From: Sheuella amnicola
Lineage (GTDB): Bacteria > Pseudomonadota > Gammaproteobacteria > Burkholderiales > Burkholderiaceae_B
Length of the DNA: 64,000 nucleotides
Reading direction: 5' to 3'
NCBI RefSeq assembly: GCF_010499255.1
Contig: NZ_JAAGRN010000001.1
Span: forward strand, 124,001-188,000
Shown here one piece after another: positions 1-64,000 of the stretch. Below the pieces are notes generated by a model. The model made no database searches and was not told the DNA's origin. It saw only the letters and a program-made list of their open reading frames with translations. The translations under genes and the position numbers were made by a program. Each line of letters begins with the position of its first letter. The first letter of the stretch is position 1.

Positions 1-1549
1 CGTCCTTTTCGACCCGCTTTGCGATTTGTTCGAGCAAGGCAGGGGTGTCCGGATGAAGTGCTCCGGTTTCCTTGTGAACAAAGAACGCCATTGGGACACC
101 CCACTGGCGTTGGCGCGACAATGTCCAGTCTGGACGATTTGCGATCATGGCATGCAGGCGGGCACGCCCCCATGCGGGATAAAAAGCAGTCGCATCAATT
201 GCAGCCAGTGCGGATTGGCGTAAAGTAGGTTTGCCATCCTTGGGTTCGACGTCCATGCCCGCGAACCATTGCGATGTTGCACGATAAATAACCGGGGTTT
301 TGTGACGCCAGCAGTGCATGTAGCTGTGCTTGTGCGACTCATGCTTGATGAGTGTGCCAGCTTGTTTCAATGCCTCGACAATCTTTGGATTGGCTTCCCA
401 GATGGTCATTCCACCAAAGCCGGGCAAACTTGCTGCGTATTTGCCATCACCCATGACTGGATTCAGAATGTCCGCATCCTTCATCCCATGTGCTTTGCAT
501 GACAAGAAGTCTTCAACGCCATAGGCCGGCGCGGAGTGAACCACACCTGTGCCGGTATCGAGCGTGACATAGTCGCCCAGATAAATCGGGGACTTGCGCT
601 TGTAGCCCGCGTCGAAGTTTGCCAGTGGATGCTCAAACTCTACTAGATTGAGTGCCTGGCCCAGACATTTTGCAATGATCTCGCCTTGCATGCCCCATTC
701 TTCGAGGCAGTCCTTGACTCGATCAGCCGCGATCAGCAGCAATTCACCCGTTGCCGGTGCCGGTGAAACACGGACAAGGGCATATTCACATTCGGGGTGA
801 ATATTCAAGGCTTGATTGGAAGGAATTGTCCAGGGAGTGGTGGTCCAGATGACAATTGCCCCGGCCTCGGCGGAAGGAATCTCAAATGCTTTTGCAATCG
901 CTTCGCGGTTGGCGAATGGAAACGCAATGTGAACAGCAGGATCCTGACGATCAGCGTATTCGACTTCGGCCTCGGCCAGAGCCGAACCACAGTCGAAACA
1001 CCAGTTCACGGGCTTTAGCCCCCTGAATACATAGCCTTTTTCGAGGATTTTTCCCAGCACGCGAATTTCATTCGCTTCGTTGCTGTGATTCATGGTCAGA
1101 TAAGGCCGATCCCAGTCGCCCAATACACCCAGACGTTCGAAATCTTTTTTCTGCCTTTCGATCTGCTCAAGCGCATAGGCACGTGCCTTGGCCTGGACCT
1201 CGGCCACAGGAAGATGCTTGCCGAATTTCTTTTCGATCTGAATTTCGATCGGCATGCCGTGACAATCCCATCCGGGTACATACGCTGCATCGTAGCCGGC
1301 CATGTTGCGGCTTTTGATGATGATGTCTTTCAGGATTTTGTTGACTGCGTGACCAATGTGAATATCACCGTTGGCATACGGCGGGCCATCATGGAGCAGG
1401 AAAGGGGGGCGTCCGGCGCTTGCCTGGCGTATCGCCTGATAAACGCGTTTTTCTTTCCATTGTGCTACCCAGCCTGGCTCGCGCTTGGGCAGATCGCCAC
1501 GCATTGGAAACGTTGTATCGGGCAAGTTAAGAGTGTTTTTATAGTCCAT
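1..1549 (-). CDS. ileS: Isoleucine--tRNA ligase, N-terminal part (cut by window edge)
   Basis: Class I aminoacyl-tRNA synthetase that charges tRNA-Ile in the cytoplasm. Translating the minus strand from the ATG at 1549 gives a protein starting [14 protein letters not shown] with the class I signature HIGH at residues 64-67, preceded by [11 protein letters not shown]. About 516 of the roughly 940 residues usual for the family are inside the window; the KMSKS loop lies beyond the left edge. The start codon sits inside the 3' end of ribF (11-bp overlap), the usual ribF-ileS arrangement, so the two are probably translationally coupled. Because it is open at the window edge, its frame was read directly from the sequence. 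Confidence 0.95.
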
Positions 1550-2510
1550 GGAGCGCAAAGTAGGCTCGCGCATGCTGCGCATCGGCATGCATGGCGGCGG
1601 TCAAGGTTGGGAGATCAGGAAACTTTTCTTCGTCCCGCAAATGCTGCAGGAGCTCGACGCGTATGAGTTTACCGTAAGCTTCAACTGAGGTATCGAAAAC
1701 GTGGGTTTCGAGCAGAATACGTCCGTTGTCTTCGACGCTTGGCCTCACCCCCAGGCTGGCTACCCCGGGAAGAGGACCAGGGGCCAGACCGTACACTTTT
1801 GCCACATAAATTCCAGACCGCGCCGCGCACTTGGGTGTGACACGCAAGTTCATGGTGGGCATGTTCAAGGTGCGACCGAGCTTTTTGCCGTGAATAACGT
1901 GGCCTGAGATGCCGAAGTTGCGGCCGAGCAGGTGGGCCGCATGTTTCAGGTCACCTGCAGCCAGAGCGGATCGAACCTCCGAGCTCGAAATCCTGTGTCC
2001 ATGCGCATCGGTGACGTCCGCCATGGTACATACCTCCATACCTAGCTCGCGCCCTATCTCTTTTAGCATCGAGACATCACCCGTGCGTTGTCGACCAAAA
2101 CGGAAGTCTTCACCGACCAGCAGCCATCTGACGCTTAATTCCTCAACCAGGAATCGCTTGATAAAGTCTGCTGCAGGCATTTCGGCCATGTGGCGATCGA
2201 ATCGGGCAAGAATCACCTGCTCGATACCGGCATTGGCCAGCGCGGTGAGTTTGTCCCTTAGGCCTGAAATGGTTGGAACAGACAGCTCCGGGCGATGATG
2301 CAGCGCAGAGAAATATTCGCGAGGATGGGGCGAAAAGGTGAGAACGGTTGGCAGGAGGCTGAGTCGTTTGGCCGCCTGGCACACTTGGTCGAGCATAGCG
2401 GTATGACCGCGATGCACTCCGTCAAAATTTCCGATTGACAGGGCGGTCGATACGCGGGCAGAGGGCGGCGCAGGCCGTCGATAAATTCTTAAGGATGTAT
2501 TCACGGGCAA
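1539..2510 (-). CDS. ribF: Bifunctional riboflavin kinase / FAD synthetase
   Basis: Converts riboflavin to FMN and then FMN to FAD. The N-terminal nucleotidyltransferase domain shows [12 protein letters not shown] near residues 25-36 and the later [10 protein letters not shown] segment; the C-terminal riboflavin-kinase domain shows [26 protein letters not shown]-type sequence around residues 195-220. The 323-residue length is typical. It is transcribed away from purN, with 38 bp between the two start codons, and runs into ileS with an 11-bp overlap. The ATG at 2510 is used; another ATG-free stretch follows, so the start is reasonably fixed. No FMN riboswitch fits in the short upstream gap. 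Confidence 0.95.
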
Positions 2511-2548
2511 CAGTTTACAATTTCAGGCTGATTTGTTTGTGGATAACC

Positions 2549-3214
2549 ATGCCAGACACCAATTTTATTCGTCCCCGCTTCGTGATTTTGATTTCCGGCA
2601 AGGGATCGAACATGCAGTCGATTGTTCGCGCGTGCCAGTCGGGAGTATGTCTTGCCGATGTTGCCGCCGTGATTTCAAATCGCCCCGATGCGGCCGGACT
2701 CGCATGGGCGCAGGCTCAAGGCATTCAAACAGCAGCAATTTCCCATAAAGACTTTGCCAGTCGGGAGGCTTTCGACGCCAAGTTGGCCGAATCGATCGGA
2801 CGCTATTCTCCGGATTATGTTTTGCTGGCTGGTTTCATGCGTGTACTCACTCCAGGCTTTGTCGAGAAGTTTTCAGGAAAACTGATCAATATCCATCCTT
2901 CTCTTTTGCCAGCTTTTCCTGGTTTGCATACCCATGCCCAAGCGCTGGCCACCGGGGTGCAAGCTCACGGCTGCACTGTGCATTTTGTGACACCTGTGCT
3001 TGACCATGGCCCCATCATTGCTCAGGGTGTGGTGCCTGTGTATGCGGGTGATTCACCCGAATCTCTCGCTGCGCGTGTGCTTGGAGTCGAGCATACGGTC
3101 TATACACAGGTTGCCGTCTGGTTGTCCCAGGGGCGTGTTCATTTGCTTTCTGATCAGCGTGTCGCGGTCGACGCGGTCGAATCGAGAATGTTTTATACGG
3201 AGCAGTCAAATTGA
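2549..3214 (+). CDS. purN: Phosphoribosylglycinamide formyltransferase 1
   Basis: Transfers a formyl group from 10-formyl-tetrahydrofolate to GAR in de novo purine synthesis. The 221-residue protein shows the N-terminal SGKGSNMQSI phosphate-binding segment (residues 16-25) and the catalytic set Asn114, His116 (in INIHPSLLPAFPG) and Asp152 (in LDHGPII). The frame is open further upstream to 2435, but that would overlap the divergent ribF. The ATG at 2549 gives the family length and normal N-terminus. The stop codon overlaps the TTG start of the next gene, so purN and the methyltransferase are probably one transcript. Confidence 0.95.
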   Translation: MPDTNFIRPRFVILISGKGSNMQSIVRACQSGVCLADVAAVISNRPDAAGLAWAQAQGIQTAAISHKDFASREAFDAKLAESIGRYSPDYVLLAGFMRVLTPGFVEKFSGKLINIHPSLLPAFPGLHTHAQALATGVQAHGCTVHFVTPVLDHGPIIAQGVVPVYAGDSPESLAARVLGVEHTVYTQVAVWLSQGRVHLLSDQRVAVDAVESRMFYTEQSN

Positions 3215-4737
3215 AGGATTCAAGTTCATCCGGGCGCAAAGGGCATCCCCAAAAAAATGCTTCGGCCCAGCGTAAACCCGGATCCGCGACGCAAAGGCTG
3301 CTAAACGCCCAACCGCACGGACAGCGATCTTCATCTCGATCGCCTAGCCGCGAAGCAATTAATCCGCCCGGCTCGGATTTAGCGCGTGCCGATCGCCCCG
3401 TTCAATCCACCTATGTGCCAAAGCCCCGTCAACCGGCCATGGCGATTCGTCTGGATCAGATTCGCAAGGTTTTGGACGAGGTGTTGACCTGGCGCTTCGC
3501 TGCCGATTCGGTCGTGTCTCACTGGTTCAGGGAACATAAGAGCCTGGGCATACGAGATCGGGCGGAGGTCGCTGAGGCTGTATACGATGTGTTAAGAAAC
3601 TTGCGCCGTTATCGTCAGTTTGGCGAAAGCGGTGTGGGCAATGCGGTGCGCAGATTGGCCATTCAAGGCGCAATCGCTACGATGGAGCCTGAAAAGGTTC
3701 GTGCGGTGCTCGATGAAGGCGAAATCGCCTGGCTAGACAGGATTGGACAGATTGATTTGCTTTCATTGCCTGTTCAGGTCAGGACCAGTTTGCCGGATTG
3801 GTTGTATGACCGAATCAAGCATATGGAGGATTCGCAATCTTTGGCAGAGTCGTTGAATCAGGCAGCTTCCCTTGATATTCGGGTCAATCCTCTCAAGGCG
3901 GATCGGGATGAAATGCTGGCTGATCTGAAAAAGGGTAACGCCGTGCGCCACGCACCGGTCGCTACGCCTTATTCGCCCTGGGGTATCCGCCTTAAAGGGC
4001 GACCTGCCATGAATAAATGGCATCAATTCGAACACGGATTGATTGAAGTGCAGGACGAGGGCAGTCAGCTTCTGGCGCTGTTAGTCGGACCTAAGCGCGG
4101 GGAAATGGTGATTGATTTTTGTGCCGGAGCGGGAGGTAAGACGTTACTGTTGGGGGCATTAATGCGATCAACAGGTCGTTTGTATGCATTCGACGTGTCG
4201 GCGACCCGGTTGGCCAAGGCAAAACCCCGTTTCGCCCGAAGCGGGCTTTCCAATGTGGTGCCCGTGGCCATCGATCATGAAAACGATACGCGTGTTCGCA
4301 GACTGGCGGGAAAGGCTCATCGTGTTCTGGTTGATGCCCCGTGCAGCGGAATCGGAACGTTGCGGCGTAATCCGGACCTCAAATGGCGTCAGTCCGAGCA
4401 AAGTCTGGCTGAGCTTGTCGAGCTTCAGGCCCGCATTCTTGCAAGCGCCTCTCGCTGCGTGATGCCAGGCGGACGTCTGGTTTATGCGACTTGCAGCATT
4501 CTTGAAGAGGAAAACGAACAGCAGGTTGATCGCTTTTTGTCGGCCCACCCCGATTTTGAGCTGATCGATTCGGCAGCATTGCTCGCTGCACGCACCGAAC
4601 TCAGGATTGATGGCCCTTATTTGAAGCTTAGACCGGACGTTCATGGCACAGATGGCTTTTTTGCCGCGGTTTTCGAAAGACGCCAAACTGCCATCGAACC
4701 TAAGAAATCCGATGTAACTGAAATTCAAAGTGCTTAA
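3211..4737 (+). CDS. RsmB/NOP-family RNA m5C methyltransferase
   Basis: SAM-dependent methyltransferase of the Nol1/Nop2/Sun family, which makes 5-methylcytosine in rRNA or tRNA. Motif I is VIDFCAGAGGKTLLLGA. The two cysteines of the mechanism are in VDAPCSGIGTLRRNP (motif IV) and YATCSILEEEN (motif VI nucleophile). The TTG start at 3211 overlaps the purN stop (TTGA) and has GGAG about 8 bases upstream. It adds about 76 residues rich in Ser, Lys, Arg and Gln before the first ATG at 3439 (MAIRLDQIRKVLDE), where the conserved fold begins. Basic disordered N-termini are plausible for RNA enzymes, but the ATG at 3439 is an alternative start. The exact RNA target cannot be told from sequence, so no symbol is given. 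Confidence 0.88.
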   Translation: MKDSSSSGRKGHPQKNASAQRKPGSATQRLLNAQPHGQRSSSRSPSREAINPPGSDLARADRPVQSTYVPKPRQPAMAIRLDQIRKVLDEVLTWRFAADSVVSHWFREHKSLGIRDRAEVAEAVYDVLRNLRRYRQFGESGVGNAVRRLAIQGAIATMEPEKVRAVLDEGEIAWLDRIGQIDLLSLPVQVRTSLPDWLYDRIKHMEDSQSLAESLNQAASLDIRVNPLKADRDEMLADLKKGNAVRHAPVATPYSPWGIRLKGRPAMNKWHQFEHGLIEVQDEGSQLLALLVGPKRGEMVIDFCAGAGGKTLLLGALMRSTGRLYAFDVSATRLAKAKPRFARSGLSNVVPVAIDHENDTRVRRLAGKAHRVLVDAPCSGIGTLRRNPDLKWRQSEQSLAELVELQARILASASRCVMPGGRLVYATCSILEEENEQQVDRFLSAHPDFELIDSAALLAARTELRIDGPYLKLRPDVHGTDGFFAAVFERRQTAIEPKKSDVTEIQSA

Positions 4738-4773
4738 ATTCTGTTAATTTGCAGTTAAATTACATTCATTTTG

Positions 4774-4787
4774 TTGATATTGCTCAA
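4774..4787. promoter_or_regulatory. FNR/Anr-like box upstream of the desaturase
   Basis: The 134-bp AT-rich gap before the desaturase contains TTGAT-ATTG-CTCAA, which differs by one base from the FNR/Anr consensus TTGAT-N4-ATCAA. It lies about 85 bases before the ATG at 4872. Oxygen-linked control of an oxygen-requiring desaturase would make sense, but single boxes of this quality occur by chance, and no strong -35/-10 pair was placed with confidence relative to it. Confidence 0.35.
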
Positions 4788-4871
4788 AGTGACGTTCTTT
4801 TTAACTGTTCCAAATCCGTCCTGTGGGTTAAAATCCTGCACTGTTAATGATATTGCGGGTTTTCTGAACAT

Positions 4872-6071
4872 ATGAATGAAATCATCTCCTTTGCCGCCGG
4901 CGGTTTACTTCAGGCCTCTTGGTGGCAGGTTGTTGTATTTACCCTCGTGATGACTCACATCACGATCGCGGCAGTGACAATCTTTCTGCATCGCAGTCAG
5001 GCGCACCGCGGGTTGGATCTTCACCCTGTAGTGATGCATTTCTTCAGATTCTGGCTCTGGATGACAACCGGGATGGTGACCAAAGAGTGGGTGTCCATTC
5101 ATCGCAAGCATCACGCCCGTTGTGAGCGTGAAGGCGATCCGCACTCTCCGATGATCTACGGTATTGGTAAAGTCATGTTCAGCGGTGCCGAACTTTACCG
5201 TCATGAATCAAAAAACGCTGAAACCCTTTCAAAGTTCGGTCATGGCACTCCTGATGACTGGATCGAGCGCAACATCTATACCCGTTACAGCGCGCGCGGC
5301 ATTTTGCTGATGCTGATTATCGATTTGGCGTTGTTTGGTGCGATTGGTTTGACGATCTGGGCAGTTCAGATGGCATGGATTCCTTTCTGGGCCGCAGGCG
5401 TGGTGAACGGAATTGGTCATTATTGGGGCTATCGTAACTTTGCATCCCCTGACACCAGCACAAACGTGTTTCCGATCGGCATCCTGATTGGTGGAGAAGA
5501 GCTCCACAATAATCATCATGCCTATGGCACCTCTGCCAAGTTTTCGAGCAAATGGTACGAGTTGGATATTGGCTGGTTATACATCCTCGGTCTTAGGGCA
5601 GTTGGTTTGGCCAAAATCAAAAAAGTTGCGCCTCGCGTGCGACTTGAGGCAACAGGTAAAAAAGGCATTGATCACAGAACATTGCAAGGTGTCATCGCCC
5701 ATCGCTATGAAATTCTGGCTCGTTACACGGGCATCATGAAAAACGCCTGCAAGGCCGAACTTGATCGATTAAAGGTTGCCAACAAAACCGATAAGGCAGA
5801 AGCGTTGGCTGCGGCGACGCATTGGCTCGGTCGTGGTGAAGAAAACCTCGCTCCCGCAGAGCGCGCCCGAATCGAACAGGCAATTGCTCAAAACCAGTCA
5901 CTCTCGACACTGGTGCAAATGCGTCATGATCTCGTTAAGCTCTGGGATAGTTCAACTGCATCAAGCGAACAGTTGCTTCACGAACTGCAAAGCTGGTGTC
6001 AGCGTGCGCAACAAAGCGGTATAGCCAGTCTCGAGGAGTTCGCTCAGCGTTTACGCCGCTATGCGGCATGA
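4872..6071 (+). CDS. Membrane fatty-acid (acyl-CoA/acyl-lipid) desaturase
   Basis: Integral-membrane di-iron desaturase that introduces a double bond into acyl chains using O2. The three histidine boxes are visible: HRSQAHR (residues ~36-42), HRKHH (~77-81) and HNNHH (~214-218), with hydrophobic segments between them. The catalytic part ends near residue 255. A helical C-terminal extension of about 145 residues follows, ending in LHELQSWCQRAQQSGIASLEEFAQ-type sequence, which is not part of the desaturase fold. The stop overlaps the uvrD start (ATGA), so the two are likely cotranscribed. Substrate and regiospecificity are not determinable; a delta-9-type enzyme is the default guess. Confidence 0.88.
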   Translation: MNEIISFAAGGLLQASWWQVVVFTLVMTHITIAAVTIFLHRSQAHRGLDLHPVVMHFFRFWLWMTTGMVTKEWVSIHRKHHARCEREGDPHSPMIYGIGKVMFSGAELYRHESKNAETLSKFGHGTPDDWIERNIYTRYSARGILLMLIIDLALFGAIGLTIWAVQMAWIPFWAAGVVNGIGHYWGYRNFASPDTSTNVFPIGILIGGEELHNNHHAYGTSAKFSSKWYELDIGWLYILGLRAVGLAKIKKVAPRVRLEATGKKGIDHRTLQGVIAHRYEILARYTGIMKNACKAELDRLKVANKTDKAEALAAATHWLGRGEENLAPAERARIEQAIAQNQSLSTLVQMRHDLVKLWDSSTASSEQLLHELQSWCQRAQQSGIASLEEFAQRLRRYAA

Positions 6072-8389
6072 TCGACAAGCTCAATACACCGCAGCGTGAA
6101 GCTGTTACTCTGGCACCTCAGCACGCATTAGTGCTTGCAGGTGCCGGCAGCGGGAAGACCCGGGTGCTGACAACCCGGATGGCATGGTTAATCCAGACCG
6201 GACAAGTCAGCCCGCTTGGGATCTTGGCAGTTACTTTTACTAATAAAGCCGCGCGGGAAATGCTTGCCCGTGTCTCGGGCATTCTGCCAATCGATATTCG
6301 TGGGATGTGGATTGGTACATTTCATGGTTTGTGCAATCGGATGCTGCGTGCGCATCATCGAGATGCATCATTGCCCCAGGCATTTCAAATACTGGATACC
6401 GCGGATCAGTTATCTGCAATCAAGCGTTTGCTTAAAGCAAACGGTATCGATGACGACAAGTATCCTGCACGCGATGTACAGCGTTTCATCAATGGTGCGA
6501 AAGAAGAGGGCCTGAGACCATCCGCTGTTGAAGCCTACGATAGTTTTCGTCGCCGGATGATCGAAATCTACGAACTTTATGAAGCACAGTGCGCCCGGGA
6601 AGGGGTGGTCGACTTTCCGGAATTGTTGCTTCGCTCTTACGAGTTGCTATCGCGTAATGAGCCGGTTCGATCGCACTATCAGCGCCGATTCAAGCACATT
6701 TTGATTGATGAGTTTCAGGATACGAACACACTGCAGTACAAGTGGCTGACATTGTTGGCTGGTGGCGGTGCGAGCCTATTTGCCGTGGGTGACGACGATC
6801 AGTCCATTTACGCATTTCGTGGCGCCAACGTCGGAAATATGGCTGATTTCGAAAGAGATTACGCTCGAGGGACTGTCATTCGTCTCGAACAGAATTACCG
6901 GTCTTATGGACATATCCTGGATGCAGCCAATGCGCTGATCACTCACAATAGCAGTCGCTTGGGTAAGAACCTCTGGACCGAACAAGGTGCGGGCGAACAG
7001 ATTCGCGTGGTTGAACAGCCCAGCGACAGCCTTGAAGCTAGATGGCTGGTTGATGAGGTTCGAGGTTTGATTTCGGATGGTCACAATCGCAGTCAGATTG
7101 CCGTCCTTTATCGAAGTAACGCACAATCACGTGTCATCGAGCATGCCCTAAATAGCTCGGGTGTTCCTTACAAGGTTTACGGTGGCTTGCGCTTTTTTGA
7201 GCGACAGGAAATCAAACATGCTTTGGCCTATTTGCGGCTAATGGCAAACATCGATGATGACACCTCATTCATGCGGGTTGTGAATTTTCCTCCGAGAGGA
7301 ATCGGTGCGCGAACCTTGGAAATCCTGAGCGATCAGGCTCAGTCATTCAATACAAGCCTTGCACAGGCTGTTGCGCGCGTTCCCGGCAAGGGCGGCTCCA
7401 ATCTTGCGCAGTTCGTCATGAAAATTGTGCAGATGGGACATGAAACCCGGTCCTTGCCTTTGCCTGAACTTGTCGATCATGTGATTGCACACAGCGGTTT
7501 AATCGAGCATTACAACCAGGACAGGGAAGGTGCGGACAGGGTTGAAAACCTGAACGAACTGGTCAATGCTGCAGCCGCTTTTGCAATTGAAGCTGATATG
7601 AGTGGCCTGCCTGCGGGCGTCATTGTGAACAGAGTTCGTCAGACAGTCGGTGATCCTCTCGATATTGAAACGATGGACGACGCGGACCAGATCGCGATAG
7701 ATCCGATGCAAGAGGGATTTGATGGGCTATCGCCTTTGATGGCCTTTCTATCTCATGCTGCTCTTGAGGCGGGAGATAACCAGGCCCAAGCCGGACAGGA
7801 TGCTGTTCAGTTGATGACCGTGCACGCAGCAAAAGGACTTGAGTTCGACGCAGTATTCATCACAGGAATGGAAGAAGGACTGTTTCCTCATGAAAATAGC
7901 GCAAGCGATCCATCAGGTCTCGAAGAAGAGCGTCGGTTGATGTATGTCGCGATCACGCGTGCGCGCGAGCGGTTGTATTTCAGTCTTGCGCAAAGCCGCA
8001 TGTTGCATGGCCAGACACGCTATGCAATGCGTTCGCGCTTTTTGTCCGAGGTCCCGGATGAGCACTTGAAGTGGATTACTCCCAAGCAGGGATTCAGCGA
8101 AACAGAACCAAGGTGGAAGGGAGCATTGCATTCGGGTGCGGATGCGTTTGGTCGACCCTCTACCGGTCGAATGACGCCGCTTCCAGCTCGATCAGTTACT
8201 TCAGGGGTCACAGTAGGATCTCAACAGTTTCGAGTGGGCCAGGGTGTAAAACACGCGCGCTTTGGCGAGGGAACCATCATTGGCTTATCAGGCAGCGGCT
8301 TAGAAGCGCAAGCCCAGATTCAGTTTCGCGAAGTTGGCCTTAAAACCCTTGCGCTCGGCGTGGCCAAGCTGGACATCACACAAAGCTGA
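6068..8389 (+). CDS. uvrD: UvrD/Rep-type superfamily 1 DNA helicase
   Basis: 3'-5' DNA helicase of nucleotide-excision and mismatch repair. The 773-residue protein has Walker A GAGSGKT (residues 25-31), DEFQDTN (motif II), GDDDQSIYAFRGA (motif III), QNYRS (motif IV), VHAAKGLEFD (motif V) and VAITRARE (motif VI). The C-terminal segment FRVGQGVKHARFGEGTI matches the Tudor-like tail of UvrD/PcrA rather than Rep. The ATG at 6068 overlaps the desaturase stop (ATGA) and gives the canonical MIDKLNTPQREAV start; the frame is open upstream to 5996, but that would lie inside the desaturase. Its stop overlaps alkB (TGATG). Confidence 0.95.
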   Translation: MIDKLNTPQREAVTLAPQHALVLAGAGSGKTRVLTTRMAWLIQTGQVSPLGILAVTFTNKAAREMLARVSGILPIDIRGMWIGTFHGLCNRMLRAHHRDASLPQAFQILDTADQLSAIKRLLKANGIDDDKYPARDVQRFINGAKEEGLRPSAVEAYDSFRRRMIEIYELYEAQCAREGVVDFPELLLRSYELLSRNEPVRSHYQRRFKHILIDEFQDTNTLQYKWLTLLAGGGASLFAVGDDDQSIYAFRGANVGNMADFERDYARGTVIRLEQNYRSYGHILDAANALITHNSSRLGKNLWTEQGAGEQIRVVEQPSDSLEARWLVDEVRGLISDGHNRSQIAVLYRSNAQSRVIEHALNSSGVPYKVYGGLRFFERQEIKHALAYLRLMANIDDDTSFMRVVNFPPRGIGARTLEILSDQAQSFNTSLAQAVARVPGKGGSNLAQFVMKIVQMGHETRSLPLPELVDHVIAHSGLIEHYNQDREGADRVENLNELVNAAAAFAIEADMSGLPAGVIVNRVRQTVGDPLDIETMDDADQIAIDPMQEGFDGLSPLMAFLSHAALEAGDNQAQAGQDAVQLMTVHAAKGLEFDAVFITGMEEGLFPHENSASDPSGLEEERRLMYVAITRARERLYFSLAQSRMLHGQTRYAMRSRFLSEVPDEHLKWITPKQGFSETEPRWKGALHSGADAFGRPSTGRMTPLPARSVTSGVTVGSQQFRVGQGVKHARFGEGTIIGLSGSGLEAQAQIQFREVGLKTLALGVAKLDITQS

Positions 8390-9039
8390 TGAGCGATCTT
8401 TTTTCGGACGCAAATCATGCGCAGCCGGGAGTCGAGATACTGGATTCGGGAGTTGTACTGTTGCATGGGTTTGCCTTGCAACAGTCCGAAGCCCTGAAAA
8501 GGGAAATCAACAAAATTGATCAACAATCACCTTATCGTCAGTTGACCACACCCGGTGGACTCAAAATGTCTGTCACGACGACCAGTTGCGGTGATTTGGG
8601 GTGGCATAGCGATGAATATGGTTATCGCTATGTCCGCCGTGATCCGATATCGGATCTCCCTTGGCCAAAAATGCCGGATTCATTTTTACAATTAGCCAGT
8701 TGCGCCGCGGCAAAAGCGGGATTCGATCATTACAAACCGGATGCATGCCTGATTAACCGCTATATGCCTGGCAACAAAATGTCGTTGCATCAAGATAAGA
8801 ACGAACTGGATTTCTCAGCTCCAATCGTCTCGGTATCTCTTGGTTTGCCTGCTGTTTTCATGTTTGGAGGACTGAGGCGATCCGACCCGGTAAGCAAATT
8901 GCTTTTGCACCATGGTGATGTGCTGGTCTGGGGCGGTCCGGCTAGATTGAGGTTTCATGGTGTCATGTCGCTTGGGCAGGGGCATGATCCCGCATGGGGA
9001 AGTCAACGAATCAATCTGACTTTCAGAAAAGCAGGATAG
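8389..9039 (+). CDS. alkB: AlkB-type alpha-ketoglutarate-dependent DNA dealkylase
   Basis: Fe(II)/2-oxoglutarate dioxygenase that oxidatively removes methyl groups from 1-methyladenine and 3-methylcytosine. In the 216-residue protein the iron ligands are His134 and Asp136 (LHQDKNE) and distal His190 (RFHGV). The 2-oxoglutarate and substrate motif RINLTFR covers residues 207-213. It starts inside the uvrD stop codon, which places a helicase and a direct-reversal enzyme in one repair operon with the desaturase. Confidence 0.95.
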   Translation: MSDLFSDANHAQPGVEILDSGVVLLHGFALQQSEALKREINKIDQQSPYRQLTTPGGLKMSVTTTSCGDLGWHSDEYGYRYVRRDPISDLPWPKMPDSFLQLASCAAAKAGFDHYKPDACLINRYMPGNKMSLHQDKNELDFSAPIVSVSLGLPAVFMFGGLRRSDPVSKLLLHHGDVLVWGGPARLRFHGVMSLGQGHDPAWGSQRINLTFRKAG

Positions 9040-9119
9040 ATCAGTAATTGAATTTATCTTGTGTGATGATCACCGGAAGATCTGGCTGTAGGCTTGCCGT
9101 GCTGATCCAGACCGTTGGC

Positions 9120-9125
9120 TATAAT
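9120..9125 (+). promoter_or_regulatory. Candidate -10 element (TATAAT) for the PPTase-MFS pair
   Basis: The 134-bp gap between alkB and the phosphopantetheinyl transferase contains a perfect TATAAT about 49 bases before the ATG at 9174. No good -35 lies at 16-18 bp; TTGCCG sits at a 20-bp spacing. Just downstream, ATCGAT occurs twice (9124 and 9144 regions) around an AT-rich loop. This is a weak prediction resting mainly on the -10 match. Confidence 0.35.
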
Positions 9126-9173
9126 CGATAAAATTTCAAAACCATCGATTTTTACACTAGCTCATTAGCTGAA

Positions 9174-9941
9174 ATGGCGCTTTTCAATTACAGGGTCGAA
9201 TATTCGCGTCAGTCCTACACTGGCGAAATGACTCTGGCTGCTTCTTCCGAACCCTATCAGTGGTTAAGCACTCAATCACCAACCTATCTCAATCCAGCAG
9301 AGCAGCGCATGCTGGACGGTATGACGTCTGATCGCAGAAGAGAAAGCTATCTGCGTGGACGCTGGGCGGCAAAAAGCGCATTGATTTCAGCCTTCGGGGG
9401 TAATGCTGTCCAGTGGGCCATATTGCCAGGGGTGTTTGGCCAGCCCATTGCCCAATTTCTCGAGCGGTCTCATCCTCCGGTGACGTTGTCGATTAGCCAT
9501 TCCGATTCGGGTGCGCTCGCGTTGGTCGCTCCTGCAGCCTGGCCTGCAGCGGTCGATTGCGAAGCGATCTCGGAGCGCAATCTGGATGCGATCGAGTCTC
9601 AACTCACTCGTGATGAAAGGCAAAGTGCCCTCAATCAGTCTGAAGTCGCGTACATCGCTGCCCTGACCATGATGTGGTCATTGAAGGAATCCGCCTCGAA
9701 AATACTTGGCGGAGGTTTGGCAATTGATTTGGGGGCATTGGAACTGACGGATTGTGTCTTTTCGGACAACGCGGAATTAAAAGCCAAATTTTTGAAAATG
9801 GCCCATTTACAGGGCGTTGCGCGCACCCGAAATACCTGTGTGTCATCCGTAGTCTTCCCGGAATCAAGTAAGATCAATAACCTGATCGCTCCTTTATTAG
9901 TCCGCGAAACTGAAATACTTTCCGGCGACTTAATACCTTGA
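9174..9941 (+). CDS. 4'-phosphopantetheinyl transferase superfamily protein (Sfp-like)
   Basis: Moves the phosphopantetheine arm of CoA onto a serine of a carrier protein. The motifs of the Sfp/AcpT superfamily are present: RGRWAAK (residues 61-67), SISHSDSGALAL (~106-117), the Mg-binding VDCE (Asp128, Glu130) and WSLKESASK (168-176, with Glu172 and Lys176). At 255 residues it is two-domain Sfp length rather than single-domain AcpS. It overlaps the next gene, an MFS transporter, by TTGA. No polyketide or non-ribosomal peptide synthetase is in the window, so the carrier-protein partner is unknown; fatty-acid ACP is possible. Confidence 0.85.
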   Translation: MALFNYRVEYSRQSYTGEMTLAASSEPYQWLSTQSPTYLNPAEQRMLDGMTSDRRRESYLRGRWAAKSALISAFGGNAVQWAILPGVFGQPIAQFLERSHPPVTLSISHSDSGALALVAPAAWPAAVDCEAISERNLDAIESQLTRDERQSALNQSEVAYIAALTMMWSLKESASKILGGGLAIDLGALELTDCVFSDNAELKAKFLKMAHLQGVARTRNTCVSSVVFPESSKINNLIAPLLVRETEILSGDLIP

Positions 9942-11176
9942 ACTTATTTGGCCTGCTGATAATTGGACTTGGCGCTTCGCTTGCGCCTTTGGATTTTTCC
10001 GTCAATATTGCTTTTCCCGCAATTACCGATGCTTTTGGTATTGCGACTCAGGATATTCGCTGGATTGCTCTGTGTTACGTCGTAACGTATGGCAGCCTTG
10101 TGATCTGGTTTGGTGCGATTGGAGATCGGGTCGGTCATTTGAAGGTATTTCGCTGGGGGTTGATTCTGGCGGCAGTATCAACCGTTCTCTGTGCCTTATC
10201 CCCGACTTATCCCTGGCTTGTGGTTGCTCGGATTTTGCAAGGTGTGGCGATGGCATTACTGTTGTCGTGTTCCCCTGCATTAATTATCGCGATGTTTCCA
10301 GCGGATCAACGCACCCGTGCCTTGTCGGTTTATGGTGGCTTGACGGCATTGTCGGGAGTGATGGCACCGGTGATCGGAGGTTACTGCATTGAATGGATGG
10401 GATGGGCCGGCGTTTTCTGGTTTCGTATTCCTATCGCTTTAGTGGCTTTATTTTCCTTGCCTTTGATTCATGCACATTTCAGGCAGCCAAGGTTCGCTCG
10501 TTCATCCGTCGAAGTATCCAGATCGACTTTGGTGATTCTCTTTGATGTGTTCAAAAATGGTCAGAATTTTGGCTGGATCAATCTGGCCAATGTCATCATT
10601 CAATTGTGCAGCTTTAGTGTTCCACTTATTCTTCCTTATTATCTAACGCGCGTTGCCTTGTGGAGTCCGACTGAAACCGGAGGTGTTTTGGCCATTTGGG
10701 CAAGCGGGACTTTGATCGGTTCTTTTTTTGCAGGCTTGGTTATCAAAAGACTGGGTGTTCATCAGACTGCATTTATGTCCGCCTGGCTGAGCATCCTGGG
10801 CCTAGTATTTGTCGCGTTCTGGACTGCACAGGTCTCTTTGCCTGTCATGCTTATCAGCATCATGATGCAGGGCATTGGACTTGGATTGTTTCAAGTCGCC
10901 TATACGGATTGGGTCGTGGCCGAGCTGCCGATCACCTCGCGCGGCGTTGCCGGCAGTTTGACGGTGTTGACGCGTACTCTGGGCATCATTACCGGAGCTT
11001 TGTTGTGGTTATGGGTGCTTGACCATGGCCAGATGCTGGGCCTACAGGATGGGCTCAGTCCAAAGCAGGCTTTTATGAATGGATTCCGACAACTATACTT
11101 GGTCGCCATCCTGATTGCAGGTGGTTTTTTTGCCGCGAGCGGTTTCCGTTTCTGGAAACGCGATTCCAGACAATGA
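9938..11176 (+). CDS. MFS transporter (drug/metabolite exporter type)
   Basis: Major facilitator superfamily permease of 412 residues with about 12 hydrophobic segments. The loop 2-3 signature appears as GAIGDRVGHLKVF, and the motif C-like segment GGLTALSGVMAPVIGGYCIEW near residue 140 suggests an antiporter-type exporter. It uses a TTG start that overlaps the stop of the phosphopantetheinyl transferase (TTGA); no ATG exists in frame near the N-terminus, and the first residues MNLFGLLIIGLGASLAPLDF already form helix 1. The pairing suggests export of a product made on a carrier protein, but the substrate is unknown. Confidence 0.85.
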   Translation: MNLFGLLIIGLGASLAPLDFSVNIAFPAITDAFGIATQDIRWIALCYVVTYGSLVIWFGAIGDRVGHLKVFRWGLILAAVSTVLCALSPTYPWLVVARILQGVAMALLLSCSPALIIAMFPADQRTRALSVYGGLTALSGVMAPVIGGYCIEWMGWAGVFWFRIPIALVALFSLPLIHAHFRQPRFARSSVEVSRSTLVILFDVFKNGQNFGWINLANVIIQLCSFSVPLILPYYLTRVALWSPTETGGVLAIWASGTLIGSFFAGLVIKRLGVHQTAFMSAWLSILGLVFVAFWTAQVSLPVMLISIMMQGIGLGLFQVAYTDWVVAELPITSRGVAGSLTVLTRTLGIITGALLWLWVLDHGQMLGLQDGLSPKQAFMNGFRQLYLVAILIAGGFFAASGFRFWKRDSRQ

Positions 11177-11208
11177 CGGCATTGTCGTTCAGAAATCCTC
11201 CAATCATA

Positions 11209-12159
11209 TTAAATGTCTTCGTCTTGGTGCTTTAACCAGCGCTTGAGTCCTGCATTGCTTTCTATTTCCGTCATGTCTTCTTTTAGTCCGATGATGTCGC
11301 TCTGTAAATCTCGCTGTTTTTTGGTCAGATGCGATTTGAGGGCCGATTCGGTAATTGATACGGCAGACGGCAAGACAAATTCCGCAACGGTTTCAAATTC
11401 CAGATCCCTGATTTCTTGTTGGAGTGCTGAGATTCTTTGCTCGATCAAACCGGTCAGGGCATAGATATTATTTCGGGCAAGTGTCGCTGCAATCTGGTTC
11501 TGCGTCATGTCGGCCTTGATTTGCAACTGCAGCAGAGAAAATAAATCCCCTCGACCATAGGCAGTGTTGGCTTGGCTCATCAGATCAGTTTTGCGTTTTT
11601 TAGTTTCCGGATCACTTTCGCGGTCAGGATGCAAAACGCTGGCGAGTTGCCGATATAGTGTCCTCAAGCTTGCCTGAATATCGATATCGCCTTGATCGAA
11701 TTCGGGCGCGTTTTGATCCGATTTTTTGTTTTTGCGTTTTTGTCTTCTTTCTTTAGCCTTTGCCTTGGCTTCAGCCTGTTTTCGCATGCGTTCGATGCTT
11801 GCGTGAAGTACGTCATCGATATTGTCGAACTCGTCTTCTTCGTCTAGCGATTCGCCCATCATCCGTTCAAAATAAGCCTGTGCCTCGGCAGCCTGAGCCT
11901 TTTCGATTTCGGTGAGCGTTTCCTCGCTATATTTATCGTGCAATGCCCGCATATCGGCGTCACCTTGCATGGCGAACTCTTTTGCTGTTCTGCAGATAAT
12001 TCGTTGAACCATACGCTGTTGTTTGGCGCTTAATCCTCCTTCGGATAAGCGTTTGTCCAGCATCATTGTAATGGCGCGCTTCAGGCCGGATTTACGATTT
12101 TGTAATGGACGCAGCACACCCCAGTAGGCGACACGATGCGTGTCAACCAGCGTGCGCAT
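11209..12159 (-). CDS. J-domain (DnaJ-like) protein of unknown function
   Basis: Soluble protein with an internal to C-terminal J-like domain: LYRQLASVLHPDRESDPETKKR carries the HPD tripeptide used by J proteins to stimulate Hsp70. The region before it is very acidic, then rich in Lys/Arg/Ala (KAKAKERRQKRKNKK-type coiled helix). The C-terminal part is predicted helical. The first ATG is at 12159, but the same frame stays open for about 43 more codons up to a TAA. The extra sequence looks coding (TPLVTLFETPPDLPADQG, then FADLVEQAQNLAHKLAAM), so translation may begin at ATT 12273 or ATC 12276. It follows the RND operon on the same strand but across a 200-bp gap; a functional link is not evident. 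Confidence 0.75.
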   Translation of the reverse strand: MRTLVDTHRVAYWGVLRPLQNRKSGLKRAITMMLDKRLSEGGLSAKQQRMVQRIICRTAKEFAMQGDADMRALHDKYSEETLTEIEKAQAAEAQAYFERMMGESLDEEDEFDNIDDVLHASIERMRKQAEAKAKAKERRQKRKNKKSDQNAPEFDQGDIDIQASLRTLYRQLASVLHPDRESDPETKKRKTDLMSQANTAYGRGDLFSLLQLQIKADMTQNQIAATLARNNIYALTGLIEQRISALQQEIRDLEFETVAEFVLPSAVSITESALKSHLTKKQRDLQSDIIGLKEDMTEIESNAGLKRWLKHQDEDI

Positions 12160-12281
12160 CGCGGCCAGTTTGTGTGCCAGATTTTGTGCCTGTTCTACAA
12201 GATCGGCAAACGTCCCCTGATCAGCCGGTAAATCCGGCGGGGTTTCGAATAGAGTGACTAATGGCGTATTAATGATAAGAA

Positions 12282-12307
12282 AACCGGTTTAATTAAGACA
12301 ACCGGTT
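12282..12307. repeat. Two AACCGGTT palindromes, 18 bp apart, upstream of the J-domain gene
   Basis: AACCGGTT occurs at 12282-12289 and 12300-12307. Read on the minus strand, each copy continues as a direct repeat (AACCGGTTGTCTTA and AACCGGTTTTCTTA) with an 18-bp period. The pair lies just before the upstream end of the J-domain reading frame. It could be an operator for a dimeric regulator bound on one face of the helix, or part of the 3' end of the RND operon transcript. A nearby inverted repeat (CTGAAGA/TCTTCAG, around 12328-12352) lacks a T-run. Confidence 0.4.
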
Positions 12308-12371
12308 ATTTTACTTGTCTTCAGCCTGAAGATGCCACGCGCGTCTTCAGTGAAATCAGGTCCTTTTGTCT

Positions 12372-13985
12372 TTAGTCCTGGTTCTGGGCAACATTCAGGT
12401 CGAATGGCAAGGGATTGGTATCAGGTACCTTTGCTTCCGGACCATTCCACCATCCGCCACCTAGTGCCTGAAAGAGCGCGGCAGAATCCCCCAGGCGATT
12501 CGCCTGAGCCTGTGTTGAGTTTAGTAGTGCTTGCTGATATGTTTGTTGGGCATTAATCAATGCTAAACGATCGAGATAACCATTCGCATGCTGCCGTTGA
12601 GTTAGGTCGTAAGCGCGTTTTGACGACACTGTCAGGTCGTCTGCCACTTCAACCGCACGTGTATCGGCTTCGATTGCGTGAAGCGTGTCAGCCACGTTCT
12701 GGAATGCTGTCAGCACGGTGGATCGATATTGTGCCGCCGCTTGTTTCATTGTCTCGCTCGCGGCGAATTCTCGTGCCTTGAGGGTGCCACCATCGAAAAT
12801 CGGTTGTGCGATACCAAGAACCAAATCGAAGAACATTCCGCTACTGCTCCAGAACATCTGGTTGAAGTTCGCGGCAGTGCCTCCCAGTGATCCATTGATG
12901 AGAATCTGAGGCAGACGAGCCGCACGCGCCACACCAATCTGGGCGTTTGCGGCGCGAAGCTGTTCCTCAGCGACTTTGACGTCAGGTCTTTGTTCGACCA
13001 ATCGGGCAGGCAAGGTGAGGGGAAGCTCTCGCGGAAGCTTCAGCTCATCCAAAGCGAAACCAGGTATTGGCTTGTCTTGCGTCAGTCCGGCCAGAACGCG
13101 CAGCAGGTCGCGATTCTGTTCGAATTGTTTTTGCAACGGCGGTAACTGTTGACGAACTTGTCCAAGTGCACTTTGTTGCATGGATAGCTCAAGTTGCGAG
13201 GCGAAGCCGGCGTTTTTCTGGCGCTGCACCAGTACGACTGCAGCTTGATTGGCGTCGATCATATCTTTTGTGATCGCGATCTGCTGTCTGAGCATGGCGT
13301 CCTGAATCGCTGCGGCCACAATATTGGTGGCCAGCGTCACATAAGCTGCTTGCAGTTGATATTTTTGAGCATTGGCAAGCGCCTGCGTCGACTCGACCGC
13401 CCGCCGGTTCGCACCGAATACATCCGGCACAAAACCCACCGTTAACTGAGCAGTTTGAAAGTTATAAATCGTCGCGCCGTTGTAGGGAGGGGTGCCGCCT
13501 TCGCTTGCAGGTGTTCCTTGATAGCCGCTGATTACGGATCCATCTCCCTGAATTCCAGGCGCATTCGAGCTCAGGTTGCCGGGAAGCTTGGTACGAGACG
13601 GGGTATAGCCGGCGCCAATTGTCGGATAGAAAAAGCCTTGCTGAGCCGCCACATTTTGCTGCGCCGCATTTAATGCGCGCTGTGCAACCTCAATTGTCGG
13701 ATTTGCCTTGAACGCATCTTCGATTAGCGTATTGAGCTTTGGGGATTGGAAAAGTGTCCACCAATCGTTGCGGATATCGGCTTCAATGGCAAATTTTTGA
13801 GCTGTGATACTGGACGTTTTAGATGATTGGCCGGACTCTGACTGAGCTGTGACCGAGCCAACGGCGTAACCGCTGGACTCGGCAAGTTTAGGGCGGGCAT
13901 AGTCCGGACCTACGGCACAACCCGCTAACGTCATACACACCAGTACAGTTGTGAGTTTGGGCGAGCTGGCAAATTTATTGATCAT
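12372..13985 (-). CDS. Outer-membrane factor of RND efflux system (NodT family lipoprotein)
   Basis: TolC-like channel protein of 537 residues, third gene of a minus-strand RND operon. The N-terminal lipoprotein signal ends in TLAGCAVGPDYARP, with the lipidated Cys followed by the VGPDY motif typical of NodT-type factors. Two repeated outer-membrane-efflux domains follow, with the characteristic LVEQRPDVKVAEEQLRAANAQIGVARAARLP segment, and the C-terminus ends in SAALFQALGGGW. Its start overlaps the end of the RND pump by 11 bp, consistent with co-translation. It should form the outer-membrane exit duct of the complex. Confidence 0.9.
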   Translation of the reverse strand: MINKFASSPKLTTVLVCMTLAGCAVGPDYARPKLAESSGYAVGSVTAQSESGQSSKTSSITAQKFAIEADIRNDWWTLFQSPKLNTLIEDAFKANPTIEVAQRALNAAQQNVAAQQGFFYPTIGAGYTPSRTKLPGNLSSNAPGIQGDGSVISGYQGTPASEGGTPPYNGATIYNFQTAQLTVGFVPDVFGANRRAVESTQALANAQKYQLQAAYVTLATNIVAAAIQDAMLRQQIAITKDMIDANQAAVVLVQRQKNAGFASQLELSMQQSALGQVRQQLPPLQKQFEQNRDLLRVLAGLTQDKPIPGFALDELKLPRELPLTLPARLVEQRPDVKVAEEQLRAANAQIGVARAARLPQILINGSLGGTAANFNQMFWSSSGMFFDLVLGIAQPIFDGGTLKAREFAASETMKQAAAQYRSTVLTAFQNVADTLHAIEADTRAVEVADDLTVSSKRAYDLTQRQHANGYLDRLALINAQQTYQQALLNSTQAQANRLGDSAALFQALGGGWWNGPEAKVPDTNPLPFDLNVAQNQD

Positions 13986-16900
13986 GACTGTCAGCCTCCT
14001 CGGAGAAATTGCCGAACAATTTCAGAGCGGCTGGCAAAATTAAAAGCATGAAAATTGTTCCGGTGAGAATGCCGCCCACAATCACGCAAGCAAAAGGGCG
14101 ATTCGTCTCACTTCCAATACCCTGGGACAGCGCAGCAGGAAGCAATCCAAGTCCTGCCATCAGGGCCGTCATCAAAATCGGACGCAGTCGCGAGACCGCC
14201 CCCTCCAAAATCGCATTGGCCGATGTTTCGCCATCGCGTAGCCTGAGCAGGACTTCCTCAGCCATGATGACGCTGTTTTGAACTGAAATTCCCGCAACAG
14301 CAATAAAGCCGACAGCAGCGGATACCGAAAGGTTCAGTCCGCCTAATGCCAGTGCGGCAAGTCCGCCAATCAGGGTGAAGGGAAGCATGCCGATCACCAG
14401 GCTAGCAAGCCTGATCGAACGGAAGGCCCAGAACAGTAGCGAGAAGATCAATAAAACCGTCAAAGGAATAATCACCATCAATCTCTTGGCGGCTCGTTGC
14501 GAATTCTCGAACTGGCCCCCCCAGCTTAGTTGGTAGCCGGGAGGTAGCTTGACTTGCTCAGCGACTTTTTTCTGAGCTTCGGCAACAAAGCTGCCTTGAT
14601 CCCGACCGATCAGATTGACTTTGACGATGACGATGCGTGAACCAGCTTCCCGAAGAATCCGTGATGCGCCCTCGCGAACTTCGATATTTGCAACTTCACC
14701 AAGAGAAATGGTGCCTGTGCCGTTACCGACCTGTGTACCGGGTAGATCAAGTTGAAGGTTCGCAATCGCATCAATGCTATTGCGATGTTGGGGATCCATG
14801 CGCACAACGACATCAAAACGTTTGTCTGCATCGTAAAAGCCAGTGACCGATGCACCTGACATGGCCTGGGTCACCAGAGCACTGACATCCGCGATCGAGA
14901 TGCCATAACGGGCCAGTTTTGCACGATCAGGGATCACGACGATTTCCGATTGGCCTCCGATTTTTGATGCTTCGACGTCTGTTGCGCCGCGAATGCCCTG
15001 AATGACCGATACGACTTGAGCTGCTTTTTCTTCAAGGATTTCAAGCTTATTGCCGGTAATCTTGGCGACGATTTCGCCCCTGAATCCCGATAAGGATTCT
15101 TCGACGTTGTCCTGTATCACCTGAGAAAAATTGGTCGAGATTCCGGGAATGACAGACAGCGCCTTTGACATGCTGCTGACAAGTTGCTCTTTGTTATCGA
15201 AACGCCATTGATCTCTTGGTTTCAGATCGATCAGGTTTTCAAGATTGTTGGGACCCTTGGGGTCGGATCCATCATCCGGGCGTCCAACCTGGGATATAAA
15301 CCGCGACACTTCCGGATATTCGAGAAGTTTGGCTCTGACCAGACGTTCTACCTCTTTAGTATTTTCAAGCGATGATGATGTGGGCAAGGTGATGCTGAGC
15401 CAAATATTGCCTTCATCCAGCTTGGGCATAAATTCGCTACCCATGCGCGTGGCCAAGGCGAAAGTCACGACGACCGGGATGCTTGAATAAAGTATCGCCT
15501 TCTTCGCATTGGCCATCACGTAGATCACAATCTGACGATAGCGATCCTGCAGACTGTCGAGCCAGGGCTTGTGTTTTTCAACCAAGGGTTTCCATTGCAC
15601 GACATAGGCAAGCAGGGTGGGTAGCAGTGTGAATGTGAGCAGTACAGCGCCGATCAGGGCGAATGTCAGAGTCAGTGCAACCGGTGTAAAAATCTTTCCT
15701 TCTACCCGCTGAAAGGTAAAGATCGGTACGAATGCCAGAATGATGATTGCCTTGGAAAACAGCACAGGGCGAGACATATCTGAAAGGGTTCTGTGCAAGG
15801 CATGCATGCGCTGACTGGCTGCGGCTCTGGGTGACGCCTCACTCGAACCTGTATGCATGAGGCGAACCATGAGCGCTTCGACGATGACCACCGCACTGTC
15901 GATGATGATGCCGAAATCGACCGCCCCCAATGAAATCAGGTTGGCTGAGACACCAAGTGAATTCATCAGGATAAAAGCGAAAAGCAGGGCGAGCGGAATG
16001 ACCGCGGCCACCACCATGGCAGCAATCCAGCTGGACAGAAACAACACCAGCACAGCAAAAACGAGCAAGGCACCGACGATCAGATTGTGAATCACTGTTG
16101 AAACAGTATGCGAAACCAGTTCGGTTCTATCGTAAATCGGGGTGATTTTTACGCCCTCAGGCAGTTTGTGCTGCAATTGTTCAATACGCTCTTTGAGCGC
16201 TGCGTTTATTTTTGATGGATTGCCGCCTTTTGTCATCGAGACAACACCTTCAATCACGCTGTCCTGATTGTCCACTGCGACGATGCCGTAACGCGGGCGT
16301 TCGGATTCGGTGACTTTGGCGACATCGCCAACAGTAATCGACTGGCCTTGACGGGCCGCGATGACGACCTTGCGAATGTCGTCCAGACTGTTGAACAGAC
16401 CTGATGAGCGCACAACCAGTGAGGCGTCGCCAAGGCGAACCATTCCGCCACCTGCGGTGCTGTTGCCGTTGCCTATCGCCTGGCTCAGTTGACTCAGGGT
16501 GATCTGGTATTTGCGCAAGGCCAAAGGATCCACATTGATATGGAACTCTTTGATGGCTCCGCCAAAACTGACAATATCGGCAACGCCGGGAGTCATTCTC
16601 AAGGCGGGGCGGACAACCCAGTCCTGAATAGTCCTGATTTCGGTATCGTTGTATCCGGGAGCGACAATAGAGTAGCGATAGACTTCACCCACTGCTGTCG
16701 ACAAAGGGGCGAGTTGAGGTTGCACGCCTGTTGGCAGAGAGACTGTCGACAGCTTCTCCATTGTTTGCTGTCTGGCGAAGTAATTATCTGTTCCCTCGGC
16801 AAAAGTCAGCGTGACAATCGACAGACCGGTCATGGTGACAGATCGGATGTTTGTCAGATTCGGAATGCCAGCCACCTCACGCTCAATCGGTAAGGTCACT

Positions 16901-17091
16901 GTCCGTTCCATGTCTTCGGGAGCCTGGCCTGAGAGCTGGGAAATCACCCTGACTTGAACGTCTTGCACATCGGGAAACGCTTCGATAGGTAGATTCGATA
17001 ACGCATAGCCCCCAAAACCGATCAGCGCGGCCACCAGGACGAGCACAAACACGCGTTGTGTCATCGCAAAAACAATGAGACGGTCAATCAT
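13975..17091 (-). CDS. Heavy-metal-efflux-type RND transporter (CzcA-like)
   Basis: Proton-driven inner-membrane pump of 1038 residues. The N-terminus MIDRLIVFAMTQR and the motif SNLPIEAFPDVQDVQV are typical of the HME-RND family. The TM4 motif DFGIIIDSAVVIVE places Asp392, Asp398 and Glu405 with exactly the spacing of the CzcA proton/metal residues (Asp402, Asp408, Glu415 in CzcA), although the Gly after the second Asp is Ser and the final Asn is Ala. It lies between the membrane-fusion protein (adjacent, sharing position 17091) and the outer-membrane factor (11-bp overlap). Divalent cation export (Co, Zn, Cd or Ni) is the family expectation; the exact metal cannot be read off. Confidence 0.88.
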   Translation of the reverse strand: MIDRLIVFAMTQRVFVLVLVAALIGFGGYALSNLPIEAFPDVQDVQVRVISQLSGQAPEDMERTVTLPIEREVAGIPNLTNIRSVTMTGLSIVTLTFAEGTDNYFARQQTMEKLSTVSLPTGVQPQLAPLSTAVGEVYRYSIVAPGYNDTEIRTIQDWVVRPALRMTPGVADIVSFGGAIKEFHINVDPLALRKYQITLSQLSQAIGNGNSTAGGGMVRLGDASLVVRSSGLFNSLDDIRKVVIAARQGQSITVGDVAKVTESERPRYGIVAVDNQDSVIEGVVSMTKGGNPSKINAALKERIEQLQHKLPEGVKITPIYDRTELVSHTVSTVIHNLIVGALLVFAVLVLFLSSWIAAMVVAAVIPLALLFAFILMNSLGVSANLISLGAVDFGIIIDSAVVIVEALMVRLMHTGSSEASPRAAASQRMHALHRTLSDMSRPVLFSKAIIILAFVPIFTFQRVEGKIFTPVALTLTFALIGAVLLTFTLLPTLLAYVVQWKPLVEKHKPWLDSLQDRYRQIVIYVMANAKKAILYSSIPVVVTFALATRMGSEFMPKLDEGNIWLSITLPTSSSLENTKEVERLVRAKLLEYPEVSRFISQVGRPDDGSDPKGPNNLENLIDLKPRDQWRFDNKEQLVSSMSKALSVIPGISTNFSQVIQDNVEESLSGFRGEIVAKITGNKLEILEEKAAQVVSVIQGIRGATDVEASKIGGQSEIVVIPDRAKLARYGISIADVSALVTQAMSGASVTGFYDADKRFDVVVRMDPQHRNSIDAIANLQLDLPGTQVGNGTGTISLGEVANIEVREGASRILREAGSRIVIVKVNLIGRDQGSFVAEAQKKVAEQVKLPPGYQLSWGGQFENSQRAAKRLMVIIPLTVLLIFSLLFWAFRSIRLASLVIGMLPFTLIGGLAALALGGLNLSVSAAVGFIAVAGISVQNSVIMAEEVLLRLRDGETSANAILEGAVSRLRPILMTALMAGLGLLPAALSQGIGSETNRPFACVIVGGILTGTIFMLLILPAALKLFGNFSEEADSHDQ

Positions 17092-18278
17092 TATTTTTCG
17101 CCGGCGCGTGAAATCAGTTCTGCATCGAGAAGCAGGGCACCTTTGGTGACAACCCGCTCATCGCCCTTAAGTCCTTCGCCCACATAGCTGAAGTCGATGC
17201 CGCGTTTGAGCAGCTTGACTTGCCTCAGACTGAATTCGCCCGGCTTGTTTTCGACAAAGACATAGGTGTAAATGCCGCGAATAATCAGTGACTCGTTGGG
17301 TACGCGTACGCCTTGTCCACTGTTTTGCAGAACGGCCGCACGCACGAACATTTCGGGCAGCAATTTACCTTCCTGATTGTCGATGCGCGCAAGCACAGTG
17401 GCGCGACGCGTATTCGGGTTGATTACCTGACCCAGTTGCGTCACTTTGGCTTTAAAAATTTGTTCAGGGTAGGCATCGCTCGTCACGGAGACGTCACTAC
17501 CAATTTTGATTTGACCCAGATAAGTTTCAGGCAGGTCAATATAAAGCCAGAGTCGCTTGGGGTCTGTCACCACGAACAGCGGCGAGGTCATCCCGGGACT
17601 TACTTCTTGTGCTGCCGAGGCATTGCGTTCGGTGACGACGCCATTCATGGGGCTCGCCATGATGACTTTCTGACCGATGATCTTCAGGTCATGCGGGTTC
17701 AGGTTTTTAAGACGCTGTTCGGCTCTAGCTGTTTCGGCTTGGGCCTGGGCATAATCTGCCTGAATCGATTCATAATCCCGGTTCGAGATGGCTTCCCCCG
17801 GTACAAGATCCTTGGCCCTTTTAAGTGCAAGTTGTTTGCGCTTTTCATCAGCACGGGCTTTAGTCACATCTGCTTGCGCCAAACCGAAGTCCGGCGAGTC
17901 GATGACTGCCAGAACTTGCCCAGTTTTAACGATATCGCCCGGGGCGGCCTTGATTTCGAGTATGCGGCCTGAAAAACTGGGGGTGAGACGGGCTGTGACA
18001 TCGTCGTCATAGGATATACGGGCACTCAGTTCATCTGCCATCGGAATGGACGAAAGCGGAATGTCCTGTGACTTGATCAATGCAAGTTGAGGCGCACCAG
18101 TCTCATAGCGAAGTGAGCCCGCAGTGATCACTTCTGGGACAGGAGCATTTTGCGCTGACTTGGCCGGGTTGTTTTTCTTGCCGTCTCCGATGAATAGCCA
18201 AATGGCAATTAGTATCAGCGCAAGAACGAGCAAAACCAGTGCTTTCTGTTTGCCGTTCAAATTTTTAAGCAGTTGCAT
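17091..18278 (-). CDS. RND efflux periplasmic adaptor (CzcB/CusB-like membrane-fusion protein)
   Basis: Periplasmic adaptor of 395 residues and first gene of the HME-RND operon. An N-terminal hydrophobic anchor (ALVLLVLALILIAIWLFI) is followed by a barrel-sandwich/lipoyl-like half motif (SFSGRILEIKAAPGDIVKTGQVLAVIDSP), an alpha-hairpin (residues ~135-190) and the second lipoyl half (VIMASPMNGVVTERNAS). No His- or Met-rich metal-binding N-terminal region is seen. Its start is 264 bp from the divergent TPP-enzyme gene. Confidence 0.88.
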   Translation of the reverse strand: MQLLKNLNGKQKALVLLVLALILIAIWLFIGDGKKNNPAKSAQNAPVPEVITAGSLRYETGAPQLALIKSQDIPLSSIPMADELSARISYDDDVTARLTPSFSGRILEIKAAPGDIVKTGQVLAVIDSPDFGLAQADVTKARADEKRKQLALKRAKDLVPGEAISNRDYESIQADYAQAQAETARAEQRLKNLNPHDLKIIGQKVIMASPMNGVVTERNASAAQEVSPGMTSPLFVVTDPKRLWLYIDLPETYLGQIKIGSDVSVTSDAYPEQIFKAKVTQLGQVINPNTRRATVLARIDNQEGKLLPEMFVRAAVLQNSGQGVRVPNESLIIRGIYTYVFVENKPGEFSLRQVKLLKRGIDFSYVGEGLKGDERVVTKGALLLDAELISRAGEK

Positions 18279-18305
18279 AGGACATCTTTAGGCACAGTCG
18301 AGTTC

Positions 18306-18342
18306 ACCTGAAAAGTCAGGTTTTAATCCACTGCGGATTCTA
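18306..18342 (-). promoter_or_regulatory. Candidate promoter/operator of the HME-RND operon
   Basis: Upstream of the adaptor gene, the minus strand carries a -10-like TAGAAT (complement of 18337-18342) followed, just after the expected transcription start, by the palindrome ACCTGA-AAAG-TCAGGT (18306-18321). The -35 position (GCATAA) is poor, which is common for activator-dependent promoters. No MerR or two-component regulator gene for metal response is adjacent. The prediction is tentative. Confidence 0.3.
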
Positions 18343-18542
18343 CAGAGCCATCATGTCTTTTATGCTGATATGAAGGTTACGATTTGGTAATGTTTGAATG
18401 AAAAATGGACTACTCATTTAACGCGTGAAAGATTCATTTTGCTGGAGGAAAGATATGTTTTCCACCCGATTTATCTTTTGTGTAATATTGAAGGTAAAAA
18501 AGATCTTAAATATCAATAACTAATATTGGGAGACTTCTAAAA

Positions 18543-20282
18543 ATGCGATCGCCAGCAACGGACCGTGCAATTAACCCTCGTGGCCTTCTTTTTGAAAATA
18601 CGGTTGCCCATCGTATTGCCGCGAGTTTGAAGCGTCATGGAGTCAGCGTTGTTTTCGGGCAAAGCCTTCCATCGATGGTTCATTTGGCTGGTAAAGAGTT
18701 TGGGATCAGGCAGATTGCGTATCGTCAAGAAAATACTGGTGGCTACATGGCCGACGGTTATGCGCGCATGAGTGGCAAAGTCGGAGTAGTGACGGCGCAA
18801 AACGGACCGGCGGCTGCATTACTCGTGGCTCCTTTAGCCGAAGCTTTAAAAGCATCGATACCCATTGTTGCTCTAGTGCAGGATGTGAGCCGTGATCAGA
18901 CTGACCGAAACGCATTTCAGGAGCTTGATCATGAATCAATGTTTCGTCCAGTCACCAAATGGGTCAGGCGTGTAATCCATGCTAGTCGGATTGACGATTA
19001 TGTTGATATGGCTTTTACTGCCGCCACTTCAGGTCGCCCCGGTCCGGCGGTTCTGATGCTGCCTGCTGATCTATTGCTTGAACCATCACCTCCAGTCAAG
19101 CTAACGCCACGCACTTCGTCTTTAGGGACGTACCCTCTGGATCGTCAAGCACCTGATTCCGAGATATTGCATCAGGCAGCGGAAATGATTGCAAACGCCG
19201 AGCGTCCCGTCGTGATTGCCGGAGGCGGTGTTCATTCATCGGGTGCGGCATCCGAACTGGCTCGATTGCAGGAAATCGCACACTTGCCGATTGCGACCAC
19301 AGTAATGGGTAAAGGTGCAACGAATGAGCAACATCCCTTGTCTATGGGGGTGGCTTCGTATTTTATGGGTCACAATGGATCAACCAGATTCATGCGTTCG
19401 CTCATTACCGAGGCCGATGTCGTGATTTTGGTCGGTAATCGCACAAATCAGAATGGCACGGACTCGTGGCAGTTGTATCCATCCGGCGCTCGATATATTC
19501 ACATCGATATTGATCCTCAGGAAATCGGTCGCAATTATGATGCCTTGCGTCTTGTCGGTGATGCCCTGTTGACGCTCAAGAAACTGACTGACGAATTAGA
19601 GAAAATCAATCTTGTCCGTCGACAGCAGGCCAGGGCGTCGATCGAAAAAACGATTGCGCAAGCAAAGGCGTCGCATGAGGCAGAGGTCGCCGACTTGGTC
19701 GGTAGCGATCAGTCTCCAGTTCGACCCGAGAGAGTCATGCGAGAAATCGATCGAAGACTGACCGATGATTCAGTGGTAGTTGCTGATGCGAGCTACTCAT
19801 CGATCTGGATCGCCAATTACATGGTTTCAAAAAAAGTTGGCGCCCGATTTTTGACCCCACGCGGTCTGGCAGGACTTGGGTGGGGGCTTCCGATGGCAAT
19901 GGGAGCAAAGACTGCGAAATCAGACAGCACTGTATTCTGTGTTGTCGGTGACGGTGGTTTCGCGCATGCTTGGGCTGAGCTTGAAACTGCAGTCAGAATG
20001 AAAATCAAACTGGTTCTGATCGTTTTGAATAATGGCATTCTGGGTTATCAAAAGCACGCCGAAAACATCAAGTTCGGAAACTTTACGGATGCGTGCGAAT
20101 TTGTTCCTGTCGATCATGCCGCGATTGCCCGTGCTGTCGGTGCCAATGGCATCCGAGTCGAGGATGCCACCAAATTGGGCGCGGCTCTGGACGATGCTGT
20201 CAAATCGGAGTGTATGACTGTGATCGACGTTATCACTGATCCGAATGCATTTCCTCCTGTGACTTGGTACGAGGCAAACTAA
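18543..20282 (+). CDS. Thiamine-pyrophosphate-dependent enzyme (acetolactate-synthase-like)
   Basis: Member of the TPP-dependent POX/AHAS-like family, 579 residues. The N-terminal Pyr domain has the catalytic-Glu segment RQENTGGYMADGYARMSGKVGV; the central domain contains RPVVIAGGGVHSSGA; the C-terminal PP domain has the GDG...NN cofactor motif (GDGGFAHAWAELETA ... LIVLNNGILGYQ). It is not the housekeeping IlvB: no small-subunit gene is adjacent, and it heads an operon with a zinc dehydrogenase, an SDR and a Bug protein. GGGAG lies about 10 bases before the ATG. Probably a catabolic decarboxylase or carboligase of unknown substrate. Confidence 0.82.
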   Translation: MRSPATDRAINPRGLLFENTVAHRIAASLKRHGVSVVFGQSLPSMVHLAGKEFGIRQIAYRQENTGGYMADGYARMSGKVGVVTAQNGPAAALLVAPLAEALKASIPIVALVQDVSRDQTDRNAFQELDHESMFRPVTKWVRRVIHASRIDDYVDMAFTAATSGRPGPAVLMLPADLLLEPSPPVKLTPRTSSLGTYPLDRQAPDSEILHQAAEMIANAERPVVIAGGGVHSSGAASELARLQEIAHLPIATTVMGKGATNEQHPLSMGVASYFMGHNGSTRFMRSLITEADVVILVGNRTNQNGTDSWQLYPSGARYIHIDIDPQEIGRNYDALRLVGDALLTLKKLTDELEKINLVRRQQARASIEKTIAQAKASHEAEVADLVGSDQSPVRPERVMREIDRRLTDDSVVVADASYSSIWIANYMVSKKVGARFLTPRGLAGLGWGLPMAMGAKTAKSDSTVFCVVGDGGFAHAWAELETAVRMKIKLVLIVLNNGILGYQKHAENIKFGNFTDACEFVPVDHAAIARAVGANGIRVEDATKLGAALDDAVKSECMTVIDVITDPNAFPPVTWYEAN

Positions 20283-21322
20283 TGCTTGCCGTCAGAAAAA
20301 CAAGCGCGTCACCAGGGGTTACGCTTGATCATATTCAGGAACCCAAGTCTCCTGAATCGGATCAGGTGCTTATTGAAGTCGAAGCAGCCGGAATTTGCGG
20401 ATCCGATGTGCATGTTTACGAATGGACCAAGGGCTATGAGTTCATGCAATCAAAGTTACCCGTCACACTTGGGCATGAGTTTTCCGGTCGTATCGTAAAA
20501 ATCGGATCCAGTGTATCGGGTTTTGAAGAGGGCGATCTTGTCACTGCCATGCCATCTGCAAGTTGTATGCGTTGCAGCGATTGTGTTGGAGGCGCACCTC
20601 ATTTTTGCCTGCACCGTCAAACAATCGGGTTAACTAAGAACGGTGCATTTGCGCGATTTGTGATCGCACCTTCAATGAGTTGCCTAAAGCTTGCTCCATC
20701 AACAAATCCCGTTCTCGCCGCCTTAATCGAACCCTTAGCCGTAGGTGATCACGCTGCAAATGTCGCAGACGTCAAAGCCGGAGACACCGTTGTTGTCTTG
20801 GGTCCGGGCACGATTGGACAGTCCATCATCTGCGCCGCGAAATGGCGGGGTGCCTCTCGCATTATTGTCGTTGGTATGAATGACGCATCTCGGTTGGCGA
20901 TTGCTCATGCGATGGGTGCAACGCATTCGATTGATCTATCGGCGAATATTGACTTAACCGCGCAAATCAAAGACATCAATAATGGACGATTAGTCGATAT
21001 CGTGATTGAAGCAACCGGCCATGCCTCTAGCGTGCAGACAGGGCTGGATGTGCTCAAGCGTGGCGGCGTGCTGGTATGCGCGGGCATTCATTCGATCCCT
21101 GCGAGTTTTGATTTGACTAGTCTTGTTCGAAATAGTCAGCAGATTCGAGGCGCACATTCTTCGCGCAGAAGATCATGGGAGATCATTGCTGATCGTCTTT
21201 CGCGTGATCCTGATGTATTCAAACCGATGGTTTCGATAGAACTTGGATTAAAGGATGCTGTGATGGGGTTTGAGAAATGTCTCACACGCGAGGTATCCAA
21301 AGTCATATTGCGCCCGAATTAG
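20282..21322 (+). CDS. Zinc-dependent medium-chain alcohol/polyol dehydrogenase
   Basis: MDR-family NAD(P) dehydrogenase of 346 residues, similar to threonine 3-dehydrogenase and sorbitol dehydrogenase. The catalytic zinc site is AGICGSDVHVYEW plus GHEFSG. The structural-zinc loop is CMRCSDCVGGAPHFC, with four Cys in order. The Rossmann segment is VVVLGPGTIGQSIICAAKWRGA. The ATG at 20282 overlaps the preceding stop as TAATG; the upstream extension to 20264 would lie within the TPP-enzyme gene. Its place in the operon suggests that it oxidises or reduces an intermediate shared with the TPP enzyme and the SDR. Confidence 0.87.
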   Translation: MLAVRKTSASPGVTLDHIQEPKSPESDQVLIEVEAAGICGSDVHVYEWTKGYEFMQSKLPVTLGHEFSGRIVKIGSSVSGFEEGDLVTAMPSASCMRCSDCVGGAPHFCLHRQTIGLTKNGAFARFVIAPSMSCLKLAPSTNPVLAALIEPLAVGDHAANVADVKAGDTVVVLGPGTIGQSIICAAKWRGASRIIVVGMNDASRLAIAHAMGATHSIDLSANIDLTAQIKDINNGRLVDIVIEATGHASSVQTGLDVLKRGGVLVCAGIHSIPASFDLTSLVRNSQQIRGAHSSRRRSWEIIADRLSRDPDVFKPMVSIELGLKDAVMGFEKCLTREVSKVILRPN

Positions 21323-21380
21323 TCATCGACTGATTTTCCAAATGCATTGATTCATTAGCTTATGAAATGACGGATTGAAT

Positions 21381-22169
21381 GTGACAACATCTACACAAAC
21401 TCTGAAACACTCCTGCGAGGGGAGAACGGCTATCGTTACCGGAGCGCGTCGCGGTATTGGTTTTTCGGTTGCACAACGCTTATTCAATGAAGGCGCGCAA
21501 GTCGTGCTGTTTGATCTGGATCAGACCGAAACCACTCAGGCCGCGATGCGACTCGATCCGAGCGGAAACGATGTTCTTGCCTGCTGCGGTGATGTGCGAA
21601 AAAAATCCGATGTTCAGGCAATGGTTCAGGCGGCCCTGGACAAATTCGGTCGGATTGATATTTTGATTAACAACGCAGGCATTTCACCCAAGCACAATGG
21701 ATTGCGCGCCAGTATCCAAAGCATGGATGAATCTGAATGGCGGGATGTGATCGATGTCAATTTGACTGGCGCTTTTCTTTGTTCTCAGGCTGTCATTGAA
21801 CCCATGAAATCCCGGAAATGGGGAAGGATCGTTAACATTTCTTCCCAAGCTGCCAGAACTGCTTCGACAATCGCAGGGGCACATTACGCAGCTTCAAAGG
21901 CTGGGTTGCTTGCTTTGGCCAGAGCACTTGCCGGAGAAGTCGGAGCGGATGGGATCACCGTAAATTGCATCGCACCGGGAAGAATTATGACCCCCATGGC
22001 GGCTGTTGCGGGCGATCAGGCCAATTCAGCTTATTTATCCAGAATTCCCGTCAATCGTCTCGGTTTGCCTGATGATGTTGCCGGTGCAATTTCCTACCTT
22101 GTGTCGCAGGATGCGGGTTTTGTGACAGGGGCGATCATAGATGTGAATGGTGGCGCATTTATGGGATGA
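21381..22169 (+). CDS. Short-chain dehydrogenase/reductase (FabG-like)
   Basis: NAD(P)-dependent classical SDR with TGARRGIG (cofactor), NNAG, the catalytic Ser in VNISSQAA, and YAASK, which supplies the active-site Tyr and Lys. It ends in VTGAIIDVNGGAFMG, the usual C-terminal pattern. No ATG is available at the N-terminus. GTG at 21381 has GGA six bases upstream and was chosen; TTG at 21375 in the same frame is the alternative. The 52-58 bp gap from the dehydrogenase and the following Bug gene keep it in the same probable catabolic operon. Confidence 0.85.
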   Translation: MTTSTQTLKHSCEGRTAIVTGARRGIGFSVAQRLFNEGAQVVLFDLDQTETTQAAMRLDPSGNDVLACCGDVRKKSDVQAMVQAALDKFGRIDILINNAGISPKHNGLRASIQSMDESEWRDVIDVNLTGAFLCSQAVIEPMKSRKWGRIVNISSQAARTASTIAGAHYAASKAGLLALARALAGEVGADGITVNCIAPGRIMTPMAAVAGDQANSAYLSRIPVNRLGLPDDVAGAISYLVSQDAGFVTGAIIDVNGGAFMG

Positions 22170-22225
22170 TATTAAGGTGGCATTCGCATGTAGGTATTCA
22201 TTAAAAAAATCCAAGAGAGAGACAT

Positions 22226-23188
22226 ATGAAACATCTATCAGCATTAGTCGCAGGTCTAACGATTACGACAGCATGTGCTTTTGCCCAGGCTGCGTATCCT
22301 GATCAGGAGATTCAACTGGTCGTTAATTATGGTGCCGGTGGAGTGACTGACGTCGGTACGCGCTTGCTTGCGAAGGCGCTCGAAAAGCAATTGAAAAAAC
22401 CAGTTATCGTCGCCAATAAGCCTGGAGCTCAGGCAACGTTGGGACCTGCCTTTGTGGCACGATCCAAGCCTGATGGTTATACGGTGGGCGTTGTGACGTA
22501 TGCCTCGATTGCGATGGTGCCGCATTTGATCGAAGTACCTTACTCGATAGAGGATTTCGATTATGTCGGCGCTTTTGGACGTTACCGTTACGGCCTTGTT
22601 GTCAATGCGAATTCCCCTTATAAGACGGTTGCCGAATTTGTCGATGCGGCCAAGAAATCACCAAAACCTTTTTTCTTCGGTGTGCCCGGTGCGCCGAACA
22701 ATATCGCTTTCTTCGAATTAGCCAAACTGAGCGGTGCAAAGTTTGAACAGGTACTGTATAAGTCTGGCACTGAAAGTGTCTCTGCCGTTGCAAGCGATCA
22801 TGTGGCAGCGACCGTTCAGACTCCTTCTGAAATAATTCCTCAAATCGATTCGGGTCGCGTTCGCCTGCTGGCCTCTGTCAGTCCTGAGCGTTGGTCCGAT
22901 AAGCCGGATGTTCCAACTATGAAAGAAGCCGGTTTTGATGTGTCGATCAACTCATGGATGGGATTGGCCTTGCCCAAAGGTACTCCTCAGGACGTACGCA
23001 AACGTCTGGAAGCTGCCTTGGCTGATGCCATGAAAGATCCTGAGTTGACTGATGGGTTAAAAAAAATGGGCATTGATCCGGTCTGGATGTCCGGACAGGC
23101 TTACAAGAACAAGATTATTCAAGGTTACAAGGACATGCGACCTCAGTTGGAAATGACTGGGCAACCACTGGTTAAGTTCAAGCCCTGA
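22226..23188 (+). CDS. Bug-family (TctC-like) periplasmic solute-binding protein 1
   Basis: Extracytoplasmic binding protein of 320 residues. It has a clean signal peptide (cleavage after CAFAQA) and then the Bug hallmark YPDQEIQLVVNYGAGGVTDVGTR, in which the canonical P(Y/F)xPGGxxD loop is altered to NYGAGGVTD. VANKPGAQATLG and the C-terminal GIDPVWMSGQAY segment are also typical. Bug proteins bind small carboxylates and related anions. No TctA or TctB membrane partners are near, so it is either orphan or uses distant permease genes. AGAGAG precedes the ATG. It is likely the uptake or sensing component of the TPP/MDR/SDR operon. Confidence 0.88.
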   Translation: MKHLSALVAGLTITTACAFAQAAYPDQEIQLVVNYGAGGVTDVGTRLLAKALEKQLKKPVIVANKPGAQATLGPAFVARSKPDGYTVGVVTYASIAMVPHLIEVPYSIEDFDYVGAFGRYRYGLVVNANSPYKTVAEFVDAAKKSPKPFFFGVPGAPNNIAFFELAKLSGAKFEQVLYKSGTESVSAVASDHVAATVQTPSEIIPQIDSGRVRLLASVSPERWSDKPDVPTMKEAGFDVSINSWMGLALPKGTPQDVRKRLEAALADAMKDPELTDGLKKMGIDPVWMSGQAYKNKIIQGYKDMRPQLEMTGQPLVKFKP

Positions 23189-23203
23189 TTTTTTGTAAAA
23201 ATT

Positions 23204-23245
23204 ATTACGGCACGTGCAGAAATAGCATGTGCCGTAATCTTTTTC
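23204..23245 (+). terminator. Rho-independent terminator after the Bug gene
   Basis: A 14-bp stem, ATTACGGCACGTGC paired with GCATGTGCCGTAAT (one G-U wobble), encloses the loop AGAAATA and is followed by CTTTTTC. It starts 16 bases after the Bug stop and ends before aspA. This is the clearest intrinsic terminator in the window and closes the TPP-MDR-SDR-Bug operon. Confidence 0.88.
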
Positions 23246-23298
23246 TGGCATGATTGAGCTAAGCTCGACGTTAAACTTTCCTTGCTTGAGGTCATGAC

Positions 23299-24699
23299 AT
23301 GTCACGTATCGAAAAAGATTTTCTCGGTGAAAAGCACATCCCGGATAATGCGTATTACGGTGTTCAGACGCAACGCGGTAAAGACAACTTTCATATCACC
23401 GGCACACCGATGTCATCCGAACCATTTTTCGTGATTGCATTCGGATATGTCAAAAAAGCTGCTGCAATGGCCAATCGCGATCTGGGTGTGTTGGATCGCA
23501 CCATTGCCGATGCCATCATTTACGCTTGCGATCAACTGATCGACGGCAGATATCGTGATCAGTTCGTCACCGACTTCATTCAGGGCGGGGCCGGCACCTC
23601 GACCAATATGAACGCCAATGAAGTCATCGCCAACATTGCGCTTGAAAAGCTTGGCCATCAAAAGGGCGATTATCAGTACATTAACCCTAATGATCATGTG
23701 AATTTCGGTCAATCGACCAACGATGTCTATCCGACTGCGTTTAGACTTGCGTTGATTTTGCGGCTGACCAATTATATGAATGCGCTGGCCGCGCTAAAAC
23801 AATCCTTTTATGCCAAGGCGCTTGAGTTCGATCAGGTGCTAAAAATGGCCAGAACCCACCTTCAGGATGCCGTGCCCATGTCTTTGGGGCAGGAGTTTCA
23901 CGGATGGGGCACGACGATTGGCGAAGAAATTGAACGCATATCCGAGGTGCGTCAGTTTTTGCACGAGATCAACCTAGGTGCCACTGCGATCGGTACTCGC
24001 GTCACTGCCGCGCCGGGCTACCCCGAGTTGGCCACAAAATACCTGTCTGAGTTGACCGGTGAAAAATTCATTCTTGCCGGGGATTTGATTGAAGCGACCT
24101 CCGATACAGGTGCATATGTTTTGTTATCGGGTGTCCTGAAGCGCACATCGTCCAAACTCACCAAGATTTGTAATGATTTGCGTTTGCTGTCTTCCGGACC
24201 GCGCTGTGGATTCAATGAAATCAATCTACCCCAGATGCAGCCCGGATCGTCCATCATGCCCGGCAAAGTGAACCCCGTCATCCCCGAGGTCGTGAACCAG
24301 ACAGGGTTTTTGGTGATTGGCCTGGACCTGACTGTCACATTAGCTGCATCGGCCGGTCAACTCCAGCTTAACGTCATGGAGCCTGTCATCACCTATGCGT
24401 TGTTCACGTCCATCTCGACGATGGAAAACGCGATCAACAGTTTGCGCGTGAATTGTATTGATGGCATCACTGCCAATGCGAATCACACCCGCGATATGGT
24501 GCTTAATTCATTGGGCATCATTACTGTGCTTAAACCGACGCTGGGCTATAAACAATGCGCCGAGATCGCACGTGAAGGGTACGAAACCGGCAAATCCTTG
24601 CATGATATCGTTGTCAAAGAGCGCAAATTATTGACGCAGGACAAGTGGGATGAGGTGTTTTCCTTCGAAAATCTGATTCATACCAAATTCGAAAAATAA
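23299..24699 (+). CDS. aspA: Aspartate ammonia-lyase (aspartase)
   Basis: Converts L-aspartate reversibly to fumarate and ammonia. The 466-residue protein has the superfamily signature GSSIMPGKVNP (catalytic-loop Ser), TGTSTN-like GAGTSTNMNANEVIAN, and NDHVNFGQSTNDVYPTAF, which together favour aspartase over fumarase C. GAGG sits 8 bases before the ATG. It is preceded by a strong terminator and followed after 20 bp by the SMR exporter gene. It probably links amino-acid nitrogen to the TCA cycle. Confidence 0.93.
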   Translation: MSRIEKDFLGEKHIPDNAYYGVQTQRGKDNFHITGTPMSSEPFFVIAFGYVKKAAAMANRDLGVLDRTIADAIIYACDQLIDGRYRDQFVTDFIQGGAGTSTNMNANEVIANIALEKLGHQKGDYQYINPNDHVNFGQSTNDVYPTAFRLALILRLTNYMNALAALKQSFYAKALEFDQVLKMARTHLQDAVPMSLGQEFHGWGTTIGEEIERISEVRQFLHEINLGATAIGTRVTAAPGYPELATKYLSELTGEKFILAGDLIEATSDTGAYVLLSGVLKRTSSKLTKICNDLRLLSSGPRCGFNEINLPQMQPGSSIMPGKVNPVIPEVVNQTGFLVIGLDLTVTLAASAGQLQLNVMEPVITYALFTSISTMENAINSLRVNCIDGITANANHTRDMVLNSLGIITVLKPTLGYKQCAEIAREGYETGKSLHDIVVKERKLLTQDKWDEVFSFENLIHTKFEK

Positions 24700-24719
24700 A
24701 CTTTCACTGGAAATTCAAG

Positions 24720-25037
24720 ATGGCTTGGGTGTATCTTTTATTGGCCGGATTATGCGAAGTTGGTTGGCCGCTGGGTCTGAAGATGGCCCAGCACGAAGAA
24801 AGCAGGGTGACGGGCGTGATCTTCGCAGTATTCAGTATCTTGCTCAGCGGCTTTTTGCTTTGGCTTGCCCAAAGGGACATACCGCTAGGCACTTCATACG
24901 CGATCTGGACGGGGATTGGAGCGGCCGGCACGTTTCTGATCGGTGTGCTTTTTTATGGTGATCCGGCTAGCATGGGACGCTATCTGGGCATCCTTCTGAT
25001 TATTGCTGGAGTTGCCACACTGAAGTTGGCTCACTGA
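24720..25037 (+). CDS. SMR-family exporter (Gdx/SugE type)
   Basis: Small multidrug resistance protein of 105 residues with four hydrophobic helices. The essential membrane Glu is in LLAGLCEVGWPLGLK, and the GTSYAIWTGIGAAGT segment is characteristic of the SugE/Gdx guanidinium-exporter branch. Gdx proteins work as antiparallel dimers exchanging guanidinium for protons. The 20-bp gap after aspA leaves no room for a guanidine riboswitch, which differs from many gdx loci; substrate assignment is therefore only by family. Confidence 0.82.
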   Translation: MAWVYLLLAGLCEVGWPLGLKMAQHEESRVTGVIFAVFSILLSGFLLWLAQRDIPLGTSYAIWTGIGAAGTFLIGVLFYGDPASMGRYLGILLIIAGVATLKLAH

Positions 25038-25072
25038 TAACGATATTGATTTTGAAATATAGGTTCTAAAAC

Positions 25073-25717
25073 ATGACCAGCACCACACCATTATCCGATC
25101 TGCGTAAAAATTACGAAAAAGGTTCTCTCGAAGAAGATCAGGTGGCAAGCGAGCCGCTCAAGCAGTTTCAACTCTGGCTTGACGAGGCTTTTAAGCACAA
25201 GATTCCCGAGCCCAATGCCATGACGCTGGCTACTGTGGATCCAACCGGTAGGCCATCGAGCCGCATCGTGCTGATTAAGGGGTGCGATGCGCGCGGACTG
25301 GTCTGGTTTACCAATTACCAGAGCCGCAAGGCTAGGGCGCTCGAATCGACCCCATTTGCCGCTTTGCAGTTTCATTGGGTCGAAATGGAGCGCGTGGTTC
25401 GAATCGAGGGGCGTGTGGAAAAAGTATCGGCCCAAGAGTCCGACGAATACTACGTCACGCGTCCTCTAGCCAGTCGTATTGGTGCCTGGGCATCGCCTCA
25501 AAGCGAGGTGATTCAGGGCAGGGGCTCGATTATCGCTAAGGCGACAGAATATGGCTTGAAATTCGGTCTGAATCCACCCCGCCCTCCTCATTGGGGCGGC
25601 TACAGGCTTGTACCCGATTATTGGGAATTCTGGCAGGGCAGATCGTCTCGCCTGCACGACCGGATTGTTTACCGGCTAGTTGGTGACAAGTGGGTGTGCG
25701 AGCGTTTGGCTCCCTAG
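25073..25717 (+). CDS. pdxH: Pyridoxine/pyridoxamine 5'-phosphate oxidase
   Basis: FMN enzyme that makes pyridoxal 5'-phosphate from PNP or PMP. The 214-residue length is typical. Family motifs: [36 protein letters not shown], the [17 protein letters not shown] segment, and the C-terminal signature [24 protein letters not shown]. It converges with the LysR gene, the two stop codons lying 14 bp apart, with only a weak AGCC-TGAA-GGCT hairpin between them. Confidence 0.95.
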
Positions 25718-25730
25718 TCGAGCCTGAAGG

Positions 25731-26639
25731 CTAATTGCCCAGCGCGTCCTTGAGCAATTCGATGAAGGCTAGCGTGCGCTGAGGTAGCAAGCGTTTGCCA
25801 GGCGTCATGCACCAAATAGTGACTCGGGGCAATGACCAGTCGGGCAACACCCTAACCAATATCCCTTGTTCGACCAGTTTGGTGGCAAAGTGGTCGGCGA
25901 GACCCACGACACCTAGGCCGTGCTTGGCCAGTTCTCTTTGCAAGCCCGGTGAATTGGATGATAAAGGGCCTGTCGGCATGCCTTCCCAAGTGGCTTGCTT
26001 TGGTGAGGAAAGCCGCCATGGTACTGGTTCGCCACCACTACTGATCATTCTCAAACATATATGATCATCCAGATCCGTCGGCACGATGGGGGTACCGTGT
26101 CGTTTTAGATATGCTGGGCTGGCATAGAGGTGCGTGGTCATATCCGCCAGCTTTCGGGCAATTAGCAAGGCATCGTCCGGAAGCTTGGAAGCGACACGCA
26201 AAGCCAGGTCAAATCTTTCGGCAACCAGATCGACCCGTCTGGGTGATAAGTCGAGCTCCAGCCGAACTTCGGGGTATTGACTGGCAAAACGGATCAGAAC
26301 CTGCGTCAAGTCCAGATCGATAAAGTCGGGCGGCATGGATACACGCAACAGCCCTCTGGGTTGACCTTGTTCATGTTGAGCCAGGTCTGCGGTCGCTTCG
26401 GTTTCTTCAAGCAGTCTTCGGGCATGCTCAAGAATGCGTTCACCGAATTCGGTGATTTCTAGTCGACGAGTTGTGCGCACGACAAGCTTTTCACCCAAAG
26501 TCGTTTCCAGTTGTGTCATGCGACGCGAAAGGGTTGACTTGGGTAAACCCACACGATCAGCTGTTTTGGCAAAACTGCCCGATTCAATCAGGTGAGCGAA
26601 GAGAATGAGATCGTTGGCATCGAGTTTCATATCTGGCAA
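25731..26639 (-). CDS. LysR-family transcriptional regulator
   Basis: 302-residue LysR protein. The N-terminal winged helix-turn-helix is clear (FAHLIESGSFAKTADRVGLPKSTLSRRMTQLE), followed by a linker helix and a substrate-binding domain. It is divergent from azoR-pirin with a 136-bp gap that contains two palindromes, so it most likely controls those genes and itself. LysR proteins of this subgroup often respond to quinones or other electrophiles, but the ligand here is unknown. An alternative ATG lies three codons downstream. Confidence 0.9.
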   Translation of the reverse strand: MPDMKLDANDLILFAHLIESGSFAKTADRVGLPKSTLSRRMTQLETTLGEKLVVRTTRRLEITEFGERILEHARRLLEETEATADLAQHEQGQPRGLLRVSMPPDFIDLDLTQVLIRFASQYPEVRLELDLSPRRVDLVAERFDLALRVASKLPDDALLIARKLADMTTHLYASPAYLKRHGTPIVPTDLDDHICLRMISSGGEPVPWRLSSPKQATWEGMPTGPLSSNSPGLQRELAKHGLGVVGLADHFATKLVEQGILVRVLPDWSLPRVTIWCMTPGKRLLPQRTLAFIELLKDALGN

Positions 26640-26652
26640 GTCGTATTAATTA

Positions 26653-26689
26653 TTCCATTAATGAAACAATGATATCCATTTTAATGGAT
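26653..26689. promoter_or_regulatory. Palindromic operator candidates between LysR and azoR
   Basis: Two AT-rich palindromes: TTCCATTAATGAAA (26653-26666) and ATCCATT-TT-AATGGAT (26674-26689), sharing the CCATT half-site. They lie between the divergent genes, upstream of a TAGAAT -10-like element (about 26710) and the AGAGGA ribosome-binding site of azoR. Paired sites spaced by about two helical turns are usual for LysR regulators. Confidence 0.5.
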
Positions 26690-26775
26690 TCTGTCTTTAT
26701 AAATGAATCAATAGAATGTTGGTTATCGAGACAGTAAAGCTGTCCTGAATAAATTCTTAACCAGAGGACATCAAC

Positions 26776-27369
26776 ATGAACATTCTGCAAATTAATACCA
26801 GCGCCCGTACCGCCCAGTCGAACTCAACTCAGGTTGCCAATGCCGTTACAGCGCGACTGTTGGCAAAGCATCCCGGATCGTCGGTTGTCGTTAGAGACTT
26901 GGCAGCCAACCCCCATCCTGTCCTGGATGAGACCGCATTGGGCGCCTTGTTCACGCCGGCTGATCAACGTACAGCCGAGCAAGCCGCGCGCGTTGCTCTG
27001 GATGACGCTTTGATTGCCCAGGTTCAGTCTGTCGACACGATTGTTCTGGGTGTGCCGATGTATAACTTTGCGATTTCGGTGCAGCTCAAAGCCTGGCTTG
27101 ATGCGATCGCGCGTGCTGGCGTGACCTTTCGCTACACTGATAAAGGTCCCGAAGGTTTACTGAAGAATAAGAAAGTGTATGTTGCCCTTGCGCGTGGTGG
27201 TCTGTACCGCGATACGCCTGCCGATTCGCAAGTCCCTTATCTGAAAATGATTTTGGGCTTTTTGGGAATGACGGATGTCACATTCATCTACGCTGAAGGG
27301 TTGGCGATGGGGCCAGATTCGGTCACCAAGGCATTTGCTGATGCGGATGCGCAAATAGCAGCTATTTAA
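26776..27369 (+). CDS. azoR: FMN-dependent NADH:azoreductase / quinone reductase
   Basis: Flavodoxin-fold enzyme of 197 residues that reduces quinones and azo compounds by two electrons. The N-terminal FMN-phosphate loop [15 protein letters not shown], the central [26 protein letters not shown] and the ALARGG segment match AzoR. AGAGGA lies 8 bases before the ATG. It is probably cotranscribed with the pirin gene (19-bp gap) and controlled by the divergent LysR protein. Confidence 0.93.
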
Positions 27370-27388
27370 TGTTTAAGGGGTAAGCGTC

Positions 27389-28273
27389 ATGACGAACACA
27401 AACACTCAGGATCGTGCCAGTTTCAGGCAAGTGGAACGTCTCGTGCAAGGTGTGCAGACATCAGATGGTGCCGGTGTTCGTCTGACGCGCGTGTTGACCC
27501 AGCATCTCCAAAGGCGCCTGGATCCTTTTTTGATGCTTGATGCGTTCAGAAACGAAAAGCCCGAAGACTACATAGGTGGTTTTCCGGATCATCCGCACCG
27601 CGGATTCGAAACGGTCACTTATATGCTGGCCGGTCGCATGCGTCATCACGATAGCGCCGGCAATCAAGGATTGTTGACTCCCGGTAGCGTCCAATGGATG
27701 ACTGCAGGCAGTGGTTTGATTCACTCTGAATTGCCTGAGCAAGAGCATGGGTTGATGGAAGGGTTTCAGCTCTGGTTGAATCTTCCCGGACGCAACAAGA
27801 TGTGCAAACCGAGCTATCGGGACATTGCATCGGATACGATTCCGCAATACACCAATAGTGATGGCGTCACGGTGAGAGTCATTGCAGGTGAAAGCCATGG
27901 CGTCAAAGGGGCTGTGCAACGACCTGATACCGAGCCGCTCTATCTGGATGTGCATCTGCCGGCCGGAACTAGGTTTGTTCAACCCATACCGGCCAGTCAC
28001 AATGCGTTCACGTATACCTATCGAGGATCGGTCAATATTGGAGATGTTGCAGTGCCTGATCGCAATATGGCGATTTTGCAAAACAACGGCTCTGATGCGT
28101 TATTGGTTGAAGCTTCACAGGACGCGCGCATGCTGATCATCAGCGGGCAACCGCTTGGCGAACCCATTGCCCAATACGGTCCATTCGTCATGAACACCGA
28201 TGAGCAGATTCAGCAAACATTGCGGGATTACCGTGCTGGAATGTTTGAGGCTGCCATCGTTCAGTCACTCTAG
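27389..28273 (+). CDS. Pirin-family bicupin protein
   Basis: Pirin/YhhW-like double cupin of 294 residues. The metal-binding N-terminal cupin shows FPDHPHRGFETVTYMLAGRMRHHDSAGN, with the expected His, His, His and Glu ligands around DHPHRGFE and HHDS, then IHSELPEQEHGLMEGFQLWLNLP. Some pirins have quercetin 2,3-dioxygenase activity and others are regulators. Pairing with azoR under a LysR regulator is common and suggests quinone or flavonoid handling. Confidence 0.9.
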   Translation: MTNTNTQDRASFRQVERLVQGVQTSDGAGVRLTRVLTQHLQRRLDPFLMLDAFRNEKPEDYIGGFPDHPHRGFETVTYMLAGRMRHHDSAGNQGLLTPGSVQWMTAGSGLIHSELPEQEHGLMEGFQLWLNLPGRNKMCKPSYRDIASDTIPQYTNSDGVTVRVIAGESHGVKGAVQRPDTEPLYLDVHLPAGTRFVQPIPASHNAFTYTYRGSVNIGDVAVPDRNMAILQNNGSDALLVEASQDARMLIISGQPLGEPIAQYGPFVMNTDEQIQQTLRDYRAGMFEAAIVQSL

Positions 28274-28279
28274 CAGCCG

Positions 28280-28300
28280 AGTAAGCCGTTTAAGCTTACT
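28280..28300. terminator. Small hairpin between convergent pirin and lyase genes
   Basis: AGTAAGC-CGTTTAA-GCTTACT, a perfect 7-bp stem, lies between the pirin stop and the lyase stop and includes the latter. No T-run follows on either strand, so it would be at best a weak bidirectional terminator. Confidence 0.3.
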
Positions 28301-29237
28301 TACCGATATCTTTCACATAATCGGGAGCGGGGTGGATCGTATTACGACCTCCCGCCTTGAGTAACTGGCTAGGCACATCGTGTCCGATCAAGCCGGGTAG
28401 TTGCGCCGCCACGGCAAGCAGTTTTTTCATGTCGATGCCGGTGTCGTAGCCTTCAAGTTCGAGCATATGCACCATGTCCTCAGTACAGGCGTTGCCGCTG
28501 GCACCGGGTGCATACGGACAGCCACCGATGCCGCCAAGCGAGGCATCGAACCGGTCGATGCCGGAGCTAATCGCCACAAGGGTATTAGCGAGCGCCATGG
28601 ATCGTGTGTTATGAAAATGCAACGTGAATGTAATGTGCGGGAATAGTGCCTTGACGCGCATTGCCATTGATCTGACCTGAGACGGATACGCCATGCCGGT
28701 GGTGTCGCATAGCGTGACACGCGATACTCCAAGGGATGCAAAACGATCCAGCCATTGAATCACATTGTCTTCACTGATGTCGCCTTCCATCGGACAGCCG
28801 AAGACAGTCGATAACGAAATATTGATTGCGACCGGACTGCCTGAAATGGCTTTGATAACTTGTTCAAGTTGTGCGAATGATTGTTCGCGGGTCATGCGCA
28901 AGTTGGCGCGATTGTGGGTTTCGCTTGCCGACATGACCAGATTGGCTTCATCGATCCCGCAAGACAGCGCGCGCTCTGCACCGCGCACGTTGGGAACCAG
29001 CACCGTGTATTCCACGCCGGGCACACGCTTGATCTGATGCATGACATCCTCGGCATCGCGCAAGGCGGGAATCGCTTTAGGCGAGGTGAACGAGGTGACT
29101 TCGATTTTAGCGAACCCGCATTCGCTCAGAGCGTCGATGACGCGGACTTTATCTTCAGTTGCAATGAATTGCGCTTCATTCTGAAAGCCATCGCGCGTGG
29201 CGACTTCTTGCATGTAAATGCGTGGACGTGTAGACAT
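28296..29237 (-). CDS. Hydroxymethylglutaryl-CoA lyase family enzyme
   Basis: TIM-barrel carbon-carbon lyase of 313 residues that cleaves HMG-CoA to acetyl-CoA and acetoacetate, or a related acyl-CoA. Catalytic features: RDGFQNE (Arg15, Asp16), the metal ligands His207 and His209 in LHFHNT, and the active-site Cys240 in the GGIGGCPYAPGASGN signature. The last step of leucine degradation (mvaB) is the default, but none of the other leucine-pathway genes are near, and paralogues acting on citramalyl-CoA or similar substrates occur in Burkholderiales. No symbol is given for that reason. Confidence 0.87.
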   Translation of the reverse strand: MSTRPRIYMQEVATRDGFQNEAQFIATEDKVRVIDALSECGFAKIEVTSFTSPKAIPALRDAEDVMHQIKRVPGVEYTVLVPNVRGAERALSCGIDEANLVMSASETHNRANLRMTREQSFAQLEQVIKAISGSPVAINISLSTVFGCPMEGDISEDNVIQWLDRFASLGVSRVTLCDTTGMAYPSQVRSMAMRVKALFPHITFTLHFHNTRSMALANTLVAISSGIDRFDASLGGIGGCPYAPGASGNACTEDMVHMLELEGYDTGIDMKKLLAVAAQLPGLIGHDVPSQLLKAGGRNTIHPAPDYVKDIGK

Positions 29238-29279
29238 GATTTTTGTCCTTGGTAATTGCGATATGGGCGATATGGTTTT

Positions 29280-30206
29280 TTATGACTTTTGCAAGTGCAC
29301 CGGATCGACATGGGTGAGCAAGTTCAGTACGCGATGACGTTGCATGACTGCATGGCGTGCAGCCACACCAATATCATGTCCTTGTTCGACAGTCAGGGTC
29401 GCATCGACTTCGAGGTGGGCATCGACCAATATCATGTCGCCCATTTTGCGGGTTTTGACATCGTGCACGCCTAAAACCCCGGGTGTTGACAATAGCGTAT
29501 CGGTAATGGATTTAACTTCCTGCTCGTTGGCTGATCGATCCATCAAGTCGTGAAACGCGTCAGAGCCGAATTCCCACCCCATCTTGCCGATCATCAAGCC
29601 CACGATCAAGGCGGCTATCGGATCCAGAATCGGGTATCCCAACAGGTTGCCGATAATACCCACTGAGACTACTAGCGAAGAGGCCGCATCAGACCGGGCA
29701 TGCCAGGCATTAGCTACCAGCATGCTTGATTTAACCTCTTTGGCGACTTTAAGCATGTAACGAAATAGCAGTTCTTTCAGGATCAACGCGCAGGCGGCTA
29801 CGATCAATGCGGACGAGTGGACATCCGGAATCGAATCAGGATCTTTCAGCTTTTCGAAGGCGGACCAGAACATGCCCAGCGCCACCGCGATGAGCAAGCC
29901 GCCAACAACCAGAGATGCGGCTGTCTCGAACCTGTGGTGACCGTATGGATGATCCTCATCGGCATCTTTCTGACTGTGGTAGTTGGCAAACAAAACAACA
30001 AAGTCCGACACCAGATCGGACAAGGAATGGATGCCATCGGCAATCAGCGCTTGCGACTGGGCGATAAAGCCGACGATGATCTGGATGGTCGACATAAAGA
30101 CGTTAACGACCACACTGACCATCGTACTTTTTTTTGCCGCGGCGGCGCGTTCCGCAGGCGTGAATTCGGTATCTTCACTGTCGTCGCGTAAGTCGTCGGC
30201 GTTCAA
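29280..30206 (-). CDS. Cation diffusion facilitator (CDF) metal exporter
   Basis: 308-residue CDF transporter that exchanges divalent metals (Zn, Fe, Mn, Co) for protons in the inner membrane. There are six hydrophobic segments. The transport-site HxxxD motifs are HSLSD in TM2 (ADGIHSLSDLVSD) and HARSD in TM5 (ANAWHARSDAASS). The cytoplasmic C-terminal domain includes HDLMDRSANEQEV and VDAHLEVDATLTVEQGH. The first ~25 residues are acidic and cytosolic. It follows the lyase gene's direction across a 42-bp gap; 138 bp upstream separate it from the DadA-like gene. Confidence 0.9.
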   Translation of the reverse strand: MNADDLRDDSEDTEFTPAERAAAAKKSTMVSVVVNVFMSTIQIIVGFIAQSQALIADGIHSLSDLVSDFVVLFANYHSQKDADEDHPYGHHRFETAASLVVGGLLIAVALGMFWSAFEKLKDPDSIPDVHSSALIVAACALILKELLFRYMLKVAKEVKSSMLVANAWHARSDAASSLVVSVGIIGNLLGYPILDPIAALIVGLMIGKMGWEFGSDAFHDLMDRSANEQEVKSITDTLLSTPGVLGVHDVKTRKMGDMILVDAHLEVDATLTVEQGHDIGVAARHAVMQRHRVLNLLTHVDPVHLQKS

Positions 30207-30344
30207 AATGGATTCCTTTTTTCCGGTGCTGCTTAAACAAGATATCTTAATCGAACGCGATGACCATCATGTTTCATGGTGTCGTTGTTAATATGCAGAT
30301 TTTCCGTATCAGGAATCGTTCTTATTTAAACGAATTTCTGAAGG

Positions 30345-31625
30345 TTAACGAAATCTCTGAGGGCTAAATGGCCCCAGCGGGATATCCGTAGGTTGACCAC
30401 TAGCCAGTTGCGCCACCAGACGTCCGGTGCGTGCCGACCCTACCAGTCCGACGTGACCATGCCCATAGGCGTGAATAATGTCGTTAGAACCGGATGCCAG
30501 ACCGATACAGGGCAGGCCATCGGGGGTGCTGGGGCGTCTTCCCATCCACAGATCGATTCGGTCGGCAGAAAGATCGCGTGCAAGACCGGGGTAAAGCGTC
30601 AGCAGGAGATCTCTGAGGATTTCAGCTCGCCTCCAGTTGGGTGTGTCGTCGTTTTCGGCGATTTCGACTTGGCCGGCAATTCTGAGACCTTGTTGCATTG
30701 GAGAGGTAATCACTTTGCAGTCGGCGAACATGGTTGGAATGCGCGGGCCGGCCTCGGGTTGACGCAGCACAGCGTGATAGCCTCTTTCCGTTTCGAGAGA
30801 AATCCGATCCCCGGCCATCTCTGCCAGCCTTTTTGCACGTGATCCGACTGAAATCACAGATTTTGTGCATGAAATCTCGCCTTGATCCGTCAGAATGGCC
30901 TTGAGCCTGCCATGTTCGATGCGAAATCCCGTTGCCTGGCCTTTGATCAATGTAGCGCCTTGTTGTTGTGCATAGCGCACCAGTCCGGCCGTATAGGCCC
31001 CCGGATTGGTACAGTTGCCGGTTTCGGGTACGAGCACGCCAAATGTATAGCGAGGATCCAGATCCGGCTCCAGATTTCTCAATTCAGACTCATTCAGCTC
31101 TTGCCATTGCACACCTTCCTTTCGTCTGATTTGCCAGGCCCGGGCGTCCTGCTCAAAGGACTGGCGAGAAAGATAAGCGTGCAATAAACCACGTCGAACA
31201 ATCAGATCATCCAGGCCGGCGGTATGCGCCATCTGCTGGTGCAATTGCGCAGCATCCTTGAGCAGTGATCTGAGCGAGCGAGCCGTTCTTTCTATCTGTG
31301 GATAAGTCCAGGCTGCAGCCAGATACCGGATCAGCCACGGCGTGGCCTTGGGCAGGTATTTCCAACGTATCGCAAGCGGGCCGAGCGGATCGGCCAGCCA
31401 TTTCGGAACCTGTTTCCACACGCCCGGCGACGCAGGTGGCAGCACCGAGTGCGAGGACAACCATCCGGCATTGCCGTAGCTAGTCGCATGGGTGTCGCCA
31501 GGATCGCCCGGCTCGATTATCGTCACGCGATGACCGGCTTGGACAAGGTTAAAAGCACTCGCCGCACCAACGATGCCTGCTCCGATAACAACAACGTGCT
31601 CTGGGGTATTCTTATCCGCTATCAT
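30345..31625 (-). CDS. DadA-like FAD-dependent D-amino-acid dehydrogenase
   Basis: Flavoprotein of 426 residues of the DAO/DadA family. The Rossmann motif is VVVIGAGIVGAASAFNLVQAGH, followed by the DadA-typical ATSYGNAGWLSSHSVLPPASPG, and near the C-terminus GRRPSTPDGLPCIG and GHGHVGLVGSARTGRLVA. DadA enzymes oxidatively deaminate D-amino acids and pass electrons to the respiratory chain. It is transcribed away from the 2-hydroxyacid dehydrogenase gene (61-bp gap), so the two probably share regulation. No alr/dadX partner is adjacent; the racemase gene is at 62885. Confidence 0.85.
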   Translation of the reverse strand: MIADKNTPEHVVVIGAGIVGAASAFNLVQAGHRVTIIEPGDPGDTHATSYGNAGWLSSHSVLPPASPGVWKQVPKWLADPLGPLAIRWKYLPKATPWLIRYLAAAWTYPQIERTARSLRSLLKDAAQLHQQMAHTAGLDDLIVRRGLLHAYLSRQSFEQDARAWQIRRKEGVQWQELNESELRNLEPDLDPRYTFGVLVPETGNCTNPGAYTAGLVRYAQQQGATLIKGQATGFRIEHGRLKAILTDQGEISCTKSVISVGSRAKRLAEMAGDRISLETERGYHAVLRQPEAGPRIPTMFADCKVITSPMQQGLRIAGQVEIAENDDTPNWRRAEILRDLLLTLYPGLARDLSADRIDLWMGRRPSTPDGLPCIGLASGSNDIIHAYGHGHVGLVGSARTGRLVAQLASGQPTDIPLGPFSPQRFR

Positions 31626-31686
31626 CTGACAAAACTGTTATCTATTCAATCAATGTGGTGTGTGAACTAATCAGGAATTTCTCAAC

Positions 31687-32601
31687 ATGAAAGCTGTCTT
31701 TATCGATGCTAACCCAACTTTGGCTGACGTCGCCGAGCGTCTGCATCGCGCAACCGATATCCCTTTGAAGGTCAATCGTCAGGCAGATATCACGCCAGAC
31801 CAGATTCCCGCCGTGATGGGAGATGCCGATATCCTGATCGTGGATCATACCAATGTGCCTACTGATATCGCTCGCCAGTGTCCCGGACTCAAGCATGTCG
31901 TGTTTTTGGGAACCGGCGCCCGCTCTTACATGAATCCCGAAGAGCTCGCCGAGCTTGACATCGAAGTCCACATCATTAAAGGATACGGCGATACGGCAGT
32001 AGCCGAATGCGCTTTCGCACTGATGTGGGCGTCAGCCAAAGGCTTTGCCGCGATGGACCGTGGCATGCGCGCGGGCAATTGGCTCAGAACCGATGGCGTG
32101 CAGTTGACCGGAAAAACGATCGGCCTGATCGGTTTTGGCGGCATCGCCGCCGAAATGGCGCGTCTGGCTTCCGGTTGCGGCATGGAAGTTCTGGCCTGGA
32201 ACCGGTCACCAAAATCTCACCAGGGTGTCAAGTTCGTCGAGCTTGATGAGCTGCTTGCCCGTAGCCATGTCATTTCGCTGCATCTTTTGCTCAATGACGA
32301 AACCAGGGGATTCATTTCGGCCGAGCGCATTGCCAAAATGCGTCCCGGCGTCATTCTGATCAACACGGCGCGCGGCGCGGTTATCAACGAACAGGCCATG
32401 ATTGATGCGTTGAAAACCAAGCAGATTGGCCATGCAGGATTGGATGTGTTCGATATCGAGCCATTACCGGCAAATCATCCTTTGACCAAAATCGAAAATG
32501 TCACACTGTCGGCCCACTCGGCCTTCAGAACCCCTGAAGCAAGCGACAACCTGATCGAGGCTTCGCTGAACCACTGTCGTCGCATTGCCGGTCAAAAGTA
32601 A
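31687..32601 (+). CDS. NAD-dependent D-2-hydroxyacid dehydrogenase
   Basis: 304-residue member of the D-isomer 2-hydroxyacid dehydrogenase family, which reduces 2-oxoacids to D-2-hydroxyacids or the reverse. The NAD fold is GLIGFGGIAAEMARLASGCG. The catalytic regions are NTARGAVINEQAMIDAL (Arg), GLDVFDIEPLP (Glu) and LSAHSAFRTPEA (His). Its stop overlaps the next gene's ATG by one base (TAATG), so it is coupled to the FAD oxidoreductase. Substrate unknown; a glycerate or hydroxypyruvate type is possible. Confidence 0.87.
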   Translation: MKAVFIDANPTLADVAERLHRATDIPLKVNRQADITPDQIPAVMGDADILIVDHTNVPTDIARQCPGLKHVVFLGTGARSYMNPEELAELDIEVHIIKGYGDTAVAECAFALMWASAKGFAAMDRGMRAGNWLRTDGVQLTGKTIGLIGFGGIAAEMARLASGCGMEVLAWNRSPKSHQGVKFVELDELLARSHVISLHLLLNDETRGFISAERIAKMRPGVILINTARGAVINEQAMIDALKTKQIGHAGLDVFDIEPLPANHPLTKIENVTLSAHSAFRTPEASDNLIEASLNHCRRIAGQK

Positions 32602-33767
32602 TGACGGCAGACTCCAGTGTTTATTACGCTGCCGATCATTTCGCTGATTTTCTGGTGATAGGAGCCGGCATCGCGGGAGCTTCTGTTGCCTATTGGTTGG
32701 CACCACATGGCAAAGTTGTGGTGCTTGAGCGAGAATCCCAACCTGGTTATCACTCAACCGGACGGTCGGCTGCTTTGTACATGGCCAGTTATGGCAACGA
32801 GCAGGTCAGGGCGCTTACCCTGGCGAGCCGGGCTTTTTTTATGCGCCCGCCGTCAGGATTTGCTGAACATCCATTGTTGACTCCTCGGGGTGCGATGATG
32901 GTGGCTGGCCCGGATCAGATGCCAGCACTGGAATCTCATTGGTCGGTTCTGTCGCAAATGGATACAGGTGCATTGCGATTGACTGCCGAGCAAGTTTGCG
33001 AACTTGTGCCCGTTTTACGTCCTGAAAAGATTGCCGGCGGGTTGCTCGAGCCCGATGCAATGGACATGGACGTGAATGCGATTCATCAGGGTTTTTTGCG
33101 AGGTGCGCGCAAGCATCAAGCCCAAATTCATTGCAACGCAGAGGTGTTAGGACTTTCACGCTCAGGCAGGGACTGGATCGTGAAAACTTCCGCAGGCGTA
33201 TGGCAATCGCCTGTCGTGATCAATGCCGCCGGAGCCTGGGCAGAGCAGATCGGCGCCTTGGCCGGTGCGCAACCTGTTGGATTGACGCCCTGCCGTCGGT
33301 CGGCCTTCATGTTCAAGCCCGATACTGATTGTGATTTCAGTCAATGGCCGATGACGTATGGCGCCACCGAAGATTGGTATTTCAAGCCCGATGCGGGCGC
33401 CATACTCGGATCCCCGGCTAACCAGGATCCTGTCATCCCCCAGGATGTACAGCCTGAAGAGTTGGACATTGCGCTTGCGATTAGCCGCATTGAAGAAGTC
33501 ACGACCTTATCGGTCAAGCGGCCCTCGCACACCTGGGCAGGCTTGAGATCATTTGTGGCTGATGCGGGTTTGCTTGGAGGCTTCGATTCCCGGGCACAAG
33601 GGTTTTTCTGGGTGGCAGCCCAGGGTGGATATGGGATACAAACTTCGCCAGCCATGGGCGAAGCGTGCGCGCATTTAGTCAGAGGCTTGCCAATCCCAAC
33701 CCATATCGCAAAATGGGGCTTGACCGCCGAAATGCTTTCGCCTCATAGATTGACGAAAGAGAGTTAA
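32601..33767 (+). CDS. FAD-dependent oxidoreductase (DAO/glycerol-3-P-oxidase-like)
   Basis: 388-residue DAO-superfamily flavoprotein with FLVIGAGIAGASVAYWLAPHG at the N-terminus, GYHSTGRSAALYMASYGN (FAD contact), VVINAAGAWAEQIG and a C-terminal GGYGIQTSPAMGEA. It resembles glycine oxidase, sarcosine oxidase and D-arginine dehydrogenase more than DadA proper. It is coupled to the 2-hydroxyacid dehydrogenase and followed after 26 bp by a Bug gene, suggesting that an imported amino or hydroxy acid is oxidised here. Confidence 0.84.
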   Translation: MTADSSVYYAADHFADFLVIGAGIAGASVAYWLAPHGKVVVLERESQPGYHSTGRSAALYMASYGNEQVRALTLASRAFFMRPPSGFAEHPLLTPRGAMMVAGPDQMPALESHWSVLSQMDTGALRLTAEQVCELVPVLRPEKIAGGLLEPDAMDMDVNAIHQGFLRGARKHQAQIHCNAEVLGLSRSGRDWIVKTSAGVWQSPVVINAAGAWAEQIGALAGAQPVGLTPCRRSAFMFKPDTDCDFSQWPMTYGATEDWYFKPDAGAILGSPANQDPVIPQDVQPEELDIALAISRIEEVTTLSVKRPSHTWAGLRSFVADAGLLGGFDSRAQGFFWVAAQGGYGIQTSPAMGEACAHLVRGLPIPTHIAKWGLTAEMLSPHRLTKES

Positions 33768-33793
33768 CCGATTTCATTGTTTAAGGATTCATC

Positions 33794-34783
33794 ATGTCGT
33801 TTCTGCCTTTATTTGAAAATCCTTTCTTAAAGTACGCATCGTCCACATTGATTGGGTTTATTCTGTCATCGCATGCGTTTGCGGCCTATCCCGATAAACC
33901 GATTACGCTGGTAGTTCCATATCCGGCAGGTGGAGCCACAGATACGGTTGCGCGCAAACTGCAAGAACCACTATCGCGACAGCTTGGTCAAACCGTGCTG
34001 ATCGACAACAAGCCCGGTGCCGGTACCGCGATCGGCGCAACCGCTGTCGCCAAAGCACCGGCGGATGGCTATACGCTTTTAATTTCATCCAACACCACAT
34101 TTACAGTCAATCCAGCGCTCAAGCCCAATTTGCAATACGACTCACAGAAAAACTTTGAGGGCATCGGCGAGGTCGGAACATCCCCGTTAGTGCTGATCGC
34201 CAATCCCAAGCTTGCCGCCAATAACGTGCGCGAGCTCGTTGCTCTGGCCAAAAAAGAGCCGGGAAAGCTTTCCTATGGATCATTCGGAAACGGAACTACG
34301 TCTCATCTTGCCGGTGAAATGTTCAAGGTCATGGCGGGCGTCGATATCATTCACGTGCCATACAAGGGAAGTGCCCCTGCGATGACCGATCTGATCGGAG
34401 GGCAGATCCCTTTGACCTTCGATACGAACGTGGCGGCGATGCCCATGATCGCAAACGGCAAGGTCAAGCCCATCGCGATCGGTTCCAAGACCAGATCCCC
34501 GCAAATGCCTAATGTGCCAACTATTGCAGAATCGGGATACCCTGATTTCGAAATGGTTCCCTGGGTTGCCATTGTGGCGCCGCGTGGATTGCCGCCAGAG
34601 GTACAAAAAAAGCTTTCATCCGCTCTTGAATCTGCTGTGAATGATCCTGCCACACGTGCCGAATTGCAAAAGGCCGGACTGGATGTGAAATTCGAGCCAG
34701 GTTCGAATTACGATACCCGTGTCGCTCGAGAATTACCTCTGCTCAAGACATACGTTCAGAAAGCAAACATTCCTGCGGAGTAA
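33794..34783 (+). CDS. Bug-family (TctC-like) solute-binding protein 2
   Basis: 329-residue periplasmic binding protein. The signal peptide ends near SSHAFAA, then YPDKPITLVVPYPAGGATDTVARKLQE, the full canonical Bug motif, and IDNKPGAGTAIGATAVAKAPADGYTLL. It sits six bases before the amidase gene, so the ligand may be an amide or the acid released from it. No tctA or tctB gene is in the window. Confidence 0.92.
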   Translation: MSFLPLFENPFLKYASSTLIGFILSSHAFAAYPDKPITLVVPYPAGGATDTVARKLQEPLSRQLGQTVLIDNKPGAGTAIGATAVAKAPADGYTLLISSNTTFTVNPALKPNLQYDSQKNFEGIGEVGTSPLVLIANPKLAANNVRELVALAKKEPGKLSYGSFGNGTTSHLAGEMFKVMAGVDIIHVPYKGSAPAMTDLIGGQIPLTFDTNVAAMPMIANGKVKPIAIGSKTRSPQMPNVPTIAESGYPDFEMVPWVAIVAPRGLPPEVQKKLSSALESAVNDPATRAELQKAGLDVKFEPGSNYDTRVARELPLLKTYVQKANIPAE

Positions 34784-34789
34784 TTATCC

Positions 34790-36310
34790 ATGTCCCTGCT
34801 AGAGCTATCAGCTGTAGAACTTAGACGTCAAATCGGCGCCAAACAGTTGTCCCCGGTTGAGTTGCTGGATGCTTGTATTTCACGAATAGAAGCACTTAAT
34901 CCCGCAATCAATGCGATTTCCGCAACGGATTTCGATCGTGCCCGCCAATTAGCGAGTCGGGCCGAACAGTCAGTGATGCGGGGAGATACACTTGGTCCCT
35001 TGCACGGCTTGCCACTCGGAGTCAAAGACCTTCAAAACACCGAAGGACTATTGACAACTTTCGGTAATGTCCAGTTTCGCGGCAATGTACCCGCTGCTGA
35101 CGACACACTGGTTGCCAGGCTAAAGAGTGCCGGCGCGATTGTGGCGGCAAAAACCAATGTGCCTGACATGGGGGCGGGAGCCAATACGCGCAATCCGGTA
35201 TGGGGGGCGACGGGTAATCCGTTTAATCCCGATCAGAATGCAGGTGGTTCCTCGGGAGGGTCGGCTGCAGCCCTGGCGACTGATATGTTGCCGATATGCA
35301 CCGGCTCTGACACGGGAGGATCGTTGCGCATACCGGCCGCGATGTGTGGAGTGGTGGGATTCAGACCATCTCCCGGTGTGGTACCTAATAACGCGCGTCC
35401 GTTGGGTTGGTCGGCGATTTCAGTGCTTGGACCTATGGGACGAACGGTAGCTGACACCGCCTTATTGATGGGTAGCAGTCTTGGTATTCATCCGCACGAC
35501 CCATTAAGTGTGAACGTGGATCCTGCCGAATTCTGGCCGCTTGAGCAATTGGACTTGTCGGGCTTGCGAGTCGGTTTTACCGAGGATTTCGGAGCGTGCG
35601 CGGTTGATCAGAGTATTCGCCGGGTGTTTCGCGATCGGGTCAAAGCGTTGTCGCCCCATGTTGCATCGATCCATTCACTAGACTTGAATTTTGCAGATGG
35701 TCATCGCTGCTTCGATATCCTGAGGGCCGAAAGCTTTGTTGCGGCCTTTGCCGATACATATCGAAATTCACCGGAAAAGCTCGGCCCTAATGTACGAGCC
35801 AACGTTGAAATGGCCGCATCAATCAGTCTGGCAGACCGTGCCTGGGCTCATTTGGTGCAAACGCGACTGAATCGCCAGATTCAGGATGCCTTCAAGGACG
35901 TAGATTTGATTCTGTCGCCCGTGACGCCTGTTACGCCCTTTGCCTGGACCACGCTTTATGCGGATCAGGTGGATGGTAAAAAAATGCAGAATTATTATGA
36001 ATGGCTCAGTCTGACTTATATGATGACTCTGGCAACCAATCCGGCCGTGTCGTTGCCATGCGGTGTTGATGAGCAGGGCATGCCCTTTGGGCTGCAAATG
36101 ATTGCGCCTTTGCGAAAGGATGGACGCTTGATGCAGATGGCGCATGCGGTCGAACAGGCATTTGCGCAGGATAAGCGTTATGCCAGACCCAAGCCTGATT
36201 TAAGCAAACTGAAATCGGAGCGTCCCGAACTAAAAAGCATCGTGACGCATCCGCCAATTTTTGAGCAAGCAGGATCAGAAGGTCAACAATTCGCGAAAAC
36301 CGCAGTTTAA
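34790..36310 (+). CDS. Amidase-signature hydrolase
   Basis: 506-residue amidase-signature family enzyme (GatA-like fold), hydrolysing a small or aryl amide to acid and ammonia. The Ser-cisSer-Lys triad is visible: Lys79 in LPLGVKDLQNTEG, Ser154/155 in AGGSSGGSAAALA, and the nucleophile Ser178 in GSDTGGSLRIPAAMCG. There is no signal peptide, so it acts in the cytoplasm. It is flanked by Bug genes on both sides with gaps of 6 and 17 bp, forming one probable operon. It is not GatA: gatB and gatC are absent and the context is catabolic. Confidence 0.88.
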   Translation: MSLLELSAVELRRQIGAKQLSPVELLDACISRIEALNPAINAISATDFDRARQLASRAEQSVMRGDTLGPLHGLPLGVKDLQNTEGLLTTFGNVQFRGNVPAADDTLVARLKSAGAIVAAKTNVPDMGAGANTRNPVWGATGNPFNPDQNAGGSSGGSAAALATDMLPICTGSDTGGSLRIPAAMCGVVGFRPSPGVVPNNARPLGWSAISVLGPMGRTVADTALLMGSSLGIHPHDPLSVNVDPAEFWPLEQLDLSGLRVGFTEDFGACAVDQSIRRVFRDRVKALSPHVASIHSLDLNFADGHRCFDILRAESFVAAFADTYRNSPEKLGPNVRANVEMAASISLADRAWAHLVQTRLNRQIQDAFKDVDLILSPVTPVTPFAWTTLYADQVDGKKMQNYYEWLSLTYMMTLATNPAVSLPCGVDEQGMPFGLQMIAPLRKDGRLMQMAHAVEQAFAQDKRYARPKPDLSKLKSERPELKSIVTHPPIFEQAGSEGQQFAKTAV

Positions 36311-36327
36311 ACACCAGGGGGTGAAAT

Positions 36328-37323
36328 ATGCGTGCTTCAATTAAAAGGGTTGCTTTTGTCGGAATCTTAATTGCCGGAATTTGTCAGTCCGCAATGGCTC
36401 AGGATCAGAAATGGCCTAGCAGGGCAATCAATATCACGGGAGGGTTTCCGAATGGGGCCGGAACTGATATTTACGCTCGAAAGCTCGGAGAAGGGTTGAC
36501 CGCTATGTTCAATGTCCCGGTGGTAGTCGACAGCAAAACCGGGGCAGGTGGCAACATTGCGTCCGATGCGGTTGCACGCTCGGCCCCGGATGGATACAAC
36601 TACCTTTTTGGTACGGCAGGCACACATGCCATTAATGTTGCTCTGTACAAAAAACTCAACTTTGATGTCGAGAAGGACTTCACTCGCATCGCATTGCTAG
36701 GTGACGTTCCGAATGTCTTGCTGATCAATTCAAAAAAGCATCCGGATATAAAAAACTGTGCCGATTTGCTTAAAATGGCTCGCGCCAAGCCTGGCACCAT
36801 GAATTACGCGTCGACGGGCAATGGCGCGTCGGGTCATTTGGCCGGCGTCCAATTTGCCAATGCCGCAAAAATAAACGTCGTCCATGTGCCGTACAGAGGG
36901 CAGGGTCCCGCGATGGCTGCACTGCTTGCCGGTGACGTGGATTTTTTCTTTAATCAGAGTGCTGCCGCGATCAATGCGGTCAAGGGCGGTCAAGCCACAG
37001 CGATTGCCGTGACGACACCCCAGCCAATCGTCGCCTTGCCTGGCGTGCCAACCGTTGCCGCAGGTTGCAACCTACCGGGCTTTGAAAGCAGTACCTGGTA
37101 CGGATTGTTTGCCCCAGCCGGGGTGCCTGCGGATATTGCAAAAAAGATGAGTGATGCGGTCGTCAAAATCATTAGCGAACCATCCTTTAAGCAGTGGCTG
37201 ACCGATACTCAGGGCATTACGCCTGCGGCGGACTCAAGCCCTGAGGCGTTCGCGCGGATTCATCGTGCAGACATTAAAAAGTGGGCAGACATTGTCAAAA
37301 TGTCAGGAGCACAGGTCGATTAA
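36328..37323 (+). CDS. Bug-family (TctC-like) solute-binding protein 3
   Basis: 331-residue periplasmic protein with a signal peptide ending at CQSAMAQ. The Bug loop is diverged: INITGGFPNGAGTDIYARKLGE replaces the usual VPYPAGGATD. It shares DSKTGAGGNIASDAVARSAPDGYNYLFG with the family. Two extra Cys pairs (KNCADLL and AGCNLPG) could form a disulfide. It follows the amidase by 17 bp and precedes another Bug gene. The altered loop suggests a ligand different from those of its neighbours. Confidence 0.88.
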   Translation: MRASIKRVAFVGILIAGICQSAMAQDQKWPSRAINITGGFPNGAGTDIYARKLGEGLTAMFNVPVVVDSKTGAGGNIASDAVARSAPDGYNYLFGTAGTHAINVALYKKLNFDVEKDFTRIALLGDVPNVLLINSKKHPDIKNCADLLKMARAKPGTMNYASTGNGASGHLAGVQFANAAKINVVHVPYRGQGPAMAALLAGDVDFFFNQSAAAINAVKGGQATAIAVTTPQPIVALPGVPTVAAGCNLPGFESSTWYGLFAPAGVPADIAKKMSDAVVKIISEPSFKQWLTDTQGITPAADSSPEAFARIHRADIKKWADIVKMSGAQVD

Positions 37324-37358
37324 TGTTCTAGTAGGCAAACCTCACCGGAGGCAATTCT

Positions 37359-38354
37359 ATGCGTCTCAACACTAGTAGTGTTTTTGCAAAGCTGGCTGCT
37401 GGTTTTCTATCCTTGTGGGGTTTGTTGACTGTATCGGTATCGGCTCAGACAAACAATGCTTATCCGAACAGGGCCGTCACCATCACCGTTCCGTATCCGG
37501 CTGGTGGCGCGACTGATATGCTCGCACGAGGGCTAGGGCAAAAATTATCGGAAAAGTGGGGCAGGCCGGTTGTTGTAGAAAATAAGCCGGGGGGTGGATC
37601 GCTGATCGGTTCCGAGGCTGTCGCTCGAGCCAATCCGGACGGGTATCATCTGTTGCTGACTATTACCACGCTGGTTCAGGCACCGCATCTTCGTATCCAG
37701 AAACCCTTTGATCCAACGGTCGCTTTTACTCCTATTGCCATGGTGGCGCGTACGCCGTTGATCATGGTGGTGCATCCGGATGTCAAGGCAAAAACCCCCG
37801 CCGATTTGGTTGCTTTGGCTAAAGCCAATCCCGGCAAGTTCAGTTACGGCACCTATGGCAACGGGACTTCTGCGCATTTTTATGGCTATATCTTCAACAA
37901 GCAAACCGGCCTGGAGATGGAGCATGTTGCCTATAAAGGTGAAGCACCTTCTGTCAACGACCTGCTGGGAGGGCAAATACCTGTCGTGATCATGTCGGGC
38001 GTCGGGGCGGCCGCAAACATACAGGCCGGAAAAATGCGCGGTCTTGCCGTCACCGGCCCCACGCGGGCTCCAATTTTTCCGGATATTCCTACATTCAAAG
38101 AACTCGGTTACACCGGCATGGCGGATATTGGTTGGTTCGGGATGTTTGCTCCGGCCGGAACCCCATCGACTATCGTCGACAAAATTTCAAATGATGTGAG
38201 AGATGCACTGAAAGACCCTGCTTTACTGGCACGCATGGCAAAAATGGGACTTGAATTGACGTGGGCGTCTCCTAAGGAATTTTACGAAGATGTCAGGCAA
38301 GACTACAAGAAATGGGGCGAAGTCGTCGAGGAGATCGGAATCAAGCTTGATTGA
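37359..38354 (+). CDS. Bug-family (TctC-like) solute-binding protein 4
   Basis: 331-residue periplasmic binding protein. The signal peptide ends near SVSAQT; the canonical loop is AVTITVPYPAGGATDMLARGLGQ, followed by VENKPGGGSLIGSEAVARANPDGYHLL and the domain 2 KFSYGTYGNGTSAHFYG pattern. GGAGG precedes the ATG by about 9 bases. It is the last gene of the amidase/Bug operon; 94 bp separate it from the RND operon. Confidence 0.92.
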   Translation: MRLNTSSVFAKLAAGFLSLWGLLTVSVSAQTNNAYPNRAVTITVPYPAGGATDMLARGLGQKLSEKWGRPVVVENKPGGGSLIGSEAVARANPDGYHLLLTITTLVQAPHLRIQKPFDPTVAFTPIAMVARTPLIMVVHPDVKAKTPADLVALAKANPGKFSYGTYGNGTSAHFYGYIFNKQTGLEMEHVAYKGEAPSVNDLLGGQIPVVIMSGVGAAANIQAGKMRGLAVTGPTRAPIFPDIPTFKELGYTGMADIGWFGMFAPAGTPSTIVDKISNDVRDALKDPALLARMAKMGLELTWASPKEFYEDVRQDYKKWGEVVEEIGIKLD

Positions 38355-38359
38355 TCGTT

Positions 38360-38375
38360 ATTACTTACCAGTAAT
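38360..38375. promoter_or_regulatory. Inverted repeat before the HAE1-RND operon
   Basis: ATTACT-TACC-AGTAAT, a perfect 6-bp inverted repeat, lies in the 94-bp gap upstream of the outer-membrane-factor gene. A TAGAAT -10-like element follows at about 38411. It could be an operator for a TetR or MarR regulator, but none is encoded nearby. It lacks a T-run, so it is unlikely to be a terminator. Confidence 0.3.
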
Positions 38376-38448
38376 TAATAATTTCTTAATGTTTTTGGTT
38401 GCATTTGCTTTAGAATGGGCGTCGCCCAAGCGCTGATTCCTCCGATCT

Positions 38449-40017
38449 ATGAAACTTAATTTCAAGCGGCTTTGTTCCGCATTGCTTCCATTGACCCTGA
38501 CAGCATGCATGGTAGGACCCGATTTTTCACGTCCGTCCGCAAAAGTGCAGGATCAATATAAACAACCGGAGAAATCGGAATTCACCGAAGCTATTCAGTC
38601 ATCATCGGACCGATTGCTTAATCCGGTGACTTGGTGGTCGGGTTTCAAGGATCCCACTCTGAATAAATTGCTGGCGCAAGCGGCGGGTGAGAACCTCACG
38701 CTGCAAAGAGCTGCGCTCAGAATTTATCAGGCTCGCTCGCAATTAGGTGTGGCCGATGCTACTTTACTTCCCACCGTCAACCTGGGTGGGTCAGCTAGCC
38801 GCACGCAACAACCCAGTGCCTTGCCCATATTCGGATCAGAATCCACGACTAGTAACGCCCAGGCATTGCTCGCGCAGGCTAACTGGGAAATTGATTTTTG
38901 GGGCAAATACCGCAGGGGTATAGAGAGTACGCTTGCTACATACGCCTCGACCGTTGCAACGTATTACGCTGCTGATGTTTCACTGGCATCCGAGGTTGCG
39001 AATACGTATATAAATATTCGCAACTATGAGTCCCTGCTTGATGTTGCAAAGACGAACTTGGCGTTGCAAGCTGAAAGTCTGCGTATCGCCGGATCACGAT
39101 TTAAAAATGGCGCGACATCACAGCTTGATCTGAGTCAAGCCCAATCCCAATACGAACAAACTAAGGCGGATATTCCGATTTTGCTGGCCGGATTGAAAAA
39201 ATCTCAGTATGCGATGAGCATTCTGCTGGGTGAAGTGCCCGACTATTACGCCACGACTTATGGTGGACTTAAGGGCTCGCTCACTCCTCCGCCTGAACTG
39301 GATGTAGGTATTCCCAAAGACTTGCTGCGGCGCAGACCGGATGTGTTGCAAGCCGAGTTTGCCGCTGCCGCTCAATCCGCACTGATTGGCGTGAATGTGG
39401 CAAATCTTTATCCCAGTTTTTCCCTGAGTGGATATTTTGGGTTTCAGGCACTGACCTATAACAATACCAGTCAGACTAGCTTATTCAGCTGGGACAATAA
39501 GTCGACCTCGATCGCTGGTGGTTTTATGTTTCCGCTTTTCTACAGAGGTGCGATTGTCGATCAGATCAGAGTTCAGGATGCAGCGTTTCAGCAAAGCATC
39601 CTGACATATCAGAATCAGGTTCTTCAGGCTCAAAAAGAGGTCGAAGACGCTTTGGTGACCATATCGACCACTCGTAGTTCGAGCGCAGATTTGCGACGTG
39701 CCGTGGTTGCGGCGCAAAGTGCCGCGAGCCTGTCGCTTGAGCGATACAAGGCGGGACAGACTGATTACAACTCAGTGATTCTGGCGCAGCAACAATTGCT
39801 GCTTGTGCAGAATAGTTTTGTCCAGACCAATACGAACAATTTGCTAGGCTATGTCGCTGCCTACAAGGCACTTGGTGGCGGTTGGTCCGGCGACCTTCAG
39901 GCGCCCCAACTGCCTCAAGGCATGGTGAAAGAAATGGAAAACCGCACCGATTGGGGCAAAGTGTTAATCAATACAAACGACCCGCGTTTGGTCAAGTCAA
40001 GTGAGACGAATCAATGA
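38449..40017 (+). CDS. Outer-membrane factor of HAE1-RND multidrug pump (NodT/OprM-like)
   Basis: 522-residue outer-membrane channel lipoprotein, first gene of the operon. The signal ends in LTACMVGPDFSRP (lipobox Cys and VGPDF). The repeated OEP domains include IPKDLLRRRPDVLQAEFAAAAQSALIGVN and end in YKALGGGW. The stop overlaps the adaptor start (ATGA). The gene order OMF-adaptor-pump differs from the usual adaptor-pump-OMF order. Confidence 0.9.
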   Translation: MKLNFKRLCSALLPLTLTACMVGPDFSRPSAKVQDQYKQPEKSEFTEAIQSSSDRLLNPVTWWSGFKDPTLNKLLAQAAGENLTLQRAALRIYQARSQLGVADATLLPTVNLGGSASRTQQPSALPIFGSESTTSNAQALLAQANWEIDFWGKYRRGIESTLATYASTVATYYAADVSLASEVANTYINIRNYESLLDVAKTNLALQAESLRIAGSRFKNGATSQLDLSQAQSQYEQTKADIPILLAGLKKSQYAMSILLGEVPDYYATTYGGLKGSLTPPPELDVGIPKDLLRRRPDVLQAEFAAAAQSALIGVNVANLYPSFSLSGYFGFQALTYNNTSQTSLFSWDNKSTSIAGGFMFPLFYRGAIVDQIRVQDAAFQQSILTYQNQVLQAQKEVEDALVTISTTRSSSADLRRAVVAAQSAASLSLERYKAGQTDYNSVILAQQQLLLVQNSFVQTNTNNLLGYVAAYKALGGGWSGDLQAPQLPQGMVKEMENRTDWGKVLINTNDPRLVKSSETNQ

Positions 40018-41138
40018 GCACGACATTCACCCAACCGCTCATCCGCAGCTTCATGACGGGCTGTATGGTTGTTGCAGCCATTGCTTTGGCCGGTTGCGAA
40101 AAGAAGGCCCCACCCGCATCCCCGCCACCGGCAGTGACTGTTGCTAAACCCTTGGTGCAAGAGGTCAGAAATTACGAACTTTTCGATGGCAATGTCGCAG
40201 CTTTGCTCTCAGTCAATCTTGAGGCGCGCGTGCCGGGGTATCTCGACAAGATCGAATTTAAAGATGGTACCTACGTCAAAAAGGATCAGCTTTTGTTCGT
40301 CATCGAACAGGACCAGTACCTGCAGCAGGTCAATCTTACTCAAGCCATCTATAACGAAGCCAAGATAGAAATTGCACGCCAGAAGTCCTTGCTTAAAGAT
40401 AATGCGACTTCGCAAGCCTCTGTGGATAAGGCTACATCGTCATTCTTGCAGGCTGAGGCCAATCTCAAGCTTGCCAAAATTAATTACGGCTACACCGAGG
40501 TGCGCGCACCCTTCGATGGTTTGATGGGACGTCACTTGATTGATGTCGGTAATTATCTAGGATCCAGCCCAAGCGGCGTGAAGCTCGCGACAATTCAGAA
40601 AATCAATCCGATTTATGTCTATTTTTCGATTAATGAACGCGACCTTCTGAAATTCCAGAAACAATACGTCAATAGCGAAACTAGAAAAAAACAGGATAGC
40701 AAGGTGCCCGTCCGTGTCGCATTACAGGACGAAAAAGGATTTCCGCATGCAGGGATGCTTGATTTTTCGGCCAACTTGTTGAGCACCGATACCGGCAGTT
40801 TGCAATTGCGGGCTGAATTGCCTAATGACAATTACCAGCTTTTGCCCGGTCTGTACGCAAAGGTCAAAATTGAATACGGTGATGCACGCCAAGGTATCCT
40901 GATTCCGACCAGTAGTTTGCAAACCGATCAGCAGGGCTTTTACGTTTATGTGGTGGACGCTGACAAAAAGGTCAACCGACACAACGTATCGACAGGGCAG
41001 AAGTTCGCCAATCTGACGGAAATTACCCAGGGTTTGAAAGAGACTGACCTGGTGATTGTTAACGGTTTCATTAACGTTCGTTCCGGTCAGGTCGTAAACC
41101 CTACGACGACCAACATCGATCCTTTGCCGAAGAACTGA
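40014..41138 (+). CDS. RND periplasmic adaptor (AcrA/MexE-like lipoprotein)
   Basis: 374-residue membrane-fusion protein. The lipoprotein signal is IALAGCEKKAPP. The barrel-sandwich halves are ARVPGYLDKIEFKDGTYVKKDQLLFVIE and YTEVRAPFDGLMGRHLIDVGNYL, with an alpha-hairpin between (about residues 105-150). It starts in the stop of the OMF gene and is followed 25 bp later by the pump. It bridges the inner-membrane pump and the outer-membrane channel. Confidence 0.92.
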   Translation: MSTTFTQPLIRSFMTGCMVVAAIALAGCEKKAPPASPPPAVTVAKPLVQEVRNYELFDGNVAALLSVNLEARVPGYLDKIEFKDGTYVKKDQLLFVIEQDQYLQQVNLTQAIYNEAKIEIARQKSLLKDNATSQASVDKATSSFLQAEANLKLAKINYGYTEVRAPFDGLMGRHLIDVGNYLGSSPSGVKLATIQKINPIYVYFSINERDLLKFQKQYVNSETRKKQDSKVPVRVALQDEKGFPHAGMLDFSANLLSTDTGSLQLRAELPNDNYQLLPGLYAKVKIEYGDARQGILIPTSSLQTDQQGFYVYVVDADKKVNRHNVSTGQKFANLTEITQGLKETDLVIVNGFINVRSGQVVNPTTTNIDPLPKN

Positions 41139-41162
41139 GCTTAAGAAAAGGCAAAGAACACC

Positions 41163-44100
41163 ATGCTTTCAAAATTTTTTATCGAACGCCCGGTTCTCGG
41201 CAATGTGATCGCGTTGATTTTGATGCTGATCGGTGGCGTGTCCATTTTCGGATTGCCGATCGCGCAATATCCGCCCATGACTCCACCCACGGTTCAGGTG
41301 ACCACATCATGGCCCGGAGCAAGCGCGAGCCTTGTCCAGCAGTTGATCGCCAGTAATATCGAGGATCAGGTCAATGGTGTCGAAAACATGCTGTATATGC
41401 AGTCGGATTCGACCAATGATGGTCGCTATACGCTGACAGTGACCTTTCAAGTCGGAACAAATCCCGACATCGCGCAAGTAAACGTGCAGAACCGTGTTGC
41501 CATTGCTTTGCCGATGTTGCCAAGCGCCGTTCAAAAGCAAGGCGTCACAACCAAGGTCCAGTCAACGTCGATTTTGCAGTTCGTGACATTGACTTCAGAT
41601 AACCCCGCGCATGACGCACTGTTTTTAAGCAACTTCGCGAACCTTAATTTACAGAACCGATTAGCTCGTATTCCGGGGGTGGCCGCAGCAAACGTGTTTG
41701 GCGTCGGTAACTACAGTATGCGCGTCTGGCTGGATCCCGCACAGCTCAAAATGCGTAATCTGTCCCCAATCGATGTAGCCAATGCCATCAATCGTCAGAA
41801 CATCATGTTGGCCGCGGGACAAATTGGTGCACCCCCAGTTCCGGATGGCCAGGATTTTCAGCTGACGATTAATGTCAACAGCGCATTGGATACACCGGAA
41901 GAGTTCGGGCGGATTGTTTTGAAGTCCGGCACGGAAGGCGAATTGACTCGATTGAAGGACGTTGCCCGCATCGAAATGGGTAGCCAGAATTACAGCCAGT
42001 TTTTCAAGCTAGATGGCAAACCTGCCGGCGGCATTGCAATCTATCAATTGCCTTCCGCCAACGCGATCGATACGGCCAATGCTGTTCGCGCCGAAATGCA
42101 GAAAATAGCTAAAACATTCCCAAAGGAAATCACCTGGTCGATTCCTTTCGACACAACGATGTTTGTCACGGCATCGATTAATGAGGTTTATCACACGCTG
42201 TTCGAAGCCGGCATTCTCGTTTTGCTGGTCATCATGATCTTTCTTCAGGACTGGCGCGCGACCCTCGTACCGGCAACTACTGTGCCCGTGACCATTATCG
42301 GCGCTTTTGCCTGTATGGCCGCGATGGGTTTTTCGATCAATTTGCTGACATTGTTTGCGATTGTTCTGTGTATCGGTATCGTGGTTGACGATGCGATCGT
42401 TGTGGTTGAAGGCGTAGCTAAAAAGGTCGAGCACGGAGAAACACCCAGACAGGGTGCAATCAATGCGATGAATGAATTGCTCGGGCCCATCATCGGTATC
42501 ACGCTTGTACTGATGGCTGTGTTTTTACCGGCATCTTTCATTGCGGGAATTACCGGTCAAATGTATCGCCAGTTCGCGCTGGTGATTGCGGCTACGGCTT
42601 TAATCAGCGGTATCAACGCGGTCACTTTGAAACCAACGCAAGCAGCCCAGTTCATCACGCCTAAAGTCCTGCATGCCAAAAAGAACTGGCTTTTCACCAA
42701 GTTCGATTTCTATTTTGATAAGTTGTCGAATTGGTATGCCGATATCATGCACCATTTGATGAATCATCGTCGCATGGCATCGTTGTGTGGTGCAGTCATG
42801 ATTTTAGGAGCGATCGGCGGATTGATTTATGTTCCGACCGGTTTTATTCCGAACGAAGACCAAGGTTATCTGATCGTTTCATCCAGGCTACCGGATGCGG
42901 CCTCGATTCAGCGCACACAGAGCGGAATGCAATCAGTTGCCGAGACAATCAAGAAAATTCCCGGTGTCGATCAAATCGTGTCCATTGGCGGGGTGAGCGC
43001 ACTGAATAACAATAGCTCCCAGTCAAATTCAGGTGTCATGTACGTGATCCTGAAACCTTGGGAAGATCGAGCGAAAGATAAAAATCAGAATCTGAAGTCA
43101 ATCTATTCGAACATCACAACGGAGCTTAAAAATATCCAGGAAGTACAGGCCCAGGTCTTGTTACCCCCTGCCATTCCGGGTGTTGGTATTGCGGGTGGAT
43201 TCCAACTCCAGCTTGAATTGATTGATGGCAGTAACGATTTCGCTAAGTTGAGCGAAGTGACCGATCGTTTCCTGGCTGCCTTGAATCAGCGACCTGAAAT
43301 CAGGGCTGCCTTTACACCGTTTAGAGATAAGGTTCCTCAGATTAAGCTCGATTTCAATCCTTCAAGGGCAGAGACCCTGGGAGTGTCCTTGGGTGATGCT
43401 TACGATGTACTGCAGTCATCCTTTGGGTCGACCTATGTCAACCAGTTTTTCAAGTATGGTCAAACCTATCAGGTTTATATTCAAGCAGAAGGGCGTCATC
43501 GCGTAACTGCCGATCAGATCGCGCGACTGTATGTGAAAAATAAATCTGGCAACATGGTGCCGCTCGGGTCTTTCATCGAGTTATCCGACACGACCGGTCC
43601 CGCGATTGCCTCGCAATACAACTTGTATCCGACTGCGGCGGTGATGGGGATGCCCAATCCCGGCTTTAGCTCAGGTGATTCGATGAAAGCGATCAGCGAG
43701 GTCGCGCGCGAAGTGCTGCCTGATGGCTTTTCTTTTGAATGGACAGGAATGTCCTATCAGGAAAAGTTGGTCGGCAACACGGTTGTCCTGGTGTTTTTGC
43801 TGTCCATTCTGTTGGTTTATCTGGTACTGGCAGCCCAGTACGAGTCATGGGTGGCGCCTTTGCCTGTGATTTTGGCGGTTCCGCTTGCTCTGGTCGGGAC
43901 GGTCATCGCATTATTCATGACTGGTTTGGATAACAATATTTATGTTCAAATCGGACTGGTGCTGATGATTGCGCTTGCTTCGAAAAACGCCATTCTGATC
44001 GTTGAAGTTGCACTGGAAGCCAAGAAAGAAGGTTTTACCTTGGTTGAAGCTGCCTTGAAGGCTTCCCATGAACGATTCCGTCCTATCGTGATGACTTCAA

Positions 44101-44333
44101 TTGCCTTTATTCTAGGTGTCGTTCCCTTGCTGACCTCTTCTGGGGCGGGTGCGGCAGCCCGTGTCTCGATTGGTGTCACGGTGTTTAGCGGCATGATCGC
44201 ATCAACCTGCCTGGCTGTTGCTTTGGTACCTGTCTTCTTTGTCGAAATCGAAGGCTGGTTCGAGGCACGCGCAGCCAAGGCTAAAGAGAAAGCGAAAGCT
44301 AAAGCTCAGCAATCGCAACAACCATCCACATAA
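41163..44333 (+). CDS. HAE1-family RND multidrug efflux pump (AcrB/MexF-like)
   Basis: Proton/drug antiporter of 1056 residues. The N-terminus MLSKFFIERPVLGNVIALILM and the early motif GLPIAQYPPMTPPTVQV are typical of HAE1-RND. TM4 holds the paired aspartates of the proton relay (CIGIVVDDAIVVVEGVAKKVEHG, near residue 406). The C-terminus is a lysine/alanine-rich tail (AKAKEKAKAKAQQSQQ). Substrates cannot be inferred. No local repressor gene (TetR or MarR) is next to the operon, so control is probably distant. Confidence 0.95.
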   Translation: MLSKFFIERPVLGNVIALILMLIGGVSIFGLPIAQYPPMTPPTVQVTTSWPGASASLVQQLIASNIEDQVNGVENMLYMQSDSTNDGRYTLTVTFQVGTNPDIAQVNVQNRVAIALPMLPSAVQKQGVTTKVQSTSILQFVTLTSDNPAHDALFLSNFANLNLQNRLARIPGVAAANVFGVGNYSMRVWLDPAQLKMRNLSPIDVANAINRQNIMLAAGQIGAPPVPDGQDFQLTINVNSALDTPEEFGRIVLKSGTEGELTRLKDVARIEMGSQNYSQFFKLDGKPAGGIAIYQLPSANAIDTANAVRAEMQKIAKTFPKEITWSIPFDTTMFVTASINEVYHTLFEAGILVLLVIMIFLQDWRATLVPATTVPVTIIGAFACMAAMGFSINLLTLFAIVLCIGIVVDDAIVVVEGVAKKVEHGETPRQGAINAMNELLGPIIGITLVLMAVFLPASFIAGITGQMYRQFALVIAATALISGINAVTLKPTQAAQFITPKVLHAKKNWLFTKFDFYFDKLSNWYADIMHHLMNHRRMASLCGAVMILGAIGGLIYVPTGFIPNEDQGYLIVSSRLPDAASIQRTQSGMQSVAETIKKIPGVDQIVSIGGVSALNNNSSQSNSGVMYVILKPWEDRAKDKNQNLKSIYSNITTELKNIQEVQAQVLLPPAIPGVGIAGGFQLQLELIDGSNDFAKLSEVTDRFLAALNQRPEIRAAFTPFRDKVPQIKLDFNPSRAETLGVSLGDAYDVLQSSFGSTYVNQFFKYGQTYQVYIQAEGRHRVTADQIARLYVKNKSGNMVPLGSFIELSDTTGPAIASQYNLYPTAAVMGMPNPGFSSGDSMKAISEVAREVLPDGFSFEWTGMSYQEKLVGNTVVLVFLLSILLVYLVLAAQYESWVAPLPVILAVPLALVGTVIALFMTGLDNNIYVQIGLVLMIALASKNAILIVEVALEAKKEGFTLVEAALKASHERFRPIVMTSIAFILGVVPLLTSSGAGAAARVSIGVTVFSGMIASTCLAVALVPVFFVEIEGWFEARAAKAKEKAKAKAQQSQQPST

Positions 44334-44353
44334 AAATATAGGGAGCAACTAAA

Positions 44354-44878
44354 GTGGCACGCATTCCATACGCAGATCTGGCTAATCCTGAGGCCAAACC
44401 CATCGTTGATCGCATCATTGCCGAGCGGGGCAGTGTTTTGCATCTTTATCAGATGCTGCTGCACAGTCCACCTGTAGCAAGCGGTTGGTTGAACTACCTG
44501 ACCTCGATACGTCAGCTCAGTACGTTGCCCGCAGCTTTGCGTGAGCTGGTCATTATGCGCGTTGCGGTGATCAATGGCGCGCCCTATGAAGCCGAACAGC
44601 ATGCGCCAATCGCGCTGAAAGAGGGTGTCACACAAGCTCAATTGGACGATCTGAATCAATGGGAATCATCGACCAAATTCGATGCGACTCAACGCGCCAT
44701 TCTGGCTTATACCGACGCGATGACCAAAAACATTCAAGTGCCCGCAGAGGTTTTCGCCGCAGTCAAGGCGCAGCTCAGTGAACGCCTGTTGGTCGAGTTG
44801 ACCGCTACGGTTGCTGCCTACAACATGGTTTCGCGTTTTCTTGAGGCCATGCAAATCCATTCGCACGATCATCGTTGA
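44354..44878 (+). CDS. Carboxymuconolactone-decarboxylase-family protein without cysteines
   Basis: 174-residue all-helical AhpD/CMD-like protein with the conserved ALRELVIMRVAVINGAPYEAEQHAPIALKEGV segment. The Glu and His of the EAEQH motif are present, but the protein has no cysteine at all, so the CxxC peroxidase mechanism of AhpD is excluded. It has a GTG start with GGGAGC about 8 bases upstream. It lies 20 bp after the RND pump and overlaps or touches the next gene, so it may be a late member of the pump operon. Real function unknown. Confidence 0.82.
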   Translation: MARIPYADLANPEAKPIVDRIIAERGSVLHLYQMLLHSPPVASGWLNYLTSIRQLSTLPAALRELVIMRVAVINGAPYEAEQHAPIALKEGVTQAQLDDLNQWESSTKFDATQRAILAYTDAMTKNIQVPAEVFAAVKAQLSERLLVELTATVAAYNMVSRFLEAMQIHSHDHR

Positions 44879-44880
44879 AA

Positions 44881-45744
44881 ATGAACGTCGTGTTTGCCTT
44901 TGGTCGGTATAGGCAACACGACGTTGTGTCGGTGCTCGGATTCGCTTTTGCTACTCTGATCGCTTGCGTCATTTTGGGATTCCAACCCTCGCATGCCCAA
45001 AATCCAATCTCTCGAACAGCACCTTTAACAGCGCCTTTATCAGCCGAGTTCGAAAAGCAAGTTCATCCGCGTTTGGACATTCCCGCTCAAAATGTGCTGG
45101 GTTACACAAAACAACTCAATGATGCTCTGTCCGACGCCCGGGCAAATCTCTACCTTCCCCAATATGTCGTTGTTGTGGATCGCAATCGCTTCGCGCAAGT
45201 CGCAATGATCTTTTTCGGATCAAAAGAACTTGGTTGGCAATTGTTGGGCGCCACTCCAGTTTCAACCGGCTTGCCCGGACAATTCGAACATTTCGAGACG
45301 CCCTTGGGAGTGTTCGACCACTCTTTGAGCGAACCAGACTTTCGGGCCGAAGGTACAAAGAATAGTCAGGGATTCAGAGGCTACGGAGTCAAAGGAATGC
45401 GCATCTACGATTTTGGTTGGGTTGATGCACCTAAAACCTGGGGCGATCTGGGGATGAGCGTGATGCGTCTGCAAATGCATGCAACCGATCCCCAACTGGC
45501 TGAACCCTATCTGGGCATGCGCCGATCCAAAGGGTGCGTGCGTATCCCGGCGTCACTGAATGATTTTATTGATCGTTATGGTTTGCTTGATGAGGATTAC
45601 GAAAACGCTGTAGCACTTGGCCAGCGCCTGTGGGTGCTGCGCAAGGATAGGACACCTACGGCGTATCCGGGAAGATATATGGTGGTGATCGATTCCGGAC
45701 TGGACAAGCGACCGGCATGGTCGCCCGTTCCGGTTAAGCGCTGA
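44881..45744 (+). CDS. Secreted L,D-transpeptidase (YkuD family)
   Basis: About 287 residues. An N-terminal hydrophobic signal segment (VLGFAFATLIACVILGF) ends near SHAQ. The YkuD catalytic motif is near the C-terminal third: LQMHATDPQL with the conserved His, and MRRSKGCVRIPASLNDFI, where SKGCVRIP contains the nucleophilic Cys. Such enzymes form 3-3 peptidoglycan crosslinks or anchor lipoproteins, and act in the periplasm. ATG at 44881 was chosen; TTG at 44875 overlaps the preceding stop (TTGA) and adds two residues. It converges with the acyl-CoA synthetase gene (5-bp gap). Confidence 0.85.
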   Translation: MNVVFAFGRYRQHDVVSVLGFAFATLIACVILGFQPSHAQNPISRTAPLTAPLSAEFEKQVHPRLDIPAQNVLGYTKQLNDALSDARANLYLPQYVVVVDRNRFAQVAMIFFGSKELGWQLLGATPVSTGLPGQFEHFETPLGVFDHSLSEPDFRAEGTKNSQGFRGYGVKGMRIYDFGWVDAPKTWGDLGMSVMRLQMHATDPQLAEPYLGMRRSKGCVRIPASLNDFIDRYGLLDEDYENAVALGQRLWVLRKDRTPTAYPGRYMVVIDSGLDKRPAWSPVPVKR

Positions 45745-45749
45745 GAAGG

Positions 45750-47348
45750 TTAGGCTTTGAAATGACCTTTTTCGACCAGTAAGGCCTTAATGTCTTTCTT
45801 GACGATTTTTCCGTAGCCCGACTTTGGCATTACATCCCAGAAAAGGATTTTTCTAGGCCAGCGGTACTTTGCGCACCGGCCATCGAGATGAGCGAGCAGT
45901 TGGGCTTCGCTCAGATCAGAGTCGGCATTGCGTTTGACAATGACCGCGACACCGATTTCGCCCCATTTTTCATCAGGCATACCGACAATCGCGACCTCGG
46001 CAACCTCGGGATGAGTCAGAAGCACTTCTTCGACTTCGCGAGGGTAGACATTTGATCCACCCGAAATATACATATCTGATTCGCGACCGGTGATATAGAG
46101 TAGCCCACGCGAGTCGAGTTTGCCCAAATCGCCCGTATGAAACCAACCGCCTTTGAGTGCCTTGGCAGTCGCTTCCGGATTGCCATGATATCCAGCGAAT
46201 ACGGCAGGGCCGCGGCAACATATTTCACCAATCTCGCCAGCCGGGACTTGTTCAAGCTTGTCGTTCAGGATCGCGACTTCCATGCCAAGACGAGGGCGAC
46301 CGCATGAGCCGATATTGGCATTTGGATCATTGTCGTCTTCCGAATGCATATCCGGCGGTAATACCGTGATGTTGCCTGTGACTTCACCCAGGCCAAAATA
46401 TTGCACAAGCACTTTGCCCAGTTTCTGCAAGGCACGCTTCTGGTCGGCGCGGTACATGGGCGCACCGGCATAAATGACATAACGCAACGAACTATGATCG
46501 AACTCATCGACTGCAGGATGTTCAACCAACATTTTGATGATGGTCGGAACAGTAAACAAATTGGTCACGCGATATTGTTCGACCAATTGCCAGAACACGG
46601 CAGGATCGAATTTTTCGCTCGGCATCAAAATGGTCGCTGCACCTCTGGCTACGTTAAGTAAGGCATGGATGCCAGCACCGTGCGACAAAGGGGCAACCGC
46701 GATCGAGCAGTCTTTCTCGGTTGTGCCCGGAATCAGGTCGGCAAGATGGTTGTTGACCACGAAAGTCATCTGACCATGCGTCAAAATACCGGCCTTGGGC
46801 TTGCCAGTGGTACCCGAAGTATAGAAAAACCACAGTGGGTCGCTATAGGCAACCGTTTCCTCAAAGTCTTCTGCTTGAAGATTCTCCGCCACAAGCTTTT
46901 CGTAGTCGTGCTCGCCGGCGCGTGGTTGACCGATCGAAATCACATGCTTGATCGCGTCAGATTCAGCTTTGACTGCATCGGTATGCTCATGAAAGATACT
47001 TTCGACAATCATGACGGACGCACCGCTGGATGCGCCCAGATAGGCAACCTCGGGGGGAGTCAGCCTGAAATTGGTTGGCACCCATACGCATCCCAGCTTG
47101 AATGCAACCCAGCATGTTTCGAACATCTGGATATTGTTACGTGACTGGGTCAACAGTTTGTCGCCCTTGCGCACGCCAAGCTTTCGCAACGCCTGCACCA
47201 TCGCATTGACGCGAGCGTTGACTTGTGCCCAAGTCCAGGTTGCATCATCGGTGATGAGTGCCGGACGATCCGGATACAGTTTTGCGGTATGCGTTAGGAG
47301 TCGGCCCAGGTTCATGACCTGGGCCGAGTGAACCGTATAGGCGTTCAT
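45750..47348 (-). CDS. Acyl-CoA synthetase (AMP-forming)
   Basis: ANL-superfamily ligase of 532 residues that activates a carboxylic acid with ATP and CoA. P-loop: WFFYTSGTTGKPKAGILTH. The hinge GWFHTGDLGKLDSRG and C-terminal catalytic Lys region KSGYGKIVKKDI are intact. There is no signal or membrane anchor. It is the last gene of a three-gene minus-strand operon (SDR, thiolase, synthetase; 2-bp gap and 4-bp overlap). Substrate unknown: medium-chain or aromatic acid is possible. Confidence 0.88.
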   Translation of the reverse strand: MNAYTVHSAQVMNLGRLLTHTAKLYPDRPALITDDATWTWAQVNARVNAMVQALRKLGVRKGDKLLTQSRNNIQMFETCWVAFKLGCVWVPTNFRLTPPEVAYLGASSGASVMIVESIFHEHTDAVKAESDAIKHVISIGQPRAGEHDYEKLVAENLQAEDFEETVAYSDPLWFFYTSGTTGKPKAGILTHGQMTFVVNNHLADLIPGTTEKDCSIAVAPLSHGAGIHALLNVARGAATILMPSEKFDPAVFWQLVEQYRVTNLFTVPTIIKMLVEHPAVDEFDHSSLRYVIYAGAPMYRADQKRALQKLGKVLVQYFGLGEVTGNITVLPPDMHSEDDNDPNANIGSCGRPRLGMEVAILNDKLEQVPAGEIGEICCRGPAVFAGYHGNPEATAKALKGGWFHTGDLGKLDSRGLLYITGRESDMYISGGSNVYPREVEEVLLTHPEVAEVAIVGMPDEKWGEIGVAVIVKRNADSDLSEAQLLAHLDGRCAKYRWPRKILFWDVMPKSGYGKIVKKDIKALLVEKGHFKA

Positions 47349-48511
47349 ACTGATTCCAGAATGCTCAGATAATTGGCGACAGACGCGCCGCCCATGTTGA
47401 ACACCGCGCCTGCGCGCGCGCCTGGTATTTGCATGTCGCCTGCCAGACCGGTCAGCTGCATGGCTGCCATGACGTGTTGCGATACACCGGTTGCCCCAAT
47501 TGGATGTCCGCGGGATTTCAGGCCACCGGACGGATTGACCGGCAATTTGCCGTCCTTGCGCGTAACGCCCTCGAGAATCACGCGACCACCTTGCCCTTGC
47601 GGGGCGAGACCCATGGCTTCGTATTCGAGCATTTCAGCGATTGTGAAGCAATCGTGCGTTTCGACAAAGTTTAGATCATCGAGCGTATTGCCCGCGTCGT
47701 GCAAACCTTTCTGCCAAGCCAGTGCAGCTCCTTCAAATCGGGTCGGGTCGCGGCGTGAAAGCGGCAGATATTCATTCACATGGGTACGCGAACGCCAGCG
47801 CACGGCGGGCACTTTCGCTCCAGGCAAGGGTTCATTCGACAAGACCAGCGCTGCAGCACCATCCGATACAAGAGAACAATCAGAGCGCTTAAGGGGGCCG
47901 GCGACAAACGGATTTTTTTCGGATGGATTTCTACAAAAATCAAAACCGAAATCGCGGCGCATGTGCGCGTAGGGGTTATGCATGCCGTTCGAATGGTTTT
48001 TGGCCGATATGGCCGCCAGAGCATCGGACTGATCACCAAAACGCTTGAAGTATTCTTCGGCAATCATGCCAAATACACCGGCAAAGCCGCCGGGCGTGCT
48101 GCCTTCTTCTTTGAAATATGAAGCTTTCAGCAAAATGTCGCCGATTTGCTGGTTCGGCAGTGTGTTCATCTTTTCCATGCCGATGACAAGCGCGCGCTTG
48201 ATGCGACCGCATCCCAGTGCATCCAATGCGGCCCAAATGGCTGCCGAACCTGTTGCGCAAGCGTTTTCAAGCCTGACCGCCGGGACGTGACGCAATTCCG
48301 GGATCGCAAGACTGACCAGCGCGGCGCTAAAGTCCTGAGGCACAAAACCGGCGTTGAAATGACCAACGAAAATGCCATCGATATCGCTTGGAACAAGACC
48401 GGCATTTTCGATCGCAGGCAGTGCTGCGTCACGGATCATTTGCTCGAGATCCATATTGTCGAGCTTGCCGAAAGGAGTATGGCCCCAGCCGACGATATAA
48501 GGTTGCGCCAT
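47345..48511 (-). CDS. Thiolase-family acyltransferase (SCP-x-like)
   Basis: 388-residue thiolase. The nucleophilic Cys85 lies in ENACATGSAAI. The second active-site region is VETHDCFTIAEMLEYEAMGL, the HDCF variant typical of SCP-x/lipid-transfer-type thiolases, and the last is GGLKSRGHPIGATG. It cleaves a 3-oxoacyl-CoA. It differs from PhaA/FadA enzymes, and the neighbouring SDR and acyl-CoA synthetase support degradation of an unusual acid, such as a branched, steroid-like or aromatic side chain. Confidence 0.87.
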   Translation of the reverse strand: MAQPYIVGWGHTPFGKLDNMDLEQMIRDAALPAIENAGLVPSDIDGIFVGHFNAGFVPQDFSAALVSLAIPELRHVPAVRLENACATGSAAIWAALDALGCGRIKRALVIGMEKMNTLPNQQIGDILLKASYFKEEGSTPGGFAGVFGMIAEEYFKRFGDQSDALAAISAKNHSNGMHNPYAHMRRDFGFDFCRNPSEKNPFVAGPLKRSDCSLVSDGAAALVLSNEPLPGAKVPAVRWRSRTHVNEYLPLSRRDPTRFEGAALAWQKGLHDAGNTLDDLNFVETHDCFTIAEMLEYEAMGLAPQGQGGRVILEGVTRKDGKLPVNPSGGLKSRGHPIGATGVSQHVMAAMQLTGLAGDMQIPGARAGAVFNMGGASVANYLSILESV

Positions 48512-48513
48512 GA

Positions 48514-49305
48514 TTAGAGTCCTTGTGATTTACGCAAAGTGGGGATGCCAACACCTGATGCATCGAATCCGCCATCGACGGAAATGAACTGACCATTCAC
48601 GAACGATGCTGCGGGGCTGCACAGAAAGCCGACCGCATTGGCGATCTCTTCAGGTTCGGCATAGCGGTTCATCGGAATAGTGTCGTAATAGTCGGAGCGA
48701 ATTGCAACGCTGTGCACCAGTTTTGCCATTTCGGTGTCGACCGGGCCGGGAGCAACGCAATTGGCTCGGATGCCGACCGTACCCAGCTCGACAGCCTGTT
48801 GCTTGGTCAGGTGGAGCAGGGCAGCTTTACTGGTGCCGTATGCGACACGAAGGGTGCTCGCGCGCAATCCAGAAATCGATGCGATATTGACGATGGCCCC
48901 GCCGCCATGCTTTTTCATGACTGGCACGCAAGCTTGCGAGCACAGGAATGCACCGTCCAGATTTGTGCCCAAAACGTGACGAAACTCGGCAAAAGTAGTT
49001 TCGCCAATCGGCTTGAATACGGCAACACCGGCGTTATTGACCAGCGCATCGATCCGACCAAATGTTTGTTCGATCTTAGTGATGGCCGCATTGACCTGGT
49101 CCTCTTTTGAAACATCGCAATGAACCGTCAGGACGTTTGCCGGGTCGTTGAATGCCTGATCCGTTTTCTTCAAAGTTTCGGCATCGATATCCAGCAGGGC
49201 GACGCGATGATCGTGCGCCAAAAACCATTTGGCAACGGCCAGACCAATCCCGCGGGCTCCGCCGGTGATGACTGCAACGTGTTTTGAAGATGATTGGCCT
49301 GACAT
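48514..49305 (-). CDS. Short-chain dehydrogenase/reductase (beta-oxidation-like)
   Basis: 263-residue classical SDR with TGGARGIGLAVAKWF (NAD(P) site), NNAGVAVF, Ser in NIASISG, and the catalytic YGTSKAA. It ends in VNGQFISVDGGFDASGV. First gene of the SDR-thiolase-synthetase operon; a 3-hydroxyacyl-CoA dehydrogenase role is inferred from the next gene. The start is followed upstream by a 142-bp gap. Confidence 0.88.
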   Translation of the reverse strand: MSGQSSSKHVAVITGGARGIGLAVAKWFLAHDHRVALLDIDAETLKKTDQAFNDPANVLTVHCDVSKEDQVNAAITKIEQTFGRIDALVNNAGVAVFKPIGETTFAEFRHVLGTNLDGAFLCSQACVPVMKKHGGGAIVNIASISGLRASTLRVAYGTSKAALLHLTKQQAVELGTVGIRANCVAPGPVDTEMAKLVHSVAIRSDYYDTIPMNRYAEPEEIANAVGFLCSPAASFVNGQFISVDGGFDASGVGIPTLRKSQGL

Positions 49306-49352
49306 TCAGAGTGCTCCGGTAGTGATGGTTACGTATAAATGTACCAAAATGC

Positions 49353-49380
49353 GCTTAATAGCATTTATTCGCTGTTAAGC
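49353..49380 (-). terminator. Hairpin after the GST gene
   Basis: GCTTAATAGC and GCTGTTAAGC form a 10-bp stem (one wobble) around the loop ATTTATTC. Read on the minus strand it is followed by GCATTTTGG, a short T-run. It lies between the GST stop and the SDR start on the same strand, so it could end the GST transcript. The nearby segment 49418-49450 also contains AAGCC/GGCTT repeats. Confidence 0.45.
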
Positions 49381-49447
49381 CTGAGAGATTAAGAGATTTG
49401 AATACGAAAGATATGTCGCGGGATAAGCCGCGGTTATTAAATAAGGC

Positions 49448-50068
49448 TTAGGCCAAAGGCAAGGTAAATACACCTGTCGAGGCTGGGCGGGCAAAGATTT
49501 TGGCATACCAGGCTTCAATATGCGGCCATTTTTTAGTCGAGATATTCAATCCAAACCAGCGGTGAATTTCGCAAGCTAGCGGGATGTCAGCCATGGTAAG
49601 ACGTCCACAAGCCATGAACGGGTGTTTGGATAGATGCGCTTCAAGACGGTCAAGCAATGGCTCAGTAGCCGCGACCGAATTTTCGATTTTTTTGTGATCC
49701 CGTTCTGCTTCAGCCACACGAATGGATTGCCAGAAGGCATCGCGTCCGGCCGGACTGAAGGTTGTTTGTTGCCAGTCCATCCAGCGTTCTGCATCAAAGC
49801 GCTCTTGCAAGTCGGATGGGTATAAATTACCCATAGAGTGCTTCGCGCACAAGTAACGCACAATGACATTGGATTCCCACAACACAAAGTCGCCATCGAC
49901 TAATGTCGGAATGACCGAATTTGGGTTTAGTGCCATGTATTCAGGTGTTTTAACTATGCCAAACGCGCCACCTGCATCGATACGTTCGAAAGCAAGGCCA
50001 AGCTCTTGTGCAGTCCAAACAGCTTTTCGTACGTTAATGGAGGTAATTCGACCCCAGATTCTCAACAT
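49448..50068 (-). CDS. Glutathione S-transferase family protein
   Basis: 206-residue GST with an N-terminal thioredoxin-like domain (LRIWGRITSINVRKAVWTAQELG; SINV holds the probable catalytic Ser), the glutathione-binding NPNSVIPTLVDGDFVLWESNVIVRYL, and an all-helical C-terminal domain (LTMADIPLACEIHRW, the N-capping motif). Similar to theta-like bacterial GSTs. It is transcribed in the same direction as the light-island genes upstream, 31 bp after the VOC gene. Confidence 0.9.
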   Translation of the reverse strand: MLRIWGRITSINVRKAVWTAQELGLAFERIDAGGAFGIVKTPEYMALNPNSVIPTLVDGDFVLWESNVIVRYLCAKHSMGNLYPSDLQERFDAERWMDWQQTTFSPAGRDAFWQSIRVAEAERDHKKIENSVAATEPLLDRLEAHLSKHPFMACGRLTMADIPLACEIHRWFGLNISTKKWPHIEAWYAKIFARPASTGVFTLPLA

Positions 50069-50099
50069 GATTTTTGTCTCCGATATGAGTTACAGATTT

Positions 50100-50993
50100 T
50101 TATATTGAATTGTCAGTATCTATAAATTCCAGCAAACTGTTGAACCCGGGCACATGAAGCGCGATTCGGTTTCCCAGGTCGCGCCAACGAATCTCGCTGT
50201 CGGGGTTTGCATGTTCGAGGATGTTGCGCAAGGCATCCAGCTTGTTCGTTCTGATTGCGATCGCACCAAAATAGCTAGCTCGTCCACAGGCATCGCATAC
50301 CAATGGTCCAAAGCATTCTTCGTAGGCTTGTTGCGAAACAATCACGAGTTCATATGCATGTCCTTGTATGCGATATTCACCATGTTTGCCGCGTACGGCC
50401 TTGCCGCCGCAGACTGCTGCGTACTGTTCGGCATCGCGTTTAGGCGTTTTGCTCACGATCAAAAGCGCTGCAATGCTTTGGGCTCCATTCGGGTGCGACT
50501 GCCATTCGCTTCTCCAGACTAATTCTGGCGTTAAATGCTGGCAAAAGTAGACACGACCTGCCGGAAAAAATCCCGGCGTATACCTGACGGTCTTGAACTT
50601 GGCATCGGAAACTTTTCCATCCAGCTCAACAGGTCTTGAAAAAGCTTGCACAGGTTTGACGTCCTGTTTACGACCGATAAGATCCTGATAGGTTTGATCC
50701 GCATCACTTGACTGGAATACCAGTCCATCGGTGCCGATCTGGCTCAATAATAATTCCCCTCGTGTTTCCGTGCCGTCGTCAGGCAATCCGATCAGTTCAA
50801 TGTAATCCTTGTCCAACATTATCAGATGGTTGATCGATCCCATCGTATGCCTGCCAAGCGGGGTCAGAGTGAATCCAAGATGTTTGAATACCCGATGGGC
50901 TTGCTCCATCTTTCTGCCGATATTGATCACGAGGTGATCGATTGGTAAAGCGACAGCTGAGTGCGTGGAGGTTTTGGACGAGTTGTTTGCCAT
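50100..50993 (-). CDS. VOC/glyoxalase-like domain protein
   Basis: 297-residue protein with a PF13468-type glyoxalase-like fold. The N-terminal IDHLVINIGRKMEQAHRVFKHLGFTLTPLGRHTMGSINHLIML holds the first His of a possible metal site, with a Glu at YIELIG. A second VOC-like module covers about residues 175-295. The activity is unknown. Its start is 2 bp from the stop of xth, and both run in the direction of the photolyase operon, so readthrough from that operon is possible. Confidence 0.78.
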   Translation of the reverse strand: MANNSSKTSTHSAVALPIDHLVINIGRKMEQAHRVFKHLGFTLTPLGRHTMGSINHLIMLDKDYIELIGLPDDGTETRGELLLSQIGTDGLVFQSSDADQTYQDLIGRKQDVKPVQAFSRPVELDGKVSDAKFKTVRYTPGFFPAGRVYFCQHLTPELVWRSEWQSHPNGAQSIAALLIVSKTPKRDAEQYAAVCGGKAVRGKHGEYRIQGHAYELVIVSQQAYEECFGPLVCDACGRASYFGAIAIRTNKLDALRNILEHANPDSEIRWRDLGNRIALHVPGFNSLLEFIDTDNSI

Positions 50994-50995
50994 GA

Positions 50996-51775
50996 TTATG
51001 TCCTTAGCGTGGCTACGACAGGGGTATGATCGGACGGTTGTTCGTTTCCACGCGGGCTCTTATCAATGATGCATTGCGTGCATGCATTCACAAGCGGTGC
51101 GGAAAGCAATACATGATCGATTCTGACACCCGCATTTCGTTTGAAACTATTCATGCGGTAATCCCACCAGCTGAATGATTTTGGCGGCTGTTCGAATAAT
51201 CTAAACGCATCCTTGAGTCCTAGGTCGAGCAGACTTTGGAGTGCGGCGCGTTCGGGCTCGGAGACGAGTACTTCACCCACCCATTTTTCGGGATTGTGGA
51301 CATCTTCATCGGCAGGCGCCACGTTGTAATCCCCCAGAACTGCAATGTTGGGATATCGCTGCATTTCGGATTGAAGCCAGCTTCTGAACGCCTCATACCA
51401 GGATAGTTTGTACTGGTACTTGTCGCTACCAACAGATTGTCCGTTCGGGCAATAAGCACTGATCACCCGAATCGATTCGGATCCAAAGGGGAGGGTTGTT
51501 GCCAGTACCCGCTGTTGCGGATCTTCAAAACCGGGAATGTTTCTGGTGATGTCCGCGCCAGGTTGCCTGGAGATGACCGCAACGCCGTTATATGTTTTTT
51601 GTCCAGCCCAGCCTGCGTGATATCCAATATCTGCAAATGCCTGTAAGGGGAACTTGTCGTGGTCGAGTTTCAATTCCTGCAGGCAAAGCGCATCGACAGG
51701 ATTGGTTTCCAGCCAGGACAGCACCTGCGGCAATCGCACTTTAAGTGAGTTCACGTTCCAGGTGGCGAGTTTCAT
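50996..51775 (-). CDS. xth: Exodeoxyribonuclease III
   Basis: 259-residue AP endonuclease and 3'-phosphatase/exonuclease of the EEP superfamily. Family landmarks: MKLATWNVNSLKVRLP, catalytic Glu in LCLQELKLDHDKFP, GDYNVAPADEDVHNP (Asp, Asn), and the C-terminal RIDHVLLSAPLV and SDHTPVVATL (Asp-His pair). It follows the photolyase on the same strand by 54 bp, adding a base-excision repair enzyme to the end of the light-linked cluster. Confidence 0.93.
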   Translation of the reverse strand: MKLATWNVNSLKVRLPQVLSWLETNPVDALCLQELKLDHDKFPLQAFADIGYHAGWAGQKTYNGVAVISRQPGADITRNIPGFEDPQQRVLATTLPFGSESIRVISAYCPNGQSVGSDKYQYKLSWYEAFRSWLQSEMQRYPNIAVLGDYNVAPADEDVHNPEKWVGEVLVSEPERAALQSLLDLGLKDAFRLFEQPPKSFSWWDYRMNSFKRNAGVRIDHVLLSAPLVNACTQCIIDKSPRGNEQPSDHTPVVATLRT

Positions 51776-51829
51776 GCATTAAATTCCGGAAATGACATAT
51801 GAATAGAACAAATTAAATCACGATCCGCC

Positions 51830-53362
51830 TCATAGAATCTTTTCTAACGTTCGATTAGCTTTGCTATTTATTTCGGCGAGTGTTTCTTCAGGCATGCGGT
51901 CAAGCTGGTGGTAGACCATTTTAAGTCGATGGTTATTCTCAAACCGGGTCCGATGCCGATCAAAAAAATTCCAATATAAGGCGTTGAATGGACAGGAGTT
52001 TTCTTCAGTCCTGGTCTTGGGGATAAATAGGCAGCCTTTGCAATGATCGCTCATGCGTTGAATATATGCTGCACTGCTGACGTAGGGTTTGGTTGCAAGT
52101 CGACCACCATCGGCCCATTGACTCATGCCAATGGTGTTGGGCGCCTCAACCCATTCAAAAGCGTCTATATAAATTCCCAGGTACCAATGGTGCAACTCGG
52201 TAGGATCCAATCCCGCCAACAACGAGAAATTACCGATCACCATCAGACGCTGAATGTGATGGGCGTAAGCATGCTCAAGAGATTGGCCAATCGCTTCAGC
52301 CAGGCAAGCCATATCCGTTTTACCTGTCCAGAACCAGGTCGGAAGCGCTTGATGGTGTTCCAGTTCATTGGCTTTAGTGTATTCGGGCATGCGTGCCCAG
52401 TAGATACCCCTGACATACTCTCTCCAGCCGAGAATTTGTCTGATAAAACCTTCACACGCATGGATGGGAGCAAGACCATCGCGCCAAGCTTGTTCGGCAC
52501 GAAGCACAACCTCGCTTGGATTGAGCATTTTCGTATTCAGCGCAAACGATAGCAGCGAGTGAAACAAATGCCAGTGATGTCTTGAAATCGCGTCTTGATA
52601 ATCGCCAAAGTAAGGTAAAACGTGATCGATGAAATATTCAAGCTGTTTCAGCGCCTCGTCTCGATCAACTGGCCAGCGAAAGTTATCGGCCTGAGGGTTG
52701 CCCATTGTTTTGATGCCTGCTTCAACGATCGTTTGCCATAGTGCACTGTGATCATGATTGGGACGGAAATCTATTGGACCAGCAGGGGTACCAGGCCACG
52801 ATTTGCGATTTTCGACATCAAAGTTCCATTGTCCGCCCTCGGGCTTTGAATCTGGCGCCATCAAAACATGGTGTGTACGACGCTGATGACGATAAAAGGT
52901 CTCCATGAGCCATGATTTTTTGATACCAAAGAGTTTTAAGGCATCGTCGCGCTGAGTGAAGTAATGCTCGCTGTCAACCATCTTAACCGGCACGCGGCAA
53001 TTTGAAGCCCAGTCTTTTATATTTTTATCCAGTCGCCACTCATCCGGCTCCTGATATTCGACAGACTTGGCATCATAATGATCGATGAGTGCATCCAGGT
53101 TGGATGTGATTTGATGGCGATTGCTTGGATGATCAATTCTGATGTACCGCACGCGATGTCCGGTCGATTTAAGCCTGTCGGAAAAAGCACGCATGGCGGC
53201 AAAGATGCCTAGTACTTTTTGTGCATGATGCAGTACATAGTCAGTCTCGCTGCGCACTTCCATCAATACGTATATAACCTGGTCGTTTGATTGATCAAAC
53301 CAGCTGTGCAAAGGATTCAGTTGATCGCCCAGGATTAGTCGCAGCGTGGGACGCATTTTCAT
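51830..53362 (-). CDS. Iron-sulfur photolyase/cryptochrome (PhrB-like, probable (6-4) type)
   Basis: 510-residue member of the FeS-BCP group (deoxyribodipyrimidine-photolyase-related). It begins LRLILGDQLNPLHSWF. The four cluster cysteines are Cys353, Cys441, Cys444 and Cys457 (MACLAEAI, DHCKGCLF, NSCPFNALY). The pattern matches Cys350/438/441/454 of Agrobacterium PhrB, a light-driven repair enzyme for (6-4) photoproducts that carries FAD, a lumazine and a 4Fe-4S cluster. It is the last gene of the operon divergent from the B12 photoreceptor gene and is only 18 bp from the NTF2-like gene. Confidence 0.92.
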   Translation of the reverse strand: MKMRPTLRLILGDQLNPLHSWFDQSNDQVIYVLMEVRSETDYVLHHAQKVLGIFAAMRAFSDRLKSTGHRVRYIRIDHPSNRHQITSNLDALIDHYDAKSVEYQEPDEWRLDKNIKDWASNCRVPVKMVDSEHYFTQRDDALKLFGIKKSWLMETFYRHQRRTHHVLMAPDSKPEGGQWNFDVENRKSWPGTPAGPIDFRPNHDHSALWQTIVEAGIKTMGNPQADNFRWPVDRDEALKQLEYFIDHVLPYFGDYQDAISRHHWHLFHSLLSFALNTKMLNPSEVVLRAEQAWRDGLAPIHACEGFIRQILGWREYVRGIYWARMPEYTKANELEHHQALPTWFWTGKTDMACLAEAIGQSLEHAYAHHIQRLMVIGNFSLLAGLDPTELHHWYLGIYIDAFEWVEAPNTIGMSQWADGGRLATKPYVSSAAYIQRMSDHCKGCLFIPKTRTEENSCPFNALYWNFFDRHRTRFENNHRLKMVYHQLDRMPEETLAEINSKANRTLEKIL

Positions 53363-53380
53363 TATGTAAATATCAGTGCC

Positions 53381-53830
53381 TTAACTACTGGCGCGGCGTT
53401 TTAGCCATCGCATCAGCACGCGAACCATCGGAAGTTTTTCGTAAAGCTCTTCTGCCGCATCCCAGTAGTCCCTGTGTAGCGTAACTTTTCCGTCCGCGTT
53501 GAATTTCAGATGAGATCCACCATGTATTGTTTGCATGGATTCTGTGTCAAAGCGTTTAAACCGGAATCGAAATTCCCAAACCAGAAAACATTGCCGATCC
53601 TGAACGATTCGCTCGGTCACGATAAAACGTGGTGAATCAAGTGTTTCGAACATGTGCGTAAAGATACTTTCGATTCCCTTCACGCCCAGAACATCGTTAA
53701 ATGGGTCTTTGAATTTAGCTTCCTGACTATATATATTCGCCAAGTTTTTAAGATTGTCAGGATCCAAGAGCTCAAAAAATTCTATCAGATTTTGAACCGC
53801 GTGCTCTATAGCTTGATGTGTGAGGTTCAT
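53381..53830 (-). CDS. NTF2-like (SnoaL_2) protein
   Basis: 149-residue alpha+beta-cone protein from the ATG at 53830. The frame is open up to 53866, but that would run into the SDR. It contains FFELLDPDNLKNLANIYSQEAKFKDPFNDVLGVKGI, typical of SnoaL-like folds, and a C-terminal HRDYWDAAEELYEKLP. Homologues are found in the same light or singlet-oxygen-induced clusters in many proteobacteria. The activity is unknown; a small-molecule isomerase or binding role fits the fold. It is four bases after the SDR stop. Confidence 0.82.
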   Translation of the reverse strand: MNLTHQAIEHAVQNLIEFFELLDPDNLKNLANIYSQEAKFKDPFNDVLGVKGIESIFTHMFETLDSPRFIVTERIVQDRQCFLVWEFRFRFKRFDTESMQTIHGGSHLKFNADGKVTLHRDYWDAAEELYEKLPMVRVLMRWLKRRASS

Positions 53831-53834
53831 TTCT

Positions 53835-54605
53835 TTAAAGGCCGGTGATGCGGCGAACCGCCGCAAAATATATCGGGTAGGGCAGTAGTCTGAGCAATTT
53901 CATGAAGCGCGTAAAACGTTTCGGAAAGTGAATTTCAAAATCACCATGAGACCAGCCCTTCAGAATGGCTTTCGCCGCGTCTTCAGGAGAAATCAATGCC
54001 GGCATATGGAAATCATTTTGCGCGGTTAAGGGGGTTCGAACAAATCCAGGGTTGATTAAACTCACGCCTAATCCCTGATGATGAAGGTCTAGGTAGAGGG
54101 TTTCAGCCAGATTGATGAGCGCCGCTTTGGTCGGGCCATAAGCCAGGCTTTGCGGCAGGCCTCGAAAGCCGGCCACGCTACTAATCAGACTGATATGCCC
54201 CTGTTTGCGGGTAAGCATATTCGGAATGACGGCATCCAAAACCTTCAACGCACCAATCGTGTTGATTTCATGATGTTTCAATAGTTCAGCTAAATCGATG
54301 TTGTCGGCTCTCATCGGTTTGTAGTGGCCTGCGCAATAGCACACAAGGTCGATCGCTCCATCCTTGGTTGCCAGATCCGTAGCTGAACGAATGGCCTCGC
54401 CGTCGGTGATATCCAGTTGCAAGGCCAGGCTGTCGGAATGGTGGCGCACAAACTCTTCCAGTGCATCGCGATTGCGGGCCGAAACGATCACTTGGGCTCC
54501 TTGCGCGTGTAATTGTTCCGCCAAGGCACGACCTATTCCGGTTGATGCGCCAATCAACCATACACGCTTATTTCGCCAATCGCGCAGTGGCGGGTTCATG
54601 CTCAT
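53835..54605 (-). CDS. SDR-family oxidoreductase of the light operon
   Basis: 256-residue SDR with WLIGASTGIGRALAEQLHAQG, the NNAG position replaced by CYCAGHY, the active-site Ser in ISSVAGFRG and YGPTKAAL (Tyr, Lys). The C-terminal part IHFPKRFTRFMKLLRLLPYPIYF is hydrophobic and basic, which could attach it to the membrane and suits a lipid substrate. Its start overlaps the DUF3833 gene by 4 bp. Confidence 0.86.
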   Translation of the reverse strand: MSMNPPLRDWRNKRVWLIGASTGIGRALAEQLHAQGAQVIVSARNRDALEEFVRHHSDSLALQLDITDGEAIRSATDLATKDGAIDLVCYCAGHYKPMRADNIDLAELLKHHEINTIGALKVLDAVIPNMLTRKQGHISLISSVAGFRGLPQSLAYGPTKAALINLAETLYLDLHHQGLGVSLINPGFVRTPLTAQNDFHMPALISPEDAAKAILKGWSHGDFEIHFPKRFTRFMKLLRLLPYPIYFAAVRRITGL

Positions 54606-55153
54606 GGCGCAAGCTTGCGAAACGATAATGTGACTTCTCCAAGCCTGATACCGAACTTGCTCATGGTTGCCCGGTTCAGCATGACTTGTTCGTCAACCAG
54701 ATACATCCAGTCATCAAATTGAACCTCGTAAACCTTATCATCTACTGGCAGTTTGAGGGTATAGGCCCATTGAAATGCATTGCCGATGGCTAGACCATCC
54801 GCAGTGCCCGCAACGTCGTCAGCTGTGCCCGTGTAACGACCATTCTCGTGTTTAGTCAGTCGCCAGATCCGTCTCTCTTTCTTGCCGTCGGAATATGAGA
54901 AATGTTCATCCAGTACACCATGATTGCCATCCCAACGCCCCTCCATGTCGACAGTGAATCGTTTAATCACTTGACCGCTGCGATCTTGAAATATGCCATG
55001 TGCGATGATTTTTCCGTTGAAATAGGTGGCTAAATCAAGCTGCGGCTTTTCATCTGCATAGCGCTGAATGTCCTGACTGGAACAGCCGGTCAGCGCAACG
55101 ATGGCCGCAGCAAGAGCGTGTAAAGCGCGACGCGATGCTTTGACGATCTTCAA
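54602..55153 (-). CDS. DUF3833 lipoprotein
   Basis: 183-residue protein with a lipobox (AIVALTGCSS) and then the DUF3833 fold: LATYFNGKIIAHGIFQDRSGQVIKRFTVDMEGRWDG, HFSYSDGKKERRIW, and QFDDWMYLVDEQVMLNRATMSKFG. It is predicted to be anchored in a membrane facing the periplasm. DUF3833 genes are regular companions of the Cfa/DUF1365/FAD-oxidoreductase cluster; the function is unknown. A lipid-binding role is a guess from the beta-rich fold and context. Confidence 0.85.
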   Translation of the reverse strand: MKIVKASRRALHALAAAIVALTGCSSQDIQRYADEKPQLDLATYFNGKIIAHGIFQDRSGQVIKRFTVDMEGRWDGNHGVLDEHFSYSDGKKERRIWRLTKHENGRYTGTADDVAGTADGLAIGNAFQWAYTLKLPVDDKVYEVQFDDWMYLVDEQVMLNRATMSKFGIRLGEVTLSFRKLAP

Positions 55154-56460
55154 TGGATATTCTCCCGGGTTGATTTGATTGACTGGCGCGATGAGTTACG
55201 AATAAATCCAGCATAAAGCCCTGCCGCCGCAAACAATTTGAGCGAACAGGGTAATAATGAGTAAGTCAAGCTAAGGGCATTTATTCCTGGAGCGGATGTC
55301 GTTCCGGGCTGATAACCGAGCCAGGCCAGAAATGGAAGCGAAAGACCTGCTGCCAGCGCTAAGTTGAGTTTGCTGGCAAGATTCCACCAGCCAAAATATG
55401 CACCCTCGCGCTGTCCGCTGTCTCCGCGTGCGTTGATGATTCCGGCAAGCATGGCACCAGGCAAGGCAAGATCTGTCCCCAAGGCTAAACCGGACAGCAC
55501 GCATACTACCCAGAAGGCCGTCACATCACCGCTTGAGAGCATGCCTGCCCAGGCAAACACAGTGATGGCAAGCAGCATGCCGATGAACCAGGTTCGGGCA
55601 AGTCCCCATCTGATCACCGCCCGCATCCACAAAGGCATGGATGCGGCAGCGCAGACGAAATAGGTCGCCAGAAAAAGTGGTTTGAGTTCAGCAGCGTTTA
55701 AACGATCCTCGATGAAAAACAGGACAAGCGTTGCCGGAATTGCACTTGCCATGCCGTTCAGCATGAAAACGATCATTAAATTAATGAATGGCTTGTTTAA
55801 CCAGGGGCGGATCAGGTCTTGTTTCCAATGAACATCAGCCGCATATTGAGAAACTGGGGGAGACTCGCTTCGCATCCAGGCCATCCAGCCGACTAATAGC
55901 ATGAGGGCAAATACACCGATCCATTGATCCCATCCCAGCCAGGCAGGCAATACAGATGCGAGAACAACACCAATCAGTCCGGCGCCTTCGCGCCACGCAA
56001 CAATACGTGCGCGTTGACCTTCATCACCACCGAGTCTTGCACCCCATGATTGATGGGATATGGCGAGCAAACTGAAAGCTAATGACGTGAATATCAAAAC
56101 GGCAAGCAGCGCGATTGGGGAATCGCGACGCGGCCAGGGAGGAAAAAAAAGCAACGTCATCCCGACAATTAAAGCCAGAGCCGCGCCCGCTCCGTAGAAC
56201 AGAACATATCGAGAAGAGTGAGCAAAAAGACGATCTGAAAAACGTCCCAGCCATGGGTCGGAAAAGGCGTCAAGTAGACGAGCAAGCAAAAGAACCAAAC
56301 CCAGAGTGACCAGGGACATGCCTTCTTTGCCGGCATAAACGTGTGGTAAGTGCACGTAAAGAGGCATGGCGACAAAAGCAAGCGGTAAACCCAACAAACC
56401 GTATCGCAGGCAGGTTCGGGTGTTGATTGTTTTGTCGACTCTCCAGTCTGGCTTCATCAT
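55150..56460 (-). CDS. MFS transporter of the GPH/MelB type
   Basis: 436-residue membrane permease with about 12 helices. The motif RLLDAFSDPWLGRFSDRL is the GPH-family (MelB-like) signature with the cation-site aspartates. The ATG pair at 56460 (MMKPDWRV) was chosen. The frame is open to 56532, but that lies within the chalcone-isomerase-like gene. Overlaps of 4 bp with DUF3833 downstream and a 2-bp gap upstream show that it is an integral part of the light operon. It might move a lipid precursor or a sugar; the substrate is unknown. Confidence 0.85.
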   Translation of the reverse strand: MMKPDWRVDKTINTRTCLRYGLLGLPLAFVAMPLYVHLPHVYAGKEGMSLVTLGLVLLLARLLDAFSDPWLGRFSDRLFAHSSRYVLFYGAGAALALIVGMTLLFFPPWPRRDSPIALLAVLIFTSLAFSLLAISHQSWGARLGGDEGQRARIVAWREGAGLIGVVLASVLPAWLGWDQWIGVFALMLLVGWMAWMRSESPPVSQYAADVHWKQDLIRPWLNKPFINLMIVFMLNGMASAIPATLVLFFIEDRLNAAELKPLFLATYFVCAAASMPLWMRAVIRWGLARTWFIGMLLAITVFAWAGMLSSGDVTAFWVVCVLSGLALGTDLALPGAMLAGIINARGDSGQREGAYFGWWNLASKLNLALAAGLSLPFLAWLGYQPGTTSAPGINALSLTYSLLPCSLKLFAAAGLYAGFIRNSSRQSIKSTRENIH

Positions 56461-56462
56461 AA

Positions 56463-57077
56463 TCAGTCGATCATGCCGCGGCCCAGAAGCGCCATACGCA
56501 TCTCCGGCTCGGATGTATTGGGCGAAAGCCAAATGCCGAAGAATAGGCGGGCAAAATCGGCATCATCGATTTGTCCGATTTGTCGACCGTTATACCAAAA
56601 TACAGCCCCTTGACCCGGTATGTGTTGGCCTGTTAGCCGATCGCCTGACTTCACATCCGGGAAGATGGCTTTCATTTCTTCTAGCCATTTTTTGGCTTGT
56701 GAATCGGATACTGCCGCAGCACGAAGCATTTCTTTTAAAGACCGCTCCGCTATAGCGTTTCCATTCAAAGACCGTAAATATTCCAGCTCCAGGACCACAG
56801 GTTGATCACCCGCTATGCCGACACTAAACGACGGCAGCGTCCATAGTCGGGCATGATAGATTTCCATTCCCCAGTAGCGCATGGTCGCCTTTCCCTGAAG
56901 CCTGCTTTCCGGAAGTTGGGGATGGCTGCCACCACCAAGAGATTTAGTCTGTTCGAATGTTTCCTGTTGGGGTTGAACCGGATTAGAGTATGTTGTTCCA
57001 TTCCATCCTAGTAAGATGGCTAGTGTCCAAATAATCAAGGCAATGGATTTACCGCTCCAGTGTGTATTGAACGACAT
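56463..57077 (-). CDS. Chalcone-isomerase-like periplasmic protein
   Basis: 204-residue protein with an N-terminal signal segment (IALIIWTLAILLGWNG) and a chalcone-isomerase-like domain: KATMRYWGMEIYHARLWT, LELEYLRSLNGNAIAERSLKEMLR, and FFGIWLSPNTSEPEMRMALLG. The ATG at 57077 has GGGAG six bases upstream; the longer frame to 57152 would overlap the methyltransferase by over 100 bp. Bacterial CHI-like proteins usually lack flavonoid isomerase activity, and some CHI-fold relatives bind fatty acids, which would suit this lipid operon. Confidence 0.82.
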   Translation of the reverse strand: MSFNTHWSGKSIALIIWTLAILLGWNGTTYSNPVQPQQETFEQTKSLGGGSHPQLPESRLQGKATMRYWGMEIYHARLWTLPSFSVGIAGDQPVVLELEYLRSLNGNAIAERSLKEMLRAAAVSDSQAKKWLEEMKAIFPDVKSGDRLTGQHIPGQGAVFWYNGRQIGQIDDADFARLFFGIWLSPNTSEPEMRMALLGRGMID

Positions 57078-58272
57078 CGATATCTCCCGCTTCGAAACCA
57101 GCCTCACAATAAGCCAAATAGAAATCCCATATGCGAATGAATCTTTCGTCAAATCCTAGGCTTAATACGTTGTCACGCTTGGCAAGAAAGTCATTTCGCC
57201 ATCTGCGGCAAGTCTCTGCATAATCGCGTCCGAAGCAATACTCGTCGATGATTTTCAAGCCTGCCTTGCCGGCTTCGCGCTTGAATGAGGACGGTGAGGG
57301 CAGACAACCGCCCGGGAAAATGTATTGCTGGATAAAGTCGGTCGATCGAATATAGCGATCGAACAAATCATCGCGAATGACGATGCTCTGAATACAAGCA
57401 CGTCCGGACGGTTTAAGCAGGCGGGAGATGGTTTCGAAATAGGTCGGCCAATACTCCTGTCCGACTGCTTCAATCATTTCGATTGAGCAGATTGCATCGT
57501 AAGGTCCATCATTAATATCTCGGTAGTCTTGCAGACGCAAGTCGGCTTTGTCGGCGAGTCCTTGTCCAGCAAGCCGTTCCTTTGCCCAGGATAGTTGCTC
57601 GGTTGATAATGTCACGCCGGTGATATGTGAATTGAATTCTTTGGTGGCTTTTTCTGCTAATGCACCCCAACCGCAACCGATTTCCAGCACACGATTTCCT
57701 TCGCGGGCGTTAACCATATTTAACGCTCTGCGAACTTTGGCATGTTGCGCTTGCTCGAAGTCTTGTTCCAGATCGCCATTAAAAATGGCTGATGAATAAT
57801 TCATCGTACCGTCCAACCAGGATGAGTAGAACGCATTGCCCAGGTCGTAGTGTGCGTGGATATTCTTGCGGCTGTTGCTTTTGGTGTTGCGATTAAGCAA
57901 ATGGCGTATACGATAAAGCAAGCGTCCGGCCCAATTGCCGTGAATCACTTGATCAAGCGCGTTTCGGTTCGCGATAAAGAGTCCCATCAAAGCCGGCAAC
58001 TGCGAAGTAGTCCAATCACCATTCAAATAGCTTTCGGCAAATCCGATGTCGCCTGATTTAAGCGCTGCGGAAAAAGGATTCCAGTTATGCATTTGCATAC
58101 TGACATGCGGTCCATTACCGTCACCTACGGTGTGCGCACTGCCATCGGGCAATCTGATTGTTAACGAACCATGCTTGAGCTTTTGTAAAAGCTTGAAAAC
58201 ATATCTAGCCGAAGGGGTCGCCATTTCGGGTAGCGATAAGGAAGTCTGATTCGATGCAGTTAACGTATTCAT
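57049..58272 (-). CDS. Cyclopropane-fatty-acid synthase family methyltransferase
   Basis: 407-residue SAM-dependent enzyme acting on unsaturated acyl chains of membrane phospholipids. Landmarks: HYDLGNAFYSSWLDGTMNYSSAIF, the SAM site VLEIGCGWGALAEKA, EMIEAVGQEYWPTYF (bicarbonate and active-site region) and QYIFPGGCLPS. The N-terminal domain with KSGDIGFAESYLNGDW is present. Family members make either cyclopropane acids or methyl-branched acids; the neighbouring flavoprotein and DUF1365 gene are typical of the latter kind of cluster. It overlaps the chalcone-isomerase-like gene by 29 bp. Confidence 0.9.
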   Translation of the reverse strand: MNTLTASNQTSLSLPEMATPSARYVFKLLQKLKHGSLTIRLPDGSAHTVGDGNGPHVSMQMHNWNPFSAALKSGDIGFAESYLNGDWTTSQLPALMGLFIANRNALDQVIHGNWAGRLLYRIRHLLNRNTKSNSRKNIHAHYDLGNAFYSSWLDGTMNYSSAIFNGDLEQDFEQAQHAKVRRALNMVNAREGNRVLEIGCGWGALAEKATKEFNSHITGVTLSTEQLSWAKERLAGQGLADKADLRLQDYRDINDGPYDAICSIEMIEAVGQEYWPTYFETISRLLKPSGRACIQSIVIRDDLFDRYIRSTDFIQQYIFPGGCLPSPSSFKREAGKAGLKIIDEYCFGRDYAETCRRWRNDFLAKRDNVLSLGFDERFIRIWDFYLAYCEAGFEAGDIDVVQYTLER

Positions 58273-58288
58273 GCGCTAATTTCCAGAT

Positions 58289-59059
58289 CTAACGGGTAAC
58301 GATTTGGTCGGGAGCTGAAGGCTTGCTGTAAAAACCAACGCGCTTGAGCCATAACTTGAGTGCTTGCCAATGAATCCGTGCCATCACCATGAGTGTCATG
58401 GCAGGGTAGTGCAAAAGAGCTTTACGAAGTGCTTTTTTATCGATGGGTTCAAGTACGCCACTTACGCTGGTGTTGAGAAGTGGTCCGTTTTCATCTTCAA
58501 GATCAATTCTTACCACGGTACGCTCTTTGAGTTGCTGGACAGTTCGCATGAATCTGAAGCTGTATTGACCTTCGACACGGCAAAAGGGCGATACATGAAA
58601 ACACTTGCGCGCCCGAAGCTCTGCTCCATACCTGGGCGATTCGAGTAAGTAGCAGTGTCTTTCACCAAAGGTGTTGTTGACTTCCACCAGTATTGCGCGA
58701 AGCGAACCGTCATTTCGGTGGCAGTACCAGAAGCTTACGGGCTTAAAGGTGTAGCCTAGCATGCGTGGATAAGTATGAAGCCAGATTTCACCATCCGCGT
58801 CATTGATGCCTTCATTGCAAAGCACCTCTTCGAGCCAGCCAAGAGCGCCGCCGGCTTCTGGACCACGTCCATCCCCATGATCAGAATCAAAAAAACTGAT
58901 GCCTGCCCGTTTGTTGATCGCCAGTCCACCCATCGCATCGGTATTTTTTAATTGACGCATCGGAAGCATCAGAAAGAAGGTGCCATATACGAAACTGTTG
59001 CGTTTGGGACGCAACCGCGTATGCCTAACCTGACCGAATCCGATTTGAGCGATGTTCAT
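58289..59059 (-). CDS. DUF1365 protein
   Basis: 256-residue DUF1365 protein: GQVRHTRLRPKRNSFVYGTFFLMLPM at the N-terminus, then LHTYPRMLGYTFKPVSFWYCHRNDG, VEVNNTFGERHCYLL and FHVSPFCRVEGQYSFRF. DUF1365 genes nearly always sit between an FAD oxidoreductase and a Cfa-like methyltransferase. The biochemical role is not established; participation in fatty-acid modification is inferred. It overlaps the oxidoreductase stop by 4 bp and has a 16-bp gap to the methyltransferase. Confidence 0.9.
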   Translation of the reverse strand: MNIAQIGFGQVRHTRLRPKRNSFVYGTFFLMLPMRQLKNTDAMGGLAINKRAGISFFDSDHGDGRGPEAGGALGWLEEVLCNEGINDADGEIWLHTYPRMLGYTFKPVSFWYCHRNDGSLRAILVEVNNTFGERHCYLLESPRYGAELRARKCFHVSPFCRVEGQYSFRFMRTVQQLKERTVVRIDLEDENGPLLNTSVSGVLEPIDKKALRKALLHYPAMTLMVMARIHWQALKLWLKRVGFYSKPSAPDQIVTR

Positions 59060-60360
59060 GCTGCAGCCTTACGTAAAGATGAAGTCCTCTCGAGAACGTC
59101 TATCGCGACCGCCAAGCCTGACTTCAGGCCGTCTTCATGAAATCCATATCCCGTCCATGCACCGCAGAACCATGTGCGCTGATTGCCTTGTAACTCAGGT
59201 ATGCGTTGTTGTGCCTCAATGGCAGTCAAGTCGAAGACTGGATGGCTATATTCGAATTGAGCCAGAATTTTCGCCGGGTCGATCGGCCTGATCGGATTCA
59301 GTGATTCGACAACGGGTTGATCGAAAGGCAAGGGCTGCAATTTATTTAGTAAATAGTGCAGGCACACTCTTGTTGATTCTTGCTGCTCATCAGCAGCACG
59401 TTCATAGTTCCAGGCAGCCCATGCACTTTCCCGTTGCGGAAGAACAGATGCATCCGTATGCAATACGGCAAGATTATCCTGATAACGAATGGCACTCAAA
59501 ACTTCATGTTCAAGTGGCGTTGGCTGACTGAGCATGGCTAATGATTGATCGGAGTGCGTGGCAATCACCACGAAATCGAATCGTTCGCTGCCGTGATTCG
59601 TATGGATCACGACGCCCGCAGCATCCCTGTCTATGCGCATGACTGGAGTATTTAATCTGGCATCTGGAATGTCAGCAATGATTTTTTCGACGTAATTCCT
59701 TGCTCCACCCACAACGGTATGCCATTGAGGTCGATCATTGACTTGCAGCAGGCCATGATTGTGGCAAAAACGTATCATGGTGGCGACCGGAAACTTCAAC
59801 ATCTGATCAGTTGGACAGCTCCAGATGCACCCCAGCATCGGTAAGAAATACCAGTTGCGAAAAGCCTGACTGAAATGATGTCGATTCAAAAAATCCAGCA
59901 GAGGTTCGGCTAGTTCCGACTCTTTTCCATGTTTTGCCAGTTGGGTGCACAGACGGTTAAAACGAAGAAGATCCTTGAGCATCCCAAGAAACTTCGTATT
60001 GAACAAATTACGTTTCTGTGCGAATACCGTCCTGAGGTTATTTCCACTCCACTCGAGTGATTTACCACCTTTAGATCCCGGTACCTGCACCGAAAAAGAC
60101 ATGTCCGAATGCGCTGTTTTCACATCCAGCTCTGCAAACAAAGAGATCAAGTTCGGGTAAGTACGCTCGTTGAAAACCAGAAATCCTGTGTCGACACCCC
60201 AGGTTTGGTTACCACTTGATGAGGGAAGCGTGATGTCGACAGTATGCGTGTGGCCGCCGAAATAGTTGCCGCCTTCAAACAAGGTGACATGCGCTTGGTG
60301 CCGCAATTTGTGCGCCGCAGCTAGTCCGGAAATGCCTGATCCAACAATTGCGACTTTCAT
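59056..60360 (-). CDS. FAD-dependent oxidoreductase (amine-oxidase-like), first gene of the light operon
   Basis: 434-residue flavoprotein. The FAD-binding motif VAIVGSGISGLAAAHKLRHQ is at the extreme N-terminus, followed by LVFNERTYPNLISLFAELDV, FDFVVIATHSDQSLAML and the C-terminal GNQRTWFCGAWTGYGFHEDGL that closes the FAD site. Relatives next to Cfa-like genes are proposed to desaturate or rearrange fatty acyl chains. Its ATG at 60360 is about 24 bases downstream of the predicted start site of the divergent light promoter. Confidence 0.9.
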   Translation of the reverse strand: MKVAIVGSGISGLAAAHKLRHQAHVTLFEGGNYFGGHTHTVDITLPSSSGNQTWGVDTGFLVFNERTYPNLISLFAELDVKTAHSDMSFSVQVPGSKGGKSLEWSGNNLRTVFAQKRNLFNTKFLGMLKDLLRFNRLCTQLAKHGKESELAEPLLDFLNRHHFSQAFRNWYFLPMLGCIWSCPTDQMLKFPVATMIRFCHNHGLLQVNDRPQWHTVVGGARNYVEKIIADIPDARLNTPVMRIDRDAAGVVIHTNHGSERFDFVVIATHSDQSLAMLSQPTPLEHEVLSAIRYQDNLAVLHTDASVLPQRESAWAAWNYERAADEQQESTRVCLHYLLNKLQPLPFDQPVVESLNPIRPIDPAKILAQFEYSHPVFDLTAIEAQQRIPELQGNQRTWFCGAWTGYGFHEDGLKSGLAVAIDVLERTSSLRKAAA

Positions 60361-60371
60361 TAAAATCTCTT

Positions 60372-60419
60372 TTTTGTCCTAGACAAAACGATTCTATGTT
60401 AAATTTGTCCAAGCTGCAA
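60372..60419. promoter_or_regulatory. Light-operon promoter with overlapping GACAAA operator repeats
   Basis: Read on the minus strand: -35 TTGCAG (complement of 60414-60419), a 17-bp spacer, then -10 TAGAAT (complement of 60391-60396). The spacer holds GGACAAA. Around the expected start site lies the palindrome TTTTGTC-CTA-GACAAAA (60372-60388), giving three GACAAA-type half-sites in total. On the plus strand the same palindrome overlaps a possible -35 (TTGTCC 60374-60379; TGTTAA -10 after 17 bp) for the regulator gene. This layout suits repression of both directions by the MerR/B12 protein. Operator identity is inferred. Confidence 0.65.
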
Positions 60420-60464
60420 AGGTTATTTTTCTAATTTTTCTAGGCTTATCCAATACGCCGGCTA

Positions 60465-61487
60465 ATGAGTAAAAAAGCGTTCGACCATCCTGTTGCCACT
60501 AATTCGTCCGGGTTGACCTGGTCGATTTCCGACGTCGAACGCGAAACGGGTCTCGGTAAGGACACGTTGCGGGTTTGGGAGCGTCGATACGGCTTTCCCG
60601 CTCCTCTGAGGGATGCGCTTGGCGAACGAGCATATCCGGATGACCAATTGAACCGGTTGAGAATGATCAGGCGTTTGCTTGATGCGGACCATAGACCGGG
60701 AAAAGTGGTTTCCCTTCCGCTAGAAGCCTTGCAAGATCTGCTCAGTGTGCAGAATGCTCGTGATCCACATCCACAAATTAAACGTAAAGTCCAAACAAGA
60801 CCCAAAACCAATTCCGTCATCGAACCTGATTCGTTTTCGAAAGATAACGAGGATGTATGGGTCGGATGGCTGAAAAGAGACGAAACACATCAAATCAAGC
60901 AGGCTTTGCAGCAAAATATTTTGATGCATGGTTTGGGCTATGTTGTAGAAAATCTGGCTGCTCCACTTTGCCGCTTGGTTGGACAGGCATGGATGAGTGG
61001 GGATATATCGGTTTACCAGGAGCATTTATTCACTGAGACTTTGCAATCCGTATTACGTGAAGCGATTGCTTCAATTGATGCCGTGGTCCAAACAAGGGGA
61101 TGCAGACCTCGTGTTCTGCTGACAACCACACCTAACGAGTTGCATAGTCTTGGTTTGCTTATGGTCGAGTGCCATTTTGCCCTTGCTGCCTGCGAGCGTT
61201 TTGTTTTAGGCACATCTACACCCATAAGCGACATCATCCAAGCTGTAGAGCGATTGAATATCGATGTTCTTGCCATCAGTTACAGCCCGTACGCATCAAG
61301 AAAAGAAGTACTGGATAGTCTTCAGCAATTGCGAACTCATATAAATGATGCTGTAGATATTTGGGTCGGAGGTGCGGGTGCATACGCGAATAGACGTTTG
61401 CTTCCCGAAGGGGTGGAATTGATGCGTAAAGCATCGGATGTATCTGATCAAGTTGCCGCTTGGAGAAGTCGACACGGTCGACAGTAG
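60465..61487 (+). CDS. litR: MerR-type B12-dependent photoreceptor regulator (CarH/LitR-like)
   Basis: 340-residue regulator. A MerR winged helix (WSISDVERETGLGKDTLRVWERRYGFP, residues 19-45) is followed by a linker, a helical cap and a Rossmann-like cobalamin-binding domain. Trp176, Glu186 and His187 form the Wx9EH motif that CarH-type proteins use to hold adenosylcobalamin. His227 in NELHSLG is the expected lower cobalt ligand. In CarH/LitR, dark AdoCbl-bound tetramers repress and light breaks the Co-C bond, releasing DNA. It is divergent from the photolyase/lipid operon and followed by lipocalin and cho. The ATG at 60465 has no clear Shine-Dalgarno sequence. The symbol rests on motif and context. 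Confidence 0.88.
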   Translation: MSKKAFDHPVATNSSGLTWSISDVERETGLGKDTLRVWERRYGFPAPLRDALGERAYPDDQLNRLRMIRRLLDADHRPGKVVSLPLEALQDLLSVQNARDPHPQIKRKVQTRPKTNSVIEPDSFSKDNEDVWVGWLKRDETHQIKQALQQNILMHGLGYVVENLAAPLCRLVGQAWMSGDISVYQEHLFTETLQSVLREAIASIDAVVQTRGCRPRVLLTTTPNELHSLGLLMVECHFALAACERFVLGTSTPISDIIQAVERLNIDVLAISYSPYASRKEVLDSLQQLRTHINDAVDIWVGGAGAYANRRLLPEGVELMRKASDVSDQVAAWRSRHGRQ

Positions 61488-61516
61488 AAATTGTTTTAAC
61501 GTTGTAGAGGTGGTAA

Positions 61517-62059
61517 TTGAATTCAATCAAAGTTTTTTTCATTATCCTGTTCGGATTGTTTGGGCAAAATGTTTATGCTCAGTCAGACGCTCCACTAACA
61601 TCGATACCAAGCCTCGATGTTCAAAAATATCTTGGGCGTTGGTATGAGATTTCCAAGTTTCCGAATAGTTTTCAAAAAAAATGTGTTGCAAAAACATCGG
61701 CTGAATACGAATTAAACACAGATGGGTCATTGCGCGTTTTGAATCAGTGTCAGCTCGCCGATGGTGAGATGAATCAGGCGATTGGTCAGGCTAAACAAAT
61801 CGGAGATAGTCATTCAGCAAAGCTCGAAGTCAGGTTCGCACCGATCTGGCTCTCTTTTCTGCCGTTCGTCTGGGGTGACTACTGGGTTATCGATCTGGAT
61901 GAAAATTATCAATTGGCTGCAGTCAGCGAGCCCTCGAAAAAATACTTGTGGGTCTTGTCGCGTACACCTGTTGTAGATGAAGCGAAGTATTCAGCTTTGC
62001 TGAAACGCTTGACAGCCATGGGTTTGGATGTAAGTCGTCTTGAAAAGTCTCCACAGTGA
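61517..62059 (+). CDS. blc: Bacterial lipocalin (Blc-like), secreted
   Basis: 180-residue lipocalin. The TTG start at 61517 has GAGGTG six bases upstream and opens a signal peptide (VFFIILFGLFGQNVYAQ). The lipocalin signature is YLGRWYEISKFPNSFQKKC, followed by VEVRFAP-type strand sequence (LEVRFAPIWLSF), WVIDLDENYQLAAVSEPS and LWVLSRTP. Unlike E. coli Blc there is no lipobox, so it appears to be soluble in the periplasm. Blc binds lysophospholipids and fatty acids. It is 29 bp behind the photoreceptor gene, so it is probably cotranscribed and part of membrane repair. Confidence 0.9.
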   Translation: MNSIKVFFIILFGLFGQNVYAQSDAPLTSIPSLDVQKYLGRWYEISKFPNSFQKKCVAKTSAEYELNTDGSLRVLNQCQLADGEMNQAIGQAKQIGDSHSAKLEVRFAPIWLSFLPFVWGDYWVIDLDENYQLAAVSEPSKKYLWVLSRTPVVDEAKYSALLKRLTAMGLDVSRLEKSPQ

Positions 62060-62072
62060 CAATGCCAATTTA

Positions 62073-62894
62073 ATGCAGTCTGATTCGCATCGAATCGATC
62101 AGGCGTCATTGGCCGCGTTGCCCAGAAGTCCGGGTGTATATATTTTTAAAGGCGAAGGGACACTGCCGCTTTATATAGGCAAAAGCATCGATATTCGTAC
62201 CCGAGTGCATTCGCATCTGCGAGCCAGGGATGAAGTGCGAATGATTGCGCAGTCCCGTAAAGTTGAATTTATCGAAACGGCTGGTGAAATCGGAGCCTTG
62301 CTACTTGAAGCACGATTGATCAAGCAGCAAAGTCCTTTGTTCAATATACGATTGCGTCGTTTACGCAATCTTTGTTCAATCCGACTATCAAAACACTCCG
62401 ATTTTTCAGTCACCCCTGAAATTGTCTCCGGTCATGACGTCTGTCCAGGTGAAGCTGAAAATCTTTACGGGCTTTTCGGCTCAGTGCATGCCGCTCAAAA
62501 AAAACTTCGCGAATTAGCCGGAATCCACCGGTTGTGCCTTGGACTGATCGGACTGGAAAAAATCGGTAAGCGCGGATGCTTTGGCCTGCAAATCAAGACT
62601 TGTTTAGGTGCATGCGTGGGACAGGTGGATAGAAGCGAACATGATCTCAGGTTGTTGAATGCCCTGGATGCGTTGCGTGTTCATGCCTGGCCTTATCGCG
62701 GCGCAGTGGATCTGATTGAGCAACAAGGCGACTGGATTCAAAAACACCGAGTGCAGAATTGGCGGTACTTGAGCACATGGTGTTCGAAGACGAATCAGCG
62801 CACCCAATTCGAGCAACACGAGTTCGACTTGGATACTTACAAAATTCTGGTGAAACCTGTCATGCTAGGTACGGTTCGCATTGATCAGATATAA
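62073..62894 (+). CDS. cho: Cho-like UvrC-homologous excision-repair endonuclease
   Basis: About 273 residues. The N-terminal GIY-YIG nuclease domain is PGVYIFKGEGTLPLYIGKSIDIRTRVHSH, followed by EIGALLLEARLIKQQSPLFNIRLR. The UvrC-like Cys-containing segment GIHRLCLGLIGLEKIGKRGCF..CLGACVGQ resembles the cluster-type cysteines of UvrC/Cho. The C-terminal UvrC endonuclease V half is absent, as in Cho, which makes the 3' incision at bulky lesions. ATG at 62073 was chosen; TTG at 62040 in frame would overlap the lipocalin. Its end overlaps the convergent alr by 10 bp. It extends the light unit with nucleotide-excision repair. Confidence 0.87.
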   Translation: MQSDSHRIDQASLAALPRSPGVYIFKGEGTLPLYIGKSIDIRTRVHSHLRARDEVRMIAQSRKVEFIETAGEIGALLLEARLIKQQSPLFNIRLRRLRNLCSIRLSKHSDFSVTPEIVSGHDVCPGEAENLYGLFGSVHAAQKKLRELAGIHRLCLGLIGLEKIGKRGCFGLQIKTCLGACVGQVDRSEHDLRLLNALDALRVHAWPYRGAVDLIEQQGDWIQKHRVQNWRYLSTWCSKTNQRTQFEQHEFDLDTYKILVKPVMLGTVRIDQI

Positions 62895-63949
62895 ATCTTT
62901 GGAACCCGTTTCAAGTTGCACAGCGGTTCGTAAGAAATAGTCCCTGCCTTTTGTGCCACGTCATTAATATCGACGAGCGGCCCCCAGCATTCGACCGAAC
63001 TACCGATTCCTGCTTGAGGCAGATCTGTCAGGTCGATAGTCAACATATCCATTGAAATGCGCCCGATTGTGCGGGTGAGTTGTCCATCCACGGCAATAGG
63101 GGTGCCGGTCGGCGCTGTTCGAGGATAGCCATCTGCATAGCCGATGGCTACCAGCCCTACGCGAGTCGATTTTTCTGCAGTAAACGTTGCCGCATACCCC
63201 AAGGATTGTCCGGGCATGAGCGTTCTTATGGCAAAAACTTGACTCTGCAATGTCATGACCGCTTTGAGTCCGTGGTTTCTGTTGGGCATGGGGTCCGCAC
63301 CGTAAAGCAAAATCCCCGGGCGAGCCCAGTCTCGATGCGCCTTGGGCCATGCAAGAATTCCGCCCGAGTTCGCCAGGCTGCGATCTCCCGGTAAACCAGC
63401 TGTGGCAATATCAAAAACCTCGATCTGGTTTTGAGTCATTTTGTTGTCCGGCTCGTCGGCGCAGGCAAAATGACTCATGAAGGTGATTTGCCCGACTCCG
63501 GGGCAAGCCTTGAGGCGGGCATAGACAGCTTTGACCAAGTCGGGTTCGAAGCCGGCTCGATGCATACCCGAATCCACTTTGAGCCAGACGTTCAGAGCGC
63601 CGGGCCTGGTTTGAGTGTTTTCGATTGCAGTCAGTTGAGAGTCCTGATGGACAACAATCCACAAATCGTGGGCTATTGCCGCATCCAGATCCTGTTGATC
63701 AAAGCACCCCTCAAGAACCAGGATCGGATTGGATATGCCCTGTGTCCTGAGCTCAATGGCTTCAGCCACAAACGCGACCGCAAATCCATCAGCATCATCG
63801 GTAAGCGCTTTGGCGCAAGCTACCGCACCATGGCCATAGGCGTTGGCCTTCAATACGGCCAGCGCACGACCCCCATGCATTGATCTGGCTAATTTGTAAT
63901 TGTGGCGTAGTGCCGATAGATCGATCAGTGCACGGGATGGTCTTGTCAT
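62885..63949 (-). CDS. alr: Alanine racemase
   Basis: PLP enzyme of 354 residues that makes D-alanine for peptidoglycan. The PLP lysine is in LAVLKANAYGHGAVA near residue 34. The rest of the fold includes LKVDSGMHRAGF, SHFACADEPDN, NSGGILAWP, ARPGILLYG, and the second-subunit catalytic Tyr in SLGYAATFTAE. C-terminal beta domain ISMDMLTIDLTDLP. It converges with cho with 10 bp of overlap. Only 51 bases remain upstream inside the window, without a clear promoter. Whether it is the biosynthetic (alr) or catabolic (dadX) form cannot be told; the general symbol is used. Confidence 0.92.
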   Translation of the reverse strand: MTRPSRALIDLSALRHNYKLARSMHGGRALAVLKANAYGHGAVACAKALTDDADGFAVAFVAEAIELRTQGISNPILVLEGCFDQQDLDAAIAHDLWIVVHQDSQLTAIENTQTRPGALNVWLKVDSGMHRAGFEPDLVKAVYARLKACPGVGQITFMSHFACADEPDNKMTQNQIEVFDIATAGLPGDRSLANSGGILAWPKAHRDWARPGILLYGADPMPNRNHGLKAVMTLQSQVFAIRTLMPGQSLGYAATFTAEKSTRVGLVAIGYADGYPRTAPTGTPIAVDGQLTRTIGRISMDMLTIDLTDLPQAGIGSSVECWGPLVDINDVAQKAGTISYEPLCNLKRVPKIYI

Positions 63950-64000
63950 GCGTGTGAAGTAGCGGTTTGTTTACCGAAGGAAGGTGCCGTTTTCTTATAA

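Follow-up and report, generated by a model that had tools for sequence, protein, structure and literature searches.

Our analysis points to a laterally acquired photoprotection cassette in which a MerR-type regulator holding adenosylcobalamin (AdoCbl) would repress a divergent furan-fatty-acid (ufa) operon in the dark and release it in the light; we put the probability of this reading at about 0.7. It starts from protein families, pocket residues, the link between operator and regulator and a lateral origin, all of which can be read from the sequence. A first-pass annotation of the window (the whole 64-kb stretch of DNA analysed) had described nine packed genes divergent from a MerR gene, with a lipocalin gene and cho following the latter. 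All 12 genes are in place (Table 1), and profile searches bear out every family name given to them. Published facts on LitR, CarH, CtMerR, Ufa and ECF systems are drawn here from PMC7380195, PMC9758184, PMC5241685, PMC10442372, PMC11796333, PMC5507510, PMC8508746, PMC6739363 and PMC8156234.

Table 1. Features of the cassette and its flanks, with positions in the window.
Feature	Position	Strand	Basis or remark
Cassette, apparently horizontally acquired	51776..62884	.	11,109 bp, xth on one side, alr on the other
Flank: resident exodeoxyribonuclease III gene xth	50996..51775	-	TIGR00195
FeS-type (6-4) photolyase/CryPro family	51830..53362	-	PF04244
NTF2/SnoaL-like protein	53381..53830	-	PF12680; start shifted to ATG 53830
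Short-chain dehydrogenase (SDR)	53835..54605	-	PF00106
DUF3833 protein	54602..55153	-	PF12915
GPH/MFS-type transporter	55150..56460	-	PF13347; start shifted to ATG 56460
Chalcone-isomerase-like protein	56463..57077	-	PF16036; start shifted to ATG 57077
ufaM-like SAM methyltransferase	57049..58272	-	PF02353
ufaO-like DUF1365 protein	58289..59059	-	PF07103, 265.9 bits
ufaD-like FAD desaturase	59056..60360	-	PF01593
Predicted operator TTTGTCCTAGACAAA	60373..60387	.	palindrome, perfect arms; over predicted operon start
Sigma-70-like operon promoter (candidate)	60391..60420	-	TAGAAT; spacer of 18 bp to TTTGCA, or of 17 bp to TTGCAG when read by eye
Additional half-site TTTGTCC (putative role)	60404..60410	+	
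carH/litR-like MerR regulator, B12-binding domains	60465..61487	+	profile, residue and fold matches
Blc-type lipocalin	61517..62059	+	PF08212
Cho-like endonuclease	62040..62894	+	NF007833, 293.1 bits, under cut-off 367; ATG 62073 a possible start
Flank: resident alanine racemase gene alr	62885..63949	-	PF01168

The nine minus-strand genes are separated by intergenic gaps of -29 to +18 bp after three starts are shifted to internal ATGs. The start of carH lies 104 bp from ufaD, and at the far end of the operon xth follows 54 bp 3' of the photolyase gene on the same strand. No Rfam element was found in the window at gathering scores.

A synteny comparison had been proposed along with the first-pass annotation and was run on relatives picked by their similarity to carH. 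Of these relatives, 73 have 6 kb or more of DNA on the relevant side, and in 63 of the 73 ufaD, ufaO and ufaM all face carH, an arrangement that, for relatives picked in this way, is conserved beyond chance. A carH gene facing a ufa operon is widespread in Burkholderiales, and it is therefore no peculiarity of the present locus; type strains that carry a similar locus include Curvibacter delicatus NBRC 14919, Tepidicella xavieri DSM 19605 and Rubrivivax benzoatilyticus JA2. The 12-gene set had been suggested to be an undescribed form of regulon; its carH-ufa core is common and has close parallels in print: Pseudomonas class II LitR and ECF-sigma/ChrR, with overlapping ufa/phr targets. A search of the open-licence literature returned no report of a B12-type LitR with a Ufa operon in Burkholderiales, which may still be published. 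What is distinctive here is the cassette sitting between alr and xth, neighbours in the congeners, and the grouping of its operon with Limnohabitans. A sigma/ChrR pair had been expected in the carH-ufaD gap of the relatives; of the 17 gaps read, most contained instead folE2, a gene resembling glutathione peroxidase, or the two together. Co-control by ECF/ChrR in this genome was likewise rejected, the ChrR-type cupin PF12973 (Cupin_7) having no match in it.

Position, composition and phylogeny suggest that the cassette came from a different bacterial lineage. Matches to alr and xth share a contig in 25 of 31 congeners and lie 45-138 bp apart in 16 of these 25. The GC content of the cassette is 0.485, against a mean of 0.514 (sd 0.008, lowest 0.503) in 82 overlapping segments of the same size, all lying outside it. 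In the operon tree the cassette operon groups with Limnohabitans, and grouping with the congeners is rejected with an AU p of 3.5e-6.

The predicted operator lies just 3' of the sigma-70-like promoter and over the expected +1. TTTGTCCTAGACAAA is the sole copy with 0-1 mismatches in its own genome, and sites with at most 2 mismatches stand upstream of 86 of the 101 regulator orthologues (own locus counted), where 0.3 would be expected; the remaining 15 upstream regions have no such site. Where the same operon lies next to TetR or ECF-sigma genes, it is not preceded by such sites. The pattern argues for one operator between the two arms that is linked to the regulator. The promoter call is weak when taken alone, because the scan returned 12 promoter-like sites against 16.9 in shuffles. 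Eight further sites in the genome, each with 2 mismatches, are not evidence of a genome-wide regulon, because the reversed control pattern yields 35, and such a regulon was dropped.

A second repair arm driven by light and made up of carH, the lipocalin gene and cho is unlikely. The three genes share a strand, with 29 bp between carH and the lipocalin gene and then an overlap with cho (or 13 bp if cho starts at ATG 62073), and lipocalins are present in two ECF-type Ufa loci. Among 86 relatives, however, cho never adjoins carH and a lipocalin gene follows it in three; moreover, no site with at most 3 mismatches lies ahead of the lipocalin gene or cho, hence no second operator. The two-way light regulon originally envisaged is thus upheld for the lipid genes and the photolyase, which share an operon, and not for its excision-repair end. 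The lipocalin is a plausible part of the light-response set. The photolyase, an enzyme that needs light for its activity, belongs to the predicted ufa operon. It matches PDB entries 7ykn, 3zxs and 4dja (E < 1e-130), and family similarity together with Cys353, 441, 444 and 457, presumably the ligands of its FeS cluster, places it with FeS-BCP/CryPro.

The regulator carries an N-terminal MerR helix-turn-helix (PF13411, 47.2 bits, cut-off 21.6) and both B12-binding domains (PF02607, 30.9 bits, cut-off 23; PF02310, 37.6 bits, cut-off 32.1), with a fold match for residues 121-337 over the B12-binding part. Judged by these matches it is a LitR/CarH-type MerR protein. In an alignment to CarH of Thermus thermophilus HB27 (TtCarH), which has the same fold and pocket at 28.6% identity, W131, E141, H142 and H177 correspond to W176, E186, H187 and H227, exactly the residues picked out in the first-pass annotation, and this AdoCbl pocket is kept in 101 of 101 regulator sequences. 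His132 of TtCarH is Met177 here, and none of the 101 sequences has His at that position; R176 and D201 of TtCarH, which we take to be interface residues, are substituted as well. The published signature (GxxW, EH, GxxH, GxxxP) is present in three of its four elements, GxxH reading NxxH; in CtMerR of Chloracidobacterium thermophilum the Gly of this element is described as working via its main-chain carbonyl. The score against the NCBIfam CarH equivalog NF052513 is 118.3 bits for a cut-off of 400, which, with no His132 for bis-His ligation, leaves the protein outside CarH in the narrow sense, and the presence of PF02310 sets it apart from class II LitR, in which the second B12 domain is lost. 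No CobA/BtuR adenosyltransferase was found in the genome; a PF01923-type adenosyltransferase is present. These replaced residues, the missed cut-off and NxxH count against our main reading, as do the 15 upstream regions lacking a site with at most 2 mismatches and the report of a betaproteobacterial class III LitR with a non-B12 chromophore.

The regulator probably senses light through vitamin B12. A protein without His132 that represses with AdoCbl bound, yet responds to the supply of B12 or the redox state and not to light, is quite improbable over an operon with a light-requiring photolyase. TtCarH is described as using His132 after photolysis, and its H132A variant stays mostly tetrameric in light (PMC10442372); the same source, however, cites an earlier report in which full-length H132A disassembles, and tetramers of CtMerR, which has Arg at position 132 where the present regulator has Met177, still come apart into monomers on illumination. 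Quite improbable, too, is a regulator that uses another chromophore or senses reactive oxygen (ROS), its B12 pocket being a relic: the betaproteobacterial LitR of Burkholderia (class III) is reported to need a non-B12 chromophore and a MerR protein of V. cholerae stands under ROS in a published model, but all 101 orthologues compared keep the four pocket residues W, E, H and H unchanged.

Operon genes 1-3 match ufaD, ufaO and ufaM of the Rhodobacter furan-fatty-acid pathway by family and adjacency. An FAD desaturase, a DUF1365 protein (the published identity of UfaO) and a Cfa-like methyltransferase stand together, and the ufaD-like gene adjoins the DUF1365 gene as in RSP1091-RSP1090 and RPA2571-2570. 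C139 of E. coli cyclopropane synthase gives way to S, A or G, and H266 to Q, in all 85 readable of 86 rows. Both residues are presumably bicarbonate ligands. By this comparison with the E. coli enzyme, the ufaM-like protein is not a canonical cyclopropane synthase. The membrane remodelling suggested earlier survives in that the lipid genes are real, and the three matches narrow it to furan-fatty-acid synthesis; furan fatty acids would be the lipid product. That the Cfa-like gene makes a cyclopropane or plain methyl-branched lipid outside this pathway can be largely discounted, for although the Ufa assignment goes by family and adjacency, and the UfaO-like protein has no relative of solved structure in the PDB up to E = 1, the ufaD-ufaO-ufaM trio is intact and the two cyclopropane-synthase residues are gone. 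The only SQS_PSY proteins in the genome are HpnC and HpnD, and a hidden carotenoid arm was therefore dropped; the genome seems unable to make carotenoids.

In the proposed mechanism the regulator, charged in the dark with AdoCbl from the cell's own adenosyltransferase, would sit on the palindrome that covers the predicted start of the ufa operon, repressing it and probably its own gene too. Light would cleave the Co-C bond and the regulator would leave the DNA. A single transcript would then supply UfaM, UfaD and UfaO for methyl-branching, desaturation and O2 insertion, yielding furan fatty acids that may guard the membrane, together with the accessory proteins and the FeS photolyase, whose DNA repair would be powered by the same light. 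Expression of carH and the lipocalin gene would rise alongside.

We give even odds to a broader claim, namely that a Burkholderiales-wide lineage of B12 photoreceptors without the His132 switch runs furan-fatty-acid protection and photolyase, not carotenoids, through its own operator TTTGTCYWRGACAAA, and that the cassette was acquired here laterally as a ready-made light-response unit, putting the genus's TetR-linked pathway under a B12 light sensor. If true, light sensing through B12 would reach beyond carotenoids to antioxidant lipids of the membrane throughout a large order of bacteria, and one protective operon would stand beside four kinds of regulator (ECF sigma/ChrR, class II LitR with LOV, TetR and B12-type LitR). 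Because none of the 101 sequences has His132, the lineage would also serve as a natural experiment on this residue, whose role is disputed.

Among known systems, TtCarH is encoded divergently from phr and a gene of the phytoene synthase family; its target is carotenoid synthesis, in contrast to the ufa operon here, and its upstream region lacks the operator of this locus (5 mismatches). RpoE-ChrR (ECF11) of Rhodobacter sphaeroides, P. syringae and Azospirillum shares the targets ufaD, ufaO, ufaM, SDR and phrB, and Azospirillum thermophilum has a ChrR/sigma pair close to an FAD-DUF1365-methyltransferase-MFS-DUF3833 series akin to the present operon; its regulator is an anti-sigma/sigma pair, unlike the MerR protein here. 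The nearest published system is the LOV-dependent class II LitR (PplR/PmlR) of Pseudomonas putida and P. mendocina. There, MerR-type LitR proteins control light-inducible genes, among them phrB, ufaM and folE2, the pmlR1 region carries an SDR and an FAD oxidoreductase, and PmlR2 represses until light lifts the repression. Unlike here, a separate short-LOV protein senses the light, the regulator has lost all of the B12 module but its four-helix part, whereas the AdoCbl pocket residues are intact in ours, and the operator is TGTACA-N12-TGTACA as against TTTGTCYWRGACAAA.

Our analysis most likely points to an operon that is repressed in the dark and released by light, with furan-fatty-acid genes and a photolyase on a single transcript. 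All twelve genes of the first-pass annotation were found at the positions it had given, and minus-strand neighbours either overlap or are separated by no more than 18 bp. The regulator residues it had singled out match W131, E141, H142 and H177 in an alignment to authentic Thermus CarH; Met177, directly after the Trp, occupies the position of Thermus His132.

Features of the carH-ufa locus and its flanks (window positions)
Feature	Position	Strand	Match
xth	50996-51775	-	exodeoxyribonuclease III
ufaD, ufaO, ufaM, chi, gph, duf3833, sdr, ntf2, phr		-	Pfam Amino_oxidase, DUF1365, CMAS, Chalcone_3, MFS_2, DUF3833, adh_short, SnoaL_2, DPRP
putative operator	60373-60387		15-bp palindrome
carH-like regulator	60465-61487	+	Pfam MerR domain and two B12-binding domains
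lipocalin	61517-62059		Pfam Lipocalin_2
cho-like gene	62040-62894		no Pfam match; best NCBIfam model excinuclease Cho, score under cut-off
alr	62885-63949	-	alanine racemase

A full-length regulator orthologue was identified in the query and 20 others of a 200-genome family sample. A scan of named genomes yielded at least 582 relatives, the best 80 of which were retained; neighbourhood counts refer to 100 loci (20 plus these 80). Of 73 loci with at least 6 kb on the divergent side, 63 have all three of ufaD, ufaO and ufaM opposite carH. With 9 kb available (n=64), this side carries sdr in 55, duf3833 in 54, gph in 48, ntf2 in 47, chi in 34, gpx in 33 and folE2 in 31 loci. The last two, gpx being a glutathione-peroxidase-like gene (e.g. 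loci L034, L061 and L064), stand between carH and ufaD in the loci that were read. On a plasmid of Azoarcus sp. KH32C, the regulator and the ufaD-to-ntf2 part of the operon follow the query's gene order. Loci of this kind are also found in MAGs recorded as Bordetella parapertussis and Chitinophaga pinensis (L079, L125, L059), names that look doubtful.

Upstream of carH, 8-mers out of TTTGTCCTAGACAAA are enriched, with CTAGGACA occurring in 49 of the 101 regions against an expectation of 0.3. Sites no more than two mismatches away from TTTGTCYWRGACAAA were found in 86 of these regions (29 perfect, 43 with one and 14 with two mismatches), as compared to 0.3 in Markov-resampled regions. The query genome holds a single perfect copy, and no second site with 0-1 mismatch; twelve hand-picked relatives' genomes hold 1-3 sites each at up to one mismatch (total 25 versus 4 for the reversed control). 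A promoter-like pair, TTTGCA-18-TAGAAT, lies directly upstream of the palindrome, which covers the expected start, a position suited to a repressor. All four plasmid orthologues examined outside the discovery set (Azoarcus, Eleftheria, Comamonas, Caballeronia) carry the site with 0, 0, 1 and 2 mismatches, and three of them adjoin non-ufa genes. The site is absent upstream of Thermus carH (best 5 mismatches), from congener ufa operons with other neighbours (13 of 13 readable, 3-5 mismatches within 1200 bp; a fourteenth region was too short to read) and from three ufa loci beside ECF-sigma genes (6-7 mismatches within 250 bp). Two loci of the same family, L031 and L032, have regulator and ufa operon without the palindrome, and the closest match there, TTTGTATAATACAAT, may reflect an altered operator. 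Among the plasmid orthologues with a near-perfect site and non-ufa neighbours (L207, Eleftheria terrae; L206, Comamonas endophytica), one has a fasciclin-domain gene as neighbour, plus imuA and polymerase genes close by; the other sits among genes for chemotaxis receptors and for a BLUF protein.

In the dark, the regulator with bound AdoCbl would repress the operon; light would free it, and one transcript would supply furan-fatty-acid enzymes together with a photolyase working with the very light that would induce it. Phr beyond the ufa operon is seen elsewhere only in Tepidicella xavieri (L054), most loci ending near there. On the 3' side of carH (86 loci with 3 kb), phr occurs in 27, lipocalin in 3 and cho in none, and cho as an excision-repair end of the regulon, as annotated, is unsupported apart from its adjacency. 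By analogy the lipocalin is a plausible member of the light-driven set, since lipocalins are also present in two ECF-type Ufa loci. Two ECF-sigma Ufa loci on plasmids of Burkholderia anthina and Caballeronia (L203, L205) carry an extra set of DUF1295, SAM-methyltransferase and lipocalin genes adjoining ufaD-ufaO-ufaM.

Furan fatty acids scavenge singlet oxygen. Residues 54-404 of the Cfa-like protein align with E. coli cyclopropane synthase (PDB 6bqc). Of 86 alignment rows, 85 could be read; all of these retain E239 and Y317, while C139 and H266, which we take to be the bicarbonate ligands, are replaced by S/A/G and Q, respectively. This pattern suits a methyl-branching UfaM better than a cyclopropane synthase.

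The cassette was probably acquired in exchange for a TetR-linked operon. The regulator shares 61% identity with its Limnohabitans counterpart and at most 47% with its family-sample orthologues; a full-length orthologue is missing from all 10 congeners sampled there. UfaD matches occur in 28 of 31 congeners (49-54% identity for matches spanning most of the protein, up to 59% for short fragments). Of 14 such neighbourhoods, 13 extend upstream of ufaD; all 13 have, by similarity, a second chalcone-isomerase-like gene ahead of ufaD, 12 show a TetR gene (absent from the listing for L189) and 10 a gene we assume to be rdgC. In the operon tree, the query joins two Limnohabitans and a Comamonadaceae MAG (99/98 support), then Tepidicella (96/99); its ufaD is 73-78% identical to theirs. 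Grouping it with six congeners was rejected (lnL lower by 205, p-AU 3.5e-6). Cassette GC is 0.485 versus 0.514 (sd 0.008) outside. In the query, neither a TetR nor a ufa gene turned up in the 18 kb surrounding its rdgC-like gene, and the genome contains a single ufaD, so replacement is probable.

Within the genus, DNA has repeatedly been inserted at the alr-xth junction. Of 31 congeners, 25 have both matches on one contig and strand, 45-138 bp apart in 16 and 0.3-7.9 kb in nine, and in the query 11,109 bp, the annotated interval, separate them. The cassette precedes the resident xth by 54 bp, and read-through is possible. Congener loci at this junction (L199, L200, L201) include a 7.9-kb insert with a presumed integrase, pairs of ~280-aa ORFs that look AbiE-like to us (two congeners) and a 1031-aa ORF in another.

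Our searches of an open-licence library, which does not extend to two key J. Bacteriol. papers, brought up no Burkholderiales case of a B12-type LitR together with a Ufa operon. A light regulon with overlapping genes has been published for a class II LitR with LOV, and so has the ECF/ChrR form; the P. putida light regulon also includes folE2, and a betaproteobacterial class III LitR is reported with a non-B12 chromophore. A similar pairing exists in Thermus, where carH is divergent from a phytoene-synthase-family gene and phr, and uvsE is close by. Furan fatty acids are reported to contribute to protection against membrane-damaging agents, and in a Rhodobacter sphaeroides triple mutant the methylated form was regained with UfaM, UfaD (FAD enzyme) and UfaO (DUF1365) together (PMC7380195). 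There, ufaD/ufaO (RSP1091/RSP1090) form a single operon and ufaM (RSP2144) lies apart; the three of Rhodopseudomonas palustris are RPA2569-2571 (PMC7380195). In the query, ufaD, ufaO and ufaM are consecutive.
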